Of a stretch of 64,000 bases of DNA, positions 1 to 64,000 are shown piece by piece. The notes beneath the pieces are model-generated. The model did no database searches. It worked only from the letters and a program-made list of their open reading frames with translations, and was not told the origin of the DNA. Within the stretch, counting starts at the first letter, position 1, and the number at the start of each line of letters is the position of its first letter. A program made the position numbers and the translations under genes. The DNA is from Thalassospiraceae bacterium LMO-SO8 (GTDB lineage: Bacteria > Pseudomonadota > Alphaproteobacteria > Rhodospirillales > Casp-alpha2). The stretch is from contig CP134226.1 of NCBI GenBank assembly GCA_031655335.1, positions 682,001-746,000 on the forward strand, in the 5' to 3' direction.

Positions 1-1494
1 TTCCTCTCGGACACCCACGGCCGCGGCCAGTCGTCCCGCGTGGAACTGGCGCTGACCAAGGACGGCAAGTTCCTCGCCCTGCGCACGACGACCGTCGGCG
101 GCATCGGCGCCTATGCCTGGACCGTCGGGCCGTTCACGCCCACGGGGGGCTCCGCCCGCACCCAGGGCGGCCCGTACCATTTTCCGGCCATGCACTATTG
201 GGGCCGCGCGGTGCTGACCAACACGGCCCCCATGGACCCCTACCGGGGGGCCGGCCGGCCGGAGGCGACGTTCCAGACCGAACGCATCGTCGAATACGCC
301 GCGCGCAAGCTGGGGTTCGATCCCATCGAGCTGCGGCGCAAGAACCTGATGCCCAAGGAAATGCTGCCGCACAAGACGCCCATGGGCCTCGACGTGGACT
401 CCGGCGACTTCCCGCTGTTGTTCGAAGAAACCCTCAAAATGGCGGAAAAGGCCGACCTGAACGCGCTGAAGGCCAAGGCCGAGGCCGCCGGCAAGAAATA
501 CGGCTTCGCCATAGCCCCCTATCTGGAATGCACGGGCGGCGGGCCGAAGGAGCACGCGGGCGTGACCTTCAACAAGGACGGCTCGATCGACCTTGCCGTC
601 GGCACGTCCTCCACGGGCATGGGGCACGAAACCTCCCTGGCCCAGATTCTCGCCGCCAACCTGGGCGTCGATATGGAGCGCATCAAATTCCGCCAGTCCG
701 ATACGACGGCCACGCCCTTGGGCGGCGGCCATGGCGGCTCGCGCGGGATGGAGGTCGGCGGCAACGCCGTCCAGCAGGCCGCGCAGGAAATCATCGAACT
801 GGCCAAGCCCGTCGCCGCCCGCCTGTTGCAGTCGGAAACGGACCAGGTCGAGTTCGAGGACGGCACCTTCAGGGCCGGGGCCTCGACGGTGTCCATGAAC
901 GACGTGATCGACGCCTCCATGGACAAGGACAAGCTGCCCGAGGGCATGGACGAGGGCTGCCTGGACCATTCGTCGGTGTTCGAACGGGGCGTCATCTCGA
1001 TCCCCAACGGCGTTCATGCGGCGGCCGTCGCGGTCGACCCGGAAACGGGCACGGTCGAATTCCTGGGTTACTGGGTGATGGACGACTTCGGCACCATCAT
1101 CAACCCCATGCTGGCCGACGGCCAGGTCATGGGCGGCGTCGCCCAGGGCATCGGCCAGGCCTTCCTGGAAAACATCGTCTATGACCCGGATAATGGCCAG
1201 TTGGTGACCGGCTCGCTCATGGATTACGGCCTGCCCCATGCCGACGAGATCCCCAACATGGAGATCGGCTATTACGAGGGTGCTCCGACTAAGAAGAACC
1301 CGCTCGGCGTCAAGGGCGCGGGCGAAGCCGGCTGCGTCGGCGCCTGCCCGGCGGCGGTCAACGCGGTGCTCGACGCACTGAAGGATTACGGCGTCACCCA
1401 TATCGACATGCCGCTGACGCCGCAGAAGGTGTGGAAGGCGATCCAGGCCAAGGGCGCCTTCGATCCCAAGGGACTGCTCGGCGACGCCGCCTGA
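1..1494 (+). CDS. Molybdopterin-binding subunit of a xanthine dehydrogenase/CoxL-family hydroxylase (5' truncated)
   Basis: The reading frame is open from base 1, so the start lies before the window; about 497 C-terminal residues are present. It belongs to the large subunit family that holds the Mo-molybdopterin cofactor of hydroxylases such as xanthine dehydrogenase. Visible landmarks are an active-site loop PYRGAGRPEA (near 235-265), the glycine-rich GGGHGGSRG segment, and a C-terminal KGAGEAG that carries the conserved catalytic Glu. The loop is of the RGAGR (form II) kind, not the AYxCSFR loop of true CO dehydrogenase, so the substrate is probably an organic heterocycle or aldehyde. Small and medium subunits are not visible and may lie upstream. 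Family assignment is firm; substrate unknown. Confidence 0.9.
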   Translation, partial: FLSDTHGRGQSSRVELALTKDGKFLALRTTTVGGIGAYAWTVGPFTPTGGSARTQGGPYHFPAMHYWGRAVLTNTAPMDPYRGAGRPEATFQTERIVEYAARKLGFDPIELRRKNLMPKEMLPHKTPMGLDVDSGDFPLLFEETLKMAEKADLNALKAKAEAAGKKYGFAIAPYLECTGGGPKEHAGVTFNKDGSIDLAVGTSSTGMGHETSLAQILAANLGVDMERIKFRQSDTTATPLGGGHGGSRGMEVGGNAVQQAAQEIIELAKPVAARLLQSETDQVEFEDGTFRAGASTVSMNDVIDASMDKDKLPEGMDEGCLDHSSVFERGVISIPNGVHAAAVAVDPETGTVEFLGYWVMDDFGTIINPMLADGQVMGGVAQGIGQAFLENIVYDPDNGQLVTGSLMDYGLPHADEIPNMEIGYYEGAPTKKNPLGVKGAGEAGCVGACPAAVNAVLDALKDYGVTHIDMPLTPQKVWKAIQAKGAFDPKGLLGDAA

Positions 1495-1517
1495 TCCCGC
1501 TTTCCGATCCGATACCC

Positions 1518-1539
1518 GGGCCGCCCTACGGGGCGGCCC
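1518..1539. terminator. GC-rich hairpin after the molybdenum hydroxylase gene
   Basis: A perfect 9-bp stem, GGGCCGCCC with GGGCGGCCC, closes a TACG loop 24 bases after the stop codon at 1494. There is no clear U-run, so it may slow or protect the transcript end rather than act as a strict intrinsic terminator. Confidence 0.5.
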
Positions 1540-1578
1540 GCTTCATCTGTGGCCATCTCAGTTGTTGAAAGACCGACC

Positions 1579-2757
1579 ATGAAGATCACGAAAATCACAC
1601 CCAAGCTGATCAGCAAGTACCTGTTCGTCGAGATCGAAACCGACGCCGGGATCACCGGCCTGGGCGAATGCGGCAGCTGGGGCCAGTTGGAAGCGGCCCA
1701 GACGGCGGTCGAGAAGTTCGCCGACTACCTGATCGGCAAGGACCCGGGACCGATCGAGCACCATTGGAACGTCATGCATCGGTTCAGCCATTTCCGGGGC
1801 GCGGCCATCTGCGGCGCGATTTCGGCCATCGACATCGCCCTTTGGGACATCAAGGGCCAGGCCCTGGGCCAGCCCATCCACGCGTTGCTGGGCGGGCCGA
1901 CCCGCACCAAGGCCCGCGTCTACGGCCATGTAAAGGCGGAAACCAAGGACGAGATGGTCGCCAACTGCAAGAAGATGCAGGATCTGGGTTTCACCGCGGT
2001 CGGCCATTTCAATCCGTTCCTGGATGAAGACCGCGACAAGCCCTATTACAAAAGCCACGCGCGCAAGATCGACGACGCCGTCGCCGTGGTCGCCGCCGTG
2101 CGCGACGCCTGCGGCCCGGACCTCGACCTGTGCATCGAGATCCACCGCCGCCTGACCCCGGCCGAGGCCGTGGTGTTCGCCCAGGAACTGGAGCCCCTGC
2201 GCCCCATGTTCTACGAAGACCCCATCCGCCCCGACAGCCACGACGCCATGGCGCGGGTCAAGGACCGCATCAGCATTCCGCTGGCGACCGGCGAACGGTT
2301 CAATTCAATCTACGATTTCCAGGCGCTGTTGACCCGCGAAGGCGTCGATTACGTGCGCATTTCCGCCTGCCTGTGCGGCGGCATCACCGGGGCGCGCAAG
2401 ATCGCCGCCCTGGCCGAGGCCCATGACGTGCAGGTCATCCCGCACAACCCTCTGTCGCCCGTGTGCCTGTTCGCCGAACTGCAGCTGGACGCCGCGATCC
2501 CCAACTTCGCCATTCAGGAATATCCCACGGTCGGCGTCGGGTTCGAGGACAAGGGCACGTCCAACGAGCCGGGCACCGAATTGGCCGACAAGGCCGTGGT
2601 GACCAACGTGCCGACGTTCAAGGACGGCTTCGTCGACATCCCGACCGCGCCGGGCCTGGGCGTGAAGCTCGCCCCCGGGGCGGCGGAGAACTTCCCGCCG
2701 TTCCCGCGCAAGGTCCGCATGCGCCCCCATGCGGACGGCTTCATCGTCGATCAGTAG
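1579..2757 (+). CDS. Enolase-superfamily (mandelate racemase/muconate lactonizing) sugar-acid dehydratase
   Basis: The 392-residue protein has the capping domain and TIM barrel of the enolase superfamily, closest in look to galactonate/gluconate-type acid sugar dehydratases. Acidic metal ligands are visible in EIHRR, FYEDPI and LATGERF, and the barrel-end catalytic His is in IPHNPLSPV. Such enzymes abstract the proton alpha to a carboxylate with Mg2+ and usually lose water. I chose ATG 1579, because the sequence there (MKITKITPK) is the standard family start; an in-frame GTG at 1549 would add ten residues. It converges on the LeuCD-like operon, which ends 17 bp away. Family sure, substrate not. 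Confidence 0.88.
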   Translation: MKITKITPKLISKYLFVEIETDAGITGLGECGSWGQLEAAQTAVEKFADYLIGKDPGPIEHHWNVMHRFSHFRGAAICGAISAIDIALWDIKGQALGQPIHALLGGPTRTKARVYGHVKAETKDEMVANCKKMQDLGFTAVGHFNPFLDEDRDKPYYKSHARKIDDAVAVVAAVRDACGPDLDLCIEIHRRLTPAEAVVFAQELEPLRPMFYEDPIRPDSHDAMARVKDRISIPLATGERFNSIYDFQALLTREGVDYVRISACLCGGITGARKIAALAEAHDVQVIPHNPLSPVCLFAELQLDAAIPNFAIQEYPTVGVGFEDKGTSNEPGTELADKAVVTNVPTFKDGFVDIPTAPGLGVKLAPGAAENFPPFPRKVRMRPHADGFIVDQ

Positions 2758-2774
2758 GCGGGCGGCGCGGGCCC

Positions 2775-3401
2775 TCAGGCCCGTTTGCGGCGCTCTCCGA
2801 CAAACCAGGTATTCCGGCGGCGGTGATCGGCCTCGAACGCACGGATGTCATCCGTGAATTCGAGCGTATGGGCCACATGATCGCGGCCGGACAGCAGGTT
2901 TTCCCGCCGTTCGGGTTCGATGGCGAAGGCGATCCGTTCCCCGTCGGCAAGCGCGATCGTCTGCTCCGTCAGGTCGATCGTCATGCGGTTGGTCGCGGGA
3001 TCTTCGACCAGCGCCGCAATGCGGCCGAACACCGGGCCCGGCAGAACGATGGCCAACAGGCCGTTCTTTTCACAGTTGCCGAAAAAGATGCTGGCGAAGC
3101 TGGGGGCCAGGACCGCGCGGACACCGGCCTGCATCAATCCCCAAACGGCGTGCTCCCGGCTGGACCCGCATCCGAAATTCTCTCCCGCGACCAGGAAACA
3201 GGCGTCGCGGTAGGCGGGTTTGTTCAGGATGAAATCGGGATTCAGGCCCCCGTCCCGGCCCCGCAGATCATGAAACACGCCCTCGGCCAGTCCTTCGCGG
3301 TCGATCCGTTTCAGGAACTGTTTGGGCATGATCACGTCGGTATCGATGTTCGGCAGCGTCAGGGGCGCCGCGATGCCGGTCACCCGGGTGAAGGGCTCCA
3401 T
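2775..3401 (-). CDS. Aconitase-family hydratase small subunit (LeuD-like)
   Basis: The 208-residue swivel-domain subunit pairs with the large subunit just upstream. LeuD hallmarks are visible: NIDTDVIMPKQFLKRI near the N-terminus and the substrate-loop motif NFGCGSSREHAVW near residue 75. Its ATG overlaps the TGA of the large subunit gene, which indicates translational coupling. In leucine synthesis the pair isomerises 2- and 3-isopropylmalate. Here the operon is led by a GntR regulator and no other leucine gene is near, so a catabolic hydratase (for example a dimethylmaleate or methylmalate type) is as likely. Family firm, substrate inferred. Confidence 0.85.
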   Translation of the reverse strand: MEPFTRVTGIAAPLTLPNIDTDVIMPKQFLKRIDREGLAEGVFHDLRGRDGGLNPDFILNKPAYRDACFLVAGENFGCGSSREHAVWGLMQAGVRAVLAPSFASIFFGNCEKNGLLAIVLPGPVFGRIAALVEDPATNRMTIDLTEQTIALADGERIAFAIEPERRENLLSGRDHVAHTLEFTDDIRAFEADHRRRNTWFVGERRKRA

Positions 3402-4837
3402 CAGATGTCTCCGTCAAGCAGATCGCGGTAGTCGATCAGGTGTCCCGCGACCGCCGCGGCCGCGACCATGGCGGGCGACATCAGATGCGTCCGCGCGCCG
3501 CGTCCCTGGCGTCCTTCGAAGTTGCGGTTGGTCGACGAGGCGCAGCGGTCGCCGGCGTCCAGCACGTCGTCGTTCATGGCAAGGCACATGGAACAGCCCG
3601 AATCCCGCCATTCGAAGCCCGCGTCGCGGAACACCTTGGCCAAGCCCTCGGCCTCCGCCTGGCGACGCACCTCGCGGGAGCCGGGCACCACGATCGCCCG
3701 CACGGACGGAGACACCCGCCGCCCCCGCAGCACAGCCGCCGCCGCCCGCAGATCCTCGATCCGGCTGTTGGTGCAGGAACCGATGAAGGCGGCGTTGATG
3801 GCGATGTCGGCCGCCCGCATTCCCGGTGAAAGCCCCATGTACCGGAGCGCCTGTTCGGCCGCCGCGCGCGCCATGGCGTCGCCGCCCGCACGCGGATCGG
3901 GCACCCGGTCCGCGATGGCCATGCATTGGTCGGGGCTGGTGCCCCATGTCACCAGGGGGCTGATCGCGGCGGCGTCGACCTCGACCTCGCGATCGAACCG
4001 CGCGTCCGGGTCGCTGGCGAAGTTCCGCCATGATGCGACCCCCGCCCGCCATGCCGCGTCGTCGCCCGGCCGGCAGCGCCGCCGAAGATAATCAAAAACC
4101 TTTTCGTCGGATGCGATCAATGCGGCGCGGGCCCCGCATTCGACGGTCATGTTGCACAGGGTCATGCGTCCTTCCAGGGTCAGATCCCGGACCGCCGCCC
4201 CTGCATATTCGATGGCGTAACCGACGCCGCCCGACGCCCCCAGATCCCGGATCACGGCCATGACGAGGTCCTTTGCCGTGATCCCCTGGGCCGCATCGCC
4301 CCGGAAGGTCACGCGCATGTTCTTCATGCGGCGGTAAACCAGGGTCTGCGTCGCCAGAACGTGTTCGATCTCCGACGTCCCGATGCCGAAACCGAGCGCG
4401 CCGAAAGCGCCGTATGTCGTGGTGTGGCTGTCGCCGCAGGCGACGACCATGCCCGGCTGCACGCGGCCCGTTTCGGGCACGACGACGTGTTCGATCCCCT
4501 GACGGTCGTCGAACAGGTCGAATATCTCGATCCCGTGGCGGGCACAGTTGCGGACCAGGTTTTCGACCTGCAAGCGCGCGTCCGCGTCGGCGATTTCGTC
4601 GAGGCTGCCCAGACGGCGGGTCGGATTGACGTGGTCGACGACGGCAAGATGGGTATCCGGCCGCCACACGGGCCGCCCCCGGTCGTGCAGCCCGGAAAAC
4701 GCCTGGGGGCTGGTGTATTCGTTCATCACATGCAGATCGACGTACAACAGGACCAGCCCGTCGCCGAAGTCCCGCACCATATGGCTGTCGCAAAGCTTGT
4801 CGTAGAGGGTCCTTGCCCCTCCGTCGGTGTTACCCAT
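3401..4837 (-). CDS. Aconitase-family hydratase large subunit (LeuC-like)
   Basis: The 478-residue protein has the normal LeuC length. Three [4Fe-4S] ligands are visible: Cys355 in GSCTNSR and Cys415/Cys418 in SGCSMC. The start MGNTDGGART is preceded by a good GAGGAAG ribosome-binding site. It catalyses reversible dehydration/hydration of a hydroxy-dicarboxylate with the small subunit encoded immediately downstream. Only 12 bp separate it from the GntR regulator gene upstream, so regulator, large and small subunit form one transcript. The GntR control and catabolic surroundings make leucine biosynthesis doubtful. Conserved catalytic features suggest a functional enzyme. Confidence 0.88.
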   Translation of the reverse strand: MGNTDGGARTLYDKLCDSHMVRDFGDGLVLLYVDLHVMNEYTSPQAFSGLHDRGRPVWRPDTHLAVVDHVNPTRRLGSLDEIADADARLQVENLVRNCARHGIEIFDLFDDRQGIEHVVVPETGRVQPGMVVACGDSHTTTYGAFGALGFGIGTSEIEHVLATQTLVYRRMKNMRVTFRGDAAQGITAKDLVMAVIRDLGASGGVGYAIEYAGAAVRDLTLEGRMTLCNMTVECGARAALIASDEKVFDYLRRRCRPGDDAAWRAGVASWRNFASDPDARFDREVEVDAAAISPLVTWGTSPDQCMAIADRVPDPRAGGDAMARAAAEQALRYMGLSPGMRAADIAINAAFIGSCTNSRIEDLRAAAAVLRGRRVSPSVRAIVVPGSREVRRQAEAEGLAKVFRDAGFEWRDSGCSMCLAMNDDVLDAGDRCASSTNRNFEGRQGRGARTHLMSPAMVAAAAVAGHLIDYRDLLDGDI

Positions 4838-4849
4838 TTCTTCCTCTGC

Positions 4850-5563
4850 CTAAAGAACGGAAATGCCGAGCCCGTCGATCGCGGCCAGCAGTTTGCGCGC
4901 CCCGGTTTCACGCTGTTCGAAATGTTCCTGACGGGCCCGTTCCGGATCGCCCGACGCCAGCGTTTTGACCAATTTTCGATGGGCCTTGAGCGACGCCGCC
5001 TGCGTGCCTTCCGGCCGCGCCCGGTCGGCCACGAAATGGGCGCGCTGTGACAGATCCCGATAGGCGTAACCAACCTTGATCAGCGCCGGGTTGCCGGACA
5101 GGTCCAGCAAACGGCGGTGAAAGGCCTCGTCCACTTCGGTCCAGCGATGCATGTCCCCGGCCTTGATGGCGTCCGCCATGTCGTCGCAGATCGCGTTCAG
5201 GCCGTCGGTCTCGGCGCGGGACGGCCCCCGCTCGGCGATCAGGCCGACTGCCATCACCTCGACCGAGGTGACGACCTGATAGAGGTCGCGCAGATTGTCC
5301 CGCGACAGAAGCTTCACGAAGATCCCCTTGCGCGGAAGGATGTCGACAAATCCTTCGGACTTAAGCCGCTGCAACGCCTCGCGCACGGGCGTGCGGCTGA
5401 TGTCGAGTTCCTGCGCGATCGATCGTTCGTCCAGCGGCGTGCCGGGGTGGAAGCCGTTGGTGATGATCCGGCGCTTGATCCATTCATAGGCCGCATCGCT
5501 GCTGAGCAGGGCCGGCGCTTCGGCATCTGGTTTTTCAAGAACGGCCAGCATCGATCGATCCAA
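4850..5563 (-). CDS. GntR-family regulator, FCD (FadR/VanR) type
   Basis: The 237-residue protein has an N-terminal winged helix-turn-helix (about 20-85, with SRTPVREALQRLKSEGF) and an all-helical C-terminal FCD ligand-binding domain (about 95-220) with typical metal-binding His positions (DEAFHRRLLDLSGN). FCD regulators usually sense carboxylates, which fits the hydratase genes it leads. The frame opens with TTG at 5563, but ATG at 5551 is also possible and no strong Shine-Dalgarno decides. A 10-bp palindrome at 5652-5661 lies upstream in the likely promoter and is a candidate autoregulatory operator. Confidence 0.88.
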   Translation of the reverse strand: MDRSMLAVLEKPDAEAPALLSSDAAYEWIKRRIITNGFHPGTPLDERSIAQELDISRTPVREALQRLKSEGFVDILPRKGIFVKLLSRDNLRDLYQVVTSVEVMAVGLIAERGPSRAETDGLNAICDDMADAIKAGDMHRWTEVDEAFHRRLLDLSGNPALIKVGYAYRDLSQRAHFVADRARPEGTQAASLKAHRKLVKTLASGDPERARQEHFEQRETGARKLLAAIDGLGISVL

Positions 5564-5618
5564 TCGGTGGTGTTTGGCGGCCGCGCCGAATGAACGTCAT
5601 CAGCGGGCGACTCAATGG

Positions 5619-5661
5619 TTGAACTCGGATTCAATATCTATAATATATTTACTGGCATGCC
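5619..5661. promoter_or_regulatory. Bidirectional promoter region with TGGCATGCCA palindrome
   Basis: On the plus strand TTGAAC (5619-5624) is 16 bp from TAATAT (5641-5646), a good sigma-70 arrangement. The minus strand shows a TTGGCA-like -35 overlapping the palindrome, followed by an AT-rich -10 region leading to the GntR gene. The perfect palindrome TGGCATGCCA at 5652-5661 sits between them and is the best operator candidate for that regulator. No other inverted repeat of similar quality is visible here. Confidence 0.45.
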
Positions 5662-5804
5662 AATTGAAAATCCAAAATGACGGGCCCCGGGATCACCACC
5701 TCCCAGGTTGATCAAAGCCTTGCTATCGGAAGGCGCGAAATCGCCCGCGGAACATCCAACCCACTGACCGCCGCATTTGTCCCTGGATGCGGCGGTATTC
5801 TTTT
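5653..5804 (+). ncRNA. Candidate plus-strand small RNA
   Basis: The plus-strand promoter at 5619-5646 faces away from the GntR gene into a stretch with no convincing gene on that strand, and the stretch ends in an intrinsic-terminator-like hairpin at 5768-5795 followed by TATTCTTTT. This predicts an RNA of about 150 nt. It contains the anti-Shine-Dalgarno-like string CCACCTCCC near 5699 and a short GGCG/CGCC hairpin. It could instead be an antisense or read-through product. Prediction only. Confidence 0.35.
5768..5804 (+). terminator. Intrinsic terminator
   Basis: A perfect 9-bp stem, CCGCCGCAT with ATGCGGCGG, is followed on the plus strand by TATTCTTTT. The opposite strand has no U-run, so the direction is plus. 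No plus-strand coding gene precedes it. Confidence 0.6.
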
Positions 5805-5817
5805 GTCCGGCGGACAG

Positions 5818-6156
5818 CTAGAGAACTTTCCCCTCGAACGGATGCCAGGCGTCCTTGTGTTCGATCTCGACCACCCACAAATCCGGGTCGCGCTTGATCG
5901 CGCGCTGGATGTAGTCGTCGGCCTCGGCCTCCGGCACCGTTTCGCCCTTGAAGGCTTCGAGCCAGCCGAGCTTGCCGTCCATGTCCGTGGCCTGGGTCAG
6001 CAGGCGGCAGGTCCCGTCGAGACGGTTCAATTTCAGGATCAGCGTCCCCGCCCGGTCGTCGCCCCGGCGCACCACCATGGCCGGCACGCCGTCGGCGTTG
6101 CAGCGGCGCACATGAGCCATGATCCATACGTCGGATGAGATGCGGTCGCTGACCAT
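5818..6156 (-). CDS. DUF1491 family protein
   Basis: The 112-residue protein matches the DUF1491 pattern known from Alphaproteobacteria: an early IMAHVRRCNADG segment, VVRRGD near residue 30, LKLNRLDGT, EAEADDYI and a DLWVVEIE stretch near the end. Function is unknown. The open frame runs far upstream on this strand, but that part only mirrors the ABC gene; ATG 6156 puts the start where the family normally begins. It is divergent from the ATPase gene 64 bp away. The name is recalled from the sequence pattern, not from a search. Confidence 0.75.
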   Translation of the reverse strand: MVSDRISSDVWIMAHVRRCNADGVPAMVVRRGDDRAGTLILKLNRLDGTCRLLTQATDMDGKLGWLEAFKGETVPEAEADDYIQRAIKRDPDLWVVEIEHKDAWHPFEGKVL

Positions 6157-6220
6157 TTCGGTTTCCAGTCCAGGTTCGGGATTGATAGTATCGCGCATCC
6201 ATAGGGAAGAGGAACATGCC

Positions 6221-7003
6221 ATGGCCGGTCCGGCCATCAACCTGGAAAACGTCAGCAAAAGCTTCGGCACCAATAAGGTGCTGCGGGGCATCGATCTGGA
6301 CGTGCCGGCGGGCGGGTCTCTGGTCGTCATCGGGCCGTCGGGCACGGGCAAGACGGTGTTGCTGAAAACCCTGATCGGCGTCCATGCCCCGGACGGCGGG
6401 CGCATCACCATCGACGGCACGGACGTGACCGCCCTCGACACCGGCGAAAAGCGCGCGCTGTACGGCCGGTTCGGCATGCTGTTCCAGAAATCGGGCCTGT
6501 TCGACAGCCTGCCGGTCTGGGAAAACGTCGCCTTCCGCCTGTTGCAGCAGGACGGCATGACCCGCCCCGAGGCCCGCGACCGCGCCATCGACAAGCTGGG
6601 CCTGGTCGGTCTGGCCCCGGGCGAAGCGGATTTATTTCCATCCGAATTGTCCGGCGGCATGCAGAAGCGCGTGGGCATCGCGCGGGCCATGGCGGCGAAC
6701 CCTGACGTGTTGTTGCTGGACGAGCCCACGGCGGGCCTCGACCCCATCATGTCCAACATCATCAACGACCTGATCCTGGAGGTCATGGACAAGACCGGGG
6801 CGACGGTAATCTCCGTCAATTCGGACATGCGGGGTGCTGGCCGCACGGCCCAGCGCGCCGCCATGATCTATGACGGGCGCATCATCTGGCATGGCCCGAC
6901 GTCCGACATGCGCGACAGCGGCAACCCCTACGTCGATCAGTTCGTCAACAGCCGCGCCGAAGGCCCGATCCCGACCATCGTCGACCCGGCGGCTGTCGCC
7001 TAG
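6221..7003 (+). CDS. MlaF-like ABC transporter ATPase with an altered H-loop
   Basis: This 260-residue ATPase resembles MlaF/Ttg2A, the ATPase of lipid-asymmetry (MCE) transporters. Walker A GPSGTGKT is at 38-45, the Q-loop in MLFQKSGLF near 87-93, signature LSGGMQKR at 143-150 and Walker B VLLLDEPT at 163-170. The C-terminal GNPYVDQFVNSRAEGP is typical of the group. The switch histidine, normally in THDM, is replaced: the protein reads VNSDM with Ser201. No permease, MCE or periplasmic partner is adjacent, although mla genes usually sit together. ATG 6221 follows a GAAGAGGA ribosome site. Either a specialised orphan or a lineage-wide variant. Confidence 0.85.
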   Translation: MAGPAINLENVSKSFGTNKVLRGIDLDVPAGGSLVVIGPSGTGKTVLLKTLIGVHAPDGGRITIDGTDVTALDTGEKRALYGRFGMLFQKSGLFDSLPVWENVAFRLLQQDGMTRPEARDRAIDKLGLVGLAPGEADLFPSELSGGMQKRVGIARAMAANPDVLLLDEPTAGLDPIMSNIINDLILEVMDKTGATVISVNSDMRGAGRTAQRAAMIYDGRIIWHGPTSDMRDSGNPYVDQFVNSRAEGPIPTIVDPAAVA

Positions 7004-7395
7004 CCGGTCTCTCCGTCCCTTGGCACGCGCGACGGTTTGGTCAGGATGAACCAGGCGCCATAGGCCATGACGGCGGCGGTGAGGGCCACCATGTATCCCG
7101 GCAGATCGCGGAAAAAGATGATGTAGACGAGGCTTGCCGACATCGCCGTGCAGGCGAAAATCTTGGCCGATACCGGAATGACCCCATAGCGGTCCCACTT
7201 GCGCAGCGGCGGGCCGAACAGGCGGTGATGGTAGAGCCAGTCGTGAAACCGTTTGCTGGACCGCGCGAAACACCATAGCGCGATCAGCATGAACGGCGTC
7301 GTCGGCAACACCGGAAGAATGACGCCGACCACCCCCAGAGCGACGAAGCCCCAGCCGAGAACGATCAGCACGGCGTTCCTGGCAGCCCTGGTCAC
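7000..7395 (-). CDS. DUF454 (YbaN-like) inner membrane protein
   Basis: This small membrane protein of about 131 residues carries the DUF454 signature LGVVGVILPVLPTTPFMLIALWCFARSSKRFHDWL, given here only by its parts: VILPVLPTTPF, then CFARSSKRFH. Two hydrophobic segments lie at the N-terminus and two near the C-terminus. Function is unknown. GTG 7395 has an AAAGGAAA site six bases upstream and gives the usual family length; ATG 7434 would add 13 basic residues. Its stop codon interlocks with that of the ABC gene on the other strand in a shared CTAG. Confidence 0.75.
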   Translation of the reverse strand: MTRAARNAVLIVLGWGFVALGVVGVILPVLPTTPFMLIALWCFARSSKRFHDWLYHHRLFGPPLRKWDRYGVIPVSAKIFACTAMSASLVYIIFFRDLPGYMVALTAAVMAYGAWFILTKPSRVPRDGETG

Positions 7396-7536
7396 GCGGA
7401 TTTCCTTTGCGCCCGTTAAGCGGCGGCGGTTCATCTTCGCGGTGACGCGAAGTCACCGTTATATTACCGATGGCTTAGGTGATTTCCCACTGTTGGCGTA
7501 GTACTGTTACATAATTCCGGACGGAGAAGAATTCGG

Positions 7537-9816
<2,280 letters not shown>

Positions 9817-9855
9817 GCCACGGACTCATACTCCTTGGCGCGGCGGCGTTTTTTT

Positions 9856-9882
9856 GGCAGAACACGGGGCTGCCCATTTTTC
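9856..9882 (+). terminator. Possible weak terminator between kinase gene and glnS
   Basis: GGCAG pairs with CTGCC across a nine-base loop and is followed by CATTTTTCT. The stem is only five base pairs, so the signal is weak. Confidence 0.3.
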
Positions 9883-9903
9883 TGAACCGGAGCATTTCCA
9901 CCC

Positions 9904-11625
9904 ATGACCGACCCCACGCCCCCCGCGGCCGTTGACGGCGCACCTTCCGCCGAACCGGACGCGGACGGCCCCCGCGACTTCATCCGTGACATCATCCGGG
10001 ACGACCTAGCGGCGGGGCGGGCCAAGGGCGTGGTGACGCGGTTTCCGCCGGAACCCAACGGTTATCTGCACATCGGCCATGCCAAGTCGATCTGCCTGAA
10101 TTTCGGCGTCGCCCAGGAATTCGGCGGCGTGTGCAATCTGCGCTTCGACGACACCAACCCGGCCAAGGAAGAACAGGAATTCATCGACGCCATCATGGCC
10201 GACGTGCGCTGGCTGGGCTTCGATTGGGGCGACAACCTGTTCCATGCCTCGGACTATTTTGAACAGCTCTATCAATGGGCAGAGCATCTGATCGAAAACG
10301 GCCTGGCTTACGTGGACGAACTGTCCGCCGACGACATCCGCGAATACCGCGGCACCCTGACCCAGCCGGGCAAGCCGAGCCCCTGGCGCGACCGGCCCAC
10401 GGATGAAAGCCTGGACCAGTTCCGCCGCATGCGGGCGGGTGAATTCGCCGACGGCGCCAAGGTGCTGCGCGCCAAGATCGACATGGGCCACGGCAACATG
10501 AACATGCGCGATCCGGTGATCTACCGCATCGTCAAAAAACCGCATCCGCGCACGGGCGACACCTGGTGCATCTACCCGACCTACGACTACGCCCACGGCC
10601 AGTCGGACGCCCTGGAACAGGTGACCCATTCGCTCTGCACGCTGGAGTTCGAGGACCATCGCCCGCTCTATGACTGGCTGATCGAACACCTGCCGGTGCC
10701 GTCGCGCCCGCGTCAGTATGAATTCGCGCGCCTGAACCTGGGTTACACCGTGCTGTCCAAGCGGCGCCTGACGCAACTGGTCGCGGACGGCCACGTATCG
10801 GGGTGGGACGATCCGCGCATGCCGACCCTCACCGGCCTGCGCCGGCGCGGCATTCCGCCGGAAACCATCCGCGATTTCGTGTCCCGCCTGGGCATCACCA
10901 AGCAGGACAGCCAGGTCGAATTCTCGCTGCTGGAACATTGCGTGCGCGAGCATCTGAACAAGACGGCCGAACGTCGCATGGCCGTCCTGCGGCCTCTCAA
11001 GGTGGTGATCGAGAACTTCCCCGAGGGCGAGGTCGACAACCTGGACGCAATCAACAACCCGGAAGACCCGGACGGCGGCGGCCACACCGTACCGTTCAGC
11101 CGCGAGATCTATATCGAGCAGGAAGACTTCATGGAGGACCCGCCCAAGAAGTTCTTCCGCCTGGGTCCCGGCCGCGAGGTGCGCCTGCGCTACGCCTATT
11201 TCATCACCTGCACGGACGTCGTCAAGGACGCCCAGGGCAACGTGATCGAAATCCGCGCGACCTACGACCCCGAAACCCGGGGCGGCGACGCGCCGGACGG
11301 GCGCAAGGTCAAGGGCACGCTGCATTGGGTGTCGGCCACCCATGCGGTGAAGGCCCAGGTCCGGCTCTACGACCATCTGTTCCGGGAAGAAGCCCCCGGT
11401 TCCGGCGGCCGCGACTATCTGGACGACCTCAATCCCGCCTCCCTGGAAGTGATCCGGGACGCCATGCTGGAGCCGTCATTGGCCGGCTGGCCGGTCGGCA
11501 AGACGTTGCAGTTCGAACGCCTGGGCTATTTCTGCGCCGACCGGGACGGCACGACGGAGGCGCCCGTGTTCAACCGCACCATGACGCTGCGCGACACCTG
11601 GGCCAAGGTCCAGAAACAGGGATAG
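9904..11625 (+). CDS. glnS: Glutaminyl-tRNA synthetase
   Basis: The 573-residue class I synthetase attaches glutamine to tRNA-Gln. The HIGH motif is visible as [15 protein letters not shown] (HIGH at 56-59), followed by [11 protein letters not shown], and the KMSKS-equivalent VLSKR is near residue 283. The C-terminal anticodon-binding beta-barrels are complete and the length is close to E. coli GlnRS. Most Alphaproteobacteria lack GlnRS and make Gln-tRNA by the GatCAB amidotransferase route, so its presence is noteworthy though known in some Rhodospirillales. The isomerase and CMD genes follow closely and may be co-transcribed. Confidence 0.96.
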
Positions 11626-11632
11626 ACCGCCG

Positions 11633-12322
11633 ATGAACACGCCCGCGAAGCCGAAGGCCCATTGGTATTTCGACTACATCTCACCCTATGCCTATTTGCA
11701 GTTCCATCAGATGGACCGCTTCCGCGACCGCCTGGACATCCGGTTGGAGCCGGTGCTGTTCGCGGGACTTCTCAACGCCTGGGGCCAATTGGGGCCGGCG
11801 GAAATTCCCCAGAAACGCATCGCGACCTACAAATTCTGCACCTGGCAGGCGCACCGCATGGGCCTGCCGTTCCGCACGCCGCCGACCCATCCCTACAATC
11901 CCCTGGCGACCTTGCGCCTGACCCTGGCGCGGGGGGCCGCCGCGCCCGACGTGGACAAGATCTTCGACGCCATCTGGGGCCGCGGCCTGGACGTCGCCGA
12001 CCCCGACGTGTTCGCGGACCTGAAGGCGTCTCTCGGTCCCGCCCCCGGCGGGGAACTGGACGATCAGGCCGCCAAGCAGGCGCTCAAGCAGAACACCGAC
12101 GCCGCCGTGGCCAAGGGCGTGTACGGGGTGCCGACCTTCGCCGTCGAGGACGCCACCGCCGAGGGCGGCTGGCGCCTGTTCTGGGGCTTCGACGCCGGCG
12201 ACTGGATGCTCGACTGGCTCGACCACCCGGACATGTTCGCCCAGCCCGCCATGCAGGCCGCCGACGATTGCCGGGTCGGCGCCCGCCGCCGCCGGCCCGA
12301 GGAAAAAACCGAACAAGCCTAG
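11633..12322 (+). CDS. DsbA-fold 2-hydroxychromene-2-carboxylate isomerase family protein
   Basis: The 229-residue protein starts with the family motif WYFDYISPYAYL (about 12-23) and continues with an inserted helical domain and the KGVYGVPTFAVED strand, the pattern of HCCA isomerase and kappa-class GST proteins. NahD, the best-known member, isomerises hydroxychromene carboxylate in naphthalene breakdown using glutathione. No other naphthalene gene is nearby, so the substrate may differ. It starts eight bases after glnS stops, and the tail is rich in Arg and probably flexible. Family assignment is good. Confidence 0.85.
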   Translation: MNTPAKPKAHWYFDYISPYAYLQFHQMDRFRDRLDIRLEPVLFAGLLNAWGQLGPAEIPQKRIATYKFCTWQAHRMGLPFRTPPTHPYNPLATLRLTLARGAAAPDVDKIFDAIWGRGLDVADPDVFADLKASLGPAPGGELDDQAAKQALKQNTDAAVAKGVYGVPTFAVEDATAEGGWRLFWGFDAGDWMLDWLDHPDMFAQPAMQAADDCRVGARRRRPEEKTEQA

Positions 12323-12348
12323 ACAACCAACCACAAGGAACATCCGTC

Positions 12349-12936
12349 ATGCGCCGCCTGCCCGCCGTCACCAAGGACTCCATGAAACCGGAACAGCTAG
12401 ACCTGTTCGGCAAGATCACCTCCGGCCCCCGGTCCAAGGGCCGCAACGCCATGGATTTCATGGACCGGGACGGCGGCCTGATCGGCCCGTTCAACGCCTA
12501 TCTCTACTCACCCAAGATCGGCGACGCGGCGCAGACCCTGGCCGGGCTGCTGCGCTTTGACTCCATCCTCCCCGGCGACTTGCGCGAAATCGCCATTTGC
12601 GCCGTGGGCCAGCACTGGCAGGCCGATTACGAGTTCTACGCCCATGCCAAGGTGGCGCGGAACGAAGGCGTCGACGAGGCGACCATCGAGGCCCTGCGCC
12701 AGGGCAAGCCGCCCGCCGACCCCAAGCACGCCGCCATCGCCGGCTTCGTCTGGGAGATGCTGGCCGAGCGCAAGGTGTCCGACGCCACCTACGCCGCCGC
12801 CCACGCCATCCTGGGCGACCAGGGCATGGTCGAACTGGTGCTGCTGGCCGGCTGCTACTGCATGGTCTCGGCCAACCTGAACGTGTTCCGCCCGCCCTTC
12901 CCCGAAGGGGTGGATCGCCCGTTTGGCGCCGTCTGA
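12349..12936 (+). CDS. Carboxymuconolactone decarboxylase (CMD)/AhpD-like protein
   Basis: The 195-residue all-helical protein has the CMD fold pattern LREIAICAVGQHWQADYEFYAHAKVARNEGV, seen as REIAICAVG, then WQADYEFYAHA. The redox CxxC pair of AhpD is absent; the site has His/Trp instead, as in decarboxylase-like members. A member of the fold could act in aromatic-acid degradation or peroxide defence. ATG 12349 follows an AAGGA site; the frame is open for long upstream, but that part only mirrors the isomerase gene. It probably belongs to the glnS-isomerase transcript. Confidence 0.82.
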   Translation: MRRLPAVTKDSMKPEQLDLFGKITSGPRSKGRNAMDFMDRDGGLIGPFNAYLYSPKIGDAAQTLAGLLRFDSILPGDLREIAICAVGQHWQADYEFYAHAKVARNEGVDEATIEALRQGKPPADPKHAAIAGFVWEMLAERKVSDATYAAAHAILGDQGMVELVLLAGCYCMVSANLNVFRPPFPEGVDRPFGAV

Positions 12937-13003
12937 CCCTATCTGACCCGACGGGCCCGGTGGTATAACCGGGTCCATCGCAATTCGAGCCCGGAGGCCA
13001 ATC

Positions 13004-13858
13004 ATGTCCCGCACCGTCTACGTCAACGGCGACTACGTTCCCGAGGAAGAGGCCAAGGTCTCGATCTTCGACCGCGGCTTTCTGTTCGCCGACGGCATCT
13101 ACGAGGTATCGTCGGTTCTGGACGGCAAGCTGATCGACAATGCCGGGCACATGGCGCGGCTCGCCCGCTCCTTGGCGGAACTGAAGATGGCGCGGCCCTG
13201 TTCGGATGACGAGCTGCAGACCATTCAGAAGGAACTGATTGCGCGCAACAATCTGGCCGAAGGCGTGGTCTACATGCAGATCACGCGCGGTGCCGCCGAC
13301 CGGGACTTCAACTTCCCCAAGGAGGCCACGCCGTCGCTGGTCATGTTCACCCAGGAAAAGAACATCCTGAACAGCCCGACGGCGGCCAAGGGCCTGTCCG
13401 TCGTCACCCTGCCCGATATCCGCTGGCACCGGCGCGACATCAAGACCGTGCAATTGCTGGCCTCGTCCCTAGCCAAGCAGACGGCCAAGGACATGGGCGC
13501 CGACGACGCCTGGCTGGTCGAGGACGGCTTCGTCACCGAGGGCACGTCCAACAACGCCTTCATCGTCACCGACGACGGCCAGATCATCACCCGCCAGCTG
13601 TCGAACGACATCCTGCACGGCATCACCCGCAAGGCGGTGCTGAAATGCGCCGCGGCGGCGGGCCTGACCCTGATCGAGCGCCCGTTCACCCCGGAAGAAG
13701 CCTATGAGGCGCGGGAAGCCTTTTCGACCAGCGCCTCGGCCTTCGTCATGCCGGTGATCAAGATCGACGACCACATCCTGGGCAACGGCGTGCCCGGCCC
13801 GGTGACCCAGAAACTGCGCGAGCTGTACATCGCGGAAGCCAAGGCGGCGGCGGTCTAG
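13004..13858 (+). CDS. dat: D-amino-acid aminotransferase (class IV, PLP)
   Basis: The 284-residue protein is a fold-type IV aminotransferase. The start MSRTVYVNGDYVPEEEAKVSI and DRGFLFADGIYEV are typical of D-alanine transaminase, as are the PLP-binding Lys in RRDIKTVQLL (near 147) and the cofactor loops EGTSNNAFIV and STSASAFVMPV. It interconverts D-alanine and other D-amino acids with 2-oxo acids and so supplies or removes D-amino acids for cell-wall metabolism. The length fits Dat better than branched-chain aminotransferase. A ribosome site GGAGGC precedes the ATG. It is apparently a single gene. Confidence 0.9.
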   Translation: MSRTVYVNGDYVPEEEAKVSIFDRGFLFADGIYEVSSVLDGKLIDNAGHMARLARSLAELKMARPCSDDELQTIQKELIARNNLAEGVVYMQITRGAADRDFNFPKEATPSLVMFTQEKNILNSPTAAKGLSVVTLPDIRWHRRDIKTVQLLASSLAKQTAKDMGADDAWLVEDGFVTEGTSNNAFIVTDDGQIITRQLSNDILHGITRKAVLKCAAAAGLTLIERPFTPEEAYEAREAFSTSASAFVMPVIKIDDHILGNGVPGPVTQKLRELYIAEAKAAAV

Positions 13859-13888
13859 GCGTTCCCGGTGCCTCCCGTTCGCGACGGG

Positions 13889-13917
13889 TTGGCAGGATGC
13901 GGAAGCTCAATTATACT
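13889..13917 (+). promoter_or_regulatory. Sigma-70 promoter of the pilus locus
   Basis: TTGGCA (13889-13894) and TATACT (13912-13917) are separated by exactly 17 bp. The predicted transcription start near 13924 lies after an in-frame ATG at 13897 and before ATG 13945, so it supports the later start for the next gene. Confidence 0.6.
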
Positions 13918-13944
13918 GTGGTTCACTGTAAAATTGAGGTAGCG

Positions 13945-14403
13945 ATGCGGAAGCCCTCCCGATTACCTGCCATGCCGTTCGTTTCGCGCGGCGCGGCGCC
14001 ACGTGCGATGGCGATGGCCGGGATGATGATCGTCTGCGGCGCAACGGCCCATGCGGCGGAGGACCGGGCGGTTCTCAAGCTGCGCGGGGTGATCCACAAA
14101 TCCGTGACCGTCGCCCTGGCGCCGGACGGCGTCGACGGGCAATTCGCCGGCCCGATGCGGACCCTGCGCATCAGTGAGGAAACCAATTTCGCAAGCCCCT
14201 ACCGCATGTATCTGGAAGGCGGCGGCGTGCGTGCGGTTTTCGATGGCCGGCCTGTCGCCTTTGACCGCGGCCGCGGCCTGCTGGAGGCTCAGGGTCTCGG
14301 CCAGGATGGCCGGACGACGCGACGGACCCGCGCCCTGGCGTTGCGCGGCGCGCCGTCGGCGGCCGATACCCGGCCTTACGTCCTGGTCGTCAGCATCCCC
14401 TGA
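13945..14403 (+). CDS. Small exported protein at the head of the chaperone-usher pilus locus
   Basis: The 152-residue protein has an N-terminal signal segment with a hydrophobic run (MAMAGMMIVCGATAHA) and probable cleavage after AHA. The mature part begins with VLKLRGVIHKSVTVALAP, which resembles in layout the first strand of the two pilins that follow (LTGTIAENVSITVTP), so a minor pilin or assembly-associated role is likely. It has no cysteine pair like the pilins. ATG 13945 has GAGGT upstream and follows the predicted promoter; ATG 13897 is rejected. I do not recognise a named family; the role is inferred from place and layout. Confidence 0.65.
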   Translation: MRKPSRLPAMPFVSRGAAPRAMAMAGMMIVCGATAHAAEDRAVLKLRGVIHKSVTVALAPDGVDGQFAGPMRTLRISEETNFASPYRMYLEGGGVRAVFDGRPVAFDRGRGLLEAQGLGQDGRTTRRTRALALRGAPSAADTRPYVLVVSIP

Positions 14404-14480
14404 GAATCAAATCGGCTGTCTCCACAACCGTCGGACACGGCTGTCGCGCCCCCGGCGCAGTCCCCCGCCCGCTGCCCCTG

Positions 14481-14622
14481 AATTGACCGGGATCAATGCA
14501 AACATCCGCGCCGCGCTGTTTACTGTTTCCAAGTTGTTGATTCCGGCAGTTACATGTGGTGGTAAGGGTGTGACCTTTCCGCAAACAAGACAGCCGATGG
14601 AGCCATGGATAAGGAACGAAAA
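14481..14622 (+). repeat. Pilin upstream region, copy 1 of a duplicated promoter module
   Basis: About 140 bp upstream of the first pilin resembles 15306-15448 upstream of the second pilin. The first 19 bases are identical and TTTACTRTTTCCAA is kept; the rest has drifted. It indicates that promoter and pilin gene were duplicated together. Confidence 0.7.
14483..14526 (+). promoter_or_regulatory. FNR/FixK-type anaerobox and -10 of pilin 1
   Basis: TTGACCGGGATCAA (14483-14496) matches the FNR/FixK consensus TTGAT-N4-ATCAA with one change, which is common in FixK sites. A -10-like TACTGT lies at 14521-14526, so the site is centred about 43 bases before the predicted start of transcription, near the class II activator position (-41.5). 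There is no recognisable -35. Low-oxygen activation of the pilin gene is inferred. Confidence 0.65.
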
Positions 14623-15141
14623 ATGTTCAAATCACGCAGGAAAGCCTTTTCGGCCCGTGCCGCCCTTGCCGCGTTGGTCGTTGCCACCGGGGTGGGTTAC
14701 GTCGGCGACAACGTCGATGCGGCGACGACCGGTAATATCACCCTGATGGGGACGGTCGGCACGGCGTTGGATATCGAAGTGACGCCTGCGGGCAGCTACA
14801 ACAGCCTGGGCCTTGGGTCTTCGCAAACCGACGTTCTCGTGGCGACTGTCCGGGAACGGGCCAACGTGTCCTACGACGTCAGCATCCAGTCGACCAACTA
14901 TGCCAGTTGTGGCGCGGCCACGTCCTGTCTGCTGTCCGGCGCCACCATCGTTCCTCTGACGCTGAAGATTGACGGCACCACCGTCACCTTCACCGGCGCG
15001 ACGATAACGTACAAGACCGCCGCCGCGGCCTCGCTCAACTGGACGACGGCGGAGAACGTAACCGTCAGCTATACGATCGGCTCTCAGCTGCCGGCGGGCA
15101 CCTACACGGAAACCTATACCTTCACCATCAGCGCGACTTAG
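14623..15141 (+). CDS. Chaperone-usher pilin subunit 1
   Basis: The 172-residue secreted protein has a signal peptide (AALAALVVATGVGY, cleavage likely near VDA/AT) and a beta-rich mature domain of pilin size. It contains a close cysteine pair, SCGAATSC, and ends YTETYTFTISAT, an alternating donor-strand-like tail seen in fimbrial subunits. It is paralogous to the next gene over its whole length. ATG 14623 has AAGGAAC seven bases upstream; ATG 14605 would overlap that site. It probably forms the pilus shaft with the chaperone and usher encoded downstream. Low-oxygen control is suggested by the anaerobox upstream. Confidence 0.8.
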   Translation: MFKSRRKAFSARAALAALVVATGVGYVGDNVDAATTGNITLMGTVGTALDIEVTPAGSYNSLGLGSSQTDVLVATVRERANVSYDVSIQSTNYASCGAATSCLLSGATIVPLTLKIDGTTVTFTGATITYKTAAAASLNWTTAENVTVSYTIGSQLPAGTYTETYTFTISAT

Positions 15142-15305
15142 AAAGCTCTGCCGGCAAGGTAGGCGGGCGCAGGCCCATTCCCACGGCCCGCGAGGCCTGA
15201 GTTCGGCCCCGCGTGCGGTTCATCATCCCGTTCTGAGAATCGACGGGGTCTTGTCCGCAGCCACCGGATTCGCGCCTTGCCTGATGAACCCGTTCCCCGC
15301 GCCCG

Positions 15306-15448
15306 AATTGACCGGGATCAATGTGAAAAACCGCCGAACGCAGTTTACTATTTCCAAAGTGGCGTTTCCGGCTGTTATGTTTGGGGTGAAGGGTTGAGCT
15401 TCCTCCGCGGACAAAGCAACCGGCGGAACCTTTAAGAAGGAGTGAGGA
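15306..15448 (+). repeat. Pilin upstream region, copy 2 of a duplicated promoter module
   Basis: This is the counterpart of 14481-14622. It occupies most of the 307-bp gap between the two pilin genes; the first half of the gap (15142-15305) shows no gene or clear signal. The distance from anaerobox to start codon is the same within one base in both copies. Confidence 0.7.
15308..15351 (+). promoter_or_regulatory. FNR/FixK-type anaerobox and -10 of pilin 2
   Basis: An identical TTGACCGGGATCAA lies at 15308-15321 and TACTAT at 15346-15351, with the same spacing as in copy 1. The binding site has stayed unchanged while the flanks diverged, which supports function. Confidence 0.65.
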
Positions 15449-15976
15449 ATGCTGAAATTAAGCAAAAGGGGCCTCCCGGCCCGTGCCGCCCTTGGCGCGC
15501 TGGTCGTTGCCGCAGGGGTGAGTTATGTCGGCTTGAACGTTTATGCCGCCACTGACAGCGGCACCCTTACCTTAACCGGCACGATCGCCGAAAATGTGTC
15601 GATCACCGTCACGCCCACGGGCAACTACAACAACCTGGACATTACGACGCTGCAAAGCGTGACCGATGAGTCCGTGGCGACCGTGTCGGAAACCGCCAAC
15701 GTCGCCTATACGGTCAGCGTGCAGTCGGCCAACCTGGCGTCCTGCACGACGCCGAACACGTCCTGCCTGCTGTCGGGCACCAATGCCATCGACCTGACGC
15801 TGAAGATCGCCGGCAGCACCATCACCTTTGACACCAACCCGAAGCAGTACAAGACCGGCGCCATCGCCCTGACCGGCACCACGCCGGAAAGCGTGGCCGT
15901 CAGTTACACCATCGGTCAGGCCTATCCGGCGGGCACCTATACCGAAACCTACACGTTCACCATCACCTCGGTATAA
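15449..15976 (+). CDS. Chaperone-usher pilin subunit 2
   Basis: The 175-residue paralogue of pilin 1 has a signal peptide (AALGALVVAAGVSY, cleavage near VYA/AT), the same opening strand (LTLTGTIAENVSITVTP), the same cysteine pair (SCTTPNTSC) followed by LLSG, and the ending AGTYTETYTFTITSV. A strong AAGGAG site precedes the ATG. The chaperone gene starts eight bases after its stop, so pilin 2, chaperone, usher and tip gene probably form one operon that can be expressed independently of pilin 1. The two pilins may be alternative or mixed shaft subunits. Confidence 0.82.
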   Translation: MLKLSKRGLPARAALGALVVAAGVSYVGLNVYAATDSGTLTLTGTIAENVSITVTPTGNYNNLDITTLQSVTDESVATVSETANVAYTVSVQSANLASCTTPNTSCLLSGTNAIDLTLKIAGSTITFDTNPKQYKTGAIALTGTTPESVAVSYTIGQAYPAGTYTETYTFTITSV

Positions 15977-15983
15977 GGACGGA

Positions 15984-16790
15984 ATGATGCGGTTTCAGCC
16001 AATTTTCGAAACAGTGGCGCACGACGGTGCACTGTCACGCCGGCGGGGGGCGCATCGCGGTTTCGCGGCGTTCGTACTGCTGCTGGCCCTGGTCGCGGCG
16101 ACCCCTGCAAGCGCCTTCCGCCTGACCCCGATCGTCGAGGACTTCCAGCCCACCGGGCGCGAGGCGGTCAAGAACTTCACGGTCACCAACACCACGCCGG
16201 AACGTATCGCCGTCGAAATCAGGATGATGAAACGGGCAATCCGGCCGGACGGCCAGGAAATCCTGACTCCGGAAGACAAGGATTTCGTCGTGTTCCCCAC
16301 CCAGGTGGCGCTGGAGCCCGGCAAGTCCCAGGCCGTGCAGGTGCGCTGGGTCGGCGACCCGGAGCCCAAGACCGAACTGGCCTACCGTATCATCGCCGAA
16401 CAACTGCCCGTCGAGTTGGACAAGGCGCGCCAGGACATCGCTTCCATCCGGCTGCTGATCAAGTACGAAGGCTCCGTTTATATTCTGCCCAAGGGCGCCA
16501 AGGCCGACGTTTCCATGACCGGCCTGCGCCCGGCCAAGGGCACCGACGGCAAGCCGGGCCTGCAAGTGACGCTGGTCAACAAGGGCCTCGCCCACGGCAT
16601 CGTCCGCGAAGCGAAGCTGGCACTGACCGATTCCGCGGGGGGCAAGGTCACCCTTTCCGGCGCGGCGGCCAAGGCGCTGGAAAACATCAACGTCCTGGCC
16701 GGCGGCACGCGCAACGTGGTGCTGCCGTGGCCGGCCGGGCTGAAAGCGGGCGAAGTCAAAGGCACTCTGGAAGCCAAGGTCGAACGATAA
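15984..16790 (+). CDS. Periplasmic pilus chaperone (PapD/CsuC-like)
   Basis: The 268-residue protein has a signal peptide (FVLLLALVAATPASA) and then two Ig-like domains. Chaperone features include FTVTNTTPERIAVEIRM in the first domain and the pre-G1 region with the subunit-binding YEGSVYILPKG. The long first sequence FRLTPIVEDFQPTGRE resembles chaperones of archaic (Csu-type) systems. It would cap pilins by donor-strand complementation in the periplasm and deliver them to the usher. Starts at ATG 15984 after AAGGACGG. Sure as a fimbrial chaperone; subtype inferred. Confidence 0.88.
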   Translation: MMRFQPIFETVAHDGALSRRRGAHRGFAAFVLLLALVAATPASAFRLTPIVEDFQPTGREAVKNFTVTNTTPERIAVEIRMMKRAIRPDGQEILTPEDKDFVVFPTQVALEPGKSQAVQVRWVGDPEPKTELAYRIIAEQLPVELDKARQDIASIRLLIKYEGSVYILPKGAKADVSMTGLRPAKGTDGKPGLQVTLVNKGLAHGIVREAKLALTDSAGGKVTLSGAAAKALENINVLAGGTRNVVLPWPAGLKAGEVKGTLEAKVER

Positions 16791-16836
16791 CCCCCGGTCC
16801 GCCCCGTCTCCGCCAGAAGCCATTGCTGATTGATTG

Positions 16837-19332
16837 ATGGGTCCTGTTGCGCGCGCTGCCGCGATCATTCTAGCCCTCGCCGGGGGAGGAGCGTTCGCGG
16901 TTCCGGCTGTGCGGGCCCAGCCCTCCTCGGAATCTCCCACCGTACCGGCGGCGCAAAGCCTGATTATCCCGCTGTTCGTCAACGGCCGATTCCAACGGGA
17001 ATTGCGCGCGCTGATCCCGGGGAAAGGGGAGGCCCTGCGGTTCGAGGCCAAGGTTTTCATCGCCGTCGCCGAACGCGGCCTGCGCGAAGACCTGATCGCC
17101 GATCTGACCTATCGCACCAACGCCCAGGGTTTCCTGTCGATCGACGACCTGCGGGCGATCGGCCTGGAAGCCACCTTCGATGTGGCGCAGTTGCGCCTGG
17201 CGGTACAGGTGCCGTTCGACCTGTTACGCCCGCAGCTCATCGAATTGCAGCGGCGCGCGCCGTCGCCGAACGCCGACCCCCTGATTCAGCCGGACGGCTT
17301 CAGCGCCTTCGTCAACGCCCGCGGCACGTTGGAATACATCCACGAAATCCAATCCACCGACACGGGGCCGGGCGGCCAGCCGCTGTTCGTCAATTTCGAC
17401 GGCGCCTTCAACCCCGGCCCCTTCGTCGTGGAATGGGCCGCGACCTATGATCAGGATCGCGACTATCGCTGGCAGCGCAACGACATCAGCGCCGTGTTCG
17501 ACCAACCGGAAAACGCCTGGCGCACGCGGATCGGCGATCTGTCCTACCCAACCACCGGATTTCAAAGCTTCGTCGCCGCAGGCGGCATCACCTTCGCCAA
17601 GAACTTCGACCTGCAGCCCTATCGCGTAACCCAGCCGACCGTGCGCGGCAGCTTCCTACTGAAGCAGGAATCGAAGGTCGAGGTCCTGGTCAACAACGTC
17701 GTGATCCGTACGCTCCGCCTGCAGCCGGGCCCTTACGATATCCGCGATTTCCCCATGCGGTCCGGCATCAACGACGCCAAGCTGCGCATCACCGACGCCG
17801 CGGGGCAGGTGCAGGTCATCGACTATCCCACCGTGGTCGACAGCACCTTGTTGGCCCCGGGCGAGCACGAGTTTTCCTATTCCCTCGGTTTCCCATCGGC
17901 GACACGAAACGGCTTCCGGCGCTATGACGGCGCCCTGGGCGCCCTGTCCCTGTTCCACCGCCTCGGTCTCAGCGACAACCTGACCTTGGGCGCCAATTTT
18001 CAGGGCAATCACCTGCAGCAGATGGCGGGGGCGGAGGCGGTGTGGGCGATGTTCCTGGGCGTCGTCGACGTCGACGTGGGCTGGTCGCGGGCCGACGGCT
18101 ACGCCGGCGCCCCGGCTGCGCGTCTCGGCTTTCGCCGCGAGGACCATACCCGGACGCACGCCTGGCAGCGCGTATGGAGCCTGTCGATGGAATTCAAGGG
18201 CGAGGACTTCGCCCCCCTGGGCACCACGGCGCCGGCCAACAATATCGCCTGGGATTTCACCGCGCGGGTCAGCCAGCAGTTTCCCCACGGCATCAGCGTC
18301 GGCATCGGCGGAACCTACCAGATCGGGCGCGAAAGCCGGCGCAACACGGATAACCAGAACATCGTCATCTCCAAGTCCTGGGACAGCGGCGTCACCGCCA
18401 ACCTGCACCTGGACCGCGAACGCAAGACCGACGGCGATGCCGAGGCGACGGTATTCGTATCGCTCAACATTCCGCTTTTCGACAACCGCCAGAAACTGAC
18501 CCTGAGCCACGACAGCGACGGACGCACCAGCCGCCTGCAATGGGAGCGCAATTCATCCCAGGCGGTCGGCGGCGTCGATGCCGACGTGGCGGTGGAACGC
18601 AACATCGACACTTACGACCTTTCGGGCGAACTGGCCTATACGGGCGAGCGCGGACGGGCAACGCTGAGCCACGATATCACCACGCCGCGCACCGAGGGCA
18701 ACGGCCCCCTGCGCGACCGGCGTTCCAATCTGCGCCTGGAAACCGGCCTGGTATACGCCGGCGGGCGGTTCGGACTGGGCCGGCCGGTATCGGAGGCCTT
18801 CGCCCTGTTGGCGCCGCACCCGACGCTGCGGGGCCAAAAAATCGGCGTCAACCCGTCAGGCGGCACGCACGCCGCCAGCATCGATCCCTGGGGCAATGCG
18901 GTGCTGCCGGAACTGGGTGCCTACCGCCAGGCGGTGGCGGAAATCGATGCCCCCGACGTGCCGCAAGGCCTGGAGATCGGACCGCATCGATACCGGCTGC
19001 TGCCTGCCTACAAGAGCGGTATACTGATTTCGGTCGGCACCGGCGCCACCGTCTTCGTGCTGGGCAACGTGACCGACATCGACGGCAAGCCGGTCACCCT
19101 TGCCGCGGCGGAGATCGTTTCGCGCGACCGGCCCGAGGCCGAACCCATCCTGACCTTCACCAATCGGTCCGGACGTTTCGCGGCCGAGGGCCTTCGCCCC
19201 GGCAAGTACCTGCTGCGCCTTTACGCAACGCCGGACCTGCCGATCGCGTTCGAGGTGCCGGAAGACACCATCGGCCGGTTCGATCTGGGCAACCTGCAAC
19301 GGCCCGCCGCCCCCGGCGGCGCGGGCCGCTAA
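16837..19332 (+). CDS. Outer-membrane fimbrial usher (FimD/PapC/CsuD-like)
   Basis: The 831-residue protein has a signal peptide ending near VRAQP, an N-terminal chaperone-binding domain (about 40-150), a large beta-barrel with a plug region (VEVLVNNVVIRTLRLQPGPYDIRDFP near 285-310 is the usual usher hallmark) and a C-terminal carboxypeptidase-like domain (NVTDIDGKPVTLAAAEIV, then LRPGKYLLRLY). It forms the pore for pilus assembly at the outer membrane. ATG 16837 is preceded directly by TTG with no strong ribosome site, so expression may depend on coupling to the chaperone gene 46 bp upstream. Complete, with no frameshift. Confidence 0.9.
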   Translation: MGPVARAAAIILALAGGGAFAVPAVRAQPSSESPTVPAAQSLIIPLFVNGRFQRELRALIPGKGEALRFEAKVFIAVAERGLREDLIADLTYRTNAQGFLSIDDLRAIGLEATFDVAQLRLAVQVPFDLLRPQLIELQRRAPSPNADPLIQPDGFSAFVNARGTLEYIHEIQSTDTGPGGQPLFVNFDGAFNPGPFVVEWAATYDQDRDYRWQRNDISAVFDQPENAWRTRIGDLSYPTTGFQSFVAAGGITFAKNFDLQPYRVTQPTVRGSFLLKQESKVEVLVNNVVIRTLRLQPGPYDIRDFPMRSGINDAKLRITDAAGQVQVIDYPTVVDSTLLAPGEHEFSYSLGFPSATRNGFRRYDGALGALSLFHRLGLSDNLTLGANFQGNHLQQMAGAEAVWAMFLGVVDVDVGWSRADGYAGAPAARLGFRREDHTRTHAWQRVWSLSMEFKGEDFAPLGTTAPANNIAWDFTARVSQQFPHGISVGIGGTYQIGRESRRNTDNQNIVISKSWDSGVTANLHLDRERKTDGDAEATVFVSLNIPLFDNRQKLTLSHDSDGRTSRLQWERNSSQAVGGVDADVAVERNIDTYDLSGELAYTGERGRATLSHDITTPRTEGNGPLRDRRSNLRLETGLVYAGGRFGLGRPVSEAFALLAPHPTLRGQKIGVNPSGGTHAASIDPWGNAVLPELGAYRQAVAEIDAPDVPQGLEIGPHRYRLLPAYKSGILISVGTGATVFVLGNVTDIDGKPVTLAAAEIVSRDRPEAEPILTFTNRSGRFAAEGLRPGKYLLRLYATPDLPIAFEVPEDTIGRFDLGNLQRPAAPGGAGR

Positions 19333-19348
19333 CGACATCGAGGTCCAC

Positions 19349-20278
19349 ATGCGCCTTCGCTTCCTTGCCGCCGCCGTCCTGATCCTCTGCCTGCTGCCCC
19401 TGTCGGCCCAGGCATTCTGCGACATGCATCTGCGCAACCTGAGCAACATCACCTTCCGCGGCAGCAACGGCTACGACGTGTTCGCAACGGGAGAGACGGG
19501 ACAGACCGTCTTCGTGCGCGTGCGTCACAGCAAAAGCGACGCCTGTTCCTATTTTCTGACTTTCTCCCAGGGTCAGTCGGGTTCCTACGACCGTGCCCTC
19601 AGCGGGCCGGGAACGGCGGACCTTCATTATCAACTGTACGATACGCCGTCGAAGTCGAATGTGCTGAAGCAGATTCCCGAGGCGACGTCGTCCGAGGTTC
19701 TGGCCGGCACCTTCACCACCACCGATGCGGAAACGCAGGAGCATTCCTATTACTTCGTCCTGCCGCCCGGCCAGATGGTGAAGGCGGGCGACTATTGGGA
19801 CAACATTACCGTGCGCCTGTACGAAGGCACGCTGTCTTCCTATACCCAGCGCGACCAGTCCTCGTTCTCGGTCGAGGGCGTGGTCAAGAACGCGCTGCAG
19901 ATGTGCGTCGTCGGCTGCGGCGCGCCGTTCGACCCCTTCGCCAAGTCGCGCACCATGGCCTTCGGCGCCCTGCACGCGGGCGACATGCGCGAGGTCGACC
20001 TGCTGGTCCGCGGCAACGTGGATTACGAGGTGATGTTCCGATCCGACAACAAAGGCGTCATGGCGCGGACCAGCGGCCATGGCGAAGTGCCGTATGCCTT
20101 CGCCTTCAACGGCGCCGCGGTGGACCTGACCTCCGGGCACGTCACCGTGGCACTGGGCGGGTCGCCCACCACCATGGACGGCGACCGCTATACCCTTACC
20201 GCCACCATCGGCAACCTTGCGGGCGCGGCGCCCGGCACCTACCAGGACAACATCGCCATCACCGTGCGCTCGCGCTGA
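19349..20278 (+). CDS. Pilus tip protein, SCPU-type two-domain adhesin
   Basis: The 309-residue secreted protein has a signal peptide (LAAAVLILCLLPLSAQA) and two beta-rich halves. The first begins FCDMHLRNLSNITF and has a second Cys in DACSYFLTF. The second begins LQMCVVGC and ends PGTYQDNIAITVRSR, the closing pattern of spore-coat-U (SCPU) domains. A two-domain subunit encoded last after the usher is the arrangement of CsuE-like tip adhesins, so this is the likely surface-binding subunit. Ligand unknown. It follows the usher by 16 bp and ends the operon. Confidence 0.8.
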   Translation: MRLRFLAAAVLILCLLPLSAQAFCDMHLRNLSNITFRGSNGYDVFATGETGQTVFVRVRHSKSDACSYFLTFSQGQSGSYDRALSGPGTADLHYQLYDTPSKSNVLKQIPEATSSEVLAGTFTTTDAETQEHSYYFVLPPGQMVKAGDYWDNITVRLYEGTLSSYTQRDQSSFSVEGVVKNALQMCVVGCGAPFDPFAKSRTMAFGALHAGDMREVDLLVRGNVDYEVMFRSDNKGVMARTSGHGEVPYAFAFNGAAVDLTSGHVTVALGGSPTTMDGDRYTLTATIGNLAGAAPGTYQDNIAITVRSR

Positions 20279-20322
20279 CCGGCGGGCCCTCACCCTCTGA
20301 CTGGTAAAGCAGACGTATAGCC

Positions 20323-21180
20323 ATGAATTTCCTCGACCTTCCCGATCTGCGCCTTCACTACCTGCGCCAGGGCAGCGGCCCGCCGCTCGTGCTCCTGCAC
20401 GGCTGGCCGGAATGGTCGGGGGTGTGGCGCAAGGTCCTGCCGGTTCTCGCCGAACAATTTGACGTCATCGCCCCGGACCTGCGCAATTTCGGCGACAGCC
20501 GCGGGGATGAGGCGCGGGACGTCGCCCATTACGTTTCCGACATCGAGGCCCTGGCCGACGGCCTGGGGCTGGAGCGCTTCGGCATCGTCAGCCACGACAT
20601 CGGCGGCTTCCTGGCTCAGGACTATGCGCGCAGGCATCCGGACCGTCTGGCGGGCCTGTTCTTTTTCGACTGCCCCCATTTCGGCATCGGCCCGCGCTGG
20701 ACCCAGGGCGGGCAACTGCGGGAAATCTGGTATCAGTCGTTCCATCAGCTGCCGCTGGCGCTTGAGCTGGTGGGGGCGTCGCGCGACAGTTGCCGCGCCT
20801 ATTTCCGGCATTTTCTGCGCCATTGGGCGGGATCGCCCGATGCCTTCGACGGGGCGGCGCTGGAGGAGTGGGTCGATAATTTCCTCAAGCCCGGCAACCT
20901 GGCCGGCGGGTTCCGCTGGTACGCCTGCGCCAACGACCGGCGGCTGAAGGCCATGGAGGCCGGCGGCGAGGACGCGTCGATGATCGAGACCCCCGCCTAT
21001 TCCTTGTGGGGGTCGGCCGACCCCATCCTGCGCGCCGAATGGCAGGACACCCTGACCGGCGTGTTCACGGAAATCCGATTGGAACAGGCCCCCGGGGCCG
21101 GGCATTTCGTCGCCTGGGAAAGCCCCGATCTGGCCAACGCCCGTATCATCGGGTTCTTCCAGAAATGCTCCGCCCGCTGA
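20323..21180 (+). CDS. Alpha/beta hydrolase, epoxide hydrolase-like
   Basis: The 285-residue enzyme has the oxyanion motif HGWPEW near residue 27 and the nucleophile elbow VSHDIGG near 91, where the nucleophile is Asp as in epoxide hydrolases and haloalkane dehalogenases. The acid is in GSADP (near 230) and the His in AGHFVAWE (near 265). The HGxP motif favours an epoxide hydrolase-like or fluoroacetate-dehalogenase-like reaction. It stands alone between the pilus operon and a convergent PAS gene six bases away. Fold and nucleophile are seen directly; the substrate is not known. Confidence 0.85.
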   Translation: MNFLDLPDLRLHYLRQGSGPPLVLLHGWPEWSGVWRKVLPVLAEQFDVIAPDLRNFGDSRGDEARDVAHYVSDIEALADGLGLERFGIVSHDIGGFLAQDYARRHPDRLAGLFFFDCPHFGIGPRWTQGGQLREIWYQSFHQLPLALELVGASRDSCRAYFRHFLRHWAGSPDAFDGAALEEWVDNFLKPGNLAGGFRWYACANDRRLKAMEAGGEDASMIETPAYSLWGSADPILRAEWQDTLTGVFTEIRLEQAPGAGHFVAWESPDLANARIIGFFQKCSAR

Positions 21181-21186
21181 TGCGGG

Positions 21187-21711
21187 CTATTCGTCCCCGA
21201 ACCGATCGACGCAGGCCGCCAGACGGCTGACGGCGCCGTCGTCGAACAGCGGCAGGACCAGACGCTCAAAGCGCCCGGAAACGCCCGATCCCTGCCAGAT
21301 CCCCATGGTCAGCATGGGCACGGCCTGTTCCGTGCACATCACGTAGGATTCGATAAGCTGGTCGCCGGAATAATAGCGGGGCGCCGCGTCGGCGAACGTG
21401 CCCGTGTGGTCGCCGAGGCCGCGCAGGCGCCGGTATTCGACGATCCGGGTGCCGACATAGCGGTACCTGTGGCGGAGCCGCCCGCTGGCATCGCGCATCA
21501 CGTCGAGCAGCAGCAGGCTGGGCGCCAGTCTGTAGATGTCCATGGGCGAAAAATCGTCTGCGCGGGGCATTCCCGCGCCTTCGGCCAGTCCACGCCAATA
21601 GGCATGGAGCGCGCGGGACGTCCGGCCGGCCATGGGCATCAGGTTGGGGGCCGTCGTCTCGGGGACAACGTCGTACCGACGGGGATCTGGGTCGGGGAAC
21701 AGACCGGACAT
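21187..21711 (-). CDS. PAS_5 domain protein
   Basis: The 174-residue protein matches the PAS_5 (DUF1488-like naming aside, a stand-alone PAS) group common in Alphaproteobacteria: HAYWRGLAEGAGMPRADDFSPMDIYRLAPSLLLLDV, seen as RADDFSPMDI, LLLLDV, and RHRYRYVGTRIVEYR. No output domain follows, so it probably acts as a small-ligand or partner-binding module. One unusual Cys is in VMCTEQ. It is divergent from the dioxygenase gene. The 233-bp divergent gap shows no clear operator apart from a small GGCGCAAGCGCC palindrome near 21870. Confidence 0.75.
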   Translation of the reverse strand: MSGLFPDPDPRRYDVVPETTAPNLMPMAGRTSRALHAYWRGLAEGAGMPRADDFSPMDIYRLAPSLLLLDVMRDASGRLRHRYRYVGTRIVEYRRLRGLGDHTGTFADAAPRYYSGDQLIESYVMCTEQAVPMLTMGIWQGSGVSGRFERLVLPLFDDGAVSRLAACVDRFGDE

Positions 21712-21944
21712 GCAGGGTTTCGAAACGGCTAATTGAAAGGTCGACGAAAAAATCTGCGTCCAGTTAACGTTGTTTCACTTGTCCCGGCAATAGGTCCAAA
21801 GTCCATACCGAAATCTTCCGGGCACTTAGAAAAGCTCCACCCCGCCATGAGGTTTCGTCAATGGCGGCGGCGGCGCAAGCGCCCTATCATTCCGTGCAGA
21901 AACGCGGAAAACCGCGCCCACATCGGTCTTGGGAGGCCCCCGCC

Positions 21945-22802
21945 ATGCTCGATCGCGCACAACTGTCCGTGCAGCCCCTGGACGCCGCCGTGGGGGCCCA
22001 AGTCACCGGCGTCGATCTGTCGCAGCCGCCGGACGCGGAAACGGCGGCGGCGATCACCGAGGCGCTCGGCATCCACGGCGTCCTGGTCTTCCCCGACCAG
22101 CACCTGACGCCGGAACAACAGGTCACCTTCAGCCGCATCTTCGGCCCCGTGGAAATCAACCACAACGCCGCCCGTTACGGCCTGGGCGGCAGCCCGGAGC
22201 TTTACGTCATCTCCAACGTCACCGTGGACGGCAAGCCCGTCGGCTCCGCCCGGGCCGGCGAGGAATGGCATTCGGACATGTGCTATGCCCGGAACCCGGC
22301 ATTGGCGACCATGCTCTATGCCCGCGAGGTGCCGGTGCTGCACGGCCTGACCCTGGGCGACACGGGTTTCGCCAACGCCGCCGCCGCCTTCGACGCGTTG
22401 CCGGATGAAATGCAGGCCTTCCTGCGGGGCAAGCGGGCCATCTTCGATTTCACGGGCCGCAAGCGCCCGGTAAAACCCAGCGCCGAAGCCATCGCCCAAT
22501 ACCCGCCCGTGGACCATCCCATCGTGCGCCGCCATCCGCGCACGGGCCGGGAAAGCCTTTACGTCAACCACGACGACTGCACCGGCATCGTCGGCATGGA
22601 CGATCACGAGGCGCGCAACCTGATCAACGCGCTATCCGAACACGTGGTGCGGCCGGAATTCGTCTACCGCCATCAATGGCAGGTCGACCAATTGGTGGTG
22701 TGGGACAACTGCACGGTACAGCACAAGGCGATCCTGGATTACGACCAGCCGCAGCGCCGCCTGTTATGGCGCACCACCATCCGGGGGCCGGTGCCGGTTT
22801 AG
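21945..22802 (+). CDS. TauD/TfdA-family Fe(II)/2-oxoglutarate dioxygenase
   Basis: The 285-residue enzyme has the iron-binding motif EWHSDMCY (His-x-Asp near 107-109), a distal His in CTVQHKAILDY and the 2-oxoglutarate Arg in RRLLWRTTI. Members hydroxylate small acids such as taurine or 2,4-D with release of CO2. The opening VQPLDAAVGAQVTGVDL is typical. ATG 21945 follows GGGAGG by eight bases; the frame is open further upstream but lacks a ribosome site. It ends at a hairpin repeat shared with the convergent LysR gene. The substrate cannot be told from sequence. Confidence 0.88.
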   Translation: MLDRAQLSVQPLDAAVGAQVTGVDLSQPPDAETAAAITEALGIHGVLVFPDQHLTPEQQVTFSRIFGPVEINHNAARYGLGGSPELYVISNVTVDGKPVGSARAGEEWHSDMCYARNPALATMLYAREVPVLHGLTLGDTGFANAAAAFDALPDEMQAFLRGKRAIFDFTGRKRPVKPSAEAIAQYPPVDHPIVRRHPRTGRESLYVNHDDCTGIVGMDDHEARNLINALSEHVVRPEFVYRHQWQVDQLVVWDNCTVQHKAILDYDQPQRRLLWRTTIRGPVPV

Positions 22803-22812
22803 GCCTGCGACA

Positions 22813-22919
22813 CCCCCTCACCCGACCTCTCCCCCAAGGGGGAGAGGGGAAGGTTGTCGCGGTCGCTCGGCGGGAGTCCCCTCGCCCCCGGCACGGGGGA
22901 GAGGGGCAGGGTGAGGGGG
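22813..22919. repeat. REPIN-like dispersed repeat, copy 1
   Basis: The 107-bp element has an 11-bp perfect terminal inverted repeat (CCCCCTCACCC with GGGTGAGGGGG) that encloses two hairpins: CCTCTCCCCC-AA-style near 22826-22847 and CCCCTCGCCCCC/GGGGGAGAGGGG near 22879-22906. It fills the gap between two convergent genes and could act as a bidirectional terminator. A second copy lies at 47798-47894 and a fragment at about 39680-39701. Confidence 0.75.
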
Positions 22920-23816
22920 CTAAAGCCCCTTGGCCGACTGACGCAGCAGGTCGCGAAACGCCAGGGCGGCGGGGCTGAGGGCGCGGTCGCGGGCCTGGAT
23001 GACGGAGATCCGCCGCGTCAGGTCCACGTCGGCCACGGGCAGAAGCGTCAACCCCCGCATGTCGAGCACCCGGGCGACCAGCCCGGCGACCAGGCCGACC
23101 CCGACCCCTTCCTTGACCAGATTGACCAGGGTCAGGGCGTAGCGGGTCATGAACACAGGCGCGTAGTCGACGCCCGCATTCTCGAAGGCGCGCCGCGTAT
23201 AGGCCCAGGCGGCCGATTCCGGCGGCATGGAAATCAGCCGTTCGGCACCGATCTCGGCCAAGGTCACGGAACCCCGTTCGGCCAGGGGATGGTCCTCGCG
23301 CACCGCCAGCATGACCGTGTCGGTCAGCAGCGGTTCGACGATGAACGGCGTTTCGTCGCCGACGAAGGGCGAGACCGCGAGGTCCACGTCGCCGCGGCTG
23401 ACCCGGTCCATGACCTGGCCGAAAAAATCGTCGTGGAGAATCACCTCGATCCCCGGATGGCGGCGCCGGAAATCGCCGATCACGCGCGGCAGGAAGGCCG
23501 CCGCCGCCGAAGGCGAGGCCCCGACCGTGACCCGGCCGCGCCCCAGATGCGCTTCCTCGCGGAATTCGCGCAGCAGGGCGCGGGTTTCCAGCACCATGCG
23601 CTCGACCCGGCCGCGCAGACGCTCGCCCGCCTCGGTGATGGCGACGCGCCGGGTCGTGCGGTCGAACAGGCGCACGCCCAGAACAGCCTCCAAATGTCGG
23701 ATGCGGGCGGAGATCGTCGGCTGCGACACGCCCAGCGTCTGCGCCGCCTGCCGGAAGCTTCCGGTTTCGGCCACGGCGACGAAGGCGTCGAGATCGGCGG
23801 GTGATAGATTAATCAT
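22920..23816 (-). CDS. LysR-family transcriptional regulator
   Basis: The 298-residue regulator has an N-terminal helix-turn-helix (FRQAAQTLGVSQPTISARIRHLE, in parts FRQAAQTLG and SQPTISARI, about 20-45) and a LysR substrate-binding domain from about 90. It is divergent from the dioxygenase at 23931 and is its likely regulator. A perfect inverted repeat, TGATAGAT-N11-ATCTATCA, overlaps its own start codon, so binding there would block its own transcription or translation start. The inducer is presumably the dioxygenase substrate or product, unknown. Confidence 0.9.
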   Translation of the reverse strand: MINLSPADLDAFVAVAETGSFRQAAQTLGVSQPTISARIRHLEAVLGVRLFDRTTRRVAITEAGERLRGRVERMVLETRALLREFREEAHLGRGRVTVGASPSAAAAFLPRVIGDFRRRHPGIEVILHDDFFGQVMDRVSRGDVDLAVSPFVGDETPFIVEPLLTDTVMLAVREDHPLAERGSVTLAEIGAERLISMPPESAAWAYTRRAFENAGVDYAPVFMTRYALTLVNLVKEGVGVGLVAGLVARVLDMRGLTLLPVADVDLTRRISVIQARDRALSPAALAFRDLLRQSAKGL

Positions 23817-23876
23817 AATTATCTATCAGTTTATATAATCATCGTATTTTTCTTTCAATGAGATTGCCGATAGATT
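23802..23876. promoter_or_regulatory. LysR-type operator with three half-sites
   Basis: TGATAGAT (23802-23809) and ATCTATCA (23821-23828) form a perfect 8-bp inverted repeat with an 11-bp spacer. A third half-site, GATAGATT, lies at 23869-23876 toward the dioxygenase gene. The paired site covers the regulator's start codon (23814-23816), and the third is placed like an activation half-site. The stretch is strikingly AT-rich compared with its surroundings. Confidence 0.65.
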
Positions 23877-23930
23877 GGCCGCGTTCTCACCGGGGCGCGA
23901 ACGGCCCCGCCCGAATCAGGAGCCCGACCG

Positions 23931-25046
23931 ATGACCTTCCCCCGTGTTGACAGCCCCGCCGCCTGGCGCGTTTCCGAAATCGAACAGGACAAGACCTGGA
24001 TCTTCCGCCTGGACGACGCGGCGCGGGGGCAGCTTGTCCAGGCCGTAAAGGCGGCGTTCGACGCGGACCGGCCCCTGTTCGATTACCGGCGCGGCGACAT
24101 CGACCTGGGCACAGCGCGCGACGTCATCGCCGCCGCCATGATGGAGGCCCATGCGGGGCGCGGCATCGCCCTGGTCAAGGGCCTGCCCCGCGACGAGGTC
24201 ACGGAACAGGAATTCCGTTTCATGAACTGGGCCATCGGCCTGCATTTCGGCGTCGCCCGGCCCCAGGGCATCAAGTCGCAGTACATTTCCGAAGTGCGCG
24301 CCGTGGGCCATACCTACCGCGCCGCCAACGGGCGCGGCTACAATTCCAACGCCGGGCTGGATTTCCACACGGACGGCTGCGATCTGGTCACCCTCGCCTG
24401 TTTCAACAAGGCGAAGTCGGGCGGCCAGAGCATGGTGTCGTCCAGCATCACCGCCTGGAACATCCTGCTGGCCGAACGCCCGGATTTGGCCGAGATCGCC
24501 TGCCAGCCGTTCTATTTCTCGCGCAACACGGAACAGGCCCCCGACGAGGGCCCCTATTACGGCCAGCCGCTGTTCGACATGGCCGAGGGCCACATGTTCG
24601 GCAAATGGAACCGCAACCGCGTGCGCACGGCCCAGGACATCCCGGGCGTGCCGCAACTGACCGACGCGCAGAAGGAATGCACGGACCTGTTGGACGACAT
24701 CCTGCGCCGCCCGGACGTGATGTTCACCATGTGGCTGGAGCCCGGCGACCTGCAAATCATGAACAACCACGTCATGCTGCATTCGCGCACCCCGTTCGAG
24801 GATTTCGAGGAAGAGGGCCGCCAGCGCCTGCTCTACCGCCTGTGGCTGGCGACGCCCAATTCCCTGCGCCTGCCGGAAAGCTGGGGCGGCTATTTCCGCT
24901 CCATCGAACCGGGCACGGTGCGGGGCGGCATCCGCGGCCATGAATACGACGACGAACGCCTGGCCTTCGAAACCCGTCAGGCCGCCGACCTGGGCATGCC
25001 CGCCCCGGCCAAGGAACGGTTCATTCCCGAACGGCTGGCGTCCTAA
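23931..25046 (+). CDS. TauD/TfdA-family dioxygenase (gamma-butyrobetaine hydroxylase-like)
   Basis: The 371-residue protein carries the iron motif LDFHTDGCD (His/Asp near 145-147), a distal His in NNHVMLHSRTPFED (near 284) and a likely 2-oxoglutarate Arg in RLLYRLWL. The length exceeds plain TauD proteins and the N-terminal part (first 70 residues) is family-specific. It is divergent from a LysR gene and probably under its control. Its stop codon overlaps that of the convergent glutamate-synthase-like gene by four bases. The substrate is unknown. Confidence 0.87.
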   Translation: MTFPRVDSPAAWRVSEIEQDKTWIFRLDDAARGQLVQAVKAAFDADRPLFDYRRGDIDLGTARDVIAAAMMEAHAGRGIALVKGLPRDEVTEQEFRFMNWAIGLHFGVARPQGIKSQYISEVRAVGHTYRAANGRGYNSNAGLDFHTDGCDLVTLACFNKAKSGGQSMVSSSITAWNILLAERPDLAEIACQPFYFSRNTEQAPDEGPYYGQPLFDMAEGHMFGKWNRNRVRTAQDIPGVPQLTDAQKECTDLLDDILRRPDVMFTMWLEPGDLQIMNNHVMLHSRTPFEDFEEEGRQRLLYRLWLATPNSLRLPESWGGYFRSIEPGTVRGGIRGHEYDDERLAFETRQAADLGMPAPAKERFIPERLAS

Positions 25047-26680
25047 GCCGCGCCGGCGCCGGCCTGACGGCGCGCCTTGCCGCGCCGCTCGCCGCCGACT
25101 TCGCGGAAGGTGTCGGCCCGGGCCTTCGACCAGCGCACCATCTGTTCGGGATCGCAGGTGCCGTCAAGCAGCCCGCCCACGGGCCATTCCGGATAAGCGA
25201 CGTCGCCGGCGACGGTCTCGCCGCTGTTCTGGCGCACGTTGAAGTGCTTGGGATGCAGTTCGGCCGGACTGTCGAGCCCCGCCGCCCCCACCATGTCGGC
25301 GACGGCGCGCAGCGTGTTGTCGTGGAAGCGGGCCACGCGATGGGCCTTGTCGTCGACGTTCAGCGCGCGCTGGCGCAGCGGATCCTGCGTCGCCACGCCG
25401 GTCGGGCAGGCGTTGGTGTGGCAGGCCTGGGCCTGGATGCAGCCGATGGCGAACATGAAGCCCCGCGCCGAATTGCACCAGTCGGCGCCCAGCGCCAGGG
25501 CGCGGGAAATGTCGAAGGCCGTGACCAGCTTACTCGCCGCCCCGATGCGCACACGGTCGCGAAGGCCCGCGCCGCGCAGGGTGTTGTGGACGAAGGTCAG
25601 GCCCTCGATCATCGGCGTGCCGATGTGGTTGGTGAATTCGAGCGGCGCCGCCCCGGTGCCGCCCTCGGTCCCGTCGACGACGATGAAGTCGGGCACGATG
25701 CCGGTTTCCAGCATGGCCTTGACCATGCACATGAATTCGCGCCGATGGCCGATACATAATTTGAACCCCACCGGCTTGCCGCCCGACAGGTCGCGCAGGG
25801 TGCCCAGGAATTCCATGAACTCGATGGGCGTGGTGAAGGCCGAATGGCCGGCCGGCGACACGCAGTCCACGCCCATGGGCACGCCCCGGGCCTCGGCGAT
25901 TTCCGGGGTGATCTTGGCCGCCGGCAGCACGCCGCCGTGGCCGGGCTTGGCCCCCTGAGACAGTTTCACCTCGATCATCTTGATCTGTTCCGACGCCGCC
26001 TGTTCCTTGAAGCGTTCCGGGCTGAACGAGCCGTCGTCGGCGCGGCAGCCGAAATAGCCCGAGCCGATTTCGTAGATCAGGTCGCCGCCGCCCTGGCGGT
26101 GATAGCGCGAAATGCCGCCCTCGCCCGTGTCATGGGCGAAGCCGCCCAGCCTGGCCCCCGTGTTGAGCGCCTGGATCGCGTTGGCGCTGAGCGCGCCGAA
26201 GCTCATGGCCGAGATGTTGTAGAGCGAGGCGTCATAGGGCTGCTTGCAGTCGGGCCCGCCGATCCGCACGCGGAAGTCATGGTCGTCGATATGCTTGGCG
26301 TTGACCGAATGGGTCAGCCAGGCGAAGCCGGGGGCGTAGACGTCTTCCCGCGTGCCGAACGGGCGCTTGTCCTCGACCCCCTTGGCCCGCTGATAGACGA
26401 GGGAGCGCTGCTCGCGCGAGAACGGCTGTTCGTCCTGGTCGCTTTCGATCAGGTACTGGCGGATTTCCGGGCGGATGCCCTCGAACAACCAGCGCATGTG
26501 CCCGATCACCGGATAGTTGCGCATGATCGCGTGGCGCGTCTGGCACAGGTCCCACACGCCCAATGCCGTCAACGCGGCGGCGATGATGGCGATGGGAATG
26601 ACCCAGAAATGAAAGAACGCCAGCGCGATAAGCACAGGCGTGGCGAGCACGAAAAGCGCGAAGGTGGTGAAGCGTTGCAT
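25043..26680 (-). CDS. FMN-binding glutamate synthase-like protein with N-terminal membrane anchor
   Basis: The 545-residue protein starts with two hydrophobic segments (about 5-40) and then has the FMN/glutamate-synthase barrel. Visible signs are SAMSFGALSANAIQAL, the GEGGISRYH loop, LSQGAKPGHGG, and GTEGGTGAAPLEF. The three iron-sulfur cysteines appear in CIQAQACHTNACPTG. Such stand-alone proteins lack the amidotransferase domain of GltB; the real reaction of this group is often unclear and some members act on methylated amines. No gltD-like partner is adjacent, so electron donor and substrate are unknown. Confidence 0.85.
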   Translation of the reverse strand: MQRFTTFALFVLATPVLIALAFFHFWVIPIAIIAAALTALGVWDLCQTRHAIMRNYPVIGHMRWLFEGIRPEIRQYLIESDQDEQPFSREQRSLVYQRAKGVEDKRPFGTREDVYAPGFAWLTHSVNAKHIDDHDFRVRIGGPDCKQPYDASLYNISAMSFGALSANAIQALNTGARLGGFAHDTGEGGISRYHRQGGGDLIYEIGSGYFGCRADDGSFSPERFKEQAASEQIKMIEVKLSQGAKPGHGGVLPAAKITPEIAEARGVPMGVDCVSPAGHSAFTTPIEFMEFLGTLRDLSGGKPVGFKLCIGHRREFMCMVKAMLETGIVPDFIVVDGTEGGTGAAPLEFTNHIGTPMIEGLTFVHNTLRGAGLRDRVRIGAASKLVTAFDISRALALGADWCNSARGFMFAIGCIQAQACHTNACPTGVATQDPLRQRALNVDDKAHRVARFHDNTLRAVADMVGAAGLDSPAELHPKHFNVRQNSGETVAGDVAYPEWPVGGLLDGTCDPEQMVRWSKARADTFREVGGERRGKARRQAGAGAA

Positions 26681-26874
26681 GGTGTTCCCCGGATCGGTGC
26701 GACGGCATCACTCTATCACCGGCGTTGCGCCAGTCCATCGGATCGTGTGTCTGGGGTCGGCGGGGCGCGGTTGGGGAAACCGGGTCTGCCGTGGCATCCG
26801 GTCATGAATTCTGGGCCTTGCGATTCGGGAATTCAGCAAACACACTGCACATCTAAATTGGGGGAGAAGATGCG

Positions 26875-27369
26875 ATGGCGAGCGCGAAGGACATGGCATT
26901 TATAGGGTGCCGACTGTTTGCGTTGTACGTCTTGTACCAAGCAATCCATAGGATTGGGTTTTCGGCGCTCTACCTTGATAAGGCGATTAAAACCGACCTC
27001 GGCCTGAACTTGGCTGAACCGACGATCCTCGCGTTAATCATTGATATCGCACTGTTTATACTTCTGTGGTTCGCAGCCGGGCGCATTGCAGCAGGCGTAA
27101 GCGGCGGCCAGGAAGACTCCAGCGGGGAAGCGTCTCTCTCCCGTAAGGAACTGCTTGCCACGGCAGTGGCCATCTGCGGCGTGTTTGTCCTGGTGATCGC
27201 AGTCCCTCGCGCGGCAGGCGTGCTCGCAACTTTCCTGTTCACCGGCAGAGCTGAAACCTTCCATCTCTTCCACATCATTCCCTTGCTGGGGATGGGCTTG
27301 ATCTGCATCTTCGGGGCAAGCTACTTCGCTGGCCTTGTCATCAAGGCACGTCGCTGGGGCCTCGACTGA
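26875..27369 (+). CDS. Orphan four-helix membrane protein of low GC content
   Basis: The 164-residue protein has four predicted membrane segments (about 8-28, 49-70, 93-115 and 135-157) and a short charged loop, SGGQEDSSGEASLSRKE. I recognise no family. ATG 26875 follows GGGGGAG by eight bases; another ATG five bases earlier is out of frame. Parts of the gene are about 50% GC against roughly 65% around it, and codon use differs, which suggests recent acquisition. The 194-bp upstream gap contains an inverted repeat TGAATTC-N17-GAATTCA at 26805-26835. Confidence 0.65.
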   Translation: MASAKDMAFIGCRLFALYVLYQAIHRIGFSALYLDKAIKTDLGLNLAEPTILALIIDIALFILLWFAAGRIAAGVSGGQEDSSGEASLSRKELLATAVAICGVFVLVIAVPRAAGVLATFLFTGRAETFHLFHIIPLLGMGLICIFGASYFAGLVIKARRWGLD

Positions 27370-27385
27370 CCGTCACCGCCGGCTT

Positions 27386-28438
27386 TTATGCCCCGCGGAT
27401 GACCACCTTCAACGCCTCCTTGGCGATCATGGCGCGCAGCGCGGCCTCGGTCTGCTCGATGGGCATTTCGGCGGTGAGCATAAGGTCGGCCTTGAACGCG
27501 GGGTCGGCCAGCATGTCCAGCGCCCGGCGGACCGTGTCGGGGCGGTGGTGGTAGACGCCCTTCACGGTCAGCTCGCTGTAGTGAACCGCGTGGGTGTCCA
27601 AGGGGATCGAGGTGCCGGGGGCGCAGCCGCCGAACAGATTGATCAGGCCGCCGGGGCGCACGGAGTTGATGGCGTCGACCCAGACTTCCGGCACGCCGGA
27701 GGCATCGACGGCGACCCAGGCCCCCTGACCGCCCTCGGTCAGGGCCTTCACTTTCTCGGCCTGGCCGCCGCCGCGGTCGATCCGCACGACTTGGGCCGCG
27801 CCCAACTGTTTGCCGACCGCGAGGCGCGGCGGGTTAGGGTCGGCCAGGATGACCCGGTGCCCGGCCCGTGCCAGCGCCCCCACGAACAACAGCCCGATGG
27901 GCCCGGCGCCGAACAGGACGACCTCCGTCCCCGGGCCGTATTTGTCCAGTTCGCAGGCGTCCATGCCGTGCAGCACGCAGGCCAGCGGTTCCGTCAGCGC
28001 CGCCTTGGCGAAGGCCAGACCCTTGGGAATTTTATAGGTGTTGCGGTCGACGAAACGGGCGGGGATGCGGATGAATTCGGCGAAGGCGCCGTTGATGTAT
28101 TGCAGGTCGGCGCAGAGGTTTTCCCGCCCGCGCGCGCAGTAGTCACAGTCGCCGCAGGGGGCGGAATTGGCGACCACCACGGCGTCGCCTTCGCGGAATT
28201 TCGTGACGCCCTTGCCCATGGCCGCCACCCGGCCCGCCATTTCATGGCCGAACAGGGTCGGCACCTTGAGCATGCGGGGATGGCCGCCGCGCTTGAACAC
28301 CTTCACATCCGTGCCGCAGGTGGTCGCGGCCTCGATGCTCAGGATGATCTCGCCGTCGTCGGGGACCGGCACGGGCAGGTCGCGGACCTCGATGGTTTCG
28401 GGGCCGAGCAGCATGGCCCCCTTCATCATGCAGGTCAT
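27386..28438 (-). CDS. Zinc-dependent alcohol dehydrogenase (MDR family), second of a pair
   Basis: The 350-residue enzyme has the catalytic-zinc Cys in TTCGTDVKVF, the HExxG-like GHEMAGRV, the structural-zinc cluster APCGDCDYCARGRENLC and the Rossmann GAGPIGLL. It probably oxidises a secondary alcohol or polyol with NAD(P)+. ATG 28438 follows GGAAGG; the frame is open further upstream but overlaps the other dehydrogenase gene. It starts four bases after the stop of that gene, so the two are co-expressed. The two share architecture but differ widely in sequence and may act on successive substrates. Confidence 0.88.
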   Translation of the reverse strand: MTCMMKGAMLLGPETIEVRDLPVPVPDDGEIILSIEAATTCGTDVKVFKRGGHPRMLKVPTLFGHEMAGRVAAMGKGVTKFREGDAVVVANSAPCGDCDYCARGRENLCADLQYINGAFAEFIRIPARFVDRNTYKIPKGLAFAKAALTEPLACVLHGMDACELDKYGPGTEVVLFGAGPIGLLFVGALARAGHRVILADPNPPRLAVGKQLGAAQVVRIDRGGGQAEKVKALTEGGQGAWVAVDASGVPEVWVDAINSVRPGGLINLFGGCAPGTSIPLDTHAVHYSELTVKGVYHHRPDTVRRALDMLADPAFKADLMLTAEMPIEQTEAALRAMIAKEALKVVIRGA

Positions 28439-28442
28439 GGCG

Positions 28443-29516
28443 TCAGCTTCCTTCCGCCGCGCGGGACGGCGTGAACAGAACCTTGAGCGCCTTGCGCGCG
28501 CGCACCAGATCAAGGCCCGCCTGAAAATCGTCCAAGGGCATCCTGTGGGTGACCAGCGGCGTCGGGTCCAGCGCCCCCGAGGCGATCAGGTCGAACACCC
28601 GGCCCTGTTCGGCGACGGCGCCGGAATAGGTGCCGAGGATGCGCCGTTCGTATTTGAACAGGTCGTTGAGGTCGAAATCGGCGGCCTGGCCCTCCCCTTT
28701 TTCATTGGCCGGCGCATGGGCGAACAGGACGACGCTGCCGCCCTGGCGGGTCAGGCCGAGGGCCGCCTTGAGCGGCCCCGCACCCCCGACCGTGTCGAAC
28801 ACGGCGTCGGCGCCCGCACCATTGGTCAGGTCGCCCACGGCGGCCTTGGCCGCGTCGCCCGGGGCGGCGGCGGCGTCCGCGCCCAGTTTCACCGCCAGGT
28901 CGCGGCGGTCGTCCTGGGGATCGACGACGGCGACGCGCACGCCGGGCAGGGCCGCCTTGAGCACCAACAGATGCAGCAGACCCATGCTGCCCGCGCCCTG
29001 GATCACGGCGGCGCCGTCGGCGGCGATCTCCGCCCGCTCCACCCCGCGCAGCACGCAGGCGGCCGGTTCCATGAACACGGCGGCCGCGTCCGACACGCCG
29101 TCGGGCACGCGATGCGCCGCCTGGGCCGTGGCCCGGGCCTTGATCAGCACCGTGTCGGAAAAGCCGCCGGGGGCCATCAGGTTTTCGCGGAAGGTGTCGC
29201 ACATGGTCTCGTTGCCGCGCCGGCACATCAGGCAGGTGCCGCAGGGCACATGATGCGGCACGGCAATGCGGTCGCCGGGCTTGAAATCCGTCACGCCGTC
29301 GCCGAGCGCCATCACCTCGCCCACCAGTTCATGGCCCAGCACCGTGCCCGGCTGCGCCGCCCCCGTGTCCAGCTTGAACAAATCCGTGCCGCAGAAGCCG
29401 ACGACGCGCAGTTTGAGCAGCATTTCGCCCGGCCCCACGGTGGGCACCGCGCGCGGCTCCAACTGGGTGCGGTCGCCGCCGCGGCAGGCAATGACATTGT
29501 TGGCGGGCTGGGACAT
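28443..29516 (-). CDS. Zinc-dependent alcohol dehydrogenase (MDR family), first of a pair
   Basis: The 357-residue enzyme shows VGFCGTDLFKL, GHELVGEVMALG, the structural-zinc cluster VPCGTCLMCRRGNETMC and a cofactor-binding GAGSMGLL. ATG 29516 is preceded by GAGGAG at five bases; upstream sequence in frame only mirrors the neighbouring gene. It is the first dehydrogenase of a tight operon whose upstream partner is the decarboxylase-like gene ending at 29545. Substrate not determined. The three-gene order suggests a small catabolic route. Confidence 0.88.
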   Translation of the reverse strand: MSQPANNVIACRGGDRTQLEPRAVPTVGPGEMLLKLRVVGFCGTDLFKLDTGAAQPGTVLGHELVGEVMALGDGVTDFKPGDRIAVPHHVPCGTCLMCRRGNETMCDTFRENLMAPGGFSDTVLIKARATAQAAHRVPDGVSDAAAVFMEPAACVLRGVERAEIAADGAAVIQGAGSMGLLHLLVLKAALPGVRVAVVDPQDDRRDLAVKLGADAAAAPGDAAKAAVGDLTNGAGADAVFDTVGGAGPLKAALGLTRQGGSVVLFAHAPANEKGEGQAADFDLNDLFKYERRILGTYSGAVAEQGRVFDLIASGALDPTPLVTHRMPLDDFQAGLDLVRARKALKVLFTPSRAAEGS

Positions 29517-29544
29517 GGGCTCCTCGATTTCCGTCAGCCGATTA

Positions 29545-30537
29545 TCATAGCAGTGACGGATGGAAAAGTTCTTCGGGTTCGACGCGGCGGGGGGCCAGGT
29601 GCTGAACCTGGGACCAGCGGCACATGGCGTCCAGTTCCGCCCGGTTGGCGCGGAACCCGTAGGACCAGAAATCGGGGCCCATGAGGGCGCGGGTTTCCTC
29701 CATGTCGGCATGGAAGAACGGCAGGGTCAGGCGGTTGGCGGACCCCCGCCATATGCCTTCCAGCTTGGCCATCGCGAGGTCTCGGGCCTGGGTGAAGGCG
29801 TCGAACAGGGCCCGAGGCAGCCAGGGATTGGCATCGGCAAGGGTCTTGCGCACCCCGATGGCATGCATGATGGGAAAGAATCCGGTCTTGGCGTGATAGG
29901 CGCGCTCGACATCGGCGAAATCGGGGAACAGGCGCCGGACGCGGGGATCGCCCGCGACCAGGGCGTTCAGCGGCTTGGGCGCGAACACGGCGTCCAATTC
30001 CCCCGCCAGCAGCAGGTCCTGCAAGGTCTCCCCCGCCTCGATCGGCGTCACCGACATGTGCGGCGGCAGGTCGAGGGTCAGGCGGTCCTTGCGCGTGCCT
30101 TCCTCCAGCGCGCCCGTGCGCCATTGGAAGCTGTCCGTATCGACGCCGTATTCGTCGGCCAGGATACCCCGCATCCACAGCGCCGCCGTCATCTGATATT
30201 CGGGCACGCCAACGCGCTTGCCCTCCAGATCCTTCGGCGTTTCGATGCCCGCGTCGGCGCGCACGACGAAACCGTTGTGGCGGAACGCGCGGGACAGGAA
30301 CACGGGGATGGCGACATAGGCGCCTTCGCCCTTGGCGACCTGAAGGATGTAGGACGACATGGACATTTCCGTCACATCGAACCGGGCTTCCCCCACGGCG
30401 AGGGGAAACAGGGCCGAAGTCGGATGGACCTGGGCGTCGAGGCGGCAGCCGGCAACGGCGACCCGGCCGTCCAGCACGGCGGCGGCGCGGTCGTAGTCCC
30501 AGCAGGCCAGGGTGAGGTCGAGGGGGGTATCGGTCAT
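29545..30537 (-). CDS. 4,5-dihydroxyphthalate decarboxylase-like protein (periplasmic-binding-protein fold)
   Basis: The 330-residue protein follows the pattern of the phthalate pathway decarboxylase (Pht5-like): EMSMSSYILQVAKGEG, AIPVFLSRAFRHN, VGVPEYQMTAALWMRGIL (in parts VPEYQMTAAL) and FFPIMHAIGVR. The fold derives from solute-binding proteins, but no signal peptide is present, so it is probably a cytosolic enzyme. It leads the operon with the two alcohol dehydrogenases. No phthalate dioxygenase genes are near, so the true substrate may be another hydroxylated aromatic acid. Family good, reaction inferred. Confidence 0.8.
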   Translation of the reverse strand: MTDTPLDLTLACWDYDRAAAVLDGRVAVAGCRLDAQVHPTSALFPLAVGEARFDVTEMSMSSYILQVAKGEGAYVAIPVFLSRAFRHNGFVVRADAGIETPKDLEGKRVGVPEYQMTAALWMRGILADEYGVDTDSFQWRTGALEEGTRKDRLTLDLPPHMSVTPIEAGETLQDLLLAGELDAVFAPKPLNALVAGDPRVRRLFPDFADVERAYHAKTGFFPIMHAIGVRKTLADANPWLPRALFDAFTQARDLAMAKLEGIWRGSANRLTLPFFHADMEETRALMGPDFWSYGFRANRAELDAMCRWSQVQHLAPRRVEPEELFHPSLL

Positions 30538-30613
30538 GGCGGTCGAGAATAGAGGCGTTTATCATCGCCGCCAATACGGGCCGTGCGCCCGCCAACGGGA
30601 GGAGAACCGAGAC

Positions 30614-31054
30614 ATGCCGCAAATGACCCTGGACCTGGCCGTCGCCATCGTCGACGGGGCGCTCGCGAAGGGGCGCGACATCGCCTGCGCGCCGCTCACC
30701 GTGGCCGTGCTCGACGCGGGCGGACATATCGTCGCGCTCAAGCGACAGGACGACAGTGGCATCCTCAGGGTCGAGATCGCGGTCGGAAAAGCCTATGGCG
30801 CGCTCGGCTTCGGCGTCGGCGGGCGGGAACTGCGGGAAAAGAACCCCAAGTTCATGGCTGGCGTGATCTCGACGGCGCCCAACGGCATGGTCCCCGCCCC
30901 CGGCGGCGTGCTGATCCGCGATCCCGACACGGGGCGCATCATCGGCGCCTGCGGCATCTCCGGCGACACCGGCGAGCGCGACGAGGAATGCGCCGTGGCG
31001 GGGATCGAAGGCCAGGGACTGCGCGCGGACCCGGGCGAGGCCAAGGCGCACTAA
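30614..31054 (+). CDS. GlcG/HbpS-like heme-binding domain protein
   Basis: The 146-residue protein fits the GlcG/DUF336 group: LTVAVLDAGGHIVALKRQDDS near residue 25-45 and GGVLIRDPDTGRIIGACGISGDTG near 100. Members bind heme or small molecules and are often found in operons for 2-hydroxy acid or glycol use. ATG 30614 follows GGGAGGAG by nine bases. It is divergent from the decarboxylase-like gene 76 bp away and converges on the polyphosphate kinase gene four bases from its end. No signal peptide, so cytosolic. Confidence 0.8.
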   Translation: MPQMTLDLAVAIVDGALAKGRDIACAPLTVAVLDAGGHIVALKRQDDSGILRVEIAVGKAYGALGFGVGGRELREKNPKFMAGVISTAPNGMVPAPGGVLIRDPDTGRIIGACGISGDTGERDEECAVAGIEGQGLRADPGEAKAH

Positions 31055-31057
31055 GCC

Positions 31058-32566
31058 TTATCTGAGCCTGGCTTCCAAACTCTCGCAGACCGTGCGGATG
31101 ATCTTGAGGCGGGCAAAGCGTTTGTTGTTGGCTTCGACCAGGGTCCAGGGGGCGGCGGCCGTACTGGTACGTTCGACCATGTCATTCACCGCCGCCTCGT
31201 AATCGTCCCATTTCTCGCGGTTGCGCCAGTCCTCGTCCGTCAGCTTCCAGGCCTTCCACGGCGTCGCCTGGCGGGCCAGGAAACGGCGTTCCTGTTCGTC
31301 CTTGTCGATGTGCAGCCAGAACTTCACCAGGTTGGTGCCGTGGCCGGTCAGTTCGGCCTCGAACTCGTTGATCTCGCGGTAGGCGCGGCGCCAGTCGGCC
31401 GGCGGTATCATGTTTTCCACCCGCTCGACCAAAACGCGGCCGTACCAGCTGCGGTCATAGATGGTGAACCGCCCGGCCCGCGAGACGTGGCGCCAGAACC
31501 GCCACAGATAATGGTGGGCCAGTTCCTCGTCCGTCGGCGCCGCGACGGGGATCACCCGAACGGCCCGCGCGTCCAGCGCCGGGGTCAGGCGGCGGATCGC
31601 CCCGCCCTTGCCGGCGGCGTCCCATCCTTCGAACACCAGGACGCTCGACACCCCTTTCGCCTGCGCCTTGAGGAAGGCCGCATGCAGGCGGGGACGCAGT
31701 TTCTTGAGTTCGTCCGCGTATTTCTTGCGGCTGACGCTCTGGGTCAGGTCCAGGCTGTCGAGGATGGTTTCGTTCGCCCCGGCGCCGTTGCCGGCCTTCG
31801 CGGCCGCGCGGGACCGGCGCTTGCCGGCGGCGGCCGCGGCCTTGGCCTCGGCCCTGCGGCGGTCCAATTCCTCGCGCAGCCGGTCGCGGATCGTGGTCAG
31901 CACGGTCAGTTCCCGATACCGCCTATCCACGCCTTCGACGATCTTCCATTGGAACCGTCCGGCGCTGGTCTGCGTGATGATGCGTTCCGCCGCGGCGATG
32001 AACGTGTCGTAGAGCTTGTAATGCTTCCAGTCGCTGTCGGTGATCTTCCAGTGGTGATCCGGATTTTTCTCCAGCTTTTTAAGGCGCGCCTTCTGGGCCT
32101 TCTTGTCGAGATGCATCCAGAATTTCAGGATCACCGCCCCGTCGTCGGCCAGGGTGCGTTCGAACTGCACGATGCGTTGCAGCCGGGTATCCAGCCTGGC
32201 CTTGCCGATGCGCCCGTGCACCCGGTCCAACAACGGCTGGGAATACCAGGCGGACAGGAACAGCCCGATCTTGCCGTCGGACGGCAGATCGCGCCAATAG
32301 CGCCAGAACGCCGGGCGCTCGCGCTCCTCGTCCGACGGCTTGTCATAGGCGCAGGTGACCAGCCAGCGCGGGTCCATCCATTCGTTGAGAAGGTTGACGC
32401 TCTCGCTTTTGCCCGCCCCGTCGACGCCGGCGAACAGCACGATGACGGGGAAATCGGCCTGGCGCAGCTCCTGCTGCAATCGGACCATCTCGGCCCGCAG
32501 CTCCGGCTCGATGGCCTCGAATTCTGCCTTCGTGACCTTGCGGTTAAGCTCTGCGGCTTCGAACAT
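31058..32566 (-). CDS. pap: Polyphosphate:AMP phosphotransferase (two-domain PPK2)
   Basis: The 502-residue protein has two tandem PPK2 domains. The first (about 20-240) holds Walker A GVDGAGKS and the lid YDKPSDEERERPAFWRYW region, in parts YDKPSDEE and FWRYWRDLP. The second (about 280-500) holds EGWDAAGKGG and YDRSWYGRVLVERVE. This duplicated form is typical of enzymes that phosphorylate AMP to ADP with polyphosphate. A basic Ala/Lys-rich linker joins the two. Class II enzymes have this double length. It is a single gene with its own start and links polyphosphate reserves to nucleotide pools. Confidence 0.9.
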   Translation of the reverse strand: MFEAAELNRKVTKAEFEAIEPELRAEMVRLQQELRQADFPVIVLFAGVDGAGKSESVNLLNEWMDPRWLVTCAYDKPSDEERERPAFWRYWRDLPSDGKIGLFLSAWYSQPLLDRVHGRIGKARLDTRLQRIVQFERTLADDGAVILKFWMHLDKKAQKARLKKLEKNPDHHWKITDSDWKHYKLYDTFIAAAERIITQTSAGRFQWKIVEGVDRRYRELTVLTTIRDRLREELDRRRAEAKAAAAAGKRRSRAAAKAGNGAGANETILDSLDLTQSVSRKKYADELKKLRPRLHAAFLKAQAKGVSSVLVFEGWDAAGKGGAIRRLTPALDARAVRVIPVAAPTDEELAHHYLWRFWRHVSRAGRFTIYDRSWYGRVLVERVENMIPPADWRRAYREINEFEAELTGHGTNLVKFWLHIDKDEQERRFLARQATPWKAWKLTDEDWRNREKWDDYEAAVNDMVERTSTAAAPWTLVEANNKRFARLKIIRTVCESLEARLR

Positions 32567-32599
32567 TCGCGACCTTCGTCTGTCCCCCGGCGGACAGCC

Positions 32600-33403
32600 C
32601 TATTCTTCCAGGCAGTCCGGGTCTTCGCGCAGAACCTTCCGCGCGTAGTAGTGGAAGCTGGCGTTCAGGGGTTGCGGTTTCAGGCGGTAATCGTGGGCTT
32701 CCTGGCCGCGTTTGGGATCGATTTCCTGGATCGTGCCGGCGGCCTGGGCCATCAGTTGCAGGCGCGCCGCGTATTCGATGTAGAGCGAGCGCATGGCCGC
32801 TTCCTCGACCGTCGCCGTCGCCGCCAATTGCCCGTGATTGGCCAGCAGGATCGAATGCTTGCCGCCGAGCGCAGTCGAGATCAGATCCCCTTCCTCATCG
32901 CCGATGGGCGGGCCGGGCCAGTAGTCGAGAAACGCGCAATCCTCGTAGAACATGGCCGTGTCCATATGGGCCGCCTTCAGCGGCACCCCGATCATGGACA
33001 GCGCCGAGACATAGGGCGGATGGGTGTGCACGACGCAATGGACGTCGGCCCGCGCCTTGTAGATCCAAAGATGAAAGCGGTTCGACGGATTGGCCATGCC
33101 CTCCCCTTGAAGAACCTTCAGATCGCCGTCGACCAGCAGGAAATCGCCGGCGCGGATTTCGTCCAGGCCCAGGCCGAACCGCGCGGTCCACATGGTGCCG
33201 GCCTCGGGCCCCCGGGCGGTGATCTGCCCCGCCAGGGCGTTGCCGTGGCCTTCGCGCGCCAGCATGCGCGCGGTCAACGCCAGTTTCTGGCGCAGGGTCC
33301 ATTGGTCCGTCTTGACGAGGTTCGCCTCCATCTCGGCGGTCGCCCGCCGGTCGAAGGTATCCTTGGAAGCGTGTTTGCCTGCCTTGCCGTCGCCGTCCGC
33401 CAT
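32600..33403 (-). CDS. Class II aldolase/adducin family protein
   Basis: The 267-residue protein shows the zinc-binding HTHPPYVSAL (near 123-125), LLANHGQLA with a further His (near 188) and HLWIYKARADVHCVV. Members are fuculose-phosphate aldolase relatives and decarboxylases; the usual catalytic Glu of the aldolases is not obvious at its position before HLWIY, where NPSNRF stands. ATG 33403 follows GGAGG. It lies between the PPK2 gene (same strand) and a divergent nitroreductase. The reaction is unknown. Confidence 0.82.
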   Translation of the reverse strand: MADGDGKAGKHASKDTFDRRATAEMEANLVKTDQWTLRQKLALTARMLAREGHGNALAGQITARGPEAGTMWTARFGLGLDEIRAGDFLLVDGDLKVLQGEGMANPSNRFHLWIYKARADVHCVVHTHPPYVSALSMIGVPLKAAHMDTAMFYEDCAFLDYWPGPPIGDEEGDLISTALGGKHSILLANHGQLAATATVEEAAMRSLYIEYAARLQLMAQAAGTIQEIDPKRGQEAHDYRLKPQPLNASFHYYARKVLREDPDCLEE

Positions 33404-33501
33404 TGTCGTCCTCCTTCATCCGCCGTTGGATGTCCTGCACTTGGCCTTGCCGGATTTCGATGGTAGGTCAGAACATACCGACCGAACAAAGGAATATGAC
33501 C

Positions 33502-34230
33502 ATGCCCAACCACGACGGCGCCGCCGTTTCCCCCGCCGTTCCGCAGGATATCCAGGCGGAAATCGTTGAAACCGCCATCACCTCGCGCGCGTCGATCCGC
33601 GCCTTTCTGCCGACGCCCGTGCCCCGGGAAACCATCGAGCGCATCCTCACCGCCGCCTCCTACGCGCCCTCGGGCTCCAACATGCAGCCCTGGAAGGTGC
33701 GCGTGGTCGCCGGTGACGTGCGGGACCGGCTGATCGAGGCCGTGAGCGCGGAACACGACGCCGGGCGTGCCCAGGAACGGGATTTCAAGTATTACCCCGA
33801 CCCCTTCCCCGAACCCTATCTCACGCGCCGCCGGGCCACGGGCTGGGGGCTGTACGGCACCCTCGGCATCGCAAAGGGCGACAAGGAGGCCATGCACCGC
33901 CAGCACGGGCGCAACTTCCTGCTGTTCGACGCCCCCGTGGGGCTGGTCTTCACCATCGACAACACGCTGGAGATGGGCAGCTGGCTCGATTACGGCACCT
34001 TCCTGCAGAACATCATGGTGATGGCGCGGGGTCTCGGTCTGCATACCTGCCCACAGGCGGCCTGGTGTTCCTTCCACACCACGGTAAAGCAGGTCCTGGA
34101 CATCCCCGAGGACGAGATCGTGGTCTGCGGCATGGCGCTCGGCCATGCGGACCCGGACGCGGTCGCCAATACCTTCCGCCCGGTGCGCGAACCCGTCGAC
34201 GGCTTCACCCGGTTCATGGGCTTCGACTAA
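33502..34230 (+). CDS. Nitroreductase family FMN-dependent oxidoreductase
   Basis: The 242-residue protein has the FMN-phosphate motif SRASIRAFLPTPVP (near 28-41), then PSGSNMQPW, and GLHTCPQAAWCSF and CGMALGHAD near the C-terminus. These enzymes reduce nitroaromatics, quinones or similar groups with NAD(P)H. ATG 33502 has AAAGGA nine bases upstream; ATG 33496 is in frame but too near the ribosome site. It is divergent from the aldolase-like gene. Substrate unknown. Confidence 0.88.
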   Translation: MPNHDGAAVSPAVPQDIQAEIVETAITSRASIRAFLPTPVPRETIERILTAASYAPSGSNMQPWKVRVVAGDVRDRLIEAVSAEHDAGRAQERDFKYYPDPFPEPYLTRRRATGWGLYGTLGIAKGDKEAMHRQHGRNFLLFDAPVGLVFTIDNTLEMGSWLDYGTFLQNIMVMARGLGLHTCPQAAWCSFHTTVKQVLDIPEDEIVVCGMALGHADPDAVANTFRPVREPVDGFTRFMGFD

Positions 34231-34243
34231 CCCTCTCCCCGGT

Positions 34244-34326
34244 AAAATCGGCGAAAAATAGCCCGCCGGAAAACCCTGCTCGCGATAGGGGCGTGAGCAA
34301 GGGGGGCTTCCGCGCGTGCCGATTTT
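34244..34326 (+). other. Highly structured intergenic element, possible terminator or RNA
   Basis: An outer stem AAAATCGGC (34244-34252) with GCCGATTTT (34318-34326) encloses CGGAA/TTCCG and a long inner hairpin, CCCTGCTCGCG with CGTGAGCAAGGG. The 3' side ends in a T-run and then an AT-rich stretch. It follows the nitroreductase gene by 13 bases. It may be an elaborate terminator; I know no riboswitch class that fits. The remaining gap to 34475 is AT-rich and probably holds the promoter of the next gene. Confidence 0.4.
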
Positions 34327-34475
34327 TCTAATATATATTTATTTTTCAATAAGTTACTAGATCACGTCTCGTTGATCATCTGTGTTTGGCGAAAGCGGCG
34401 GGCCCGCCACATCTTTCCTCCATCACCGGGACGCAACCGCGATCCCAAACCACCAGACCAAATGGAGATACCCCC

Positions 34476-34640
34476 ATGACCTACCGTACTTCCGCCGCCG
34501 TCCTGCCGGCCCTTCTGTTCGCTCTTGGCGTCGCCCTGTTCCAGGCCCCGGCCCAGGCCGGTGAAACGGCCATGAACACCGGCGCCGAACATCAGTCGGT
34601 CGGCACGCAGATCGAAGACGCCCATCGCTGGGGCGACTGA
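34476..34640 (+). CDS. Small exported peptide of unknown role
   Basis: The 54-residue protein is a signal peptide (VLPALLFALGVALFQAPAQA) plus about 27 mature residues, GETAMNTGAEHQ to the end IEDAHRWGD. GGAGA lies seven bases before ATG 34476, and a strong terminator follows at 34686-34726, so this is a single-gene transcript. I recognise no family. The next gene also encodes a small exported protein under its own signals. It may be a secreted peptide or a component of a membrane-bound complex. Confidence 0.6.
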   Translation: MTYRTSAAVLPALLFALGVALFQAPAQAGETAMNTGAEHQSVGTQIEDAHRWGD

Positions 34641-34685
34641 TCCCGCCACAGCCGCGGGCCGGTCGAACCCCCCTCCGGCCCCAAT

Positions 34686-34726
34686 GCCGGCGCTCCCCTT
34701 ACCCCCGGGAGCGCCGGCTTTCTTTT
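34686..34726 (+). terminator. Intrinsic terminator after the small exported peptide gene
   Basis: A perfect 12-bp stem (GCCGGCGCTCCC with GGGAGCGCCGGC) and nine-base loop is followed by TTTCTTTT. Confidence 0.85.
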
Positions 34727-34741
34727 GTCCGGGCAGCCTCT

Positions 34742-34786
34742 TTGACTTCTGATTTTTCGATATCATCTATTATTTATATTCGATAT
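34742..34786 (+). promoter_or_regulatory. AT-rich promoter region with direct repeats
   Basis: TTGACT (34742-34747) could be a -35 with ATCTAT 17 bp downstream. TTCGATAT occurs twice in direct orientation at 34756-34763 and 34779-34786, 23 bp apart, which could be a regulator site. The next gene starts at 34922. Confidence 0.35.
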
Positions 34787-34921
34787 GAGGCGATTAAATT
34801 TTCGCCTAATCTCCTACTCGCCGGTTTGGTCCGGCGCAGCCGCCGACTGTATCCGGCGAATTTAAGGAGCTGTCCCTCCCCCGCCTCCTGGTTGGACGCG
34901 GCAGCTCAAGGAGCCATTGAC

Positions 34922-35221
34922 GTGTTTACCCTGTCCCGCACCCATGTCGTTCCCGCGCTCGTTCTCGGCTTGACCCTGATGACCGCCCAGTCCGTTGTGG
35001 CCGCCAGCCCTTATGACACGATGTCGTCCGAGGAAATCGCCGATCATCAGTCCCAGCAGCTCGGTCAGCAGGAAGGCCAGATCGTTCAGCCGAAGGCGGT
35101 TGACAACACCCAGCTTGCCAGCGCCGCCGCCACCCAGTCGGCCGAGGAATTCGCCGCCTTCGAGGGCACGCTGAACGTCGTGACCATCGTCACGCCGACG
35201 GCGCCCGGCTCCGACGACTAA
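34922..35221 (+). CDS. Small exported Gln/Ala-rich acidic protein of unknown role
   Basis: The 99-residue protein starts at GTG 34922, nine bases after AAGGAG; the longer upstream frame overlaps the promoter. Its signal peptide (VVPALVLGLTLMTAQSVVAA) is followed by an acidic, Gln-rich segment (EEIADHQSQQLGQQEGQ) and a C-terminal strand-like LNVVTIVTPTAP. It has no cysteine and no family I recognise. It has its own AT-rich promoter and a terminator at 35279-35311. Placement next to another small exported protein may be chance or may mark a pair. Confidence 0.6.
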   Translation: MFTLSRTHVVPALVLGLTLMTAQSVVAASPYDTMSSEEIADHQSQQLGQQEGQIVQPKAVDNTQLASAAATQSAEEFAAFEGTLNVVTIVTPTAPGSDD

Positions 35222-35278
35222 CGGGTGACGGGCGCCGCGCCGGCCGCATCACGGCGGCGCGCGGCAGACCCGGCAAAC

Positions 35279-35311
35279 GAAACCGGCGTCCGGAAACGGA
35301 CGCCGGTTTTT
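35279..35311 (+). terminator. Intrinsic terminator after the acidic exported protein gene
   Basis: A perfect stem AACCGGCGTCCG with CGGACGCCGGTT closed by a GAAA tetraloop is followed by TTT. The opposite strand also shows a T-run, so it may serve tcuB too. Confidence 0.85.
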
Positions 35312-35336
35312 CGTTGGGCTTAAGCGGAGGGAGAAA

Positions 35337-36500
35337 TCAGCGCTTTTGTTCGCGGCGGTTACGCAGCAACGCGGCGTAACGGTAGACCGCATGCACGAAC
35401 TTGCCGTAGGGCATGGTCAGGAACAAGGCCAGCACCGTGCCCAGGTGAATCGCCAGAAGCGTGCCCATGGCGCCCGTCTCGCGCCAGCCCAGCAGCGCCA
35501 GGCCGGTCAGGCTGACCAGGAACAGGAGGGCCAGAAAGCCCGTGTCCATGCCGCGCTGGGCGTTGACCAGAATGTTGGGATCGGCGATGCGCTTCAGATA
35601 GATCAGGCCAAGGGGGCCGATCAAAAGCCCGACGCCGCCGACCGTGCCCAGCAACACCGGCAGCGAGGTATAGCCGTAGGGCGCTTCCCAGCCGAAGGCG
35701 TAGTGGTAAAGCGTGGCGACGGAGGTCGCGGCGAAGCACAACAGGAAGCCCCAGAAGGTCATCTGGTGGAACACGCGGCGGACCTGGGAAAAGCTTTCGG
35801 ACGGGTAGTTGCAGCCGTCCATCTTTCCGCGCACGCCGCCGCCGCCCATGTACTTCATGACCAGGGCGTCGTGGGTCGCGCCCGCGACGGACAGCGCCGT
35901 CTCGTCGGCCTGGGACGGCGCCGTGTCGCGGCGGAACCGCCAGAACCCGGCCAACAGCACCCCCACGGCATAAAGGAACACCCCGCCGAAGGACCAGGCC
36001 ATGACGTTATGGGGGATCACGGCGTAGAAATTCCCCGCGTGCTGGCCGTGGATGACCTCGGGCGGGTTGAACAGATGGACCAGCAGCAGCACCAGGCCGA
36101 TACCCGCCGCCATCAGGACCGAGACCAGGGTGCCGTTGTTCTGGAACAGGCCCGCGAGAAAACCGGGCCAGGTGTAGCGGCGGTAGGTATCGGCGCGGAG
36201 CCGTGCGAAGGCCTGCGGAATGTTGACGGCGAATTCATGGGGCGGCGCGTACTGGCAGGCGTAATAGCAGCCGTTGCAGCCGTGGCACAGGTTGGCCAGG
36301 TAATCCAGATCCCCGTCGGCGAAGGTGTTCTGACGCATCATCGCCGGGAACACGCCGCAGAAGCCCTCGCAATAGCGGCAGGCATTGCAGATGGTCATCA
36401 GGCGGCGGGCTTCGTCGTGCAGGTCCGCCATCTGGTCGCCCTGCAACGCTTCGTCGGAGGCGGCGGCCATCCGGGTCAACGGTGTCTCAGTTTGAGGCAT
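35337..36500 (-). CDS. tcuB: Tricarballylate utilization membrane iron-sulfur protein (CitB/TcuB)
   Basis: The 387-residue protein has two ferredoxin-like cysteine sets, CNACRYCEGFCGVFP (near 38-48) and CHGCNGCYYACQYAPP (near 73-83), followed by about six membrane segments. TcuB passes electrons from reduced TcuA flavin to the quinone pool. The ATG at 36500 overlaps the end of tcuA by 14 bp, so translation is coupled. No tcuC-type transporter or tcuR regulator is adjacent. Assignment is good. Confidence 0.9.
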   Translation of the reverse strand: MPQTETPLTRMAAASDEALQGDQMADLHDEARRLMTICNACRYCEGFCGVFPAMMRQNTFADGDLDYLANLCHGCNGCYYACQYAPPHEFAVNIPQAFARLRADTYRRYTWPGFLAGLFQNNGTLVSVLMAAGIGLVLLLVHLFNPPEVIHGQHAGNFYAVIPHNVMAWSFGGVFLYAVGVLLAGFWRFRRDTAPSQADETALSVAGATHDALVMKYMGGGGVRGKMDGCNYPSESFSQVRRVFHQMTFWGFLLCFAATSVATLYHYAFGWEAPYGYTSLPVLLGTVGGVGLLIGPLGLIYLKRIADPNILVNAQRGMDTGFLALLFLVSLTGLALLGWRETGAMGTLLAIHLGTVLALFLTMPYGKFVHAVYRYAALLRNRREQKR

Positions 36501-37911
36501 TGCGGGCGGCTCCCTCTCCGGCGATGCGGCCGAACACCAGGCCGATGGCCATGCCGATGCCGCCGGCATAGCCCTGGCCCAGGATGTTGCCGGACACGAT
36601 CTCGCCGGCGGCGAAGATGTTGGCGGCGGACACGGCACGGCCGTCCTTGCCCTTGAACTGAACGCGGGCCTCCTTGTTCACCTTGACCCCCAGATAGGTG
36701 AAGGTGATGCCCGTGCGCAGCGGATAGCCGTAATAGGGCGGGGTGTCGATGGGCTGGGCCCAGTTCGACTTGGCCGGAGTCAGGCCCTCGGTCGACAGGC
36801 CGTCAAGCACGCCCGGCTTGAATTCCCTGTCCTTGTTTTCCCCCCGGCGGCAGGCGGCGTTGTAGTCCGCCACGGTCTTTTCCAGGGCGTCGGGGTCCAG
36901 TTCCAGCGCCTCGGCCAGACCGCGGATGGTGTCGGCCTTGAGCGGCGGATAGAGCGACGGCATGAACAGGTCGTTGGCCTTGGCGTCGACGATGCCGAAG
37001 GCGATCTGGTCTTCCTGCTTGGCCAGGAGACGACCCCAGATGGCGTAGCGCTTGGGCCAGATGTCCTCGCCCTCGTCATAAAACCGCTGGGCCCGACGGT
37101 TGACCATGATGGAATAGATCACGCAGTCGACCCGCGTGGCGATGCCGCCGTCGCATTTCGGGCTGCGGGCGTCGATGGCGATGGCGTGGCACTGGTCGGC
37201 GTCGGCGGCCGTTTCGGCGCCGTGGTCCATGAGGACGCGCAGCATGCGGCCCTTGTTGTAGCCGGTGCCGCGGATGAGGAAGCCCTCGGCCGCCTCGCCC
37301 CAGCCTTCCTTCAGCCAGTCGATATCGGCCTGGAACCCGCCCGAGGCGAGCACGATGGCCCGCGCCTCGACCGTCTGTTCCCGGCCCTGGTATTTCACGC
37401 GGGCGGCGGTGAAGGCGCCGTCCTCGATCTTCAGGTCCGTGACCTCGGCCTCGTAGCGGCAGTCGATACCGCGCTTTTCCGCCGTCGCGTAATAGGCGTT
37501 CAGAACCGCCTTGCCGCCGCCCTTGAAGAAGGCGTTGGTGCGGTCCAGGCCGATGGTGCCGGACAGCGGCGGCTGAAACTTCACGCCCCGGGCCGCCATC
37601 CAGTCGGCGGCGTCGAGGGATTTTTCGATCAGGAAACGGGACAGTTCCTTGTCCGTGTTGCCCTGGGTGACGCGCAAAAGGTCGTCGTAATATTCATCGA
37701 CCGGATAGGGGCCGGTGACGAAATCCGTCGCCGCGTCGTGGGCATAGCGGATGTTGCGCACGTGGCGGGTGTTGCCGCCGCGGAAATCCTTGGGCGCGGC
37801 CTCAAGCACCAGCACGCTGGCGCCGCGTTCGCGCGCGGTCAATGCGGCGGCCATGGCGGCCCCGCCGCCGCCGACGACAATCACGTCTACTTTTTCCGGT
37901 AACCCCTTCAT
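36487..37911 (-). CDS. tcuA: FAD-dependent tricarballylate dehydrogenase
   Basis: The 474-residue flavoprotein starts with the FAD dinucleotide-binding motif VDVIVVGGGGAAMAAALTA (near 8-26) and ends with the second FAD region IFAAGEIVSGNILGQGYAGG. TcuA oxidises tricarballylate to cis-aconitate, which then enters the TCA cycle. It is paired with tcuB, which supports the name over other succinate-dehydrogenase-like flavoproteins. A perfect palindrome GATTGTATACAATC lies 15 bases upstream of the start and is a likely operator. The substrate of this particular homologue is inferred. Confidence 0.88.
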   Translation of the reverse strand: MKGLPEKVDVIVVGGGGAAMAAALTARERGASVLVLEAAPKDFRGGNTRHVRNIRYAHDAATDFVTGPYPVDEYYDDLLRVTQGNTDKELSRFLIEKSLDAADWMAARGVKFQPPLSGTIGLDRTNAFFKGGGKAVLNAYYATAEKRGIDCRYEAEVTDLKIEDGAFTAARVKYQGREQTVEARAIVLASGGFQADIDWLKEGWGEAAEGFLIRGTGYNKGRMLRVLMDHGAETAADADQCHAIAIDARSPKCDGGIATRVDCVIYSIMVNRRAQRFYDEGEDIWPKRYAIWGRLLAKQEDQIAFGIVDAKANDLFMPSLYPPLKADTIRGLAEALELDPDALEKTVADYNAACRRGENKDREFKPGVLDGLSTEGLTPAKSNWAQPIDTPPYYGYPLRTGITFTYLGVKVNKEARVQFKGKDGRAVSAANIFAAGEIVSGNILGQGYAGGIGMAIGLVFGRIAGEGAARNASN

Positions 37912-37925
37912 GGCGGGCTTTTTAG

Positions 37926-37939
37926 GATTGTATACAATC
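37926..37939. promoter_or_regulatory. GntR-type operator upstream of tcuA
   Basis: GATTGTATACAATC is a perfect 14-bp palindrome within the 32-bp gap between the carbamoyltransferase stop and the tcuA start. Its core TTGTATACAA recurs upstream of the cupin gene at 43404-43413. The core resembles operators of GntR/FCD regulators. Confidence 0.6.
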
Positions 37940-37943
37940 GCCG

Positions 37944-39662
37944 TCAAGAAGAGTTGCGGGTGTACACCGCCTGCCCCGTCACCACGAAATCGACCCGGTC
38001 GTCGACCAGGGCCCGCCGGCATTCGGCCGGGGTATTGATGATCGGCTCTTCATGGGCGTTGAACGACGTGTTGATCAGCACCGGCAGGCCCGTCTTGGCC
38101 TTGAACGACGACAGGATATCGGCATAAAGCGGGTTTTCGTCGCGGCGGACGACCTGGGGCCGCGCCGTGCCGTCGACATGGACGACGGCGGGAATGCGCT
38201 TATGCCATTCCGGCTTCACGGCGGTGGTGATGGTCATGAAACTGGCGGCGTAGCGGTTGGCCTTTGTGATGTCGAACACATCCGCCGCGTCCTCTTCCGC
38301 CACATAGGGGGCGAAGGGCATGAATTCGGTCCTCTGAAGCCGGGCGTTGAGCGACGCATTGATCTCCGCGTCCGCCGGATTGGCGAGGATCGAGCGCGCA
38401 CCCAGGGCCCGCGGCCCGAATTCCATGCGGCCGTCGTAGATCGCCCCCGCCTTGCCCGACGCGATCAACGCCGCCGCCGTTTCCGCCGGGTCGCCGTCGA
38501 TCCGCTTGAGCGCGCCGTTGGCGGCCAGCACCCGATCGGCGTCGGCGTTGTAATCGCGGCCGAGATAGACCGAAGACAGCCGCCGCCGCTGCTTCAGCCA
38601 AGCGTCGAGACCGTCCTGTTCCAACAAGTACTGCAACGCGCCACCCACGGTGATGCCTTCGTCGCCCATGCCGGGGAACACGAAGGTTTCGTCCGTGTCC
38701 GTTTCCTCGCACAGAAGCCGGTTGAGACGCACGTTGGCGAACACACCGCCGGCCAGGCCGAGACGGCGCACGGGATGACGCTTGAGGATCGCGCGGACGG
38801 AGGCCAGCACCGTGTCCTCCAGCACCTTCTGGACCGAGGCCGCCATGTCGGCGGGCTCGGCCCCCTTGGCGAGCTTATGGATCGCGTCGCGCATGGCGGC
38901 GTCGGAATCGAAATCGGACCAGATGACGCCGGCGGCATCGACGTTGAAATGGCGGCCCAGGGCCGCCGCCTGCGCCGGCTCGCCGAAGGCGGCGAGGCCC
39001 GTCAGCTTGCCCTCGTGGCGGTTCATGCGGTAGCCGAGCGCCTGGGTCGTGAAGCCGTAGGCCAGGCCCAGGCTATCGACCCGCCGGGGTTGCAGGGTCA
39101 TGTTCTCGCCGCCGAACAGGCAGTCGAGCCGGCCGTCTTTCAGGATGCGGTGGGAATAATGCACGTTGTCGCCGCAGCCGTCGGCGGTATAGAGCAGCGC
39201 ATCGTCCCAGTCCGTATAGAACAGGGCCGACAGGGCATGGGACATGTGGTGGTTGGAATAGGCGATCTTCACCCCTTCCTTGAAGCCGAAGTCGGCGCGG
39301 AACATCTCCTCACGGAACAGCTTGGCGGGCTCGCCCTCGCCGCGCTGCTGCATCTGCGTGCACATGTCCTTCAGCTTTTCGTGGCCGATGATCTTGTGGA
39401 ACGCGTATTCCGCCGTTTTCAGGGCGTTCGACTTGAAATAGCGCGCCGGGAACGAGGCCCGCGACAGCACCACCACGTCGACATCCATGCGCGTCAGCCC
39501 GGCGATGGCCAGAACCTCGTCCATGGCCGCCTCGGGAATCCCGCCGCCGTCACCCTTCTTGCGGGTCAGGCGCTCCAGTTGGACCGCCGCGACCAGATTA
39601 TAGCCGTCGAGCAGCGCCGCCGTTCCGTCGTGATAGCCGGTGTGGAGGGAGAGGATGATCAT
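37944..39662 (-). CDS. Carbamoyltransferase, NodU/CmcH family
   Basis: The 572-residue protein has the N-terminal ASKHA/TsaD-like domain (LSLHTGYHDGTAALLDG at the start, metal-binding NHHMSHALSA near 138-145, TADGCGDNVHY) and the C-terminal carbamoyltransferase domain (RMEFGPRALGARSILANP, then FMPFAPYVAEE and NTSFNAHEEPI). It transfers a carbamoyl group from carbamoyl phosphate through carbamoyl-adenylate to a hydroxyl group of a sugar or natural product. Neighbouring genes give no acceptor; it sits upstream of tcuAB on the same strand. Complete and probably active. Confidence 0.9.
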   Translation of the reverse strand: MIILSLHTGYHDGTAALLDGYNLVAAVQLERLTRKKGDGGGIPEAAMDEVLAIAGLTRMDVDVVVLSRASFPARYFKSNALKTAEYAFHKIIGHEKLKDMCTQMQQRGEGEPAKLFREEMFRADFGFKEGVKIAYSNHHMSHALSALFYTDWDDALLYTADGCGDNVHYSHRILKDGRLDCLFGGENMTLQPRRVDSLGLAYGFTTQALGYRMNRHEGKLTGLAAFGEPAQAAALGRHFNVDAAGVIWSDFDSDAAMRDAIHKLAKGAEPADMAASVQKVLEDTVLASVRAILKRHPVRRLGLAGGVFANVRLNRLLCEETDTDETFVFPGMGDEGITVGGALQYLLEQDGLDAWLKQRRRLSSVYLGRDYNADADRVLAANGALKRIDGDPAETAAALIASGKAGAIYDGRMEFGPRALGARSILANPADAEINASLNARLQRTEFMPFAPYVAEEDAADVFDITKANRYAASFMTITTAVKPEWHKRIPAVVHVDGTARPQVVRRDENPLYADILSSFKAKTGLPVLINTSFNAHEEPIINTPAECRRALVDDRVDFVVTGQAVYTRNSS

Positions 39663-39679
39663 GGGCGAACTTCTACCCC

Positions 39680-39701
39680 AAAGGGCGGGGAGAGGGACAG
39701 G
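39680..39701 (-). repeat. Fragment of the REPIN-like repeat
   Basis: On the minus strand CCTGTCCCTCTCCCC-GCC matches one end of the 47798-47894 copy nearly base for base. The rest of the element is missing. It lies just upstream of the carbamoyltransferase start. Confidence 0.4.
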
Positions 39702-39734
39702 TTTTTAGGCAAGGAACGAGGCCGGTTCGGACAC

Positions 39735-39761
39735 AAAAAACGCCCCGAAGGGGGCGTTTTT
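39735..39761. terminator. Intrinsic terminator of the tRNA-Val gene
   Basis: The hairpin AACGCCCC-GAAG-GGGGCGTT has T/A runs on both sides, so it can stop transcription in both directions. It follows the tRNA 3' end by 11 bases on the minus strand. Confidence 0.8.
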
Positions 39762-39771
39762 GAGTGTTGGA

Positions 39772-39846
39772 TGGTGGGCGCGGTAGGGATTGAACCTACG
39801 ACCCCCTCGATGTCACCGAGGTGCTCTCCCGCTGAGCTACGCGCCC
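39772..39846 (-). tRNA. tRNA-Val (anticodon GAC)
   Basis: Read on the minus strand, the 75-base gene folds into a standard cloverleaf: acceptor GGGCGCG/CGCGCCC, D-arm GCTC..GAGC, anticodon stem CCTCG/CGAGG with loop GTGACAT (anticodon GAC), T-arm GTAGG-TTCAATC-CCTAC. The 3' CCA is encoded after discriminator A. It reads GUC and GUU valine codons. Confidence 0.95.
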
Positions 39847-39888
39847 GTCCCGGCCCGGCCCCCGTATCGGGGCGGCCAAGAGAAGGGG

Positions 39889-39917
39889 GTTTTAATGCCT
39901 TCGACCCCGCTTGGCAA
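39889..39917 (-). promoter_or_regulatory. Promoter of tRNA-Val
   Basis: On the minus strand TTGCCA is separated by 17 bp from TAAAAC, about 43 bases before the mature 5' end of the tRNA. Confidence 0.45.
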
Positions 39918-40056
39918 GGCCCGCGGTCGGGCTTTGCGGCGATCCCTTAACGGCGCCTGCCCCCGCCCTTGAAAACGCAAGAAACCGTTGCGCCCCCCGC
40001 GCCGGGAGGCTAACAAATTATGGGGTGTGTCGAAGCAGCCGACGGGGCGCGATTAC

Positions 40057-41001
40057 ATGGATAAGGGCCGAGGCTCAGGCCAAAACGAAGACGGCACGGA
40101 CGATACGCCGTCCGCCGCCACGGCCGGGTCCCAGACCCCGGCCCGGGCCGTCGACATTTTCCGCCCCGACGCGCAGACCGCCCCCGTGGTCTTCGCCTCG
40201 CCCCATTCGGGCCGCGACTATTCGCCCGCGTTCGTCGAACAATCCTGTTTGGACGCGACGGCGCTGCGCCGCTCGGAAGATGCCTTCGTCGACCAATTGT
40301 TCCGCCGCGCCCCCGATTTCGGCGCCCCCTTGATTCGCGCCAATTTCCCGCGCGCCTATGTGGACGCCAACCGCGAGGCTTACGAATTGGACCCCCGCAT
40401 GTTCTCAGGGGCCCTGCCCGATTATGTGGTGACCCGCTCGCCGCGCATCGCGGCGGGGCTCGGCACCATCGCCCGCGTGGTCGCCAACGGCGAGGAAATC
40501 TACGGCCACCCCCTGACCTTCGCCGAGGCCCGCCGACGCATCGAGGCCACCCACCGGCCCTATCACAGGGCGCTCATGGGCCTGATCGACGACACCCGCC
40601 AGGCCTTCGGCGGCTGCCTTTTGGTCGATTGCCATTCCATGCCGTCCAACGTGACCGGCACGCGCAGCGACCATCCCCTGGGCGACATCATCCTGGGCGA
40701 TTGCCACGGCACCGCCGCCGCCCCGGCCATGACGGCCCTGGCGGAACGGCTGCTCAAGGAACTGGGCTTTTCCGTGACCCGCAACCGGCCCTACGCCGGC
40801 GGCTACACCACACGCCACTACGGCCGTCCCCGGGCGGGCATCCATGTCCTGCAGATCGAGATCAACCGCGCCCTCTACCTGGACGAGGCGGCGATCGCCC
40901 CCCTGCCGGAAATGGCCGAAATCACGGCCCGGCTCGACGATTTCATGGCCCAGCTGTGCGCCGGGGCGCGGCGGCTGGTCCTGCCGGAAGCGGCCGAATA
41001 A
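40057..41001 (+). CDS. N-formylglutamate amidohydrolase family protein
   Basis: The 314-residue protein matches the FGase pattern: FASPHSGRDY near residue 45 (metal-binding His), RAPDFGAPLIRANFPRAYVDANR (in parts, FPRAYVDANR), LLVDCHSMPS near 190 and GIHVLQIEINRALY near 270. It cleaves N-formyl-L-glutamate to formate and glutamate, the last step of one histidine degradation route, but no hut genes are near. The start is uncertain (ATG 40057, GTG 40027). A GGGAGG site upstream instead fits a 14-codon frame at 40020-40064 whose stop overlaps this ATG. Confidence 0.86.
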   Translation: MDKGRGSGQNEDGTDDTPSAATAGSQTPARAVDIFRPDAQTAPVVFASPHSGRDYSPAFVEQSCLDATALRRSEDAFVDQLFRRAPDFGAPLIRANFPRAYVDANREAYELDPRMFSGALPDYVVTRSPRIAAGLGTIARVVANGEEIYGHPLTFAEARRRIEATHRPYHRALMGLIDDTRQAFGGCLLVDCHSMPSNVTGTRSDHPLGDIILGDCHGTAAAPAMTALAERLLKELGFSVTRNRPYAGGYTTRHYGRPRAGIHVLQIEINRALYLDEAAIAPLPEMAEITARLDDFMAQLCAGARRLVLPEAAE

Positions 41002-41026
41002 CCCCGCCCCCAGAGCACATCCCGCC

Positions 41027-41566
41027 ATGACCGCATCCGACACCATCCAGATCCGCGACGCCGCCGAGGCCGACATGGCGGCGATCCGCGACATCTATGC
41101 CCATCACGTGGCGACCGGCGGCGGCAGCTTCGAATACGATCCGCCCGATGTCGCCGAGATGGTCCGCCGCCGCGCCGCCGTGGTCGACGCCGGATACCCC
41201 TATATCCTGGCCGAAGATGCGGGCCGCATCCTGGGATACGCCTATGCCGGGGCCTACCGGCCGCGCCGGGCCTATCGTTATACGGTGGAGGATTCGGTCT
41301 ATGTCGCCCAGGACGCCCATCGCCGCGGCGTCGGCCGGAAACTGCTGGCGGAACTGATTCGGCGCTGCACCGCCGACGGCTACCGGCAGATGATCGCGGT
41401 GATCGGCGATTCCGGAAATGCCGGGTCCATTAGTTTGCACCGCAAAATGGGCTTCCGCGAGGTCGGGATCATCCGTAACGTCGGATTCAAGTTCGGGCGC
41501 TGGCTCGACTCGGTGACCATGCAGTTGGCTCTCGGCGAGGGCGGGGACTCTCTGCCCGAAAATTAA
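41027..41566 (+). CDS. GNAT acetyltransferase, phosphinothricin acetyltransferase-like
   Basis: The 179-residue protein has the Pat-type layout: IRDAAEADMAAIRDIYAHHV at the start, YRYTVEDSVYVAQDAHRRGVGRKLL with the acetyl-CoA loop RRGVGRK (near 101-107), and SISLHRKMGFREVG. Pat-like enzymes acetylate methionine sulfoximine, phosphinothricin or related amino compounds with acetyl-CoA. It begins 25 bases after the amidohydrolase gene and is probably co-transcribed. Natural substrate unknown. Confidence 0.87.
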   Translation: MTASDTIQIRDAAEADMAAIRDIYAHHVATGGGSFEYDPPDVAEMVRRRAAVVDAGYPYILAEDAGRILGYAYAGAYRPRRAYRYTVEDSVYVAQDAHRRGVGRKLLAELIRRCTADGYRQMIAVIGDSGNAGSISLHRKMGFREVGIIRNVGFKFGRWLDSVTMQLALGEGGDSLPEN

Positions 41567-41615
41567 CCAACTGATTTTGTTGCCATTTTCTCATTAAAGG
41601 GCAATCGCGGCGAAC

Positions 41616-41723
41616 AAAAAAAAGGGCCGTGTCAGAGACACGGCCCGAGTCGTTGGGAGGAAACATCCAAGTAAAGGCAGGTGCGGAAGACCGTCTGGGA
41701 GGATCCGTCTCCCGCATGCTGCG
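41616..41723 (-). ncRNA. Candidate small RNA with anti-Shine-Dalgarno motifs
   Basis: A minus-strand promoter (TTGCAC-N17-TATATA) leads into about 108 bases without a credible gene that end in a strong intrinsic terminator: a perfect 10-bp stem GGGCCGTGTC/GACACGGCCC and eight T. Near the 5' end GCGGGAGAC pairs with GTCTTCCGC, and the loop shows ATCCTCCC; a second CCTCCC lies unpaired before the terminator. Exposed CCUCCC motifs occur in several alphaproteobacterial regulatory RNAs that block ribosome binding. The element lies in the 351-bp gap 41567-41917, which holds no protein gene. Expression is not shown. Confidence 0.65.
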
Positions 41724-41729
41724 TTGCAA

Positions 41730-41758
41730 TATATACGTGGCTTTGTTCGCAGGTGCAA
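41730..41758 (-). promoter_or_regulatory. Promoter of the candidate small RNA
   Basis: On the minus strand TTGCAC (41758-41753) is exactly 17 bp from TATATA (41735-41730). Transcription is predicted to start near 41723. Confidence 0.6.
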
Positions 41759-41837
41759 ACAAAAAAATACCGCTCCCGGCATTTTTTTCGCCCCGGCAAA
41801 TGCCGCCGCCCGGGCGGACATACCCCGACCCAACAAC

Positions 41838-41861
41838 ATCCTGTTTTTACAGGATAATTTT
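41838..41861 (+). terminator. Plus-strand intrinsic terminator
   Basis: ATCCTGT pairs with ACAGGAT across TTTT and is followed by AATTTTTT. It may end read-through from the acetyltransferase gene or attenuate the transglycosylase transcript. Another inverted repeat, CGGCATTT/AAATGCCG, lies at 41777-41805. Confidence 0.6.
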
Positions 41862-41917
41862 TTGCCCGTTCCTGGCGCAGCCCTTGCAACGCCTTGGCTT
41901 AGAACGGGAGAATAACC

Positions 41918-42889
41918 ATGGCGTGGCAAACGCGCTTGTTCCTTTGCTGGCTTCTGGCCGGGGCTCTTGGATGGGCCCCGGATGCTCTGGCCGCGCGCGG
42001 ACAAGCACTTGAAAACACAGATGAAATCTGCCTGGAGGCGGCGCGCGCCGTGGAACGGCGCGAGGGCATTCCGGCCAACCTGCTGGCCGCCATCGCGCTG
42101 ACCGAGTCGGGCCGCTTCGATAAGGAAAGCGGGGAAAATTTTGCCTGGCCCTGGACCGTGACGTCCCAGGGCAAGGGCCGGTACTTCGCGACCGAGGCGG
42201 AAGCCCGCGCCGAGGTCGAGATCCTGTTGAGCCAGGGCGTGCGCAACATCGACGTCGGCTGCATGCAGATCAACATGCATTACCACTGGAACGCCTTCGA
42301 AACCCTGGACCACGCCTTCGATCCGGCCGCCAACGCGGCCTATGCGGCGAAGTTCCTGAAGGCCAAATATGACGAGACCCGCAACTGGCTGACCGCCGCG
42401 GGCCAGTACCATTCCCAGACGCCGGAGAATTTCCGCCCCTACCGCATCAAGGTGCTGAGCTATTGGAATCGGCTGAACCGGGGCGACGACGAGACCCGGC
42501 AGGCCAAGAAGGACGCCGGGACGGACGCGGACGACTCCCGCGAGACCACCCTGGTCGCCGTCGACACCGGCCGCACGGCGCGCCTCAATGGTCTGCTCAA
42601 GGAAAAACGCCGGAACGAACGCCAGGACATGCAGGCATTGGGCGACACCGACCGGCGGCGCAGTCATCTCGACGAGTGGCGTTATCAGAAACGCCGCGGC
42701 GTGCACCTGGAAGCCGTGGTCGCCCAGCGCATCGCCGAGATGGAGGTGCGGCGCGAGGAAAAGATGCGCGACCTGGACCGCGCGACCCGCGACTTCACCT
42801 TCGCCGAAAAGCGCCGCGACCAGCTTGACCGCTGGCGGCGGACCGGCAACCTGGTCGGCGATACGCCGCAGATAACGGTCGAACGCTGA
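41918..42889 (+). CDS. Soluble lytic transglycosylase-like protein (SLT domain)
   Basis: The 323-residue protein has a signal peptide (LFLCWLLAGALGWAPDALA), an SLT domain with the catalytic Glu in AIALTESGRF (near 63) and NIDVGCMQINMHYHW, and a long charged helical C-terminal part (about 190-310) that probably forms a coiled coil. The enzyme would cut peptidoglycan strands in the periplasm. The C-terminal coil is unlike classic Slt70 and may serve as a docking part for a secretion or envelope machine. It starts at ATG 41918; no strong ribosome site apart from GGGAG. Confidence 0.85.
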   Translation: MAWQTRLFLCWLLAGALGWAPDALAARGQALENTDEICLEAARAVERREGIPANLLAAIALTESGRFDKESGENFAWPWTVTSQGKGRYFATEAEARAEVEILLSQGVRNIDVGCMQINMHYHWNAFETLDHAFDPAANAAYAAKFLKAKYDETRNWLTAAGQYHSQTPENFRPYRIKVLSYWNRLNRGDDETRQAKKDAGTDADDSRETTLVAVDTGRTARLNGLLKEKRRNERQDMQALGDTDRRRSHLDEWRYQKRRGVHLEAVVAQRIAEMEVRREEKMRDLDRATRDFTFAEKRRDQLDRWRRTGNLVGDTPQITVER

Positions 42890-42894
42890 CACGA

Positions 42895-42915
42895 ACGGGC
42901 CCGCAAGGGGCCCGT
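42895..42915. terminator. GC-rich hairpin between convergent genes
   Basis: ACGGGCCC pairs with GGGCCCGT in the gap between the transglycosylase and cupin genes. No U-run on either side, so terminator strength is uncertain. Confidence 0.5.
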
Positions 42916-42949
42916 CCGGAACTCAACTCTTTGAATGCAGTGCAGGCGG

Positions 42950-43363
42950 TTACGCGGGTTCCTGCGTGAAGTCCTTGTCGTCGACCGGCTCCAGCCAGGT
43001 CGCGCCGTTACCCTGATCGTCCGCTTCCGACAGGGCCAGATGGCACATCATGCTGTCGGGTGCTGCGCCATGCCAATGACGGGCGTTGGGCGGAATGACG
43101 ACCGTGTCCCCGGCGTTGATTTCCTCGACCGGCTGGCCTTCCAGCTGATAACGGCCCGATCCCGACAGCACGTACAGAATCTGCCCCACCGCATGGGTGT
43201 GCCAGTTGGTGCGCCCGCCGGGCGTGAAGGTGACGCGCGACACGCGCAGCCGCGACGGTGCTTCCTCGGCGAACACGCTTTCATGCAGGACATGGCCGAC
43301 GAAGTTATGGGCCGGCGCGATCTTGGTCTGACGGTCGCCGGCGCGGATGATTTTGGGTTCCAT
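42950..43363 (-). CDS. Cupin-domain protein
   Basis: The 137-residue single-domain cupin has both motifs: GGRTNWHTHAVGQILYVLSGSG (metal His residues in WHTHAVGQ) and AGDTVVIPPNARHWHGAAP. Such small cupins include carboxymuconolactone-decarboxylase partners, dioxygenases and isomerases. ATG 43363 follows GGGAGG at seven bases. A TTGTATACAA palindrome 40 bases upstream matches the one before tcuA, so the two genes may share a regulator. Function otherwise unknown. Confidence 0.85.
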   Translation of the reverse strand: MEPKIIRAGDRQTKIAPAHNFVGHVLHESVFAEEAPSRLRVSRVTFTPGGRTNWHTHAVGQILYVLSGSGRYQLEGQPVEEINAGDTVVIPPNARHWHGAAPDSMMCHLALSEADDQGNGATWLEPVDDKDFTQEPA

Positions 43364-43403
43364 TTGGAAGCCTCCCTTTATTGGCGGTTTTCTGGTGGAC
43401 GTT

Positions 43404-43413
43404 TTGTATACAA
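43404..43413. promoter_or_regulatory. GntR-type operator upstream of the cupin gene
   Basis: TTGTATACAA is a perfect palindrome, and the extended site differs by one base from ATTGTATACAAT at 37927-37938. It lies 40 bases before the cupin start codon. Confidence 0.55.
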
Positions 43414-43577
43414 TGGCACGGCTTTGCCGCAAGGTGAAGCCGCCCTTTCCACCCCGCCTGCCGGGCACGCCTTCATGGCCGCTTGAAGGAAATACGCGCC
43501 GATCCTATCTTGGGCAAGGCGGCCGCAGAGGGGGCCGCCGGCTCCCATCAACATTAATCCGAGGCGACGCCCGTATT

Positions 43578-44438
43578 ATGTCCGACGCACCGACCGATAC
43601 CCTGGACCGGCGCCCGGTGGGCGTTCTGGGCCGCCTGCAGACCTTCATCGAGGCCGAGGCGACCCGGCGCGCGATCATCGTCGTCATCATCTTCAACGCC
43701 ATCGTGCTCGGCCTGGAAACCTCGCCCACGGCGATGGCCGCGGCCGGCGACGTTCTGCGCCTGCTCGACCACATGGCGGTCGCCGTCTTCGTCGCCGAAA
43801 TCGCAATCAAGCTGTTGGTCTATCGCCTTGGTTTCTTCCGCAACGCCTGGAACGTCTTCGATTTCGTGATCGTCGGCATCTCGCTGATACCGGTGACCGA
43901 AGGCATGACCGTGCTGCGCGCACTTCGCGTGCTGCGCGCCCTGCGTCTGGTGTCGGCCGTGCCCAAGATGCGGGTGGTGATCCAGGCCCTGCTCGAAGCC
44001 GTGCCGGGCATGAGCTCGGTCCTCGCCTTGTTGTGCCTGGTGTTCTATATCGCCGCCGTCATGGCGACCAAACTGTTCGGCGGCGATTTTCCCGCCTGGT
44101 TCGGGACCATCGGGGAATCAGCCTATTCCCTGTTCCAGATCATGACCCTGGAATCCTGGTCCATGGGCATCGTCCGCCCGGTGATGGAGGTCCATCCCTT
44201 CGCCTGGGCGTTCTTCGTGCCCTTCATCCTGATCGTCACCTTCGCCGTCCTCAACCTGTTCATCGCCATCATCGTCAATTCCATGCACGACGCGGCGGCC
44301 GAAGACGCCCAGCAGCATCAGGCCGAACAGGACGCGGTCATCCGCCGCCTGGCCGCCCAGATCGACCGCATCGAGACCAAGGTCACGGCCTTGGCCGACC
44401 GGCAGACCCCAGACGGCGCGGCAGGCGACCGTCGATAA
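43578..44438 (+). CDS. Bacterial voltage-gated sodium channel (NavBac)
   Basis: The 286-residue protein is a single six-helix channel subunit; four would form the pore. S4 carries regularly spaced Arg114, 117, 120 and 123 (LRALRVLRALRL). The selectivity filter is TLESWSM at 190-196, the exact NavAb-type sequence for sodium. S6 (NLFIAIIVNSM) is followed by a C-terminal coiled coil (about 240-272), as in known channels. ATG 43578 gives the usual length. Typical of marine or alkaline-adapted bacteria, where it may serve motility or pH homeostasis. Its 3' end overlaps the convergent transporter gene by 56 bp. Confidence 0.95.
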   Translation: MSDAPTDTLDRRPVGVLGRLQTFIEAEATRRAIIVVIIFNAIVLGLETSPTAMAAAGDVLRLLDHMAVAVFVAEIAIKLLVYRLGFFRNAWNVFDFVIVGISLIPVTEGMTVLRALRVLRALRLVSAVPKMRVVIQALLEAVPGMSSVLALLCLVFYIAAVMATKLFGGDFPAWFGTIGESAYSLFQIMTLESWSMGIVRPVMEVHPFAWAFFVPFILIVTFAVLNLFIAIIVNSMHDAAAEDAQQHQAEQDAVIRRLAAQIDRIETKVTALADRQTPDGAAGDRR

Positions 44439-45309
44439 ACACGAGGCCGAGGCCGATCACCGCCGCCCCCGCCAGTTCCCGGGGATGCACCGTTTCGCCC
44501 AGAAACAGGATGCCCAGGGCCACCGCCGTCACCGGAATCAGCAGGGTGACCAGCATGACGTTGCTGGCCCCGGCGCTGACCAGCAGGCGGAAGAACACGA
44601 TATAGGCAAGCGCCGTGCCGAACGCGGCCAGGCCGACGATCGCGCCGAGCGTCGCCGGGGCCGGCAGGGCCAGTTCCCACGGCCGGTCCCACAGGCCGGC
44701 GACCACGGCCATGACGAGGCTGGAGCAGATCAACTGACAGGTCGCCGATTTCAGCGGCGGCACCCCGACCAGGTGGCGCCGGCCCCACAGGCCCGCGAAG
44801 GCATAACTGACCGTGGCCGCGAGGCACAGACCGATGCCGAAGGTCTGGCCCGCGTCGGCGGCCCCGCCGCCCCGCAGGACCACCACGCCGAGAATCCCGA
44901 GAACGACCCCGGCGACGCGGAGCGCCGTCAGCCGCTCCCCCCCGAAGCCCGCCATGACGAGAACCGTGAACAGCGGCGTCATCGCGTTGATGATCGAGGC
45001 AAGGCCCACGGTCACCTGCGTCTGTCCGAAGAACAGCAGGCTGAACGGCAGGACGTTGTTCAGCAGCCCCATGACGAAGAACGGCCGCCAGGCCGCCCAT
45101 TCGCGCGGCAGGTGATGGCCGTAGCGGAGAAACAACGGCAACAGCAGCAGCACCGCCAGGAACACGCGGGCGAACACGACCGTCAGCGGCGGGACCTCGC
45201 GCACGGCGGCGCCGACGAAAAAGAACGCCCCACCCCACAGAACGGACAGAAAAACCAACTGCCCCCATTCAGGGCCGTTCATGGACCGGGGGGACTGTCC
45301 TTGTGTCAT
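44383..45309 (-). CDS. EamA/DMT-family transporter
   Basis: The 308-residue protein has about ten membrane helices in two EamA repeats (SVLWGGAFFFVGAAVREVPPLT at the first, AFGTALAYIVFFRLLVSAGAS in the second). DMT transporters usually export amino acids or small metabolites. ATG 45309 has GAGGAAAG upstream; the frame continues open but only as a mirror. Its last 18 codons lie antisense to the channel gene's end, a long convergent overlap. Substrate unknown. Confidence 0.87.
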   Translation of the reverse strand: MTQGQSPRSMNGPEWGQLVFLSVLWGGAFFFVGAAVREVPPLTVVFARVFLAVLLLLPLFLRYGHHLPREWAAWRPFFVMGLLNNVLPFSLLFFGQTQVTVGLASIINAMTPLFTVLVMAGFGGERLTALRVAGVVLGILGVVVLRGGGAADAGQTFGIGLCLAATVSYAFAGLWGRRHLVGVPPLKSATCQLICSSLVMAVVAGLWDRPWELALPAPATLGAIVGLAAFGTALAYIVFFRLLVSAGASNVMLVTLLIPVTAVALGILFLGETVHPRELAGAAVIGLGLVFIDGRLPRRLGSAGRPRP

Positions 45310-45413
45310 GCTTTCCTCGCGGAGCGGTTTATCCAGCACCCGGGATAGCCCCCCCCGGCGCGGGCGGTCTTCCCGGGTCTTGCGCTCAATCTTCGGGCGG
45401 GCGCTCTGTGGAA

Positions 45414-46052
45414 TCAGGTATATTCTTCCGCGATGGCGGCCTTCACGTTGGCCCGCGCCGCCATGCGGGCGCGGTGATCCATGACCTTGGGAATGCGCGC
45501 GGGATCGACGCCGTCCTGTTCCAACCATTGCGCCAGAGTGAACAGGTAGGGATCGGCGACGGTATAAGCCGCGCCCATCACCCAGGGGCCCTTGAACATG
45601 CCGGTCTCGATCAGGTCGTAACAGGCGCCCACGGAGTCCGGGACCTTGTCCTGCATGGCCTTGATGGCGGCGGCATCGTTTTCATCGACCCAACGGTGGC
45701 CGCGCATGCGGTGGGCATGGGCGACGTGCAGGGAGGAGCAGATGAAGCTGTTGAAGGCCTGAAGCTCGGCGAAGGCGAAGGGATCGTCGAGCGGCGCCAA
45801 GCCCGCCCCCGGAAAGCTCTGCGCCACGAAGGCCAGCATGGCTGGGGTTTCCGTCAGGATACCGCGCGGCGTGACCAGCGCGGGCACCCGGCCCTTGGGA
45901 TTGACCTTCAGGTACTCGGGCGCGCGCTGTTCCTGGCGCGAAAAATCGACCCGGCGCAGCGTGTAATCCACCCCCGCCGCAAGGCCCGCGTCCTTGAACG
46001 CGATCAGCGTCGCCAGCGCACAGGTATCCGGCGCGTAATACATCGTGAACAT
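45414..46052 (-). CDS. Glutathione S-transferase family protein
   Basis: The 212-residue protein has the thioredoxin-like N-domain (MYYAPDTCALATLIAF, with Cys near 11 as in beta-class GSTs, VNPKGRVPALVTP, LTETPAMLAF) and the helical C-domain with AYTVADPYLFTL. It probably conjugates glutathione to electrophiles or acts in redox defence. Starts at ATG 46052; a second ATG three codons later is equally usable. It follows the ACC deaminase gene on the same strand after 87 bp. Confidence 0.85.
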   Translation of the reverse strand: MFTMYYAPDTCALATLIAFKDAGLAAGVDYTLRRVDFSRQEQRAPEYLKVNPKGRVPALVTPRGILTETPAMLAFVAQSFPGAGLAPLDDPFAFAELQAFNSFICSSLHVAHAHRMRGHRWVDENDAAAIKAMQDKVPDSVGACYDLIETGMFKGPWVMGAAYTVADPYLFTLAQWLEQDGVDPARIPKVMDHRARMAARANVKAAIAEEYT

Positions 46053-46139
46053 GGTCGTATTCCCCCAACAAACCGCGGGACGCGGCGGGGAAAACTGTCG
46101 CCGAAATTCACGCCCGCGGCAACGGGGGATCGGCGCGGA

Positions 46140-47153
46140 TCAGCCGTTGCGGTAGATGTAGCTGTACCCGTTGATCGCCGGCACGCCGCCCAGATGCGCA
46201 TACAGCACCTTGGAGCCGGCCGGGAAATAGCCCTTGCGGATCAGGTCGATCATGCCCTGCATGGATTTTCCTTCGTAGACCGGGTCGGTCATCATGCCTT
46301 CCGTGCGCGCGGCCAGGCGGATGGCGTCGTTGGTCTCGGCCGACGGCACGCCGTAGGCCGGATAGGCGTAATCGCCGATCAGCACCAGGTCGTCGTCGGT
46401 GATGTCGCGGCCCAGTTCGACCAGGTCGGCCGTGCCCTGGGCGATCTCCATCACCTGGGCCCGCGTCTGCTCGAGCGTGCCCGAGGCGTCGATGCCGATG
46501 ACCCGGTTGGCGCGGCCGTCCTTGGCGAAGCCGACCAGCATCCCGGCATGGGTCGATCCGGTCACCGTGCAGACGACCACGTAATCGAATTTGAAGCCCA
46601 GCTCGGCTTCCTGGGCGCGCACTTCCTCGGCAAAACCGACGAAGCCGAGGCCGCCGAACTTGTGGACCGAGGCCCCGGCGGGGATGGGATAAGGGTTGCC
46701 GCCCTTGGCCTTCACGTCCTCCAGGGCGCGTTCCCAGCTTTCGCGGATGCCGATGTCGAAGCCCTCGTCGACCAGTTCGATCTCCGCCCCCATGACTCGG
46801 CTCATCAGGATGTTGCCGACCCGGTCATAGACGGCATCCTCGAACGGCACCCAGCTTTCCTGCACCAGGCGGCACTTCATGCCGATCTTGGCGGCGACGG
46901 CGGCGACCTGGCGGGTGTGGTTCGACTGCACCCCGCCGATGGTGACCAGCGTATCCGCGTTCGCCTTGATGGCGTCGGGTACGATGTATTCCAGCTTGCG
47001 CACCTTGTTGCCGCCGAAGGCGAGGCCCGAATTGCAATCCTCGCGCTTGGCGTAGATTTCGACCCCGCCGCCGACATGCGCCGACAGGCGGTCCAGCTTC
47101 TCGATGGGCGTCGGCCCGAAGGTCAGAGGATAGCGTTCGAATTTTTCCAGCAT
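46140..47153 (-). CDS. acdS: 1-aminocyclopropane-1-carboxylate (ACC) deaminase
   Basis: The 337-residue PLP enzyme shows the ACC deaminase signature throughout: [35 protein letters not shown] with PLP Lys50, and [13 protein letters not shown]. The residues that separate ACC deaminase from D-cysteine desulfhydrase are of the ACC type: Tyr293-Glu294 in PVYEGKSM and Leu321 in AHLGG (Thr in desulfhydrases). It splits ACC into 2-oxobutyrate and ammonia. The divergent Lrp-type gene is placed as the regulator AcdR. The sequence support for the specificity is strong. Confidence 0.92.
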
Positions 47154-47228
47154 GGGAGGACTCCTGAGGGCGGTTGACCGAGCGAAATCCTAGTCCAGGC
47201 CATGAGAAATGTGCTCTCTAATGACGGG

Positions 47229-47240
47229 GAATATTTATTC
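47229..47240. promoter_or_regulatory. Lrp-type box between acdS and acdR
   Basis: GAATA-TT-TATTC with flanks GG and TG fits the Lrp-type consensus (roughly AGAATATTATTCT). It lies in the AT-rich divergent gap, 57 bases before the regulator gene and 76 before acdS. Confidence 0.55.
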
Positions 47241-47296
47241 TGATATATGCATCAAATTCTAATTTATCGTCTAATTAACCGGAAAGATCATTAAAA

Positions 47297-47770
47297 ATGG
47301 AAGAATTGACCACAGACCTTGACCGCATCGACCGCCGCATCCTGCGCCTGTTGCAGGAAGACGGCCGCCTGACCAACGCGGACCTGGCGAAGAAGGTCAA
47401 CGTCAGCCCGGCGACCTGCCACCGCCGCACCCAACGCCTGTTCGACAAAGGCGTCGTCACATCCGTGCGGGCCGCGGTGGCGCCCGAGCGGGTGGACCGG
47501 GGAACGTTGGTCATGGTCGGCGTGGTGCTCGACCGCTCGACGCCGGAAAGCTTCGCCACCTTTGAGACCGCCATCGCCACACTGCCCTTCGTGCTCGACT
47601 GCCATCTGGTCGCCGGGGACTTCGACTATTTCCTGAAGATCCGGGTCCGCGACATCGCCGACTTCAACCGCCTGCACGGCGACCAGTTGATCGCCCTGCC
47701 CGGCGTGCGCCAGACCCGCACCTTCTTCGTCATGAAGGAAGTGATCGACAACGCGCCGTTGGATTTCTGA
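47297..47770 (+). CDS. acdR: Lrp/AsnC-family regulator, AcdR-like
   Basis: The 157-residue regulator has an N-terminal helix-turn-helix (DRIDRRILRLLQEDGRLTNADLAKKVNVSPATCHRR, in parts RLTNADLAKKV and SPATCHRRT) and the RAM ligand-binding domain (LVMVGVVLDRS, then VAGDFDYFLKIRVRD). It is divergent from acdS, as in known ACC deaminase loci where AcdR activates acdS in response to ACC. The name rests on this gene pairing as well as the fold. A REPIN-like repeat follows the gene. Confidence 0.88.
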   Translation: MEELTTDLDRIDRRILRLLQEDGRLTNADLAKKVNVSPATCHRRTQRLFDKGVVTSVRAAVAPERVDRGTLVMVGVVLDRSTPESFATFETAIATLPFVLDCHLVAGDFDYFLKIRVRDIADFNRLHGDQLIALPGVRQTRTFFVMKEVIDNAPLDF

Positions 47771-47797
47771 CGGTCGGAAAATGCCGGGAGCCCGTCG

Positions 47798-47894
47798 CCC
47801 CCTCCCCCCGGCCCTCTCCCCCAAGGGGGAGAGGGAGAATTGTGCGGCGTGAGTCCCCTCGCCCCCGGCGGGGGAGAGGGACAGGGTGAGGGGG
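47798..47894. repeat. REPIN-like dispersed repeat, copy 2
   Basis: The 97-bp element repeats the architecture of 22813-22919: near-perfect terminal inverted repeats (CCCCCTCCCCC with GGGTGAGGGGG, one mismatch), an inner hairpin around CCCTCTCCCCCAAGGGGGAGAGGG (given here by length: 11-bp arms), and CCCCTCGCCCCCGG/GGGGGAGAGGG. It again lies between convergent genes. Confidence 0.75.
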
Positions 47895-47897
47895 AAC

Positions 47898-49121
47898 TCA
47901 GATGATCCCGCGCGCCGTCAGGTCCGCCAAGTCGGCTTCGGACAAGCCCAGCAGTTTGCCGTAGACGTCCGCGTTGGACGCCCCCAGCCCCTGACCGAGG
48001 GATTTGATCCGCCCCGGCGTCTTGGACAGCTTCGGGATCACGCCGGGGATCGTCACCTCGCCGACCTCCGCATCGTCCAGGGTCACCAGTTGCTCGCGGG
48101 CGCGAAAGTGCGGGTCCTCGAAGATGTCGGCGATGGAATTGATGGGCCCGGCGGGAACTTCCGCGCCGATGCATTTTTCCATGACCTGTTCGCGGGTCAT
48201 GGCGAGGCACCAGTTGGTGACTTCCTCGATCACCGTGTCGCGGTGTTTCAGGCGCTCTGCCTGATCGCCGTACAGGTCCCACAGGTCCGGGCGGCCCATG
48301 GCCTGGGTCAGGCGTTCGAACATCTTGGAGGTGGTGCAGGCGATGGACAAAAATTTTCCATCACCGCAGGGGAAATGCCCGTGCGGGCAGGCGTTCAGGG
48401 TGCCGGTGCCCTCGGGCTCGCGCACGGTGCCTTGGGCCGCATAGGCCGGGGCCAGTTCGTCGAGCACGCGGAACACGCTTTCATAAAGCGCCGCGTCGAT
48501 GACCTGGCCCTCGCCGGTCGCGTCGCGGTGACGCAGGGCCATCATGATGCCGATGGCGCCGTACATGCCGGTCATGTAGTCGCCAAGGCTGGTGGACCCC
48601 GGGGTGACCGGAATTTCCCCGGGCTTGCCGGACAGATACGTCAGCCCGCCCACCGCATGGCCGATGCGGGCGAACCCGGGCCGGTCCTTGTAGGGTCCGG
48701 TCTGGCCGTAGCCGGTGACGCGCAGGATGACCAGGCCGGGATTGATCGCCCACAGCACGTCCGGCCCCAGGCCCCAGCGTTCCAGGGTGCCCGGGCGGAA
48801 GTTTTCGATCAGCACGTCGGCGCCCTCGACCAGCTTTTTCAGCAACTCCTGGCCCTCGGCCTCGCGCAGGTTGAGGGTCACCGCCTTCTTGTTGCGGGCC
48901 TCGGTCAGCCAGGCGAGGGTGGAGTCCTCACGCGCCGTCTTGGTGCCGTAGCGCCGCCAGGGGTCTCCTCCGCCCTGTCCATTCTTGTGGGGCTGCTCCA
49001 CCTTTATGACCTCGGCCCCGAACTCGCTGAGGATCGTGCCCGCATAGGGCCCGGCGATGAAGGTGGCGATGTCGATGACGCGGACGCCGCTCAGCGCGGC
49101 GGGGCTTTCCGTGTTGGTCAT
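47898..49121 (-). CDS. CaiB/BaiF-family (type III) CoA-transferase
   Basis: The 407-residue protein has the type III CoA-transferase pattern GVRVIDIATFIAGPYAGTILSEFGAEVIKVE (in parts, AGPYAGTILSEFGAEV), ENFRPGTLERWGLG, and the catalytic Asp in GDYMTGMYG. It moves CoA between organic acids, for example from succinyl-CoA. It begins one base after the hydratase gene stops, so the three-gene operon is acyl-CoA dehydrogenase, hydratase, CoA-transferase. This matches the enzymes for mesaconyl- or itaconyl-CoA metabolism, among other options. Confidence 0.87.
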   Translation of the reverse strand: MTNTESPAALSGVRVIDIATFIAGPYAGTILSEFGAEVIKVEQPHKNGQGGGDPWRRYGTKTAREDSTLAWLTEARNKKAVTLNLREAEGQELLKKLVEGADVLIENFRPGTLERWGLGPDVLWAINPGLVILRVTGYGQTGPYKDRPGFARIGHAVGGLTYLSGKPGEIPVTPGSTSLGDYMTGMYGAIGIMMALRHRDATGEGQVIDAALYESVFRVLDELAPAYAAQGTVREPEGTGTLNACPHGHFPCGDGKFLSIACTTSKMFERLTQAMGRPDLWDLYGDQAERLKHRDTVIEEVTNWCLAMTREQVMEKCIGAEVPAGPINSIADIFEDPHFRAREQLVTLDDAEVGEVTIPGVIPKLSKTPGRIKSLGQGLGASNADVYGKLLGLSEADLADLTARGII

Positions 49122-49122
49122 G

Positions 49123-50013
49123 TCACGCGGCCTCGAAATCGGCGTCAGCCTGCATGACGAGCCAGCCGTCCTGGTCGAGCGCCCAGAGGTCGGCCTTGGC
49201 GCCATCGCCAGACGGCCTGCCCTGGAAGGTCATGGCGCGGCCGTCGGTGAAACTGGGCCGCACCGCGCGGTAGGCGAAACGGGTCATGCGCTTGCCCTGC
49301 TTGGCCATTTCCCGGGCCCCCAGGTCCATCAGCAGGGTCGCGATCAGCGGCCCGTGGACGATCAGATTGGGATAACCTTCGTCGTTCTGCGTGAACTCGC
49401 GGTCGAAATGAATACGGTGGGCGTTGAAGATCAGCGCCGAATAGCGGAACAGCATGGCCTCGTCCGGCAGCACGCTGCGTGTCCAGGTCGCCCCCTCTGG
49501 GGCTGGCTTGGGCGCTGGGGCCGGGGCGTCCGGCGCCGCCTCGTCGCGGTAGACGATGTCGTGTTCCTCGACGATCACGTCCCGGCCGCCGGCCTGGATG
49601 CGGTGTTCGACCAGCACGAACACCAGCCGCCCGGACTTGCCTTCCTTGAAGGTCACGTCCTTGACGGTCGACAGACGCGTCGCCTTGTCGCCGATGCGGA
49701 GATCCCCCTTGAACCAGATGCGCCCGCCCGCCCACATGCGGCGCGGCAGCGGCACCGGCGGCAGGAACCCGCCCTTCTTGGCGTGGCCGTCAACGGCCAG
49801 TTGCGAATGGATCGGCGTTTCCAGGAAATACAGCCAATGGGCCGACGGCGGCAGGGCGTCGCCGTCCTGGGGCACGGGATCGTCGCGGTCGATGGTCGCC
49901 GCGAGCGCGCGTGCCGGAAAATTTCCGATGGTGTCGGTCAGTTCCTGGGTCTTGCCGATCCAGGACCGCAGGTGGTCCATGTCCAAGGGAGCATTGGGGT
50001 CGATGTCGTCCAT
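49123..50013 (-). CDS. MaoC-family hydratase, mesaconyl-C4-CoA/itaconyl-CoA hydratase-like
   Basis: The 296-residue protein has a double hot-dog layout: an N-terminal half with LPRRMWAGGRIWF, and a C-terminal half with the catalytic loop NAHRIHFDREFTQNDEGYPNLIVHGPL (in parts NAHRIHFD and LIVHGPL). This length and motif set is that of mesaconyl-C4-CoA hydratases and itaconyl-CoA hydratases, which form citramalyl-CoA. ATG 50013 follows GAAAGACC. The frame is open for 740 bases upstream but only opposite other genes. The citramalyl-CoA lyase that would complete the route is not in the window. Confidence 0.84.
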   Translation of the reverse strand: MDDIDPNAPLDMDHLRSWIGKTQELTDTIGNFPARALAATIDRDDPVPQDGDALPPSAHWLYFLETPIHSQLAVDGHAKKGGFLPPVPLPRRMWAGGRIWFKGDLRIGDKATRLSTVKDVTFKEGKSGRLVFVLVEHRIQAGGRDVIVEEHDIVYRDEAAPDAPAPAPKPAPEGATWTRSVLPDEAMLFRYSALIFNAHRIHFDREFTQNDEGYPNLIVHGPLIATLLMDLGAREMAKQGKRMTRFAYRAVRPSFTDGRAMTFQGRPSGDGAKADLWALDQDGWLVMQADADFEAA

Positions 50014-50030
50014 AGGTGTGGTCTTTCTGC

Positions 50031-51191
50031 TTAGAAGGAGCGCGGCATGTCGAGGACATGTTCCGCGATGTAGGAGAGGATCAGGTTGGTCGAGATCGGC
50101 GCGACCTGATAGAGCCGGGTTTCGCGGAACTTGCGCTCCACATCGTATTCGCGGGCGAAACCGAAGCCACCGTGGGTCTGCAAACAGGCCTCGGCGGCAT
50201 GCCAGGTGGCTTCCGAGGCAAGCAGCTTGCTCATATTGGCCATGGCGCCGACGTCCTCGCCGGCGTCGAAGGTCTCTGCCGCCTTCTGCACCATCAGGGC
50301 CGCCGCCTCGGTTTCCGCATAGGCGCGGGCGATGGGGAACTGGATGCCCTGGTTCTGGCCGATCGGGCGGTCGAACACGCGGCGGTCGACGGCGTAGTCG
50401 CGGGCCTTCTGGATGAACCAGCGGGCGTCGCCCACGCATTCCGAGGCGATCAGGATGCGTTCCGCGTTCATGCCGTCGAGGATGTAGTAGAACCCGCGGC
50501 CCTCTTCGCCGATCAGGGCGTCGGCGGGAATGCGCAGGTCGTCGAAGAAGATTTCCGTGGCCGCGTGGTTGACCATCGCCTCCAGCTTCTTGATCTCGAG
50601 GCCGTTGCCCTTGGCCTTCTGCATGTCGACCAGGAAGATGGACATGCCCTGGTGCGGCTTGGCGGCCTCTTCGCGCGACGTGGTGCGGGCCAGCAGCAGC
50701 ATCAGGTCGGAATGCTCGGCCCGCGACGTCCAGACCTTCTGGCCGTTGATGACCCATTCGTTGCCGTCCTTGCGCGCCGTGGTGCGGATGCGCGTGGTGT
50801 CCGTGCCCGACGTCGGCTCGGTCACGCCGAAGGCCTGAAGGCGCAGCTTGCCCGAGGCGATCTCCGGCAGGTAGCGCGCCTTCTTGCCCTCGTCGCCATG
50901 GCGCAAGAGTGCCCCCATGATGTACATCTGCGCGTGGCAGGCACCGCCGTTGCAGCCGGATTTATGGATTTCCTCCATGATCGCGGCGGCTTCGGACAGG
51001 CCAAGGCCCGACCCGCCGTATTCCTCGGGAATCAGGCAGGCGAGGAAGCCGGCCTCGGTCAGGGCCGTGACGAATTCAACGGGATAGGCGTCGTCGCGGT
51101 CCTTTTCGCGCCAGTATTCGCCGGGAAAATCACGGCATAGGGCGGCAACGGATTCCCGGATTTCCGGGTGCGTGGGCGTGAAAGCGGTCAT
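50031..51191 (-). CDS. Acyl-CoA dehydrogenase with an atypical C-terminus
   Basis: The 386-residue flavoprotein has the normal acyl-CoA dehydrogenase parts: FGVTEPTSGTDTT (near 122-134), INGQKVWTSRAEHSD, and THGGFGFAREYDVERKFRE near 345. The canonical base in the C-terminal YEGT motif is missing; the same place reads YQVAPIST. Enzymes of this group place the base elsewhere or use a different residue, so the substrate is probably a branched or unusual acyl-CoA. It leads the operon; ATG 51191 precedes an intergenic promoter shared with the divergent glycosyltransferase. Confidence 0.88.
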   Translation of the reverse strand: MTAFTPTHPEIRESVAALCRDFPGEYWREKDRDDAYPVEFVTALTEAGFLACLIPEEYGGSGLGLSEAAAIMEEIHKSGCNGGACHAQMYIMGALLRHGDEGKKARYLPEIASGKLRLQAFGVTEPTSGTDTTRIRTTARKDGNEWVINGQKVWTSRAEHSDLMLLLARTTSREEAAKPHQGMSIFLVDMQKAKGNGLEIKKLEAMVNHAATEIFFDDLRIPADALIGEEGRGFYYILDGMNAERILIASECVGDARWFIQKARDYAVDRRVFDRPIGQNQGIQFPIARAYAETEAAALMVQKAAETFDAGEDVGAMANMSKLLASEATWHAAEACLQTHGGFGFAREYDVERKFRETRLYQVAPISTNLILSYIAEHVLDMPRSF

Positions 51192-51329
51192 GGATGTTCC
51201 TGGGCTGGTGATCTGGGTGGCATTCTTGGATCGACGAAGTTTTAATGGTTTTAGCGCAACCTTGCGCCTGTCCGAAAGGCCCGTGGAACGGGCCGTGGAT
51301 GTGACCAAGGGCAAGAGATCGGATTTCAG

Positions 51330-52283
51330 GTGCCGGAAGACCGTAAAATCGCCGTCGTCATTCCCGCCTACCGGGCGGCCAGCCAGGTCGCCACGGTGGT
51401 TCGCGGCGTGCCCGATTGGATCAAGCGTATCTACGTGATCGACGACGCCTGCCCGGAAAAATCGGGCGATGCGGCCAAGGCGGCCGGCGACGGCCGGGTC
51501 ATGGTCCTGCGCCGGCAACAGAACGGCGGCGTGGGGGCGGCGGTGAAGACCGGCTACCGCCAGGCCCTGGCCGACGGCTTCGACATCGTGGTCAAGATGG
51601 ATGCCGACGATCAGATGGACCCGGCCTATCTGAAGGCCCTGTTGAAGCCGATCCTGGCGGGCCGCGCCGACTACACCAAGGGCAATCGGTTCCGCGACCT
51701 CAAGGCTCTGCGCCAGATGCCCCGCGTGCGCCTGTTCGGCAACAGCGTGCTGACCTTCCTGGTCAAGGCGGCGTCGGGATACTGGCAGATGATGGATCCG
51801 ACCAACGGCTACACCGCGATCAACCGCGAGGCGCTTGAGCGCCTTGAGCTTGATCGGGTGTCCGACGGCTATTTCTTCGAATCGGACATGCTGATCCGCC
51901 TCAACATCGCCGGTGCCGTGGCCGAGGACGTGGCCATCCCGGCGCGGTACGGCGACGAGCAAAGCTCGCTGCATATCCCGTCGATCATGCCCGTGTTCGT
52001 CTACCGGCTGATCCGCGGCATGGGCAAACGCATCCTGTTCAAGTATTTCCTCTACGATTTCTCGCTGGGGTCCTTCTACCTGACGGCGGGCACGTTGCTG
52101 ACGGCCTTCGGCCTGGTGTTCGGCGGTTACAAATGGTGGCTGTCGGCGCAGGGCGGCACGGCCGCGACCACGGGCACGGTGATGATTGCCGTGCTGGCGC
52201 TGCTGCTCGGCGTGCAATTCCTGGTCCAGGCCATCAATTTCGACATCCAGACCGCGCCGAAGCGTCCCCGCGACGACGAGTAA
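51330..52283 (+). CDS. GT2-family glycosyltransferase (dolichyl/polyprenyl-phosphate sugar synthase-like)
   Basis: The 317-residue protein has the GT2 domain: VVIPAYRAASQVATVV, the nucleotide-binding KMDADDQMDP (DxD near 90-92), and a C-terminal part with two hydrophobic segments (about 240-265 and 280-300), which anchors it in the membrane. This resembles polyprenyl-phosphate mannose/glucose synthases such as DPM1 or ArnC. The start is GTG 51330. The radical SAM gene follows 95 bp later on the same strand; the pair recurs as a unit here with no other sugar gene. Confidence 0.85.
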   Translation: MPEDRKIAVVIPAYRAASQVATVVRGVPDWIKRIYVIDDACPEKSGDAAKAAGDGRVMVLRRQQNGGVGAAVKTGYRQALADGFDIVVKMDADDQMDPAYLKALLKPILAGRADYTKGNRFRDLKALRQMPRVRLFGNSVLTFLVKAASGYWQMMDPTNGYTAINREALERLELDRVSDGYFFESDMLIRLNIAGAVAEDVAIPARYGDEQSSLHIPSIMPVFVYRLIRGMGKRILFKYFLYDFSLGSFYLTAGTLLTAFGLVFGGYKWWLSAQGGTAATTGTVMIAVLALLLGVQFLVQAINFDIQTAPKRPRDDE

Positions 52284-52378
52284 GGCTTTGCCATCCTCCC
52301 TTAAAACCTACTAAAAGGTGGCATATGCGCGCGCCGTCCCCATATTGGGGGGATCGCCCGCCCAACGCCGGGAAGATC

Positions 52379-54148
52379 ATGACCGATAAGGCCCACGCAA
52401 CACCGTCGCCGCATACGCAGGAGCGCCCGTTCCGCGTGATGTTCGTGCATGCGCCGGACCCGGTCTATTCCAACACCCAGACCTACGGCGCCATCTTCAT
52501 GCCCGTTTGGGCCTATACCCTGGCCGCGCATATCCCCGACGACCTGGGGGTGGACCTGATGCTGCACGACACGCGGGTGCAGAGGGTCGAGGACATTCCC
52601 GAGGCCGATATCTACCTGTTCAGCGGCATCAACCAGGACGCCCCGTTCATGGAGCGTATCCGCGGCCAATTGAAGGCGCGGTTCCCCAAGGCGCGTTCCA
52701 TCGTCGGCGGCCCGCTGGCCTGGTCGTTCGATCAGGCCGGCACCCTCGGCCGGTTTGAGAATTTCGACCATGTCTTCATCGGCGACGGCGAGGCCTGCGT
52801 GGCCCAGCTGATCCGGGACGTGCGCGACGGCCAGCCCATGGAGCACCTGATCAAATCGCCCGGCCGGTTCGAAATCGCCAAGGCCAAGCCCATGCACCGG
52901 GGCCTCATGGACGCGACCATTTCGCGCTATTACGGCGCGGTGATCGAGGTTTCGCGCGGCTGCCCGTTCCTCTGCGAATTCTGCGACATCCGCATCATGG
53001 ACGACAACAACCGGCCCCATAACAAGTCGGCCGACCTGATCGTCGAGGAACTGGACCATCTGTGCTCGCTCGGCGTGTCGCAAATCCTGTTCGCCTGCGA
53101 CAACTTCATCGGCGAACCGCGCTGGGCCGAAACGGTGATCGACAAAATTCTCGAGTGGAAGGCCAGGACCGGCCACACGCCCTCGCTCTATACCTGGCTG
53201 ACCATCAACCTGAACAATCATCCGGACCTGATGGCCAAGATGCGCCGCGCCGGCTTCGACATGCTGTTCATCGGCATCGAAAGCTTTTCCAAGAATTCGC
53301 TTCTGGAAACGGCCAAGGTGCAGAATTCCTCGACCGAGCTGACCCAGGTGGTACGCGAAATCCAGGCGCGCGGCTTCATCATCGTCGGCGGCCTGATCTT
53401 CGGCTTCGATTCCGACGACGAGGATTGTTTCGACATCACGCTGAAGGGCCTGACGGACGCGGCGCTGTTGTCGGGCGATCCGTCGCTGCTGACGGCCCTG
53501 CCGGGCACGCCCTTGTACCGCCGCATGAAGCTGTCGGGGCGCCTGCGCGACGTGCGCTTCGGGCTCGGCGGCTACAAGTATCAGACCAACATCAAATACC
53601 TTTTGCCGCGCCGGACCATGATCGACGGCTACAAGCACTTCGTCGACGTGTTCACCGACGGCGCCTATCAGTACGAACGGCTCAAGGCGTTCTTCGACCT
53701 GCAGACCGAGGGCCATCATGTGCCCATCGAAGGCCAGGGCTTCGGCAACACGGGCCTGTTCCTCAAGATGGTGTTCAAGAACTGGCGGGCCCTGCTGCAA
53801 CTGACCCAGCGCCTGACCCGGTTCTCCCTCAACCCGAAGCGGGTGTACTACGCGCTCAAGGGTTTCGGCATGGCGTTCTCGCGGCGCAAGGAAGTGCCCA
53901 ACTGGTTCGGCTATTTCCAGTTCTGGCTGTTCGCCTGGACCAACGCGGCGCTCAAGTACCTGAATCTCAGCGACGCCGACTTCGACATCGAAAGCGTGCC
54001 CGAAGGCTTCGACATCCACGACATCCTGCCCAAGGATTATGGTTCGACGGCGGCGGAACCGATCCCCGCCGGCAAGATCAAGGCCCAGCTTCGGTCGACG
54101 ACGGCGCAGCTTGAATCCGTTATTGAACGCAAGGTGGGCGCAGCGTAG
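52379..54148 (+). CDS. B12-binding-type radical SAM enzyme
   Basis: The 589-residue protein has an N-terminal cobalamin-binding-like domain (FRVMFVHAPDPVYSNTQTYGAIFMPVW, seen in parts) and the radical SAM cluster CPFLCEFC with Cys195, 199 and 202, followed by LFACDNFIGE and GGLIFGFDSDDED. The C-terminal DUF4070-like part (about 400-560) is basic and aromatic. Relatives methylate or rearrange membrane lipids (hopanoid methylases) or build other natural products. ATG 52379 has GGGAAG upstream; ATG 52325 with AGGTGG is also possible. It pairs with the glycosyltransferase, so a glycolipid modification is plausible. Confidence 0.8.
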   Translation: MTDKAHATPSPHTQERPFRVMFVHAPDPVYSNTQTYGAIFMPVWAYTLAAHIPDDLGVDLMLHDTRVQRVEDIPEADIYLFSGINQDAPFMERIRGQLKARFPKARSIVGGPLAWSFDQAGTLGRFENFDHVFIGDGEACVAQLIRDVRDGQPMEHLIKSPGRFEIAKAKPMHRGLMDATISRYYGAVIEVSRGCPFLCEFCDIRIMDDNNRPHNKSADLIVEELDHLCSLGVSQILFACDNFIGEPRWAETVIDKILEWKARTGHTPSLYTWLTINLNNHPDLMAKMRRAGFDMLFIGIESFSKNSLLETAKVQNSSTELTQVVREIQARGFIIVGGLIFGFDSDDEDCFDITLKGLTDAALLSGDPSLLTALPGTPLYRRMKLSGRLRDVRFGLGGYKYQTNIKYLLPRRTMIDGYKHFVDVFTDGAYQYERLKAFFDLQTEGHHVPIEGQGFGNTGLFLKMVFKNWRALLQLTQRLTRFSLNPKRVYYALKGFGMAFSRRKEVPNWFGYFQFWLFAWTNAALKYLNLSDADFDIESVPEGFDIHDILPKDYGSTAAEPIPAGKIKAQLRSTTAQLESVIERKVGAA

Positions 54149-54223
54149 CCGTCCGCCATCTTCCACCACCCTGCCGTCGGCATCTACCCGGAACCGGACC
54201 GTCAAGGTCCGCTGTCCTTTTCC

Positions 54224-55183
54224 ATGTCCAAGGGAACGACCGTGAAGCCCATCATCCTGTTCAAACACGAAGCCCCCCGCCACCGCGTCGATTTCGCGCC
54301 CGACTTCACGCTGCTGGATTTCGATCTGGCGGCGGGAACGCCCGACGACGCCGCCCGGAAAGCGGCCCGGATCATGGTCACCTCGGGCTTCATCGGCATG
54401 ACCCGCGCGGAAATGGACGCCCTGCCGGCGCTGGAGCTGATCTGCACCATCGGCACGGGATACGAGAAGGTCGATCAGGACGCGGCCCGGGAGCGCGGCA
54501 TCCGCGTCACCCATGCCGCCGGCATGAACGCCCCCTCGGTCGCTGACCACGCCTTTGCCCTGCTGCTTTCCGTCGTGCGCAACATTCCCGTCTACGATGC
54601 CTCGGCCCGGGCCGGAAAATGGCGCGAGGATCTGCCCCAGCGCCCCATGGCGAACGGCAAGAAGATCGGCATCATCGGCATGGGCGGCATCGGCCAGGGC
54701 ATCGCCAGGCGCGCCGAGGGCTTCGACATGGAAGTCTCCTACATGGCCCGGTCGGCCAAGGCCGAGCTGCCCTGGCGTTATTTCGACAATCTGCGCGACA
54801 TGGCCGGGCATGTGGATTTCCTGATTTCCGCCGTGCCCGGCGGGCCCGCGACCCATCACATGATCGACCGCGCCGTTCTGGAAGCCCTGGGCCCGGCCGG
54901 ATTCCTGGTCAACGTCGGGCGCGGCAGCGTCGTTCACACGGATGATCTGATCGCGGCCCTGCGTGACGGCGCCATCGCCGGGGCCGGTCTCGACGTGTTC
55001 GAGGACGAGCCGACTGTCCCCGAAGCGCTCTGCGCCATGACCAACGTCGTCCTGACCCCTCATGTCGGCGGGGCGGCGCCCGAGGTTCAAATCCTGGGGG
55101 TGAAGCTCATGCGCCGCAATATCGAGGCCTTCCTGGCCGGCAAACCCCTGGTCAGTCCGATCCCGGAACTGTCCGAAGCTTGA
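54224..55183 (+). CDS. D-2-hydroxyacid dehydrogenase
   Basis: The 319-residue enzyme has the NAD(P) fold IGIIGMGGIGQGIA (near 146-159), the catalytic triad Arg in NVGRGS, Glu in DVFEDEP and His in LTPHVGGAAPE. It reduces 2-oxo acids such as hydroxypyruvate or glyoxylate. The TTG/ATG start region is short and ATG 54224 fits the family. Its end overlaps the convergent GntR gene by 32 bp. It may belong functionally with the lyase gene beyond that regulator. Confidence 0.88.
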   Translation: MSKGTTVKPIILFKHEAPRHRVDFAPDFTLLDFDLAAGTPDDAARKAARIMVTSGFIGMTRAEMDALPALELICTIGTGYEKVDQDAARERGIRVTHAAGMNAPSVADHAFALLLSVVRNIPVYDASARAGKWREDLPQRPMANGKKIGIIGMGGIGQGIARRAEGFDMEVSYMARSAKAELPWRYFDNLRDMAGHVDFLISAVPGGPATHHMIDRAVLEALGPAGFLVNVGRGSVVHTDDLIAALRDGAIAGAGLDVFEDEPTVPEALCAMTNVVLTPHVGGAAPEVQILGVKLMRRNIEAFLAGKPLVSPIPELSEA

Positions 55184-55835
55184 CGGGGGCGGCGGGCGCG
55201 CCGATCCGCAGTTTGAAGTTGGCAAGCGCGGCATGGACATGGCCGAGCATGATGGCGGCGGCAAGCTCGGCTTGCCCGTGTTCGACCGCCGCGGCCAGTT
55301 GGCGGTGTTCGGCGAAACTGCGGTCCACGTCGGCGCGGGCGAATTTCTTGTAGGACTGAACGACGTTGTTCAGTTCGATCAGGGACGTCGTGACGGCCAG
55401 AAGCTGGCGCTGCCCCGACGCCTCCAGAAGCACCTGATGAAAGCGGTTGTTGAGGGGCGCGATCCGGCCGAAGTCGGGCTCGCTCCGGTCGCCCAGCGTT
55501 TCCATCCGCGCGCATAGCTCGAACAACTCGTCCAGGTGTTCCTGTTTGCGGTTAAGGGCCGCCAGGCGCGCGCCCTGGGGTTCCAGCAGCGCGCGGACCT
55601 CCAGGATCTCGACCATCTCCGCATCGGCGTAGCCATGCACGATGGCGCCGGCGTGGGCGGTGAAGTCGATCAGCCGGTCGTTGACCAGGCGCTGCAAGGC
55701 GATGCGCACGGGCGTGCGGCTGACGCCGAACTGCGCCGCCAACTCGCCCTCGCGCAGGCGGTCGCCCACGGCATATTCGCCGGCAAGAATACCTTCGCGG
55801 ATTTGCCGATAGACCCGATCGCTTGACGTCGCCAT
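55152..55835 (-). CDS. GntR-family regulator, FCD type
   Basis: The 227-residue regulator has a winged helix-turn-helix at about 10-75 (GVSRTPVRIALQRLVNDRLI) and an FCD domain with RFHQVLLEASGQ and VEHGQAELAAAIMLGHV. It is divergent from the lyase gene, and two identical TTTATTGCATGCAAT sites lie in the 157-bp gap between them. These are probably its operators and would control both directions. Starts at ATG 55835. Confidence 0.88.
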   Translation of the reverse strand: MATSSDRVYRQIREGILAGEYAVGDRLREGELAAQFGVSRTPVRIALQRLVNDRLIDFTAHAGAIVHGYADAEMVEILEVRALLEPQGARLAALNRKQEHLDELFELCARMETLGDRSEPDFGRIAPLNNRFHQVLLEASGQRQLLAVTTSLIELNNVVQSYKKFARADVDRSFAEHRQLAAAVEHGQAELAAAIMLGHVHAALANFKLRIGAPAAPVKLRTVPGSD

Positions 55836-55903
55836 GGCCTCACTCCCTGGGCATCACGCCGGCAACCACGCTGTCCCGCGCGATACGCCGCATAGCCTTG
55901 TTT

Positions 55904-55915
55904 ATTGCATGCAAT
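55904..55915. promoter_or_regulatory. GntR operator 1
   Basis: ATTGCATGCAAT is a perfect 12-bp palindrome, with TTT in front identical to the second copy. It lies 68 bases upstream of the regulator's start codon. Confidence 0.7.
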
Positions 55916-55955
55916 ATAGGTTAAAACAGCCCCATAAATGGCAAAAATAGCCTTT

Positions 55956-55967
55956 ATTGCATGCAAT
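55956..55967. promoter_or_regulatory. GntR operator 2
   Basis: This is a second perfect ATTGCATGCAAT, 52 bp from the first (centre to centre), about five helical turns, so both sites face the same side of the DNA. It is 25 bases before the lyase start codon. Confidence 0.7.
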
Positions 55968-55992
55968 TATTCCACGAAGAGGAAATGTTCGA

Positions 55993-56844
55993 ATGAAAAG
56001 CCTGTCCCAACGCCTGAAGCAGGATGAGATTCTTATCGCCCCCGGCGTGTTTGACATGATTTCGGCGAAGGTCGCCGATTCCCTGGGGTTCGATGTCCTT
56101 TACATGACCGGTTACGGCGTCGTGGCCTCGCACTTGGGCCTGCCCGATGCCGGCATCGCAACCTACACGGACATGGTCGGGCGCGTGCGCCAGATCGCCG
56201 AGGGCACCAAGACGCCCCTGATCGCCGACGGCGACACCGGCTACGGCGGGCTGCTTAACCTGGAACACACGGTGCGCGGCTATGAACGGGCCGGCGCCAC
56301 GGCGATCCAGCTTGAAGATCAGGAATTTCCCAAGAAATGCGGTCACATGCTGGGCCGCAACGTGGTGCCGCTGGAAGACATGCTGGCCAAGATCCGCGTC
56401 GCCCGCGACACCCGCGACAGCGCGGAATTCCTGATCATCGCACGCACGGATTCGCGCACCACCCTGGGCCTGGACGAAGCCCTGCGGCGGGCCGACGCCT
56501 TCGCCGAAGCGGGCGCCGATGTCCTGTTCGTCGAATCCCCGGAAAGCGAGGAAGAGATGCGCACGATCTGCGATCGCTTCGACCTGCCGCTGCTGGCGAA
56601 CATGGTCGAAGGCGGCCGCACCCCGGTTCTCAGCCGCGACGACCTGCAATCCCTCGGCTACAAGATCGCCCTGTTCCCCGGCAGCGGGTTCCTGGCCGCC
56701 GGTCAGGCCTTGAAGGCCGTGTACACCGACCTCAAGGAGACCGGATCGACCGCCGGCTCGAAGGTCGACTTCTACCCGTTCGCCGAGTTCAGCCAGCTCA
56801 TGGGCTTCGGCCGGGTCTACGACTTCGAACAGAAATACAAGTAA
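55993..56844 (+). CDS. Isocitrate lyase/PEP mutase superfamily lyase
   Basis: The 283-residue protein has the barrel of methylisocitrate/dimethylmalate lyases: TGYGVVASHLG, IADGDTGYGG (metal Asp in DGDTGYG near 78), AIQLEDQEFPKKCGHMLGR (in parts QLEDQEFPKKCGH near 113-125, with the catalytic Cys) and ARTDSR. Members split 2-methylisocitrate, dimethylmalate or oxaloacetate-like acids. ATG 55993 follows GAAGAGGAA. Divergent GntR control and the neighbouring 2-hydroxyacid dehydrogenase suggest a small organic-acid route. Exact substrate not given by the motifs seen. Confidence 0.87.
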   Translation: MKSLSQRLKQDEILIAPGVFDMISAKVADSLGFDVLYMTGYGVVASHLGLPDAGIATYTDMVGRVRQIAEGTKTPLIADGDTGYGGLLNLEHTVRGYERAGATAIQLEDQEFPKKCGHMLGRNVVPLEDMLAKIRVARDTRDSAEFLIIARTDSRTTLGLDEALRRADAFAEAGADVLFVESPESEEEMRTICDRFDLPLLANMVEGGRTPVLSRDDLQSLGYKIALFPGSGFLAAGQALKAVYTDLKETGSTAGSKVDFYPFAEFSQLMGFGRVYDFEQKYK

Positions 56845-56920
56845 TCCCCCCCGGGCCCGCGCGCTGCGGGCCCGGCCATCCACCGGGGGTCGCCCGTTCG
56901 GCATTTCCGTCTGGAAATTA

Positions 56921-56936
56921 ATCTTGACGTCAAGAT
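56921..56936. promoter_or_regulatory. MarR operator
   Basis: ATCTTGACGTCAAGAT is a perfect 16-bp palindrome 25 bases before the marR start codon, in the right place to block transcription of the whole operon. Confidence 0.7.
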
Positions 56937-56960
56937 AGTTGCCGGGAAACACTGTCCGGC

Positions 56961-57500
56961 ATGGATCACTCTTCGACCCGCCCCGAGGATCACGTCGCGC
57001 GCATTCTCGCCGAATGGCGGCAGGAATTTCCGAACCTGGCCGTCGCCCCCATGGGGGTGGTCGGCCGCGTGCGTCGGCTCAGCACCTTCTTTTTGCGCGG
57101 GATGGAGGAAACCTGGGCCAAGTTCGGCCTGAACGTGGCCGGTTTCGACGTGCTGTCAACGCTGCTCCGGGCCGGCGCGCCCTACAGCCTGTCACCCGGT
57201 GAACTGTTGGCCTCGACCATGGTCACGTCGGGCACCATGACCCATCGCATCGATCAGTTGGAGCGCGCGGGCCTCGTCGTCCGCCGGGCCAATCGCGACG
57301 ACGGGCGCAGCGTGCTGATCGCCCTGACCGACCGGGGGCGCAAGCTGATCGAACAGGCCCTTGTCGCCCATGTGGAAACTCAGGCCCGCCTGATCGACAC
57401 CCTGACCCCGGCGGAACAGGAGACCCTGGCCGCCTTGCTGAAAAAGATGCTGGCCGAATTCGAGGCGCCGAAACCCGGCAAGCAGGACCCGGCGCCATGA
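56961..57500 (+). CDS. MarR-family regulator
   Basis: The 179-residue regulator has the MarR winged helix-turn-helix (LLASTMVTSGTMTHRIDQLERAGLVVRRANRDDGRS, in parts TSGTMTHRIDQLERAGLV near 90-108) between helical dimerisation ends. It is the first gene of the molybdenum-hydroxylase operon and its stop overlaps the next start as ATGA. The palindrome at 56921-56936 is its probable operator, so autorepression relieved by the pathway substrate is likely. Confidence 0.9.
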   Translation: MDHSSTRPEDHVARILAEWRQEFPNLAVAPMGVVGRVRRLSTFFLRGMEETWAKFGLNVAGFDVLSTLLRAGAPYSLSPGELLASTMVTSGTMTHRIDQLERAGLVVRRANRDDGRSVLIALTDRGRKLIEQALVAHVETQARLIDTLTPAEQETLAALLKKMLAEFEAPKPGKQDPAP

Positions 57501-58048
57501 TTATCGAGAACACCCTGGACCTCGGCCTCGCCCCCGATGATGCCTGGCGGACCTTGCTGAACATCCCTTACGTGGCGCCCTGCCTGCCCGGCACCAAGCT
57601 GACGGCGGTGGTGGACGAGCGCACCTACGAAGGCATGGTGGAGCTGAAGCTGGGCCCCGTCAGCCTGTCGTTTCGCGGCACGGCGGTGATCGAGGACGTG
57701 GACCCGGACGCCATGAAGGTCCGTGTATCCGCCAAGGGCCGGGAAGACCGGGGCCGGGGCTCGGCCCACGCCACGGTAACCTTCCAGTTGCATCCATCGG
57801 GCGACGGCACCCGCGTCGAAGTGGCGACGGACCTCAACCTGGCCGGCAGCATCATCCAGTACGCACGCGGGGCCGGAGTGGTCACCAAGACGGCGCAGCA
57901 GCTGGTCGACCAGTTCGCCCAGCGCCTGACCCAGCGCATCGAAAGCGGGGAAGAACCCGACCCGGAGGCGATCAAGGTCGGCTCGCTTCTGTGGCGGGGG
58001 CTGACCGCGCGCTTCAAGGGTGGCAAGCCGGACACGCCGGACGCATGA
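57497..58048 (+). CDS. coxG: CoxG-like SRPBCC protein
   Basis: The 183-residue protein fits CoxG (SRPBCC fold): GLAPDDAWRTLLNIPYVAPCLPG near 10-32, SFRGTAVIEDVDPD, and GRGSAHATVTFQL. In CO dehydrogenase clusters CoxG helps bring the enzyme to the membrane. Here it is translationally coupled to marR (ATGA overlap) and to the medium subunit gene. It does not itself show that CO is the substrate. Confidence 0.87.
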   Translation: MIIENTLDLGLAPDDAWRTLLNIPYVAPCLPGTKLTAVVDERTYEGMVELKLGPVSLSFRGTAVIEDVDPDAMKVRVSAKGREDRGRGSAHATVTFQLHPSGDGTRVEVATDLNLAGSIIQYARGAGVVTKTAQQLVDQFAQRLTQRIESGEEPDPEAIKVGSLLWRGLTARFKGGKPDTPDA

Positions 58049-58920
58049 AGCCCGCCCCCTTCACCTATCACCGGGCGGGGTCGCTCGCCGAGGCGGCGGA
58101 GATGGCGGCAACGCTGGACAACGCGCGCCTGCTGTCGGGCGGGCAATCCCTGATGGCCATGATGAACCTGCGCTATGTCGCGGTCGATCATCTGATCGAC
58201 CTCAACCCGGTGGCGGAAATCGCGGGGATCGCGATCGACGGCGGGCGGGTGACCCTGGGCGCCATGACCCGCCAGCGCGCCGTGCTGGAATCGGACGCCC
58301 TGGCCGCCTGCTGCCCGATCCTGCGTGAGGCCCTGGGCTTCGTCGGTCATGTCCAGACCCGCAACCGGGGCACGGTCGGCGGGTCGCTGGCCCACCTCGA
58401 CCCGGCGGCGGAACTGCCGGGGATGGCGGCCCTGCTGGACGCCGAGATCACGCTGACGTCCCGGGGCGGCGCGCGCACCGTCGCCATGGCCGATTATCCG
58501 CAAGGTTACATGACCCCCGACATCGTCGACGGCGAAATTCTGACGTCCGTCGCCTTCGACCTCTGGCCCGAAGGCCACGGCTGGGATTTCCGCGAATTCG
58601 CCCAGCGTCACGGCGACTTCGCCATGGCCGGGGTCGGCAGCCTGATCGCCCTGGATGCGGACGGACGCATCGGCCGCGCGGCGGTGATCCTGATCGGCGT
58701 CGGCGACGGGCCGCTGCGCCTGCGCGACGTAGAGGACATATTGACGGACGAAGCCCCGTCCGGCGCCTTGTTCGCGGCGGCCGCCGCGATGGCCGCAGCC
58801 CGCCCCATGTCCGCCGACGCCCTGGTCACGGAAGCCTACCGGCAGCACTTGTCGCGCGTTCTGGTCCGCCGTTCCCTCACCCGTGCCTGCGCCCGCGCCA
58901 CGGAGGCTGCCCATGCCTGA
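58045..58920 (+). CDS. FAD-binding medium subunit of a molybdenum hydroxylase (CoxM-like)
   Basis: The 291-residue subunit has the FAD motifs LLSGGQSLMAMMNLR (near 31-45) and TVGGSLAHLDPAAELP (near 108-123). It carries electrons from the iron-sulfur centres to the acceptor. ATG 58045 overlaps the coxG stop; the gene overlaps the small subunit gene by eight bases. Length and order (M, S, L) are standard. Confidence 0.9.
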   Translation: MKPAPFTYHRAGSLAEAAEMAATLDNARLLSGGQSLMAMMNLRYVAVDHLIDLNPVAEIAGIAIDGGRVTLGAMTRQRAVLESDALAACCPILREALGFVGHVQTRNRGTVGGSLAHLDPAAELPGMAALLDAEITLTSRGGARTVAMADYPQGYMTPDIVDGEILTSVAFDLWPEGHGWDFREFAQRHGDFAMAGVGSLIALDADGRIGRAAVILIGVGDGPLRLRDVEDILTDEAPSGALFAAAAAMAAARPMSADALVTEAYRQHLSRVLVRRSLTRACARATEAAHA

Positions 58921-59413
58921 CGCCCTGCCCCGCCGCCGGATCACCCTGACCGTCAACGGCAAGGAACATTCGGCCGAAACGGAAGACCGCTATTCCCTGG
59001 CCGATTTCCTGCGCCACGGCCTGGGCCTGACCGGCACCCATCTGGGGTGCGAGCATGGCGTCTGCGGCGCCTGCACCGTGCTGGTCAACGGCGAGGCCGT
59101 GCGCGGCTGCCTGATGCTGGCGGTCCAGGCCGAAGGATGCCGGGTCACCACCATCGAGGGCCTGGCCGACGACGACGGAGCCCTAAGCCCCCTGCAACAG
59201 GCCTTCATGGACAACCACGGCCTGCAATGCGGGTTCTGCACCCCAGGCATCCTGACCACTCTGACCGCCTATCTGCGCGACCATCCGAACGCGGACGAGC
59301 CGGAAATCCGCGAGGCGCTGTCCGGCAACATCTGCCGCTGCACCGGCTACGACACCATCGTGCGCGCGGCCCTGGCCGCCGCCCGGACGATCCGCGAAGG
59401 AGCCAAGGCATGA
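58913..59413 (+). CDS. [2Fe-2S] small subunit of a molybdenum hydroxylase (CoxS-like)
   Basis: The 166-residue subunit has a plant-type ferredoxin cluster (CEHGVCGACTVLVNGEAVRGC, in parts GCEHGVCGACT and VRGC, near 45-68) and a second [2Fe-2S] set (QCGFCTPG and GNICRCTGYD near 105-145). It links FAD and molybdenum subunits. The start ATG 58913 lies inside the end of the coxM-like gene; the ATGA overlap with the large subunit gene continues the coupling. Confidence 0.92.
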   Translation: MPDALPRRRITLTVNGKEHSAETEDRYSLADFLRHGLGLTGTHLGCEHGVCGACTVLVNGEAVRGCLMLAVQAEGCRVTTIEGLADDDGALSPLQQAFMDNHGLQCGFCTPGILTTLTAYLRDHPNADEPEIREALSGNICRCTGYDTIVRAALAAARTIREGAKA

Positions 59414-61761
59414 GTTCGACCGCCTTCGTCGGCCAGCGCGTGAAGCGCCTGGAAGACCCGGACCTTTTGACCGGCAAGGGACAGTTCCTGGATGACCTGA
59501 AACTGCCGGGCCTGCTGGAAGCCGCCTTCGTGCGCAGCCCCTTCGCCCATGCCACCTTCACCGAGATCGACGCGGAAGAAGCCCGCGCCATGCCCGGCGT
59601 CCATGCCGTGCTGACGGCCAGGGACCTGCCGGCCGAGATGCAGGGGCAGCGCATTCTGTTGCAGGTGCCCCATCCGCAGATCACCAATGCCGTGACCCAG
59701 GAACCCTTGGCGTCCCGGGAAGTCTGCTTCGTCGGCGAGGCCGTCGCCGTGGTCATCGCCGACAACCGCCACCTGGCCGAGGACGCGGCCGAGAGGGTGA
59801 TCGTCGATTGGGAACCCTTGCCCGCCGCAAGCCATTGCGACGCGGCGTTGAAGCCCGGCGCCCCCGTGACCCATTCATCCATGACCGACAACATCGCCGG
59901 GCGCCTCAACCTGGGATACGGCGACGTGGACGCGGCCTTCCGAAACGCCGCGCATGTGGTCGAGGAACGCTACGCGCCCCATCGCGGCACCGGCCATCCC
60001 ATGGAGTGCCGGGGCGTGGCGGCGGTCTACGACGTGGTCGGCGACGCCTTCCGCATCTGGACGTCGACCCAGACGCCCCACAACACGCAGCGCGCCGTGA
60101 TCGACATGTTCGGGCTGTCGGAAGACAAGGTCCGCGTCATCACCCCCGACGTCGGCGGCGGCTTCGGCCCCAAGAACCAGGTCTATCCCGAGGAACTGGT
60201 GATCCCGGCGGCGGCCCGCCTGCTGGGCCGCCCGGTGAAATGGGCCGAGGACCGGCGCGAACACTTCCTGACCACGACGCAGGAGCGGGACCAGGTGTGG
60301 GACGTCGCCGCCGCCGTGGACGCGGACGGCGTGCTGCTCGGCGTCAAGGGCACGCTGATCCACGACGCCGGGGCCTATCTGCCCTGGGGCATCATCATGC
60401 CCTATATCTCGGCGACCACCCTGCCCGGCCCTTACAAGCTGCCGGCCTACCGCATGGCGGTGACCGTCGCCTTCACCAACCTGGTGCCGACCACGCCGCT
60501 GCGGGGTGCCGGACGGCCCCAGGCCGTGTTCGCCATGGAACGGCTGATGGACGCCGTGGCGCAAAAGCTGGGCCTGGACCCGGCGGAGGTGCGGCGGCGC
60601 AACTTCATCCAGGCCGACGAGATGCCCTACGACATGGGCCTGACCTACCGCGACGGCGCGCCCGTGATGTACGACACGGGCGATTATCCGCAGGCCCAGG
60701 CGCTGGCCCTGGCCAAGGCCGGCTACGACGATTTCCCGGCCCGCCAGAAAGCGGCCCTGGCCCAAGGCCGCCACATCGGCATCGGCATCGGCAACTATGT
60801 GGAGGGCACGGGCCTCGGCCCCTTCGAGGGGGCGACCATCCGCATCCTGACCAACGGACGCGTCGCGATCTACACGGGGGCCGCGGCGGCGGGTCAGGCC
60901 CACCGCACGACCCTGGCGCAGATCTGCGCCGACGAAATGAACGTCGACGTCACCGACATCGACGTGGTCGGCGGCGACACGGGCGTCATGCCGCGGGGGG
61001 CGGGGACCTACGCGTCCCGGATCACCGTCAACGCCGGGTCGTCCGTACGGGTGGCGTCCATCGAACTGCGCGGCAAGGCCCTGGCGCTCGCCGCCGCCAA
61101 GTTCGACGTGAAGCCGGAAGACGTGGAACTGACCCATGGCGCCGTGCGCATCAAGGGCGAGCAGGGCGACAGCATCACCTTCGAGGAACTGGCCAAGATG
61201 ACCAGCGGCATGCCCGGCTACGCCCTGCCCAAGGGGGTGAAGCCGGACCTGGAGGCGTCGGGCTATTTCACGCCGCCGCAGGCGACCTATTCCAACGGCA
61301 GCCACGTCGCCGAGGTCGAGGTCGATGCGGAAACCGGCCAGGTCAAAATCCTGAAGTACACCGTGGTCCACGACTGCGGCACGGTCATCAATCCCATGCT
61401 GGTCGACGGTCAGGTCCAGGGCGGGGTCGCCCACGGCATCGGCAACGCGCTTTTGGAGCGCATGGTGTTCGACGCCGACGCCAATCCGCTGACCACCACC
61501 TTCGCCGACTACCTGATGCCGACGGCGGAACTCGTGCCCGACTGCGACATCGTGCATATGGAAAGTCCCACCCCCCTGAACCCCCTGGGCGCCAAGGGCG
61601 CCGGCGAAGGCGGCACCATCCCCGCCCCGGCCGCCATCGTCGCGGCGGTGGAAAGCGCGCTCACGCCCTTCGGCCTGCGCATCACCGATTGCCCCATCAC
61701 GCCGCAGCGCATCGTCGAACTGATCCAGACGGCACAAGAAACCATCCAGGAGGACCATTGA
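59410..61761 (+). CDS. Molybdopterin-binding large subunit of a molybdenum hydroxylase (form II CoxL-like)
   Basis: The 783-residue subunit has FVGQRVKRLEDPDLLTGKGQF at the start, DVGGGFGPKNQVYPEE (near 257), the active-site loop PLRGAGRPQA (near 364) and the catalytic-Glu motif KGAGEGG near the C-terminus. The RGAGR loop marks form II enzymes, most of which do not oxidise CO. It would hydroxylate an organic substrate at a carbon next to a heteroatom or aldehyde. Translationally coupled in both directions (ATGA and TGATG overlaps). Confidence 0.92.
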   Translation: MSSTAFVGQRVKRLEDPDLLTGKGQFLDDLKLPGLLEAAFVRSPFAHATFTEIDAEEARAMPGVHAVLTARDLPAEMQGQRILLQVPHPQITNAVTQEPLASREVCFVGEAVAVVIADNRHLAEDAAERVIVDWEPLPAASHCDAALKPGAPVTHSSMTDNIAGRLNLGYGDVDAAFRNAAHVVEERYAPHRGTGHPMECRGVAAVYDVVGDAFRIWTSTQTPHNTQRAVIDMFGLSEDKVRVITPDVGGGFGPKNQVYPEELVIPAAARLLGRPVKWAEDRREHFLTTTQERDQVWDVAAAVDADGVLLGVKGTLIHDAGAYLPWGIIMPYISATTLPGPYKLPAYRMAVTVAFTNLVPTTPLRGAGRPQAVFAMERLMDAVAQKLGLDPAEVRRRNFIQADEMPYDMGLTYRDGAPVMYDTGDYPQAQALALAKAGYDDFPARQKAALAQGRHIGIGIGNYVEGTGLGPFEGATIRILTNGRVAIYTGAAAAGQAHRTTLAQICADEMNVDVTDIDVVGGDTGVMPRGAGTYASRITVNAGSSVRVASIELRGKALALAAAKFDVKPEDVELTHGAVRIKGEQGDSITFEELAKMTSGMPGYALPKGVKPDLEASGYFTPPQATYSNGSHVAEVEVDAETGQVKILKYTVVHDCGTVINPMLVDGQVQGGVAHGIGNALLERMVFDADANPLTTTFADYLMPTAELVPDCDIVHMESPTPLNPLGAKGAGEGGTIPAPAAIVAAVESALTPFGLRITDCPITPQRIVELIQTAQETIQEDH

Positions 61762-62498
61762 TGAGCGCCAGCGACCGTTTCCGCGTTTCCCGCGACGGCC
61801 CCGTCGCCCGCGTGACCCTGTGCCAGGGAGCCGAAGGCAACACCCTGGCGCCGCCCGACATGCAGGCCATCGGCGCGGCCATCCGGGCCGAGGGCTCGGA
61901 CTCATCCGTGAAGCTGGTCGTCGTCACCGGCGAGGGCGCCGATTTCTGCCTGGGCCGGCGCATCGTGCCGGGGGTGACGCCGCCCGCCAACGCACGGGCG
62001 TTCCGCGAGCGGGTCGCCGACGCGATCCTAGGGGTCTATGAAAACCTGCGCATGACCCCGGTGCCTGTGCTGGCCGCCGTGCAGGGCCGGGCCAAGGGGT
62101 TCGGCTGCGCCTTCGCCGCCCAGGCCGACGTGACCATCGCCGAGGACGAGGCCCGGTTTTCCATGCCGGAAATGGACGGCAACCTGCCGCCGACCCTGGC
62201 CATTTCCGCCGCCCTGCCGAAAATGCCCGCCAAGGCCGTGCTCGACATGGTGCTGACCCGCGACGAAATCGACGCCCAGACGGCCTTTCATTTCGGGCTG
62301 ATTTCCCGGGTTGCCCCGAAGGGCGGCCTGACGGCCGCGACGGCCGCCTATATCGCCAAATTGGCCGACCGCGACCGCGACGCCCTGGTCGCCATCAAGG
62401 AATACATGCGCCTGGCCCCGACCATGGACCTTGCCGGGCAGGCCCGTTATGGGGCAAACCTGATTGCGGTCGAAATGACCTCCCAGGACAAAGCTTAA
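61761..62498 (+). CDS. Enoyl-CoA hydratase/isomerase family protein
   Basis: The 245-residue crotonase-fold protein has VVTGEGADFCLGRRI (near 52-66), AVQGRAKGFGCAFAAQADVTIAE (near 96-118) and SMPEMDGNLPPTLA. One catalytic-Glu position is replaced in the region MDGNLPP, so it may be an isomerase or hydrolase rather than a hydratase. Its start overlaps the large subunit stop (TGATG), after CCAGGAGGA, and it is part of the operon. A substrate with a CoA thioester in the same pathway is implied. Confidence 0.86.
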   Translation: MSASDRFRVSRDGPVARVTLCQGAEGNTLAPPDMQAIGAAIRAEGSDSSVKLVVVTGEGADFCLGRRIVPGVTPPANARAFRERVADAILGVYENLRMTPVPVLAAVQGRAKGFGCAFAAQADVTIAEDEARFSMPEMDGNLPPTLAISAALPKMPAKAVLDMVLTRDEIDAQTAFHFGLISRVAPKGGLTAATAAYIAKLADRDRDALVAIKEYMRLAPTMDLAGQARYGANLIAVEMTSQDKA

Positions 62499-62513
62499 GA
62501 ACAGGACCAGCCC

Positions 62514-63293
62514 ATGCCCATGATTTCCGTCAACGGTGAAACCCTGCATTACCGCCAGGCCGGCAGCGGCCCGACGCTGCTGATGCTGCACAGCCTGGGC
62601 ACCAACGGCTATCTGTGGGAAGGGCAGATCGCGGCATTGAAGGACAAGTTCACCTGTGTGGCGCTCGACGCCCGCGGTCATGGCCGCTCGTCCAACCGGG
62701 GCGGCGTGACCATGCAGGCGGTGGCCGAGGATGCCCATGCGCTGTTGACGGAACTGGGCCTGCTGCCCGCGCACGTCATGGGAATTTCCATGGGCGGGCT
62801 GCAATGCGCGCGCCTGCACGCCCTGGCCCCCAATGACGTGCTGTCCATCGTCTACGCCGACAGCTTCGCCTTCATGGGCGAGGCGGGGCCGGAGCGGATT
62901 GCGGGCATGGAAGCCAAGATGGCGACCATGACCATGACCGAATTCGCCAAGGACTATGCCGACAGCACCCTGCTGCCGACGACGGGCACGGCCCACCACC
63001 AGGCCCTGGTCGCCGCCATCACCGGCATGACCAAGGACGATTACCTGGACGCCGTGCGCTCCGTGTTCACCGAAGACGTGCGCGCGCAATTGCAGGGCAT
63101 CGACAAGCCCATGCACATCGTCACCGGCGACCAGGACCAGCGCACCCCGCTGGCGGCGGCGGAAAGCGTCCAGGCCCTGGTCAAGGGATCGACGCTCGAG
63201 GCCATTCCGAATGCGGCGCATCTGTCGAACATCGACAATCCGGCCGGCTTCATGGCCGCCGTGGGGCCTTTCCTCGAGCGCGTTCGGAGATAG
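62514..63293 (+). CDS. Alpha/beta hydrolase, 3-oxoadipate enol-lactonase-like
   Basis: The 259-residue enzyme has the PcaD-like opening MISVNGETLHYRQAGSGPTLLMLHSLG (in parts), nucleophile GISMGGLQ with Ser near 93, Asp in GDQDQRTP (near 205) and His in AAHLSN (near 237). It follows the crotonase gene by 15 bases and closes the operon. It may open a lactone or cleave an ester or C-C bond in the same degradation route. Confidence 0.87.
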   Translation: MPMISVNGETLHYRQAGSGPTLLMLHSLGTNGYLWEGQIAALKDKFTCVALDARGHGRSSNRGGVTMQAVAEDAHALLTELGLLPAHVMGISMGGLQCARLHALAPNDVLSIVYADSFAFMGEAGPERIAGMEAKMATMTMTEFAKDYADSTLLPTTGTAHHQALVAAITGMTKDDYLDAVRSVFTEDVRAQLQGIDKPMHIVTGDQDQRTPLAAAESVQALVKGSTLEAIPNAAHLSNIDNPAGFMAAVGPFLERVRR

Positions 63294-63441
63294 CAGCCCC
63301 CTTGGCCCCCCTTGGGCCACCTTGTTTTCCCCCGCCCGACACCCGTTAATGGTGCATTCTATTATATTCATTGCGTTCCCGGCAGGTGGTTTTTATTAAT
63401 GACCCTGCCTTGAGGAACCCGCCGGAAAGCAACTCTTCTTA

Positions 63442-64000
63442 ATGTCTGAACGCTCGGACGACGACGTCCTTAAATCTGTTCTGGAAGGCAGCCCGATCGG
63501 TGCGGCCATCCTCGACGTCGCAAGCGGCAAGCGCCTGTTCGTGAACAGCCGTCTCGTCACTATGTTCGGCGCCGCGTCGGCCGACGACCTCCTGAACAAC
63601 GACATTCGGGACACCTGGGTCGACCCCGACGCTTTCACCGCCTCCTACACGCAGTTCAGCAAGGGCGAACTGTTGGTGAACGTTGAATCGGAACGCAGAC
63701 GTTTCGACGGAACCAAGTGGTGGGTGCTGATGAACACGCAGCCCATTACCTTTGAATCCCGAAAGGCCGGCATTGTCTGGCACATCGACATTTCAGACCG
63801 CAAGAACGCGGAAGCGCAAATTCTCCAGGCCAAAAAAGAGGCTGAGGACGCCAGTCACGCGAAATCTGATTTCCTCGCCCATGTCAGCCACGAGTTGCGC
63901 ACGCCGCTGAACAGCATCCTCGGGTTTTCCCAGATGCTGTCCACCGAGTCCGCCACCGGCATCAATCCCGCCAACCGGATCGAATACGCCAAGAACATCT
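63442..64000 (+). CDS. PAS sensor histidine kinase (3' truncated by the window end)
   Basis: ATG 63442 opens a frame that runs to the last base, so the gene is incomplete; 186 codons are visible. A PAS domain (about 8-115, [21 protein letters not shown] in parts) is followed by a linker and the H-box [10 protein letters not shown] with phosphoacceptor His150. No membrane segment is present. The AT-rich region before it (63350-63390) holds a likely promoter. It resembles the kinase at 7537-9816 in the linker and H-box region but is not the same protein. The ATPase domain and any receiver domain lie outside the window. Confidence 0.85.

Follow-up and report, generated by a model that had tools for sequence, protein, structure and literature searches.

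The window analysed here, a 64,000-nucleotide stretch of Thalassospiraceae bacterium LMO-SO8 (contig CP134226.1, positions 682,001 to 746,000), contains a gap of 351 bp at 41567-41917, the extent given in the preliminary description of this DNA. On the plus strand to its left lie an N-formylglutamate amidohydrolase (FGase) gene (39988-41001; PF05013, E 2.6e-74), whose true start may be downstream of 39988, and a GNAT acetyltransferase ORF (40844-41566; PF13420, E 3.3e-18), whose true start is probably later because the domain begins at residue 70. To the right, an SLT transglycosylase gene begins at 41918. Upstream of this gene, at 41873-41888 on the plus strand, is what we take from its consensus to be a sigma-54-type -24/-12 promoter; its TGGC and TTGC are kept in all eight genomes of the genus, and the full TGGCACG-N4-TTGC in five of the eight.

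The minus strand of the gap carries the promoter that had been described, which can be read directly in the sequence as a -35 element TTGCAC (41753-41758) and a -10 element TATATA (41730-41735) separated by a 17-bp spacer. A generic consensus scan of the locus called 0 promoters. The match to consensus is thus weak, and support for the promoter comes from its conservation in the genus: the -35 element is the same in seven of the eight genomes (TTGCGT in G004), and the alignment shows TATAT, as well as a TTTGC...TGCGAA block over the -35 element, to be invariant in all eight. This block forms part of a dyad, GTTTGCACCTGCGAAC (41745-41760, minus strand), a candidate element whose half-sites resemble the PhaR motif discussed below with a spacing one base larger; the dyad is also found with small changes at three further loci (L023, L024 and L026). 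From the position of the -10 element the RNA would start near 41724-41722, and its end is placed by the T-run of an intrinsic terminator (41616-41646, minus strand), giving a predicted transcript of approximately 108 nt (41616-41724). The terminator scan located a stem at 41646-41624 with a run of eight T directly after it (41623-41616), and the perfect 10-bp stem is as previously reported. Folding of the 116-nt strand gave -47.3 kcal/mol with z = -4.43, and 0 of 200 shuffles folded equally well.

The gap had also been called a busy regulatory region on the strength of a plus-strand terminator at 41838-41861. A terminator-like hairpin does exist there (41838-41855 in the terminator scan), but it is not conserved in the genus: two relatives (L010 and L011) have similar sequence with a poorer stem, and the other five lack such a sequence. 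The hairpin therefore does not bear out the view of a busy regulatory region, and a second sRNA ending at this position was rejected because of this lack of conservation.

Membership in the αR8 family

The minus strand at 41609-41685 matches the full length (positions 1-77) of the Rfam model RF00519 (suhB/MmgR, αR8) end to end, with a score of 53.5 bits against a gathering score of 41 and an E of 3.3e-8 over the window. All eight genomes of the genus carry the sRNA, and their alignment keeps the promoter with its -10 element, the core of the operator described below, the two CCUCCC motifs and the terminator, as the conservation check proposed in the preliminary description called for. The central proposal of a minus-strand alphaproteobacterial sRNA with anti-Shine-Dalgarno motifs is therefore upheld both by a curated sRNA family match and by conservation in the genus; the predicted RNA is a real member of the known αR8/MmgR family and not the founder of a new one. 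RF00519 exceeded the gathering score in 17 of 61 relatives, including all eight of the genus, in a search whose control genomes gave a single false match (Thermus) below the cut-off, and 127 of the 289 class genomes gave a match to it with an E of 1e-6 or lower. Neither the SorY model (RF02651, 30 bits against a gathering score of 111) nor the Betaproteobacteria toxic sRNA model (RF02278, 32.2 bits against 50) reached its gathering score.

In excerpts of PMC12559287, αR8 RNAs are defined by a 10-mer, UUUCCUCCCU, that is internal and single-stranded and follows a weak hairpin, together with a Rho-independent terminator. The window RNA has the terminator, and its UUUCCUCCCA agrees with the 10-mer at nine of ten bases; in the minimum-energy fold, a weak 3-bp GGA/UCC helix overlaps the UCC of this otherwise single-stranded motif. 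The same excerpts state that most species have one αR8 copy, adjoining an FGase gene. To examine this across the family we used 139 αR8 loci (8 from the genus, 22 from the family or order and 109 from the class), of which 128 had a recognisable seed and T-run (8, 18 and 102, respectively); the remaining 11 were left out of every count. Some matches below the gathering score are among the 18 closer loci. The 109 class loci, from 108 genomes of which one (G326) is of the window's own order, were hand-picked mostly from the top of the RF00519 listing, with a few genomes of that range passed over, and are not a random draw, and the locus statistics ignore kinship among genomes. The FGase gene of the window is convergent with the sRNA, from which the GNAT ORF separates it, and within flanks of about 1.5-1.9 kb or less a convergent downstream FGase gene was found at seven of eight genus loci, 11 of 18 family/order loci and 72 of 102 class loci. 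The lone miss in the genus is most likely L008, where only 340 bases of contig are present on that side. Based on the RF00519 match and the FGase neighbour, we take the window RNA to be a canonical αR8 orthologue.

Additional RF00519-like RNAs were seen in some genomes. The window's genome has a weak second one (L099; G000:C1:1040104-1040181, minus strand), which at 29.3 bits is below the cut-off and has CCCTCCTCCCTGAAACTC before a terminator. It aligns well with two copies from the genus (L259 and L260) among five weak second copies compared, and is possibly a sibling sRNA. Tandem αR8 copies about 230-290 bp apart occur in three genomes (G093, G221 and G319), and one locus (L159) has a repeated GGACGTTTCCTCCCT core.

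A PhaR-type motif at αR8 promoters

Between the -10 element and the inferred start lies a perfect match, TGCAACGCA (41720-41728, minus strand), to the motif YGCRNYGCR, which excerpts of PMC12542648 give as the core of the palindromic site of PhaR (AniA). The same paper reports that in Sinorhizobium meliloti MmgR is repressed by PhaR and that PhaR binds the mmgR promoter in EMSA (section 19). Genes for PhaR and Hfq are present in the window's genome, along with three for phasins and three for PhaC that score over the cut-off, and at least one PhaR motif was found in 14 of the 14 phasin upstream regions read in five genomes of the genus. A further pattern, TTGCANYGCARCA, modelled on the sites of the sRNA and the phasins, matches the window's genome 14 times (13 places), compared to one match for the reversed pattern. 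One of these places is the sRNA, and others include two phasin genes and an ammonium-transporter-like gene, the latter named from its translation. Other PhaR-like sites in this genome were seen near a Crp/Fnr-like regulator, a TctC-like protein and an acyl-CoA-synthetase-like gene, all named by eye.

The motif recurs at αR8 loci generally. At -130..-25 relative to the seed it is present at 8 of 8 genus, 12 of 18 family/order and 70 of 102 class loci, compared to 21/165 (12.7%), 24/376 (6.4%) and 259/2725 (9.5%) of equal windows in the flanks; the shuffles for this test were single-base shuffles. The strict motif is lacking at 32 of the 102 class loci and 6 of the 18 closer ones. Within a narrower slot of -90..-40, picked after the positions of the sites had been seen, 61 of the 102 class loci have the motif. 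When the letters of the motif were permuted, 0 of 22,679 other arrangements reached 61, the next best (near variants) scoring 40 and the median being 1. When the spacer was varied, there were 61 loci for one base, 17 for two bases and at most 7 for each of six other lengths. That 61 of the 102 loci have the operator at a similar position suggests one ancestral circuit. By analogy with S. meliloti, we consider repression of this sRNA by PhaR a strong inference.

A class-wide link between PhaR and αR8 did not appear in titles and the opening parts of abstracts, a coverage that excludes key subscription papers. The abstract of Ceizel Borella 2018 reportedly describes a TGC-N3-GCA dyad that S. meliloti shares with other alphaproteobacteria in its mmgR and PHB gene promoters, and conservation of the operator at αR8 promoters may be partly in print already. 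The main text of PMC12559287, on the Caulobacter members of the family, contains no word beginning with PhaR.

The two CCUCCC motifs and their candidate targets

The 5' end of the predicted RNA folds into a hairpin (41682-41716, minus strand) that holds a CCUCCC in its loop, as had been noted, although the stem is of 10 bp rather than the 9 bp reported. Positions 41716-41707 pair with 41691-41682, leaving a 15-nt loop GGAUCCUCCCAGACG within which the minimum-energy fold places three weak inner pairs, one of them touching CCUCCC. This first CCUCCC (41697-41702) is an additional, genus-specific candidate seed. The core αR8 seed UUUCCUCCCA (41654-41663) contains the second CCUCCC (41660-41655), which had been described as unpaired; this holds for most of the motif, but its first two C lie in the 3-bp GGA/UCC helix mentioned above. 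The linker columns that end in the core seed are invariant in the genus at 26 of 26 positions.

We examined the genus alignment for covariation, using a structure of 24 pairs. All 168 of 168 cells are paired, and 5 of the 24 pairs are changed on both sides, three in the 5' helix and two in the terminator, with 100% of cells paired in each. This number was reached by 0 of 500 shuffles, and slid controls gave 0-1. One of five covariation measures, that of further pair types, does not beat the shuffles. The alignment consists of seven distinct but related rows and the structure was derived from the same alignment; together with the one null measure, this makes the covariation supportive of the structure and not proof of it.

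Since the Rfam model starts at 41685, the 5' hairpin is mostly beyond it. A 5' hairpin outside the model is common in the class: the stretch -62..-16 of class loci has a median fold z of -2.12, with 68 of 102 below -1.5, whereas control windows placed 400 nt upstream had a median of 0.09, with 11 of 102 below that limit. A z below -1.5 was found for seven of eight genus loci, and the hairpin signal is weaker in family/order relatives (8 of 18). The CCUCC motif is not common in this stretch: all 8 genus loci have it, as do none of the 18 family/order loci and 7 of the 102 class loci, the class background being 2.7% for shuffles and 4.1% for flanks. Its complement GGAGG was found in none of the genus or family/order loci and in one class locus. 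An exact search of genome contigs for the dual-motif pattern yielded 15 stretches: five from the window's genus, two from Novispirillum, three from Roseomonas, two from Acetobacteraceae MAGs, one from an unplaced MAG and two from Maritimibacter. The Maritimibacter matches (L040 and L043), in which the seed is not followed by an αR8 terminator, are likely due to chance. The Novispirillum stretches have identical spacing to the core (a 48-base match), but five of their six motif bases fold into a stem, so that the window's genus is the only one for which an exposed motif is supported.

Candidate targets were sought by complementarity. Allowing up to one mismatch, the core complement TGGGAGGAAAC occurs at 57 places in the genome (16 for the reversed control) and the loop complement CTGGGAGGATC at 24 (5 for the control); 30 of the 57 core sites and all 24 loop sites were examined by locus. 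Any ribosome-binding site is partly complementary to CCUCCC, so that this target evidence is confounded and the counts are inflated. There are five exact core matches. One is at the sRNA and three lie 12-20 nt before a long ORF: a DctP TRAP-transporter gene, a 2-hydroxyacid dehydrogenase gene at a distance of 1.4 kb from it, and an SDR oxidoreductase gene. The fifth (L199) stands before short frames only. No CrfA-like sponge was recognised among these exact matches, the three upstream of long ORFs being ribosome-binding sites, though L199 may yet be one. The best candidate is the DctP TRAP-transporter mRNA, in which TTGGGAGGAAACA, with 13 bases complementary to the core, covers the ribosome-binding site. 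The protein is found in seven of eight genus genomes, and GGGAGGAAAC is kept at six of these seven loci, including that of the window's own genome, down to 58% protein identity. The complementarity and its conservation hint that this mRNA might be a target. The neighbouring 2-hydroxyacid dehydrogenase was rejected as a second target, its site varying among relatives. Phasin mRNAs were likewise rejected as direct targets: a check confined to GGGAGG, TGGGAG and GGAGGA found at most an ordinary GGAGGA at one of the three phasins. For the loop seed, no target comparable to DctP was present among the 24 sites, and the sole exact CTGGGAGGATC outside the sRNA is not before a start codon. The sequence pattern hints at most tentatively at a function for the loop seed.

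These results bear on whether the loop motif works as a seed. A possible, though rather doubtful, alternative is that the RNA is an αR8 orthologue in which only the core seed works, the 5' CCUCCC being incidental to a hairpin whose role is structural, in protecting the RNA's 5' end. The prevalence in the class of 5' hairpins that mostly lack CCUCC is consistent with such an origin, as are the shortage of strong targets for the loop seed and the folding of most of the motif into a stem, at the same spacing, in Novispirillum. However, TCCTCCCAGAC in the loop is invariant in all eight genomes of the genus while changes in the surrounding stem are compensated, and this is so even in G004, where both stem arms have been rewritten. 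Sequence drift would be expected in a loop of purely structural function, so the invariance counts against a role in structure only. The occurrence of the motif in none of the 18 closer relatives indicates that it was probably gained and then kept.

It is very improbable that the RNA belongs to another anti-Shine-Dalgarno family, αr15 (AbcR) or αr14 (NfeR1), instead of αR8. Two anti-Shine-Dalgarno motifs in an RNA of about 108 nt do resemble AbcR1/2 and NfeR1 as presented in excerpts of PMC7143759, but the αR8 model is matched end to end, and synteny with FGase is an αR8 trait, as is the PhaR operator, an associated trait outside the Rfam definition; suhB was also the family kept by cmscan, which retains only the best of overlapping clan members, an outcome that fits αR8 better. 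Still more remote is the reading that no RNA is made and that the hairpins arose by chance or only terminate transcription of the FGase/GNAT genes: the terminator stem begins 58 bases past the GNAT stop codon and the sigma-70 consensus match is weak, but the T-run follows the stem on the minus strand only, and conservation spans the promoter, both seeds and every column of the linker. A small protein from the minus-strand ORFs at 41632-41889 and 41487-41762 (frames of 85 and 91 aa) is equally remote and was rejected, since single-base indels in the 5' hairpin and terminator loop, with pair-preserving substitutions in the stems, form the pattern of an RNA and not of a reading frame.

A model for the αR8 RNA of this genus

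The window RNA shares with MmgR of S. meliloti the Rfam family RF00519 (αr8), a PhaR-type operator in the promoter and the PHB context. MmgR is 77 nt long (PMC7143759, excerpts), whereas in the window RNA the 5' hairpin is longer and CCUCCC occurs a second time; phasin mRNAs are the output in S. meliloti, whereas the window RNA has no obvious pairing with them. With SisA-D of Caulobacter crescentus it shares the core UUUCCUCCC, the tenth place being A in the window RNA and U there, as well as the Rho-independent terminator and, for sisA, the FGase neighbour (PMC12559287, excerpts). SisA represses mRNAs, with pairing through this same core predicted or shown according to those excerpts. Caulobacter has four siblings and the CrfA sponge, whereas the window's genome has one gene over the Rfam threshold and one weak relative. 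In the excerpts of PMC7143759, AbcR1 and AbcR2 (αr15; 120 and 114 nt) have two anti-Shine-Dalgarno motifs, NfeR1 (αr14) has three, and AbcR is partially homologous to RF00519. These families differ from that of the window RNA, and the likeness is one of architecture only.

Taken as a whole, the explanation we favour, and consider probable, is that the locus encodes an αR8 sRNA that acts in trans as a PhaR-controlled repressor of mRNAs and has two seeds. The sequence, family match, synteny, conservation, covariation and operator statistics form its basis; by analogy with characterised relatives, the RNA would be transcribed, its promoter would be bound by PhaR, and its repression of mRNAs would depend on Hfq. 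Transcription would proceed from the sigma-70-type minus-strand promoter with its predicted PhaR operator between -10 and +1. In cells with no PHB, PhaR would sit on the operator and block transcription of the sRNA; once PhaR has been drawn off by PHB granules, the cell would make the sRNA and the phasins together. The product would be an RNA of about 108 nt framed by the 5' hairpin and the terminator hairpin, with two predicted anti-Shine-Dalgarno seeds, the family-wide UUUCCUCCCA in the linker and, in this genus, GAUCCUCCCAGA in the 5' loop. These seeds would pair, probably on Hfq, with the ribosome-binding sites of uptake and metabolism mRNAs, thereby repressing translation. As in its characterised relatives, many mRNAs would be expected to be repressed.

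Two aspects of the locus add interest beyond the family assignment, the PhaR operator that recurs at αR8 promoters in the class and the second seed specific to the genus. Control by PHB in S. meliloti and feast/famine control in Caulobacter are described separately in the parts of the literature consulted. A broader proposition, that αR8 forms a permanent branch of the PhaR/PHB circuit in much of the Alphaproteobacteria and that it has become a two-seed regulator in this genus through the gained loop, we regard as evenly balanced. If it is true, a storage sensor would switch on phasins and a transport-repressing sRNA together, such that uptake would be damped while granules are full. An anti-Shine-Dalgarno loop would also have been gained within a 5' hairpin that was already there, a convergence with AbcR and NfeR1 in their multi-seed layout, and the genus-specific loop motif would illustrate how an additional site for pairing may arise naturally in an sRNA.
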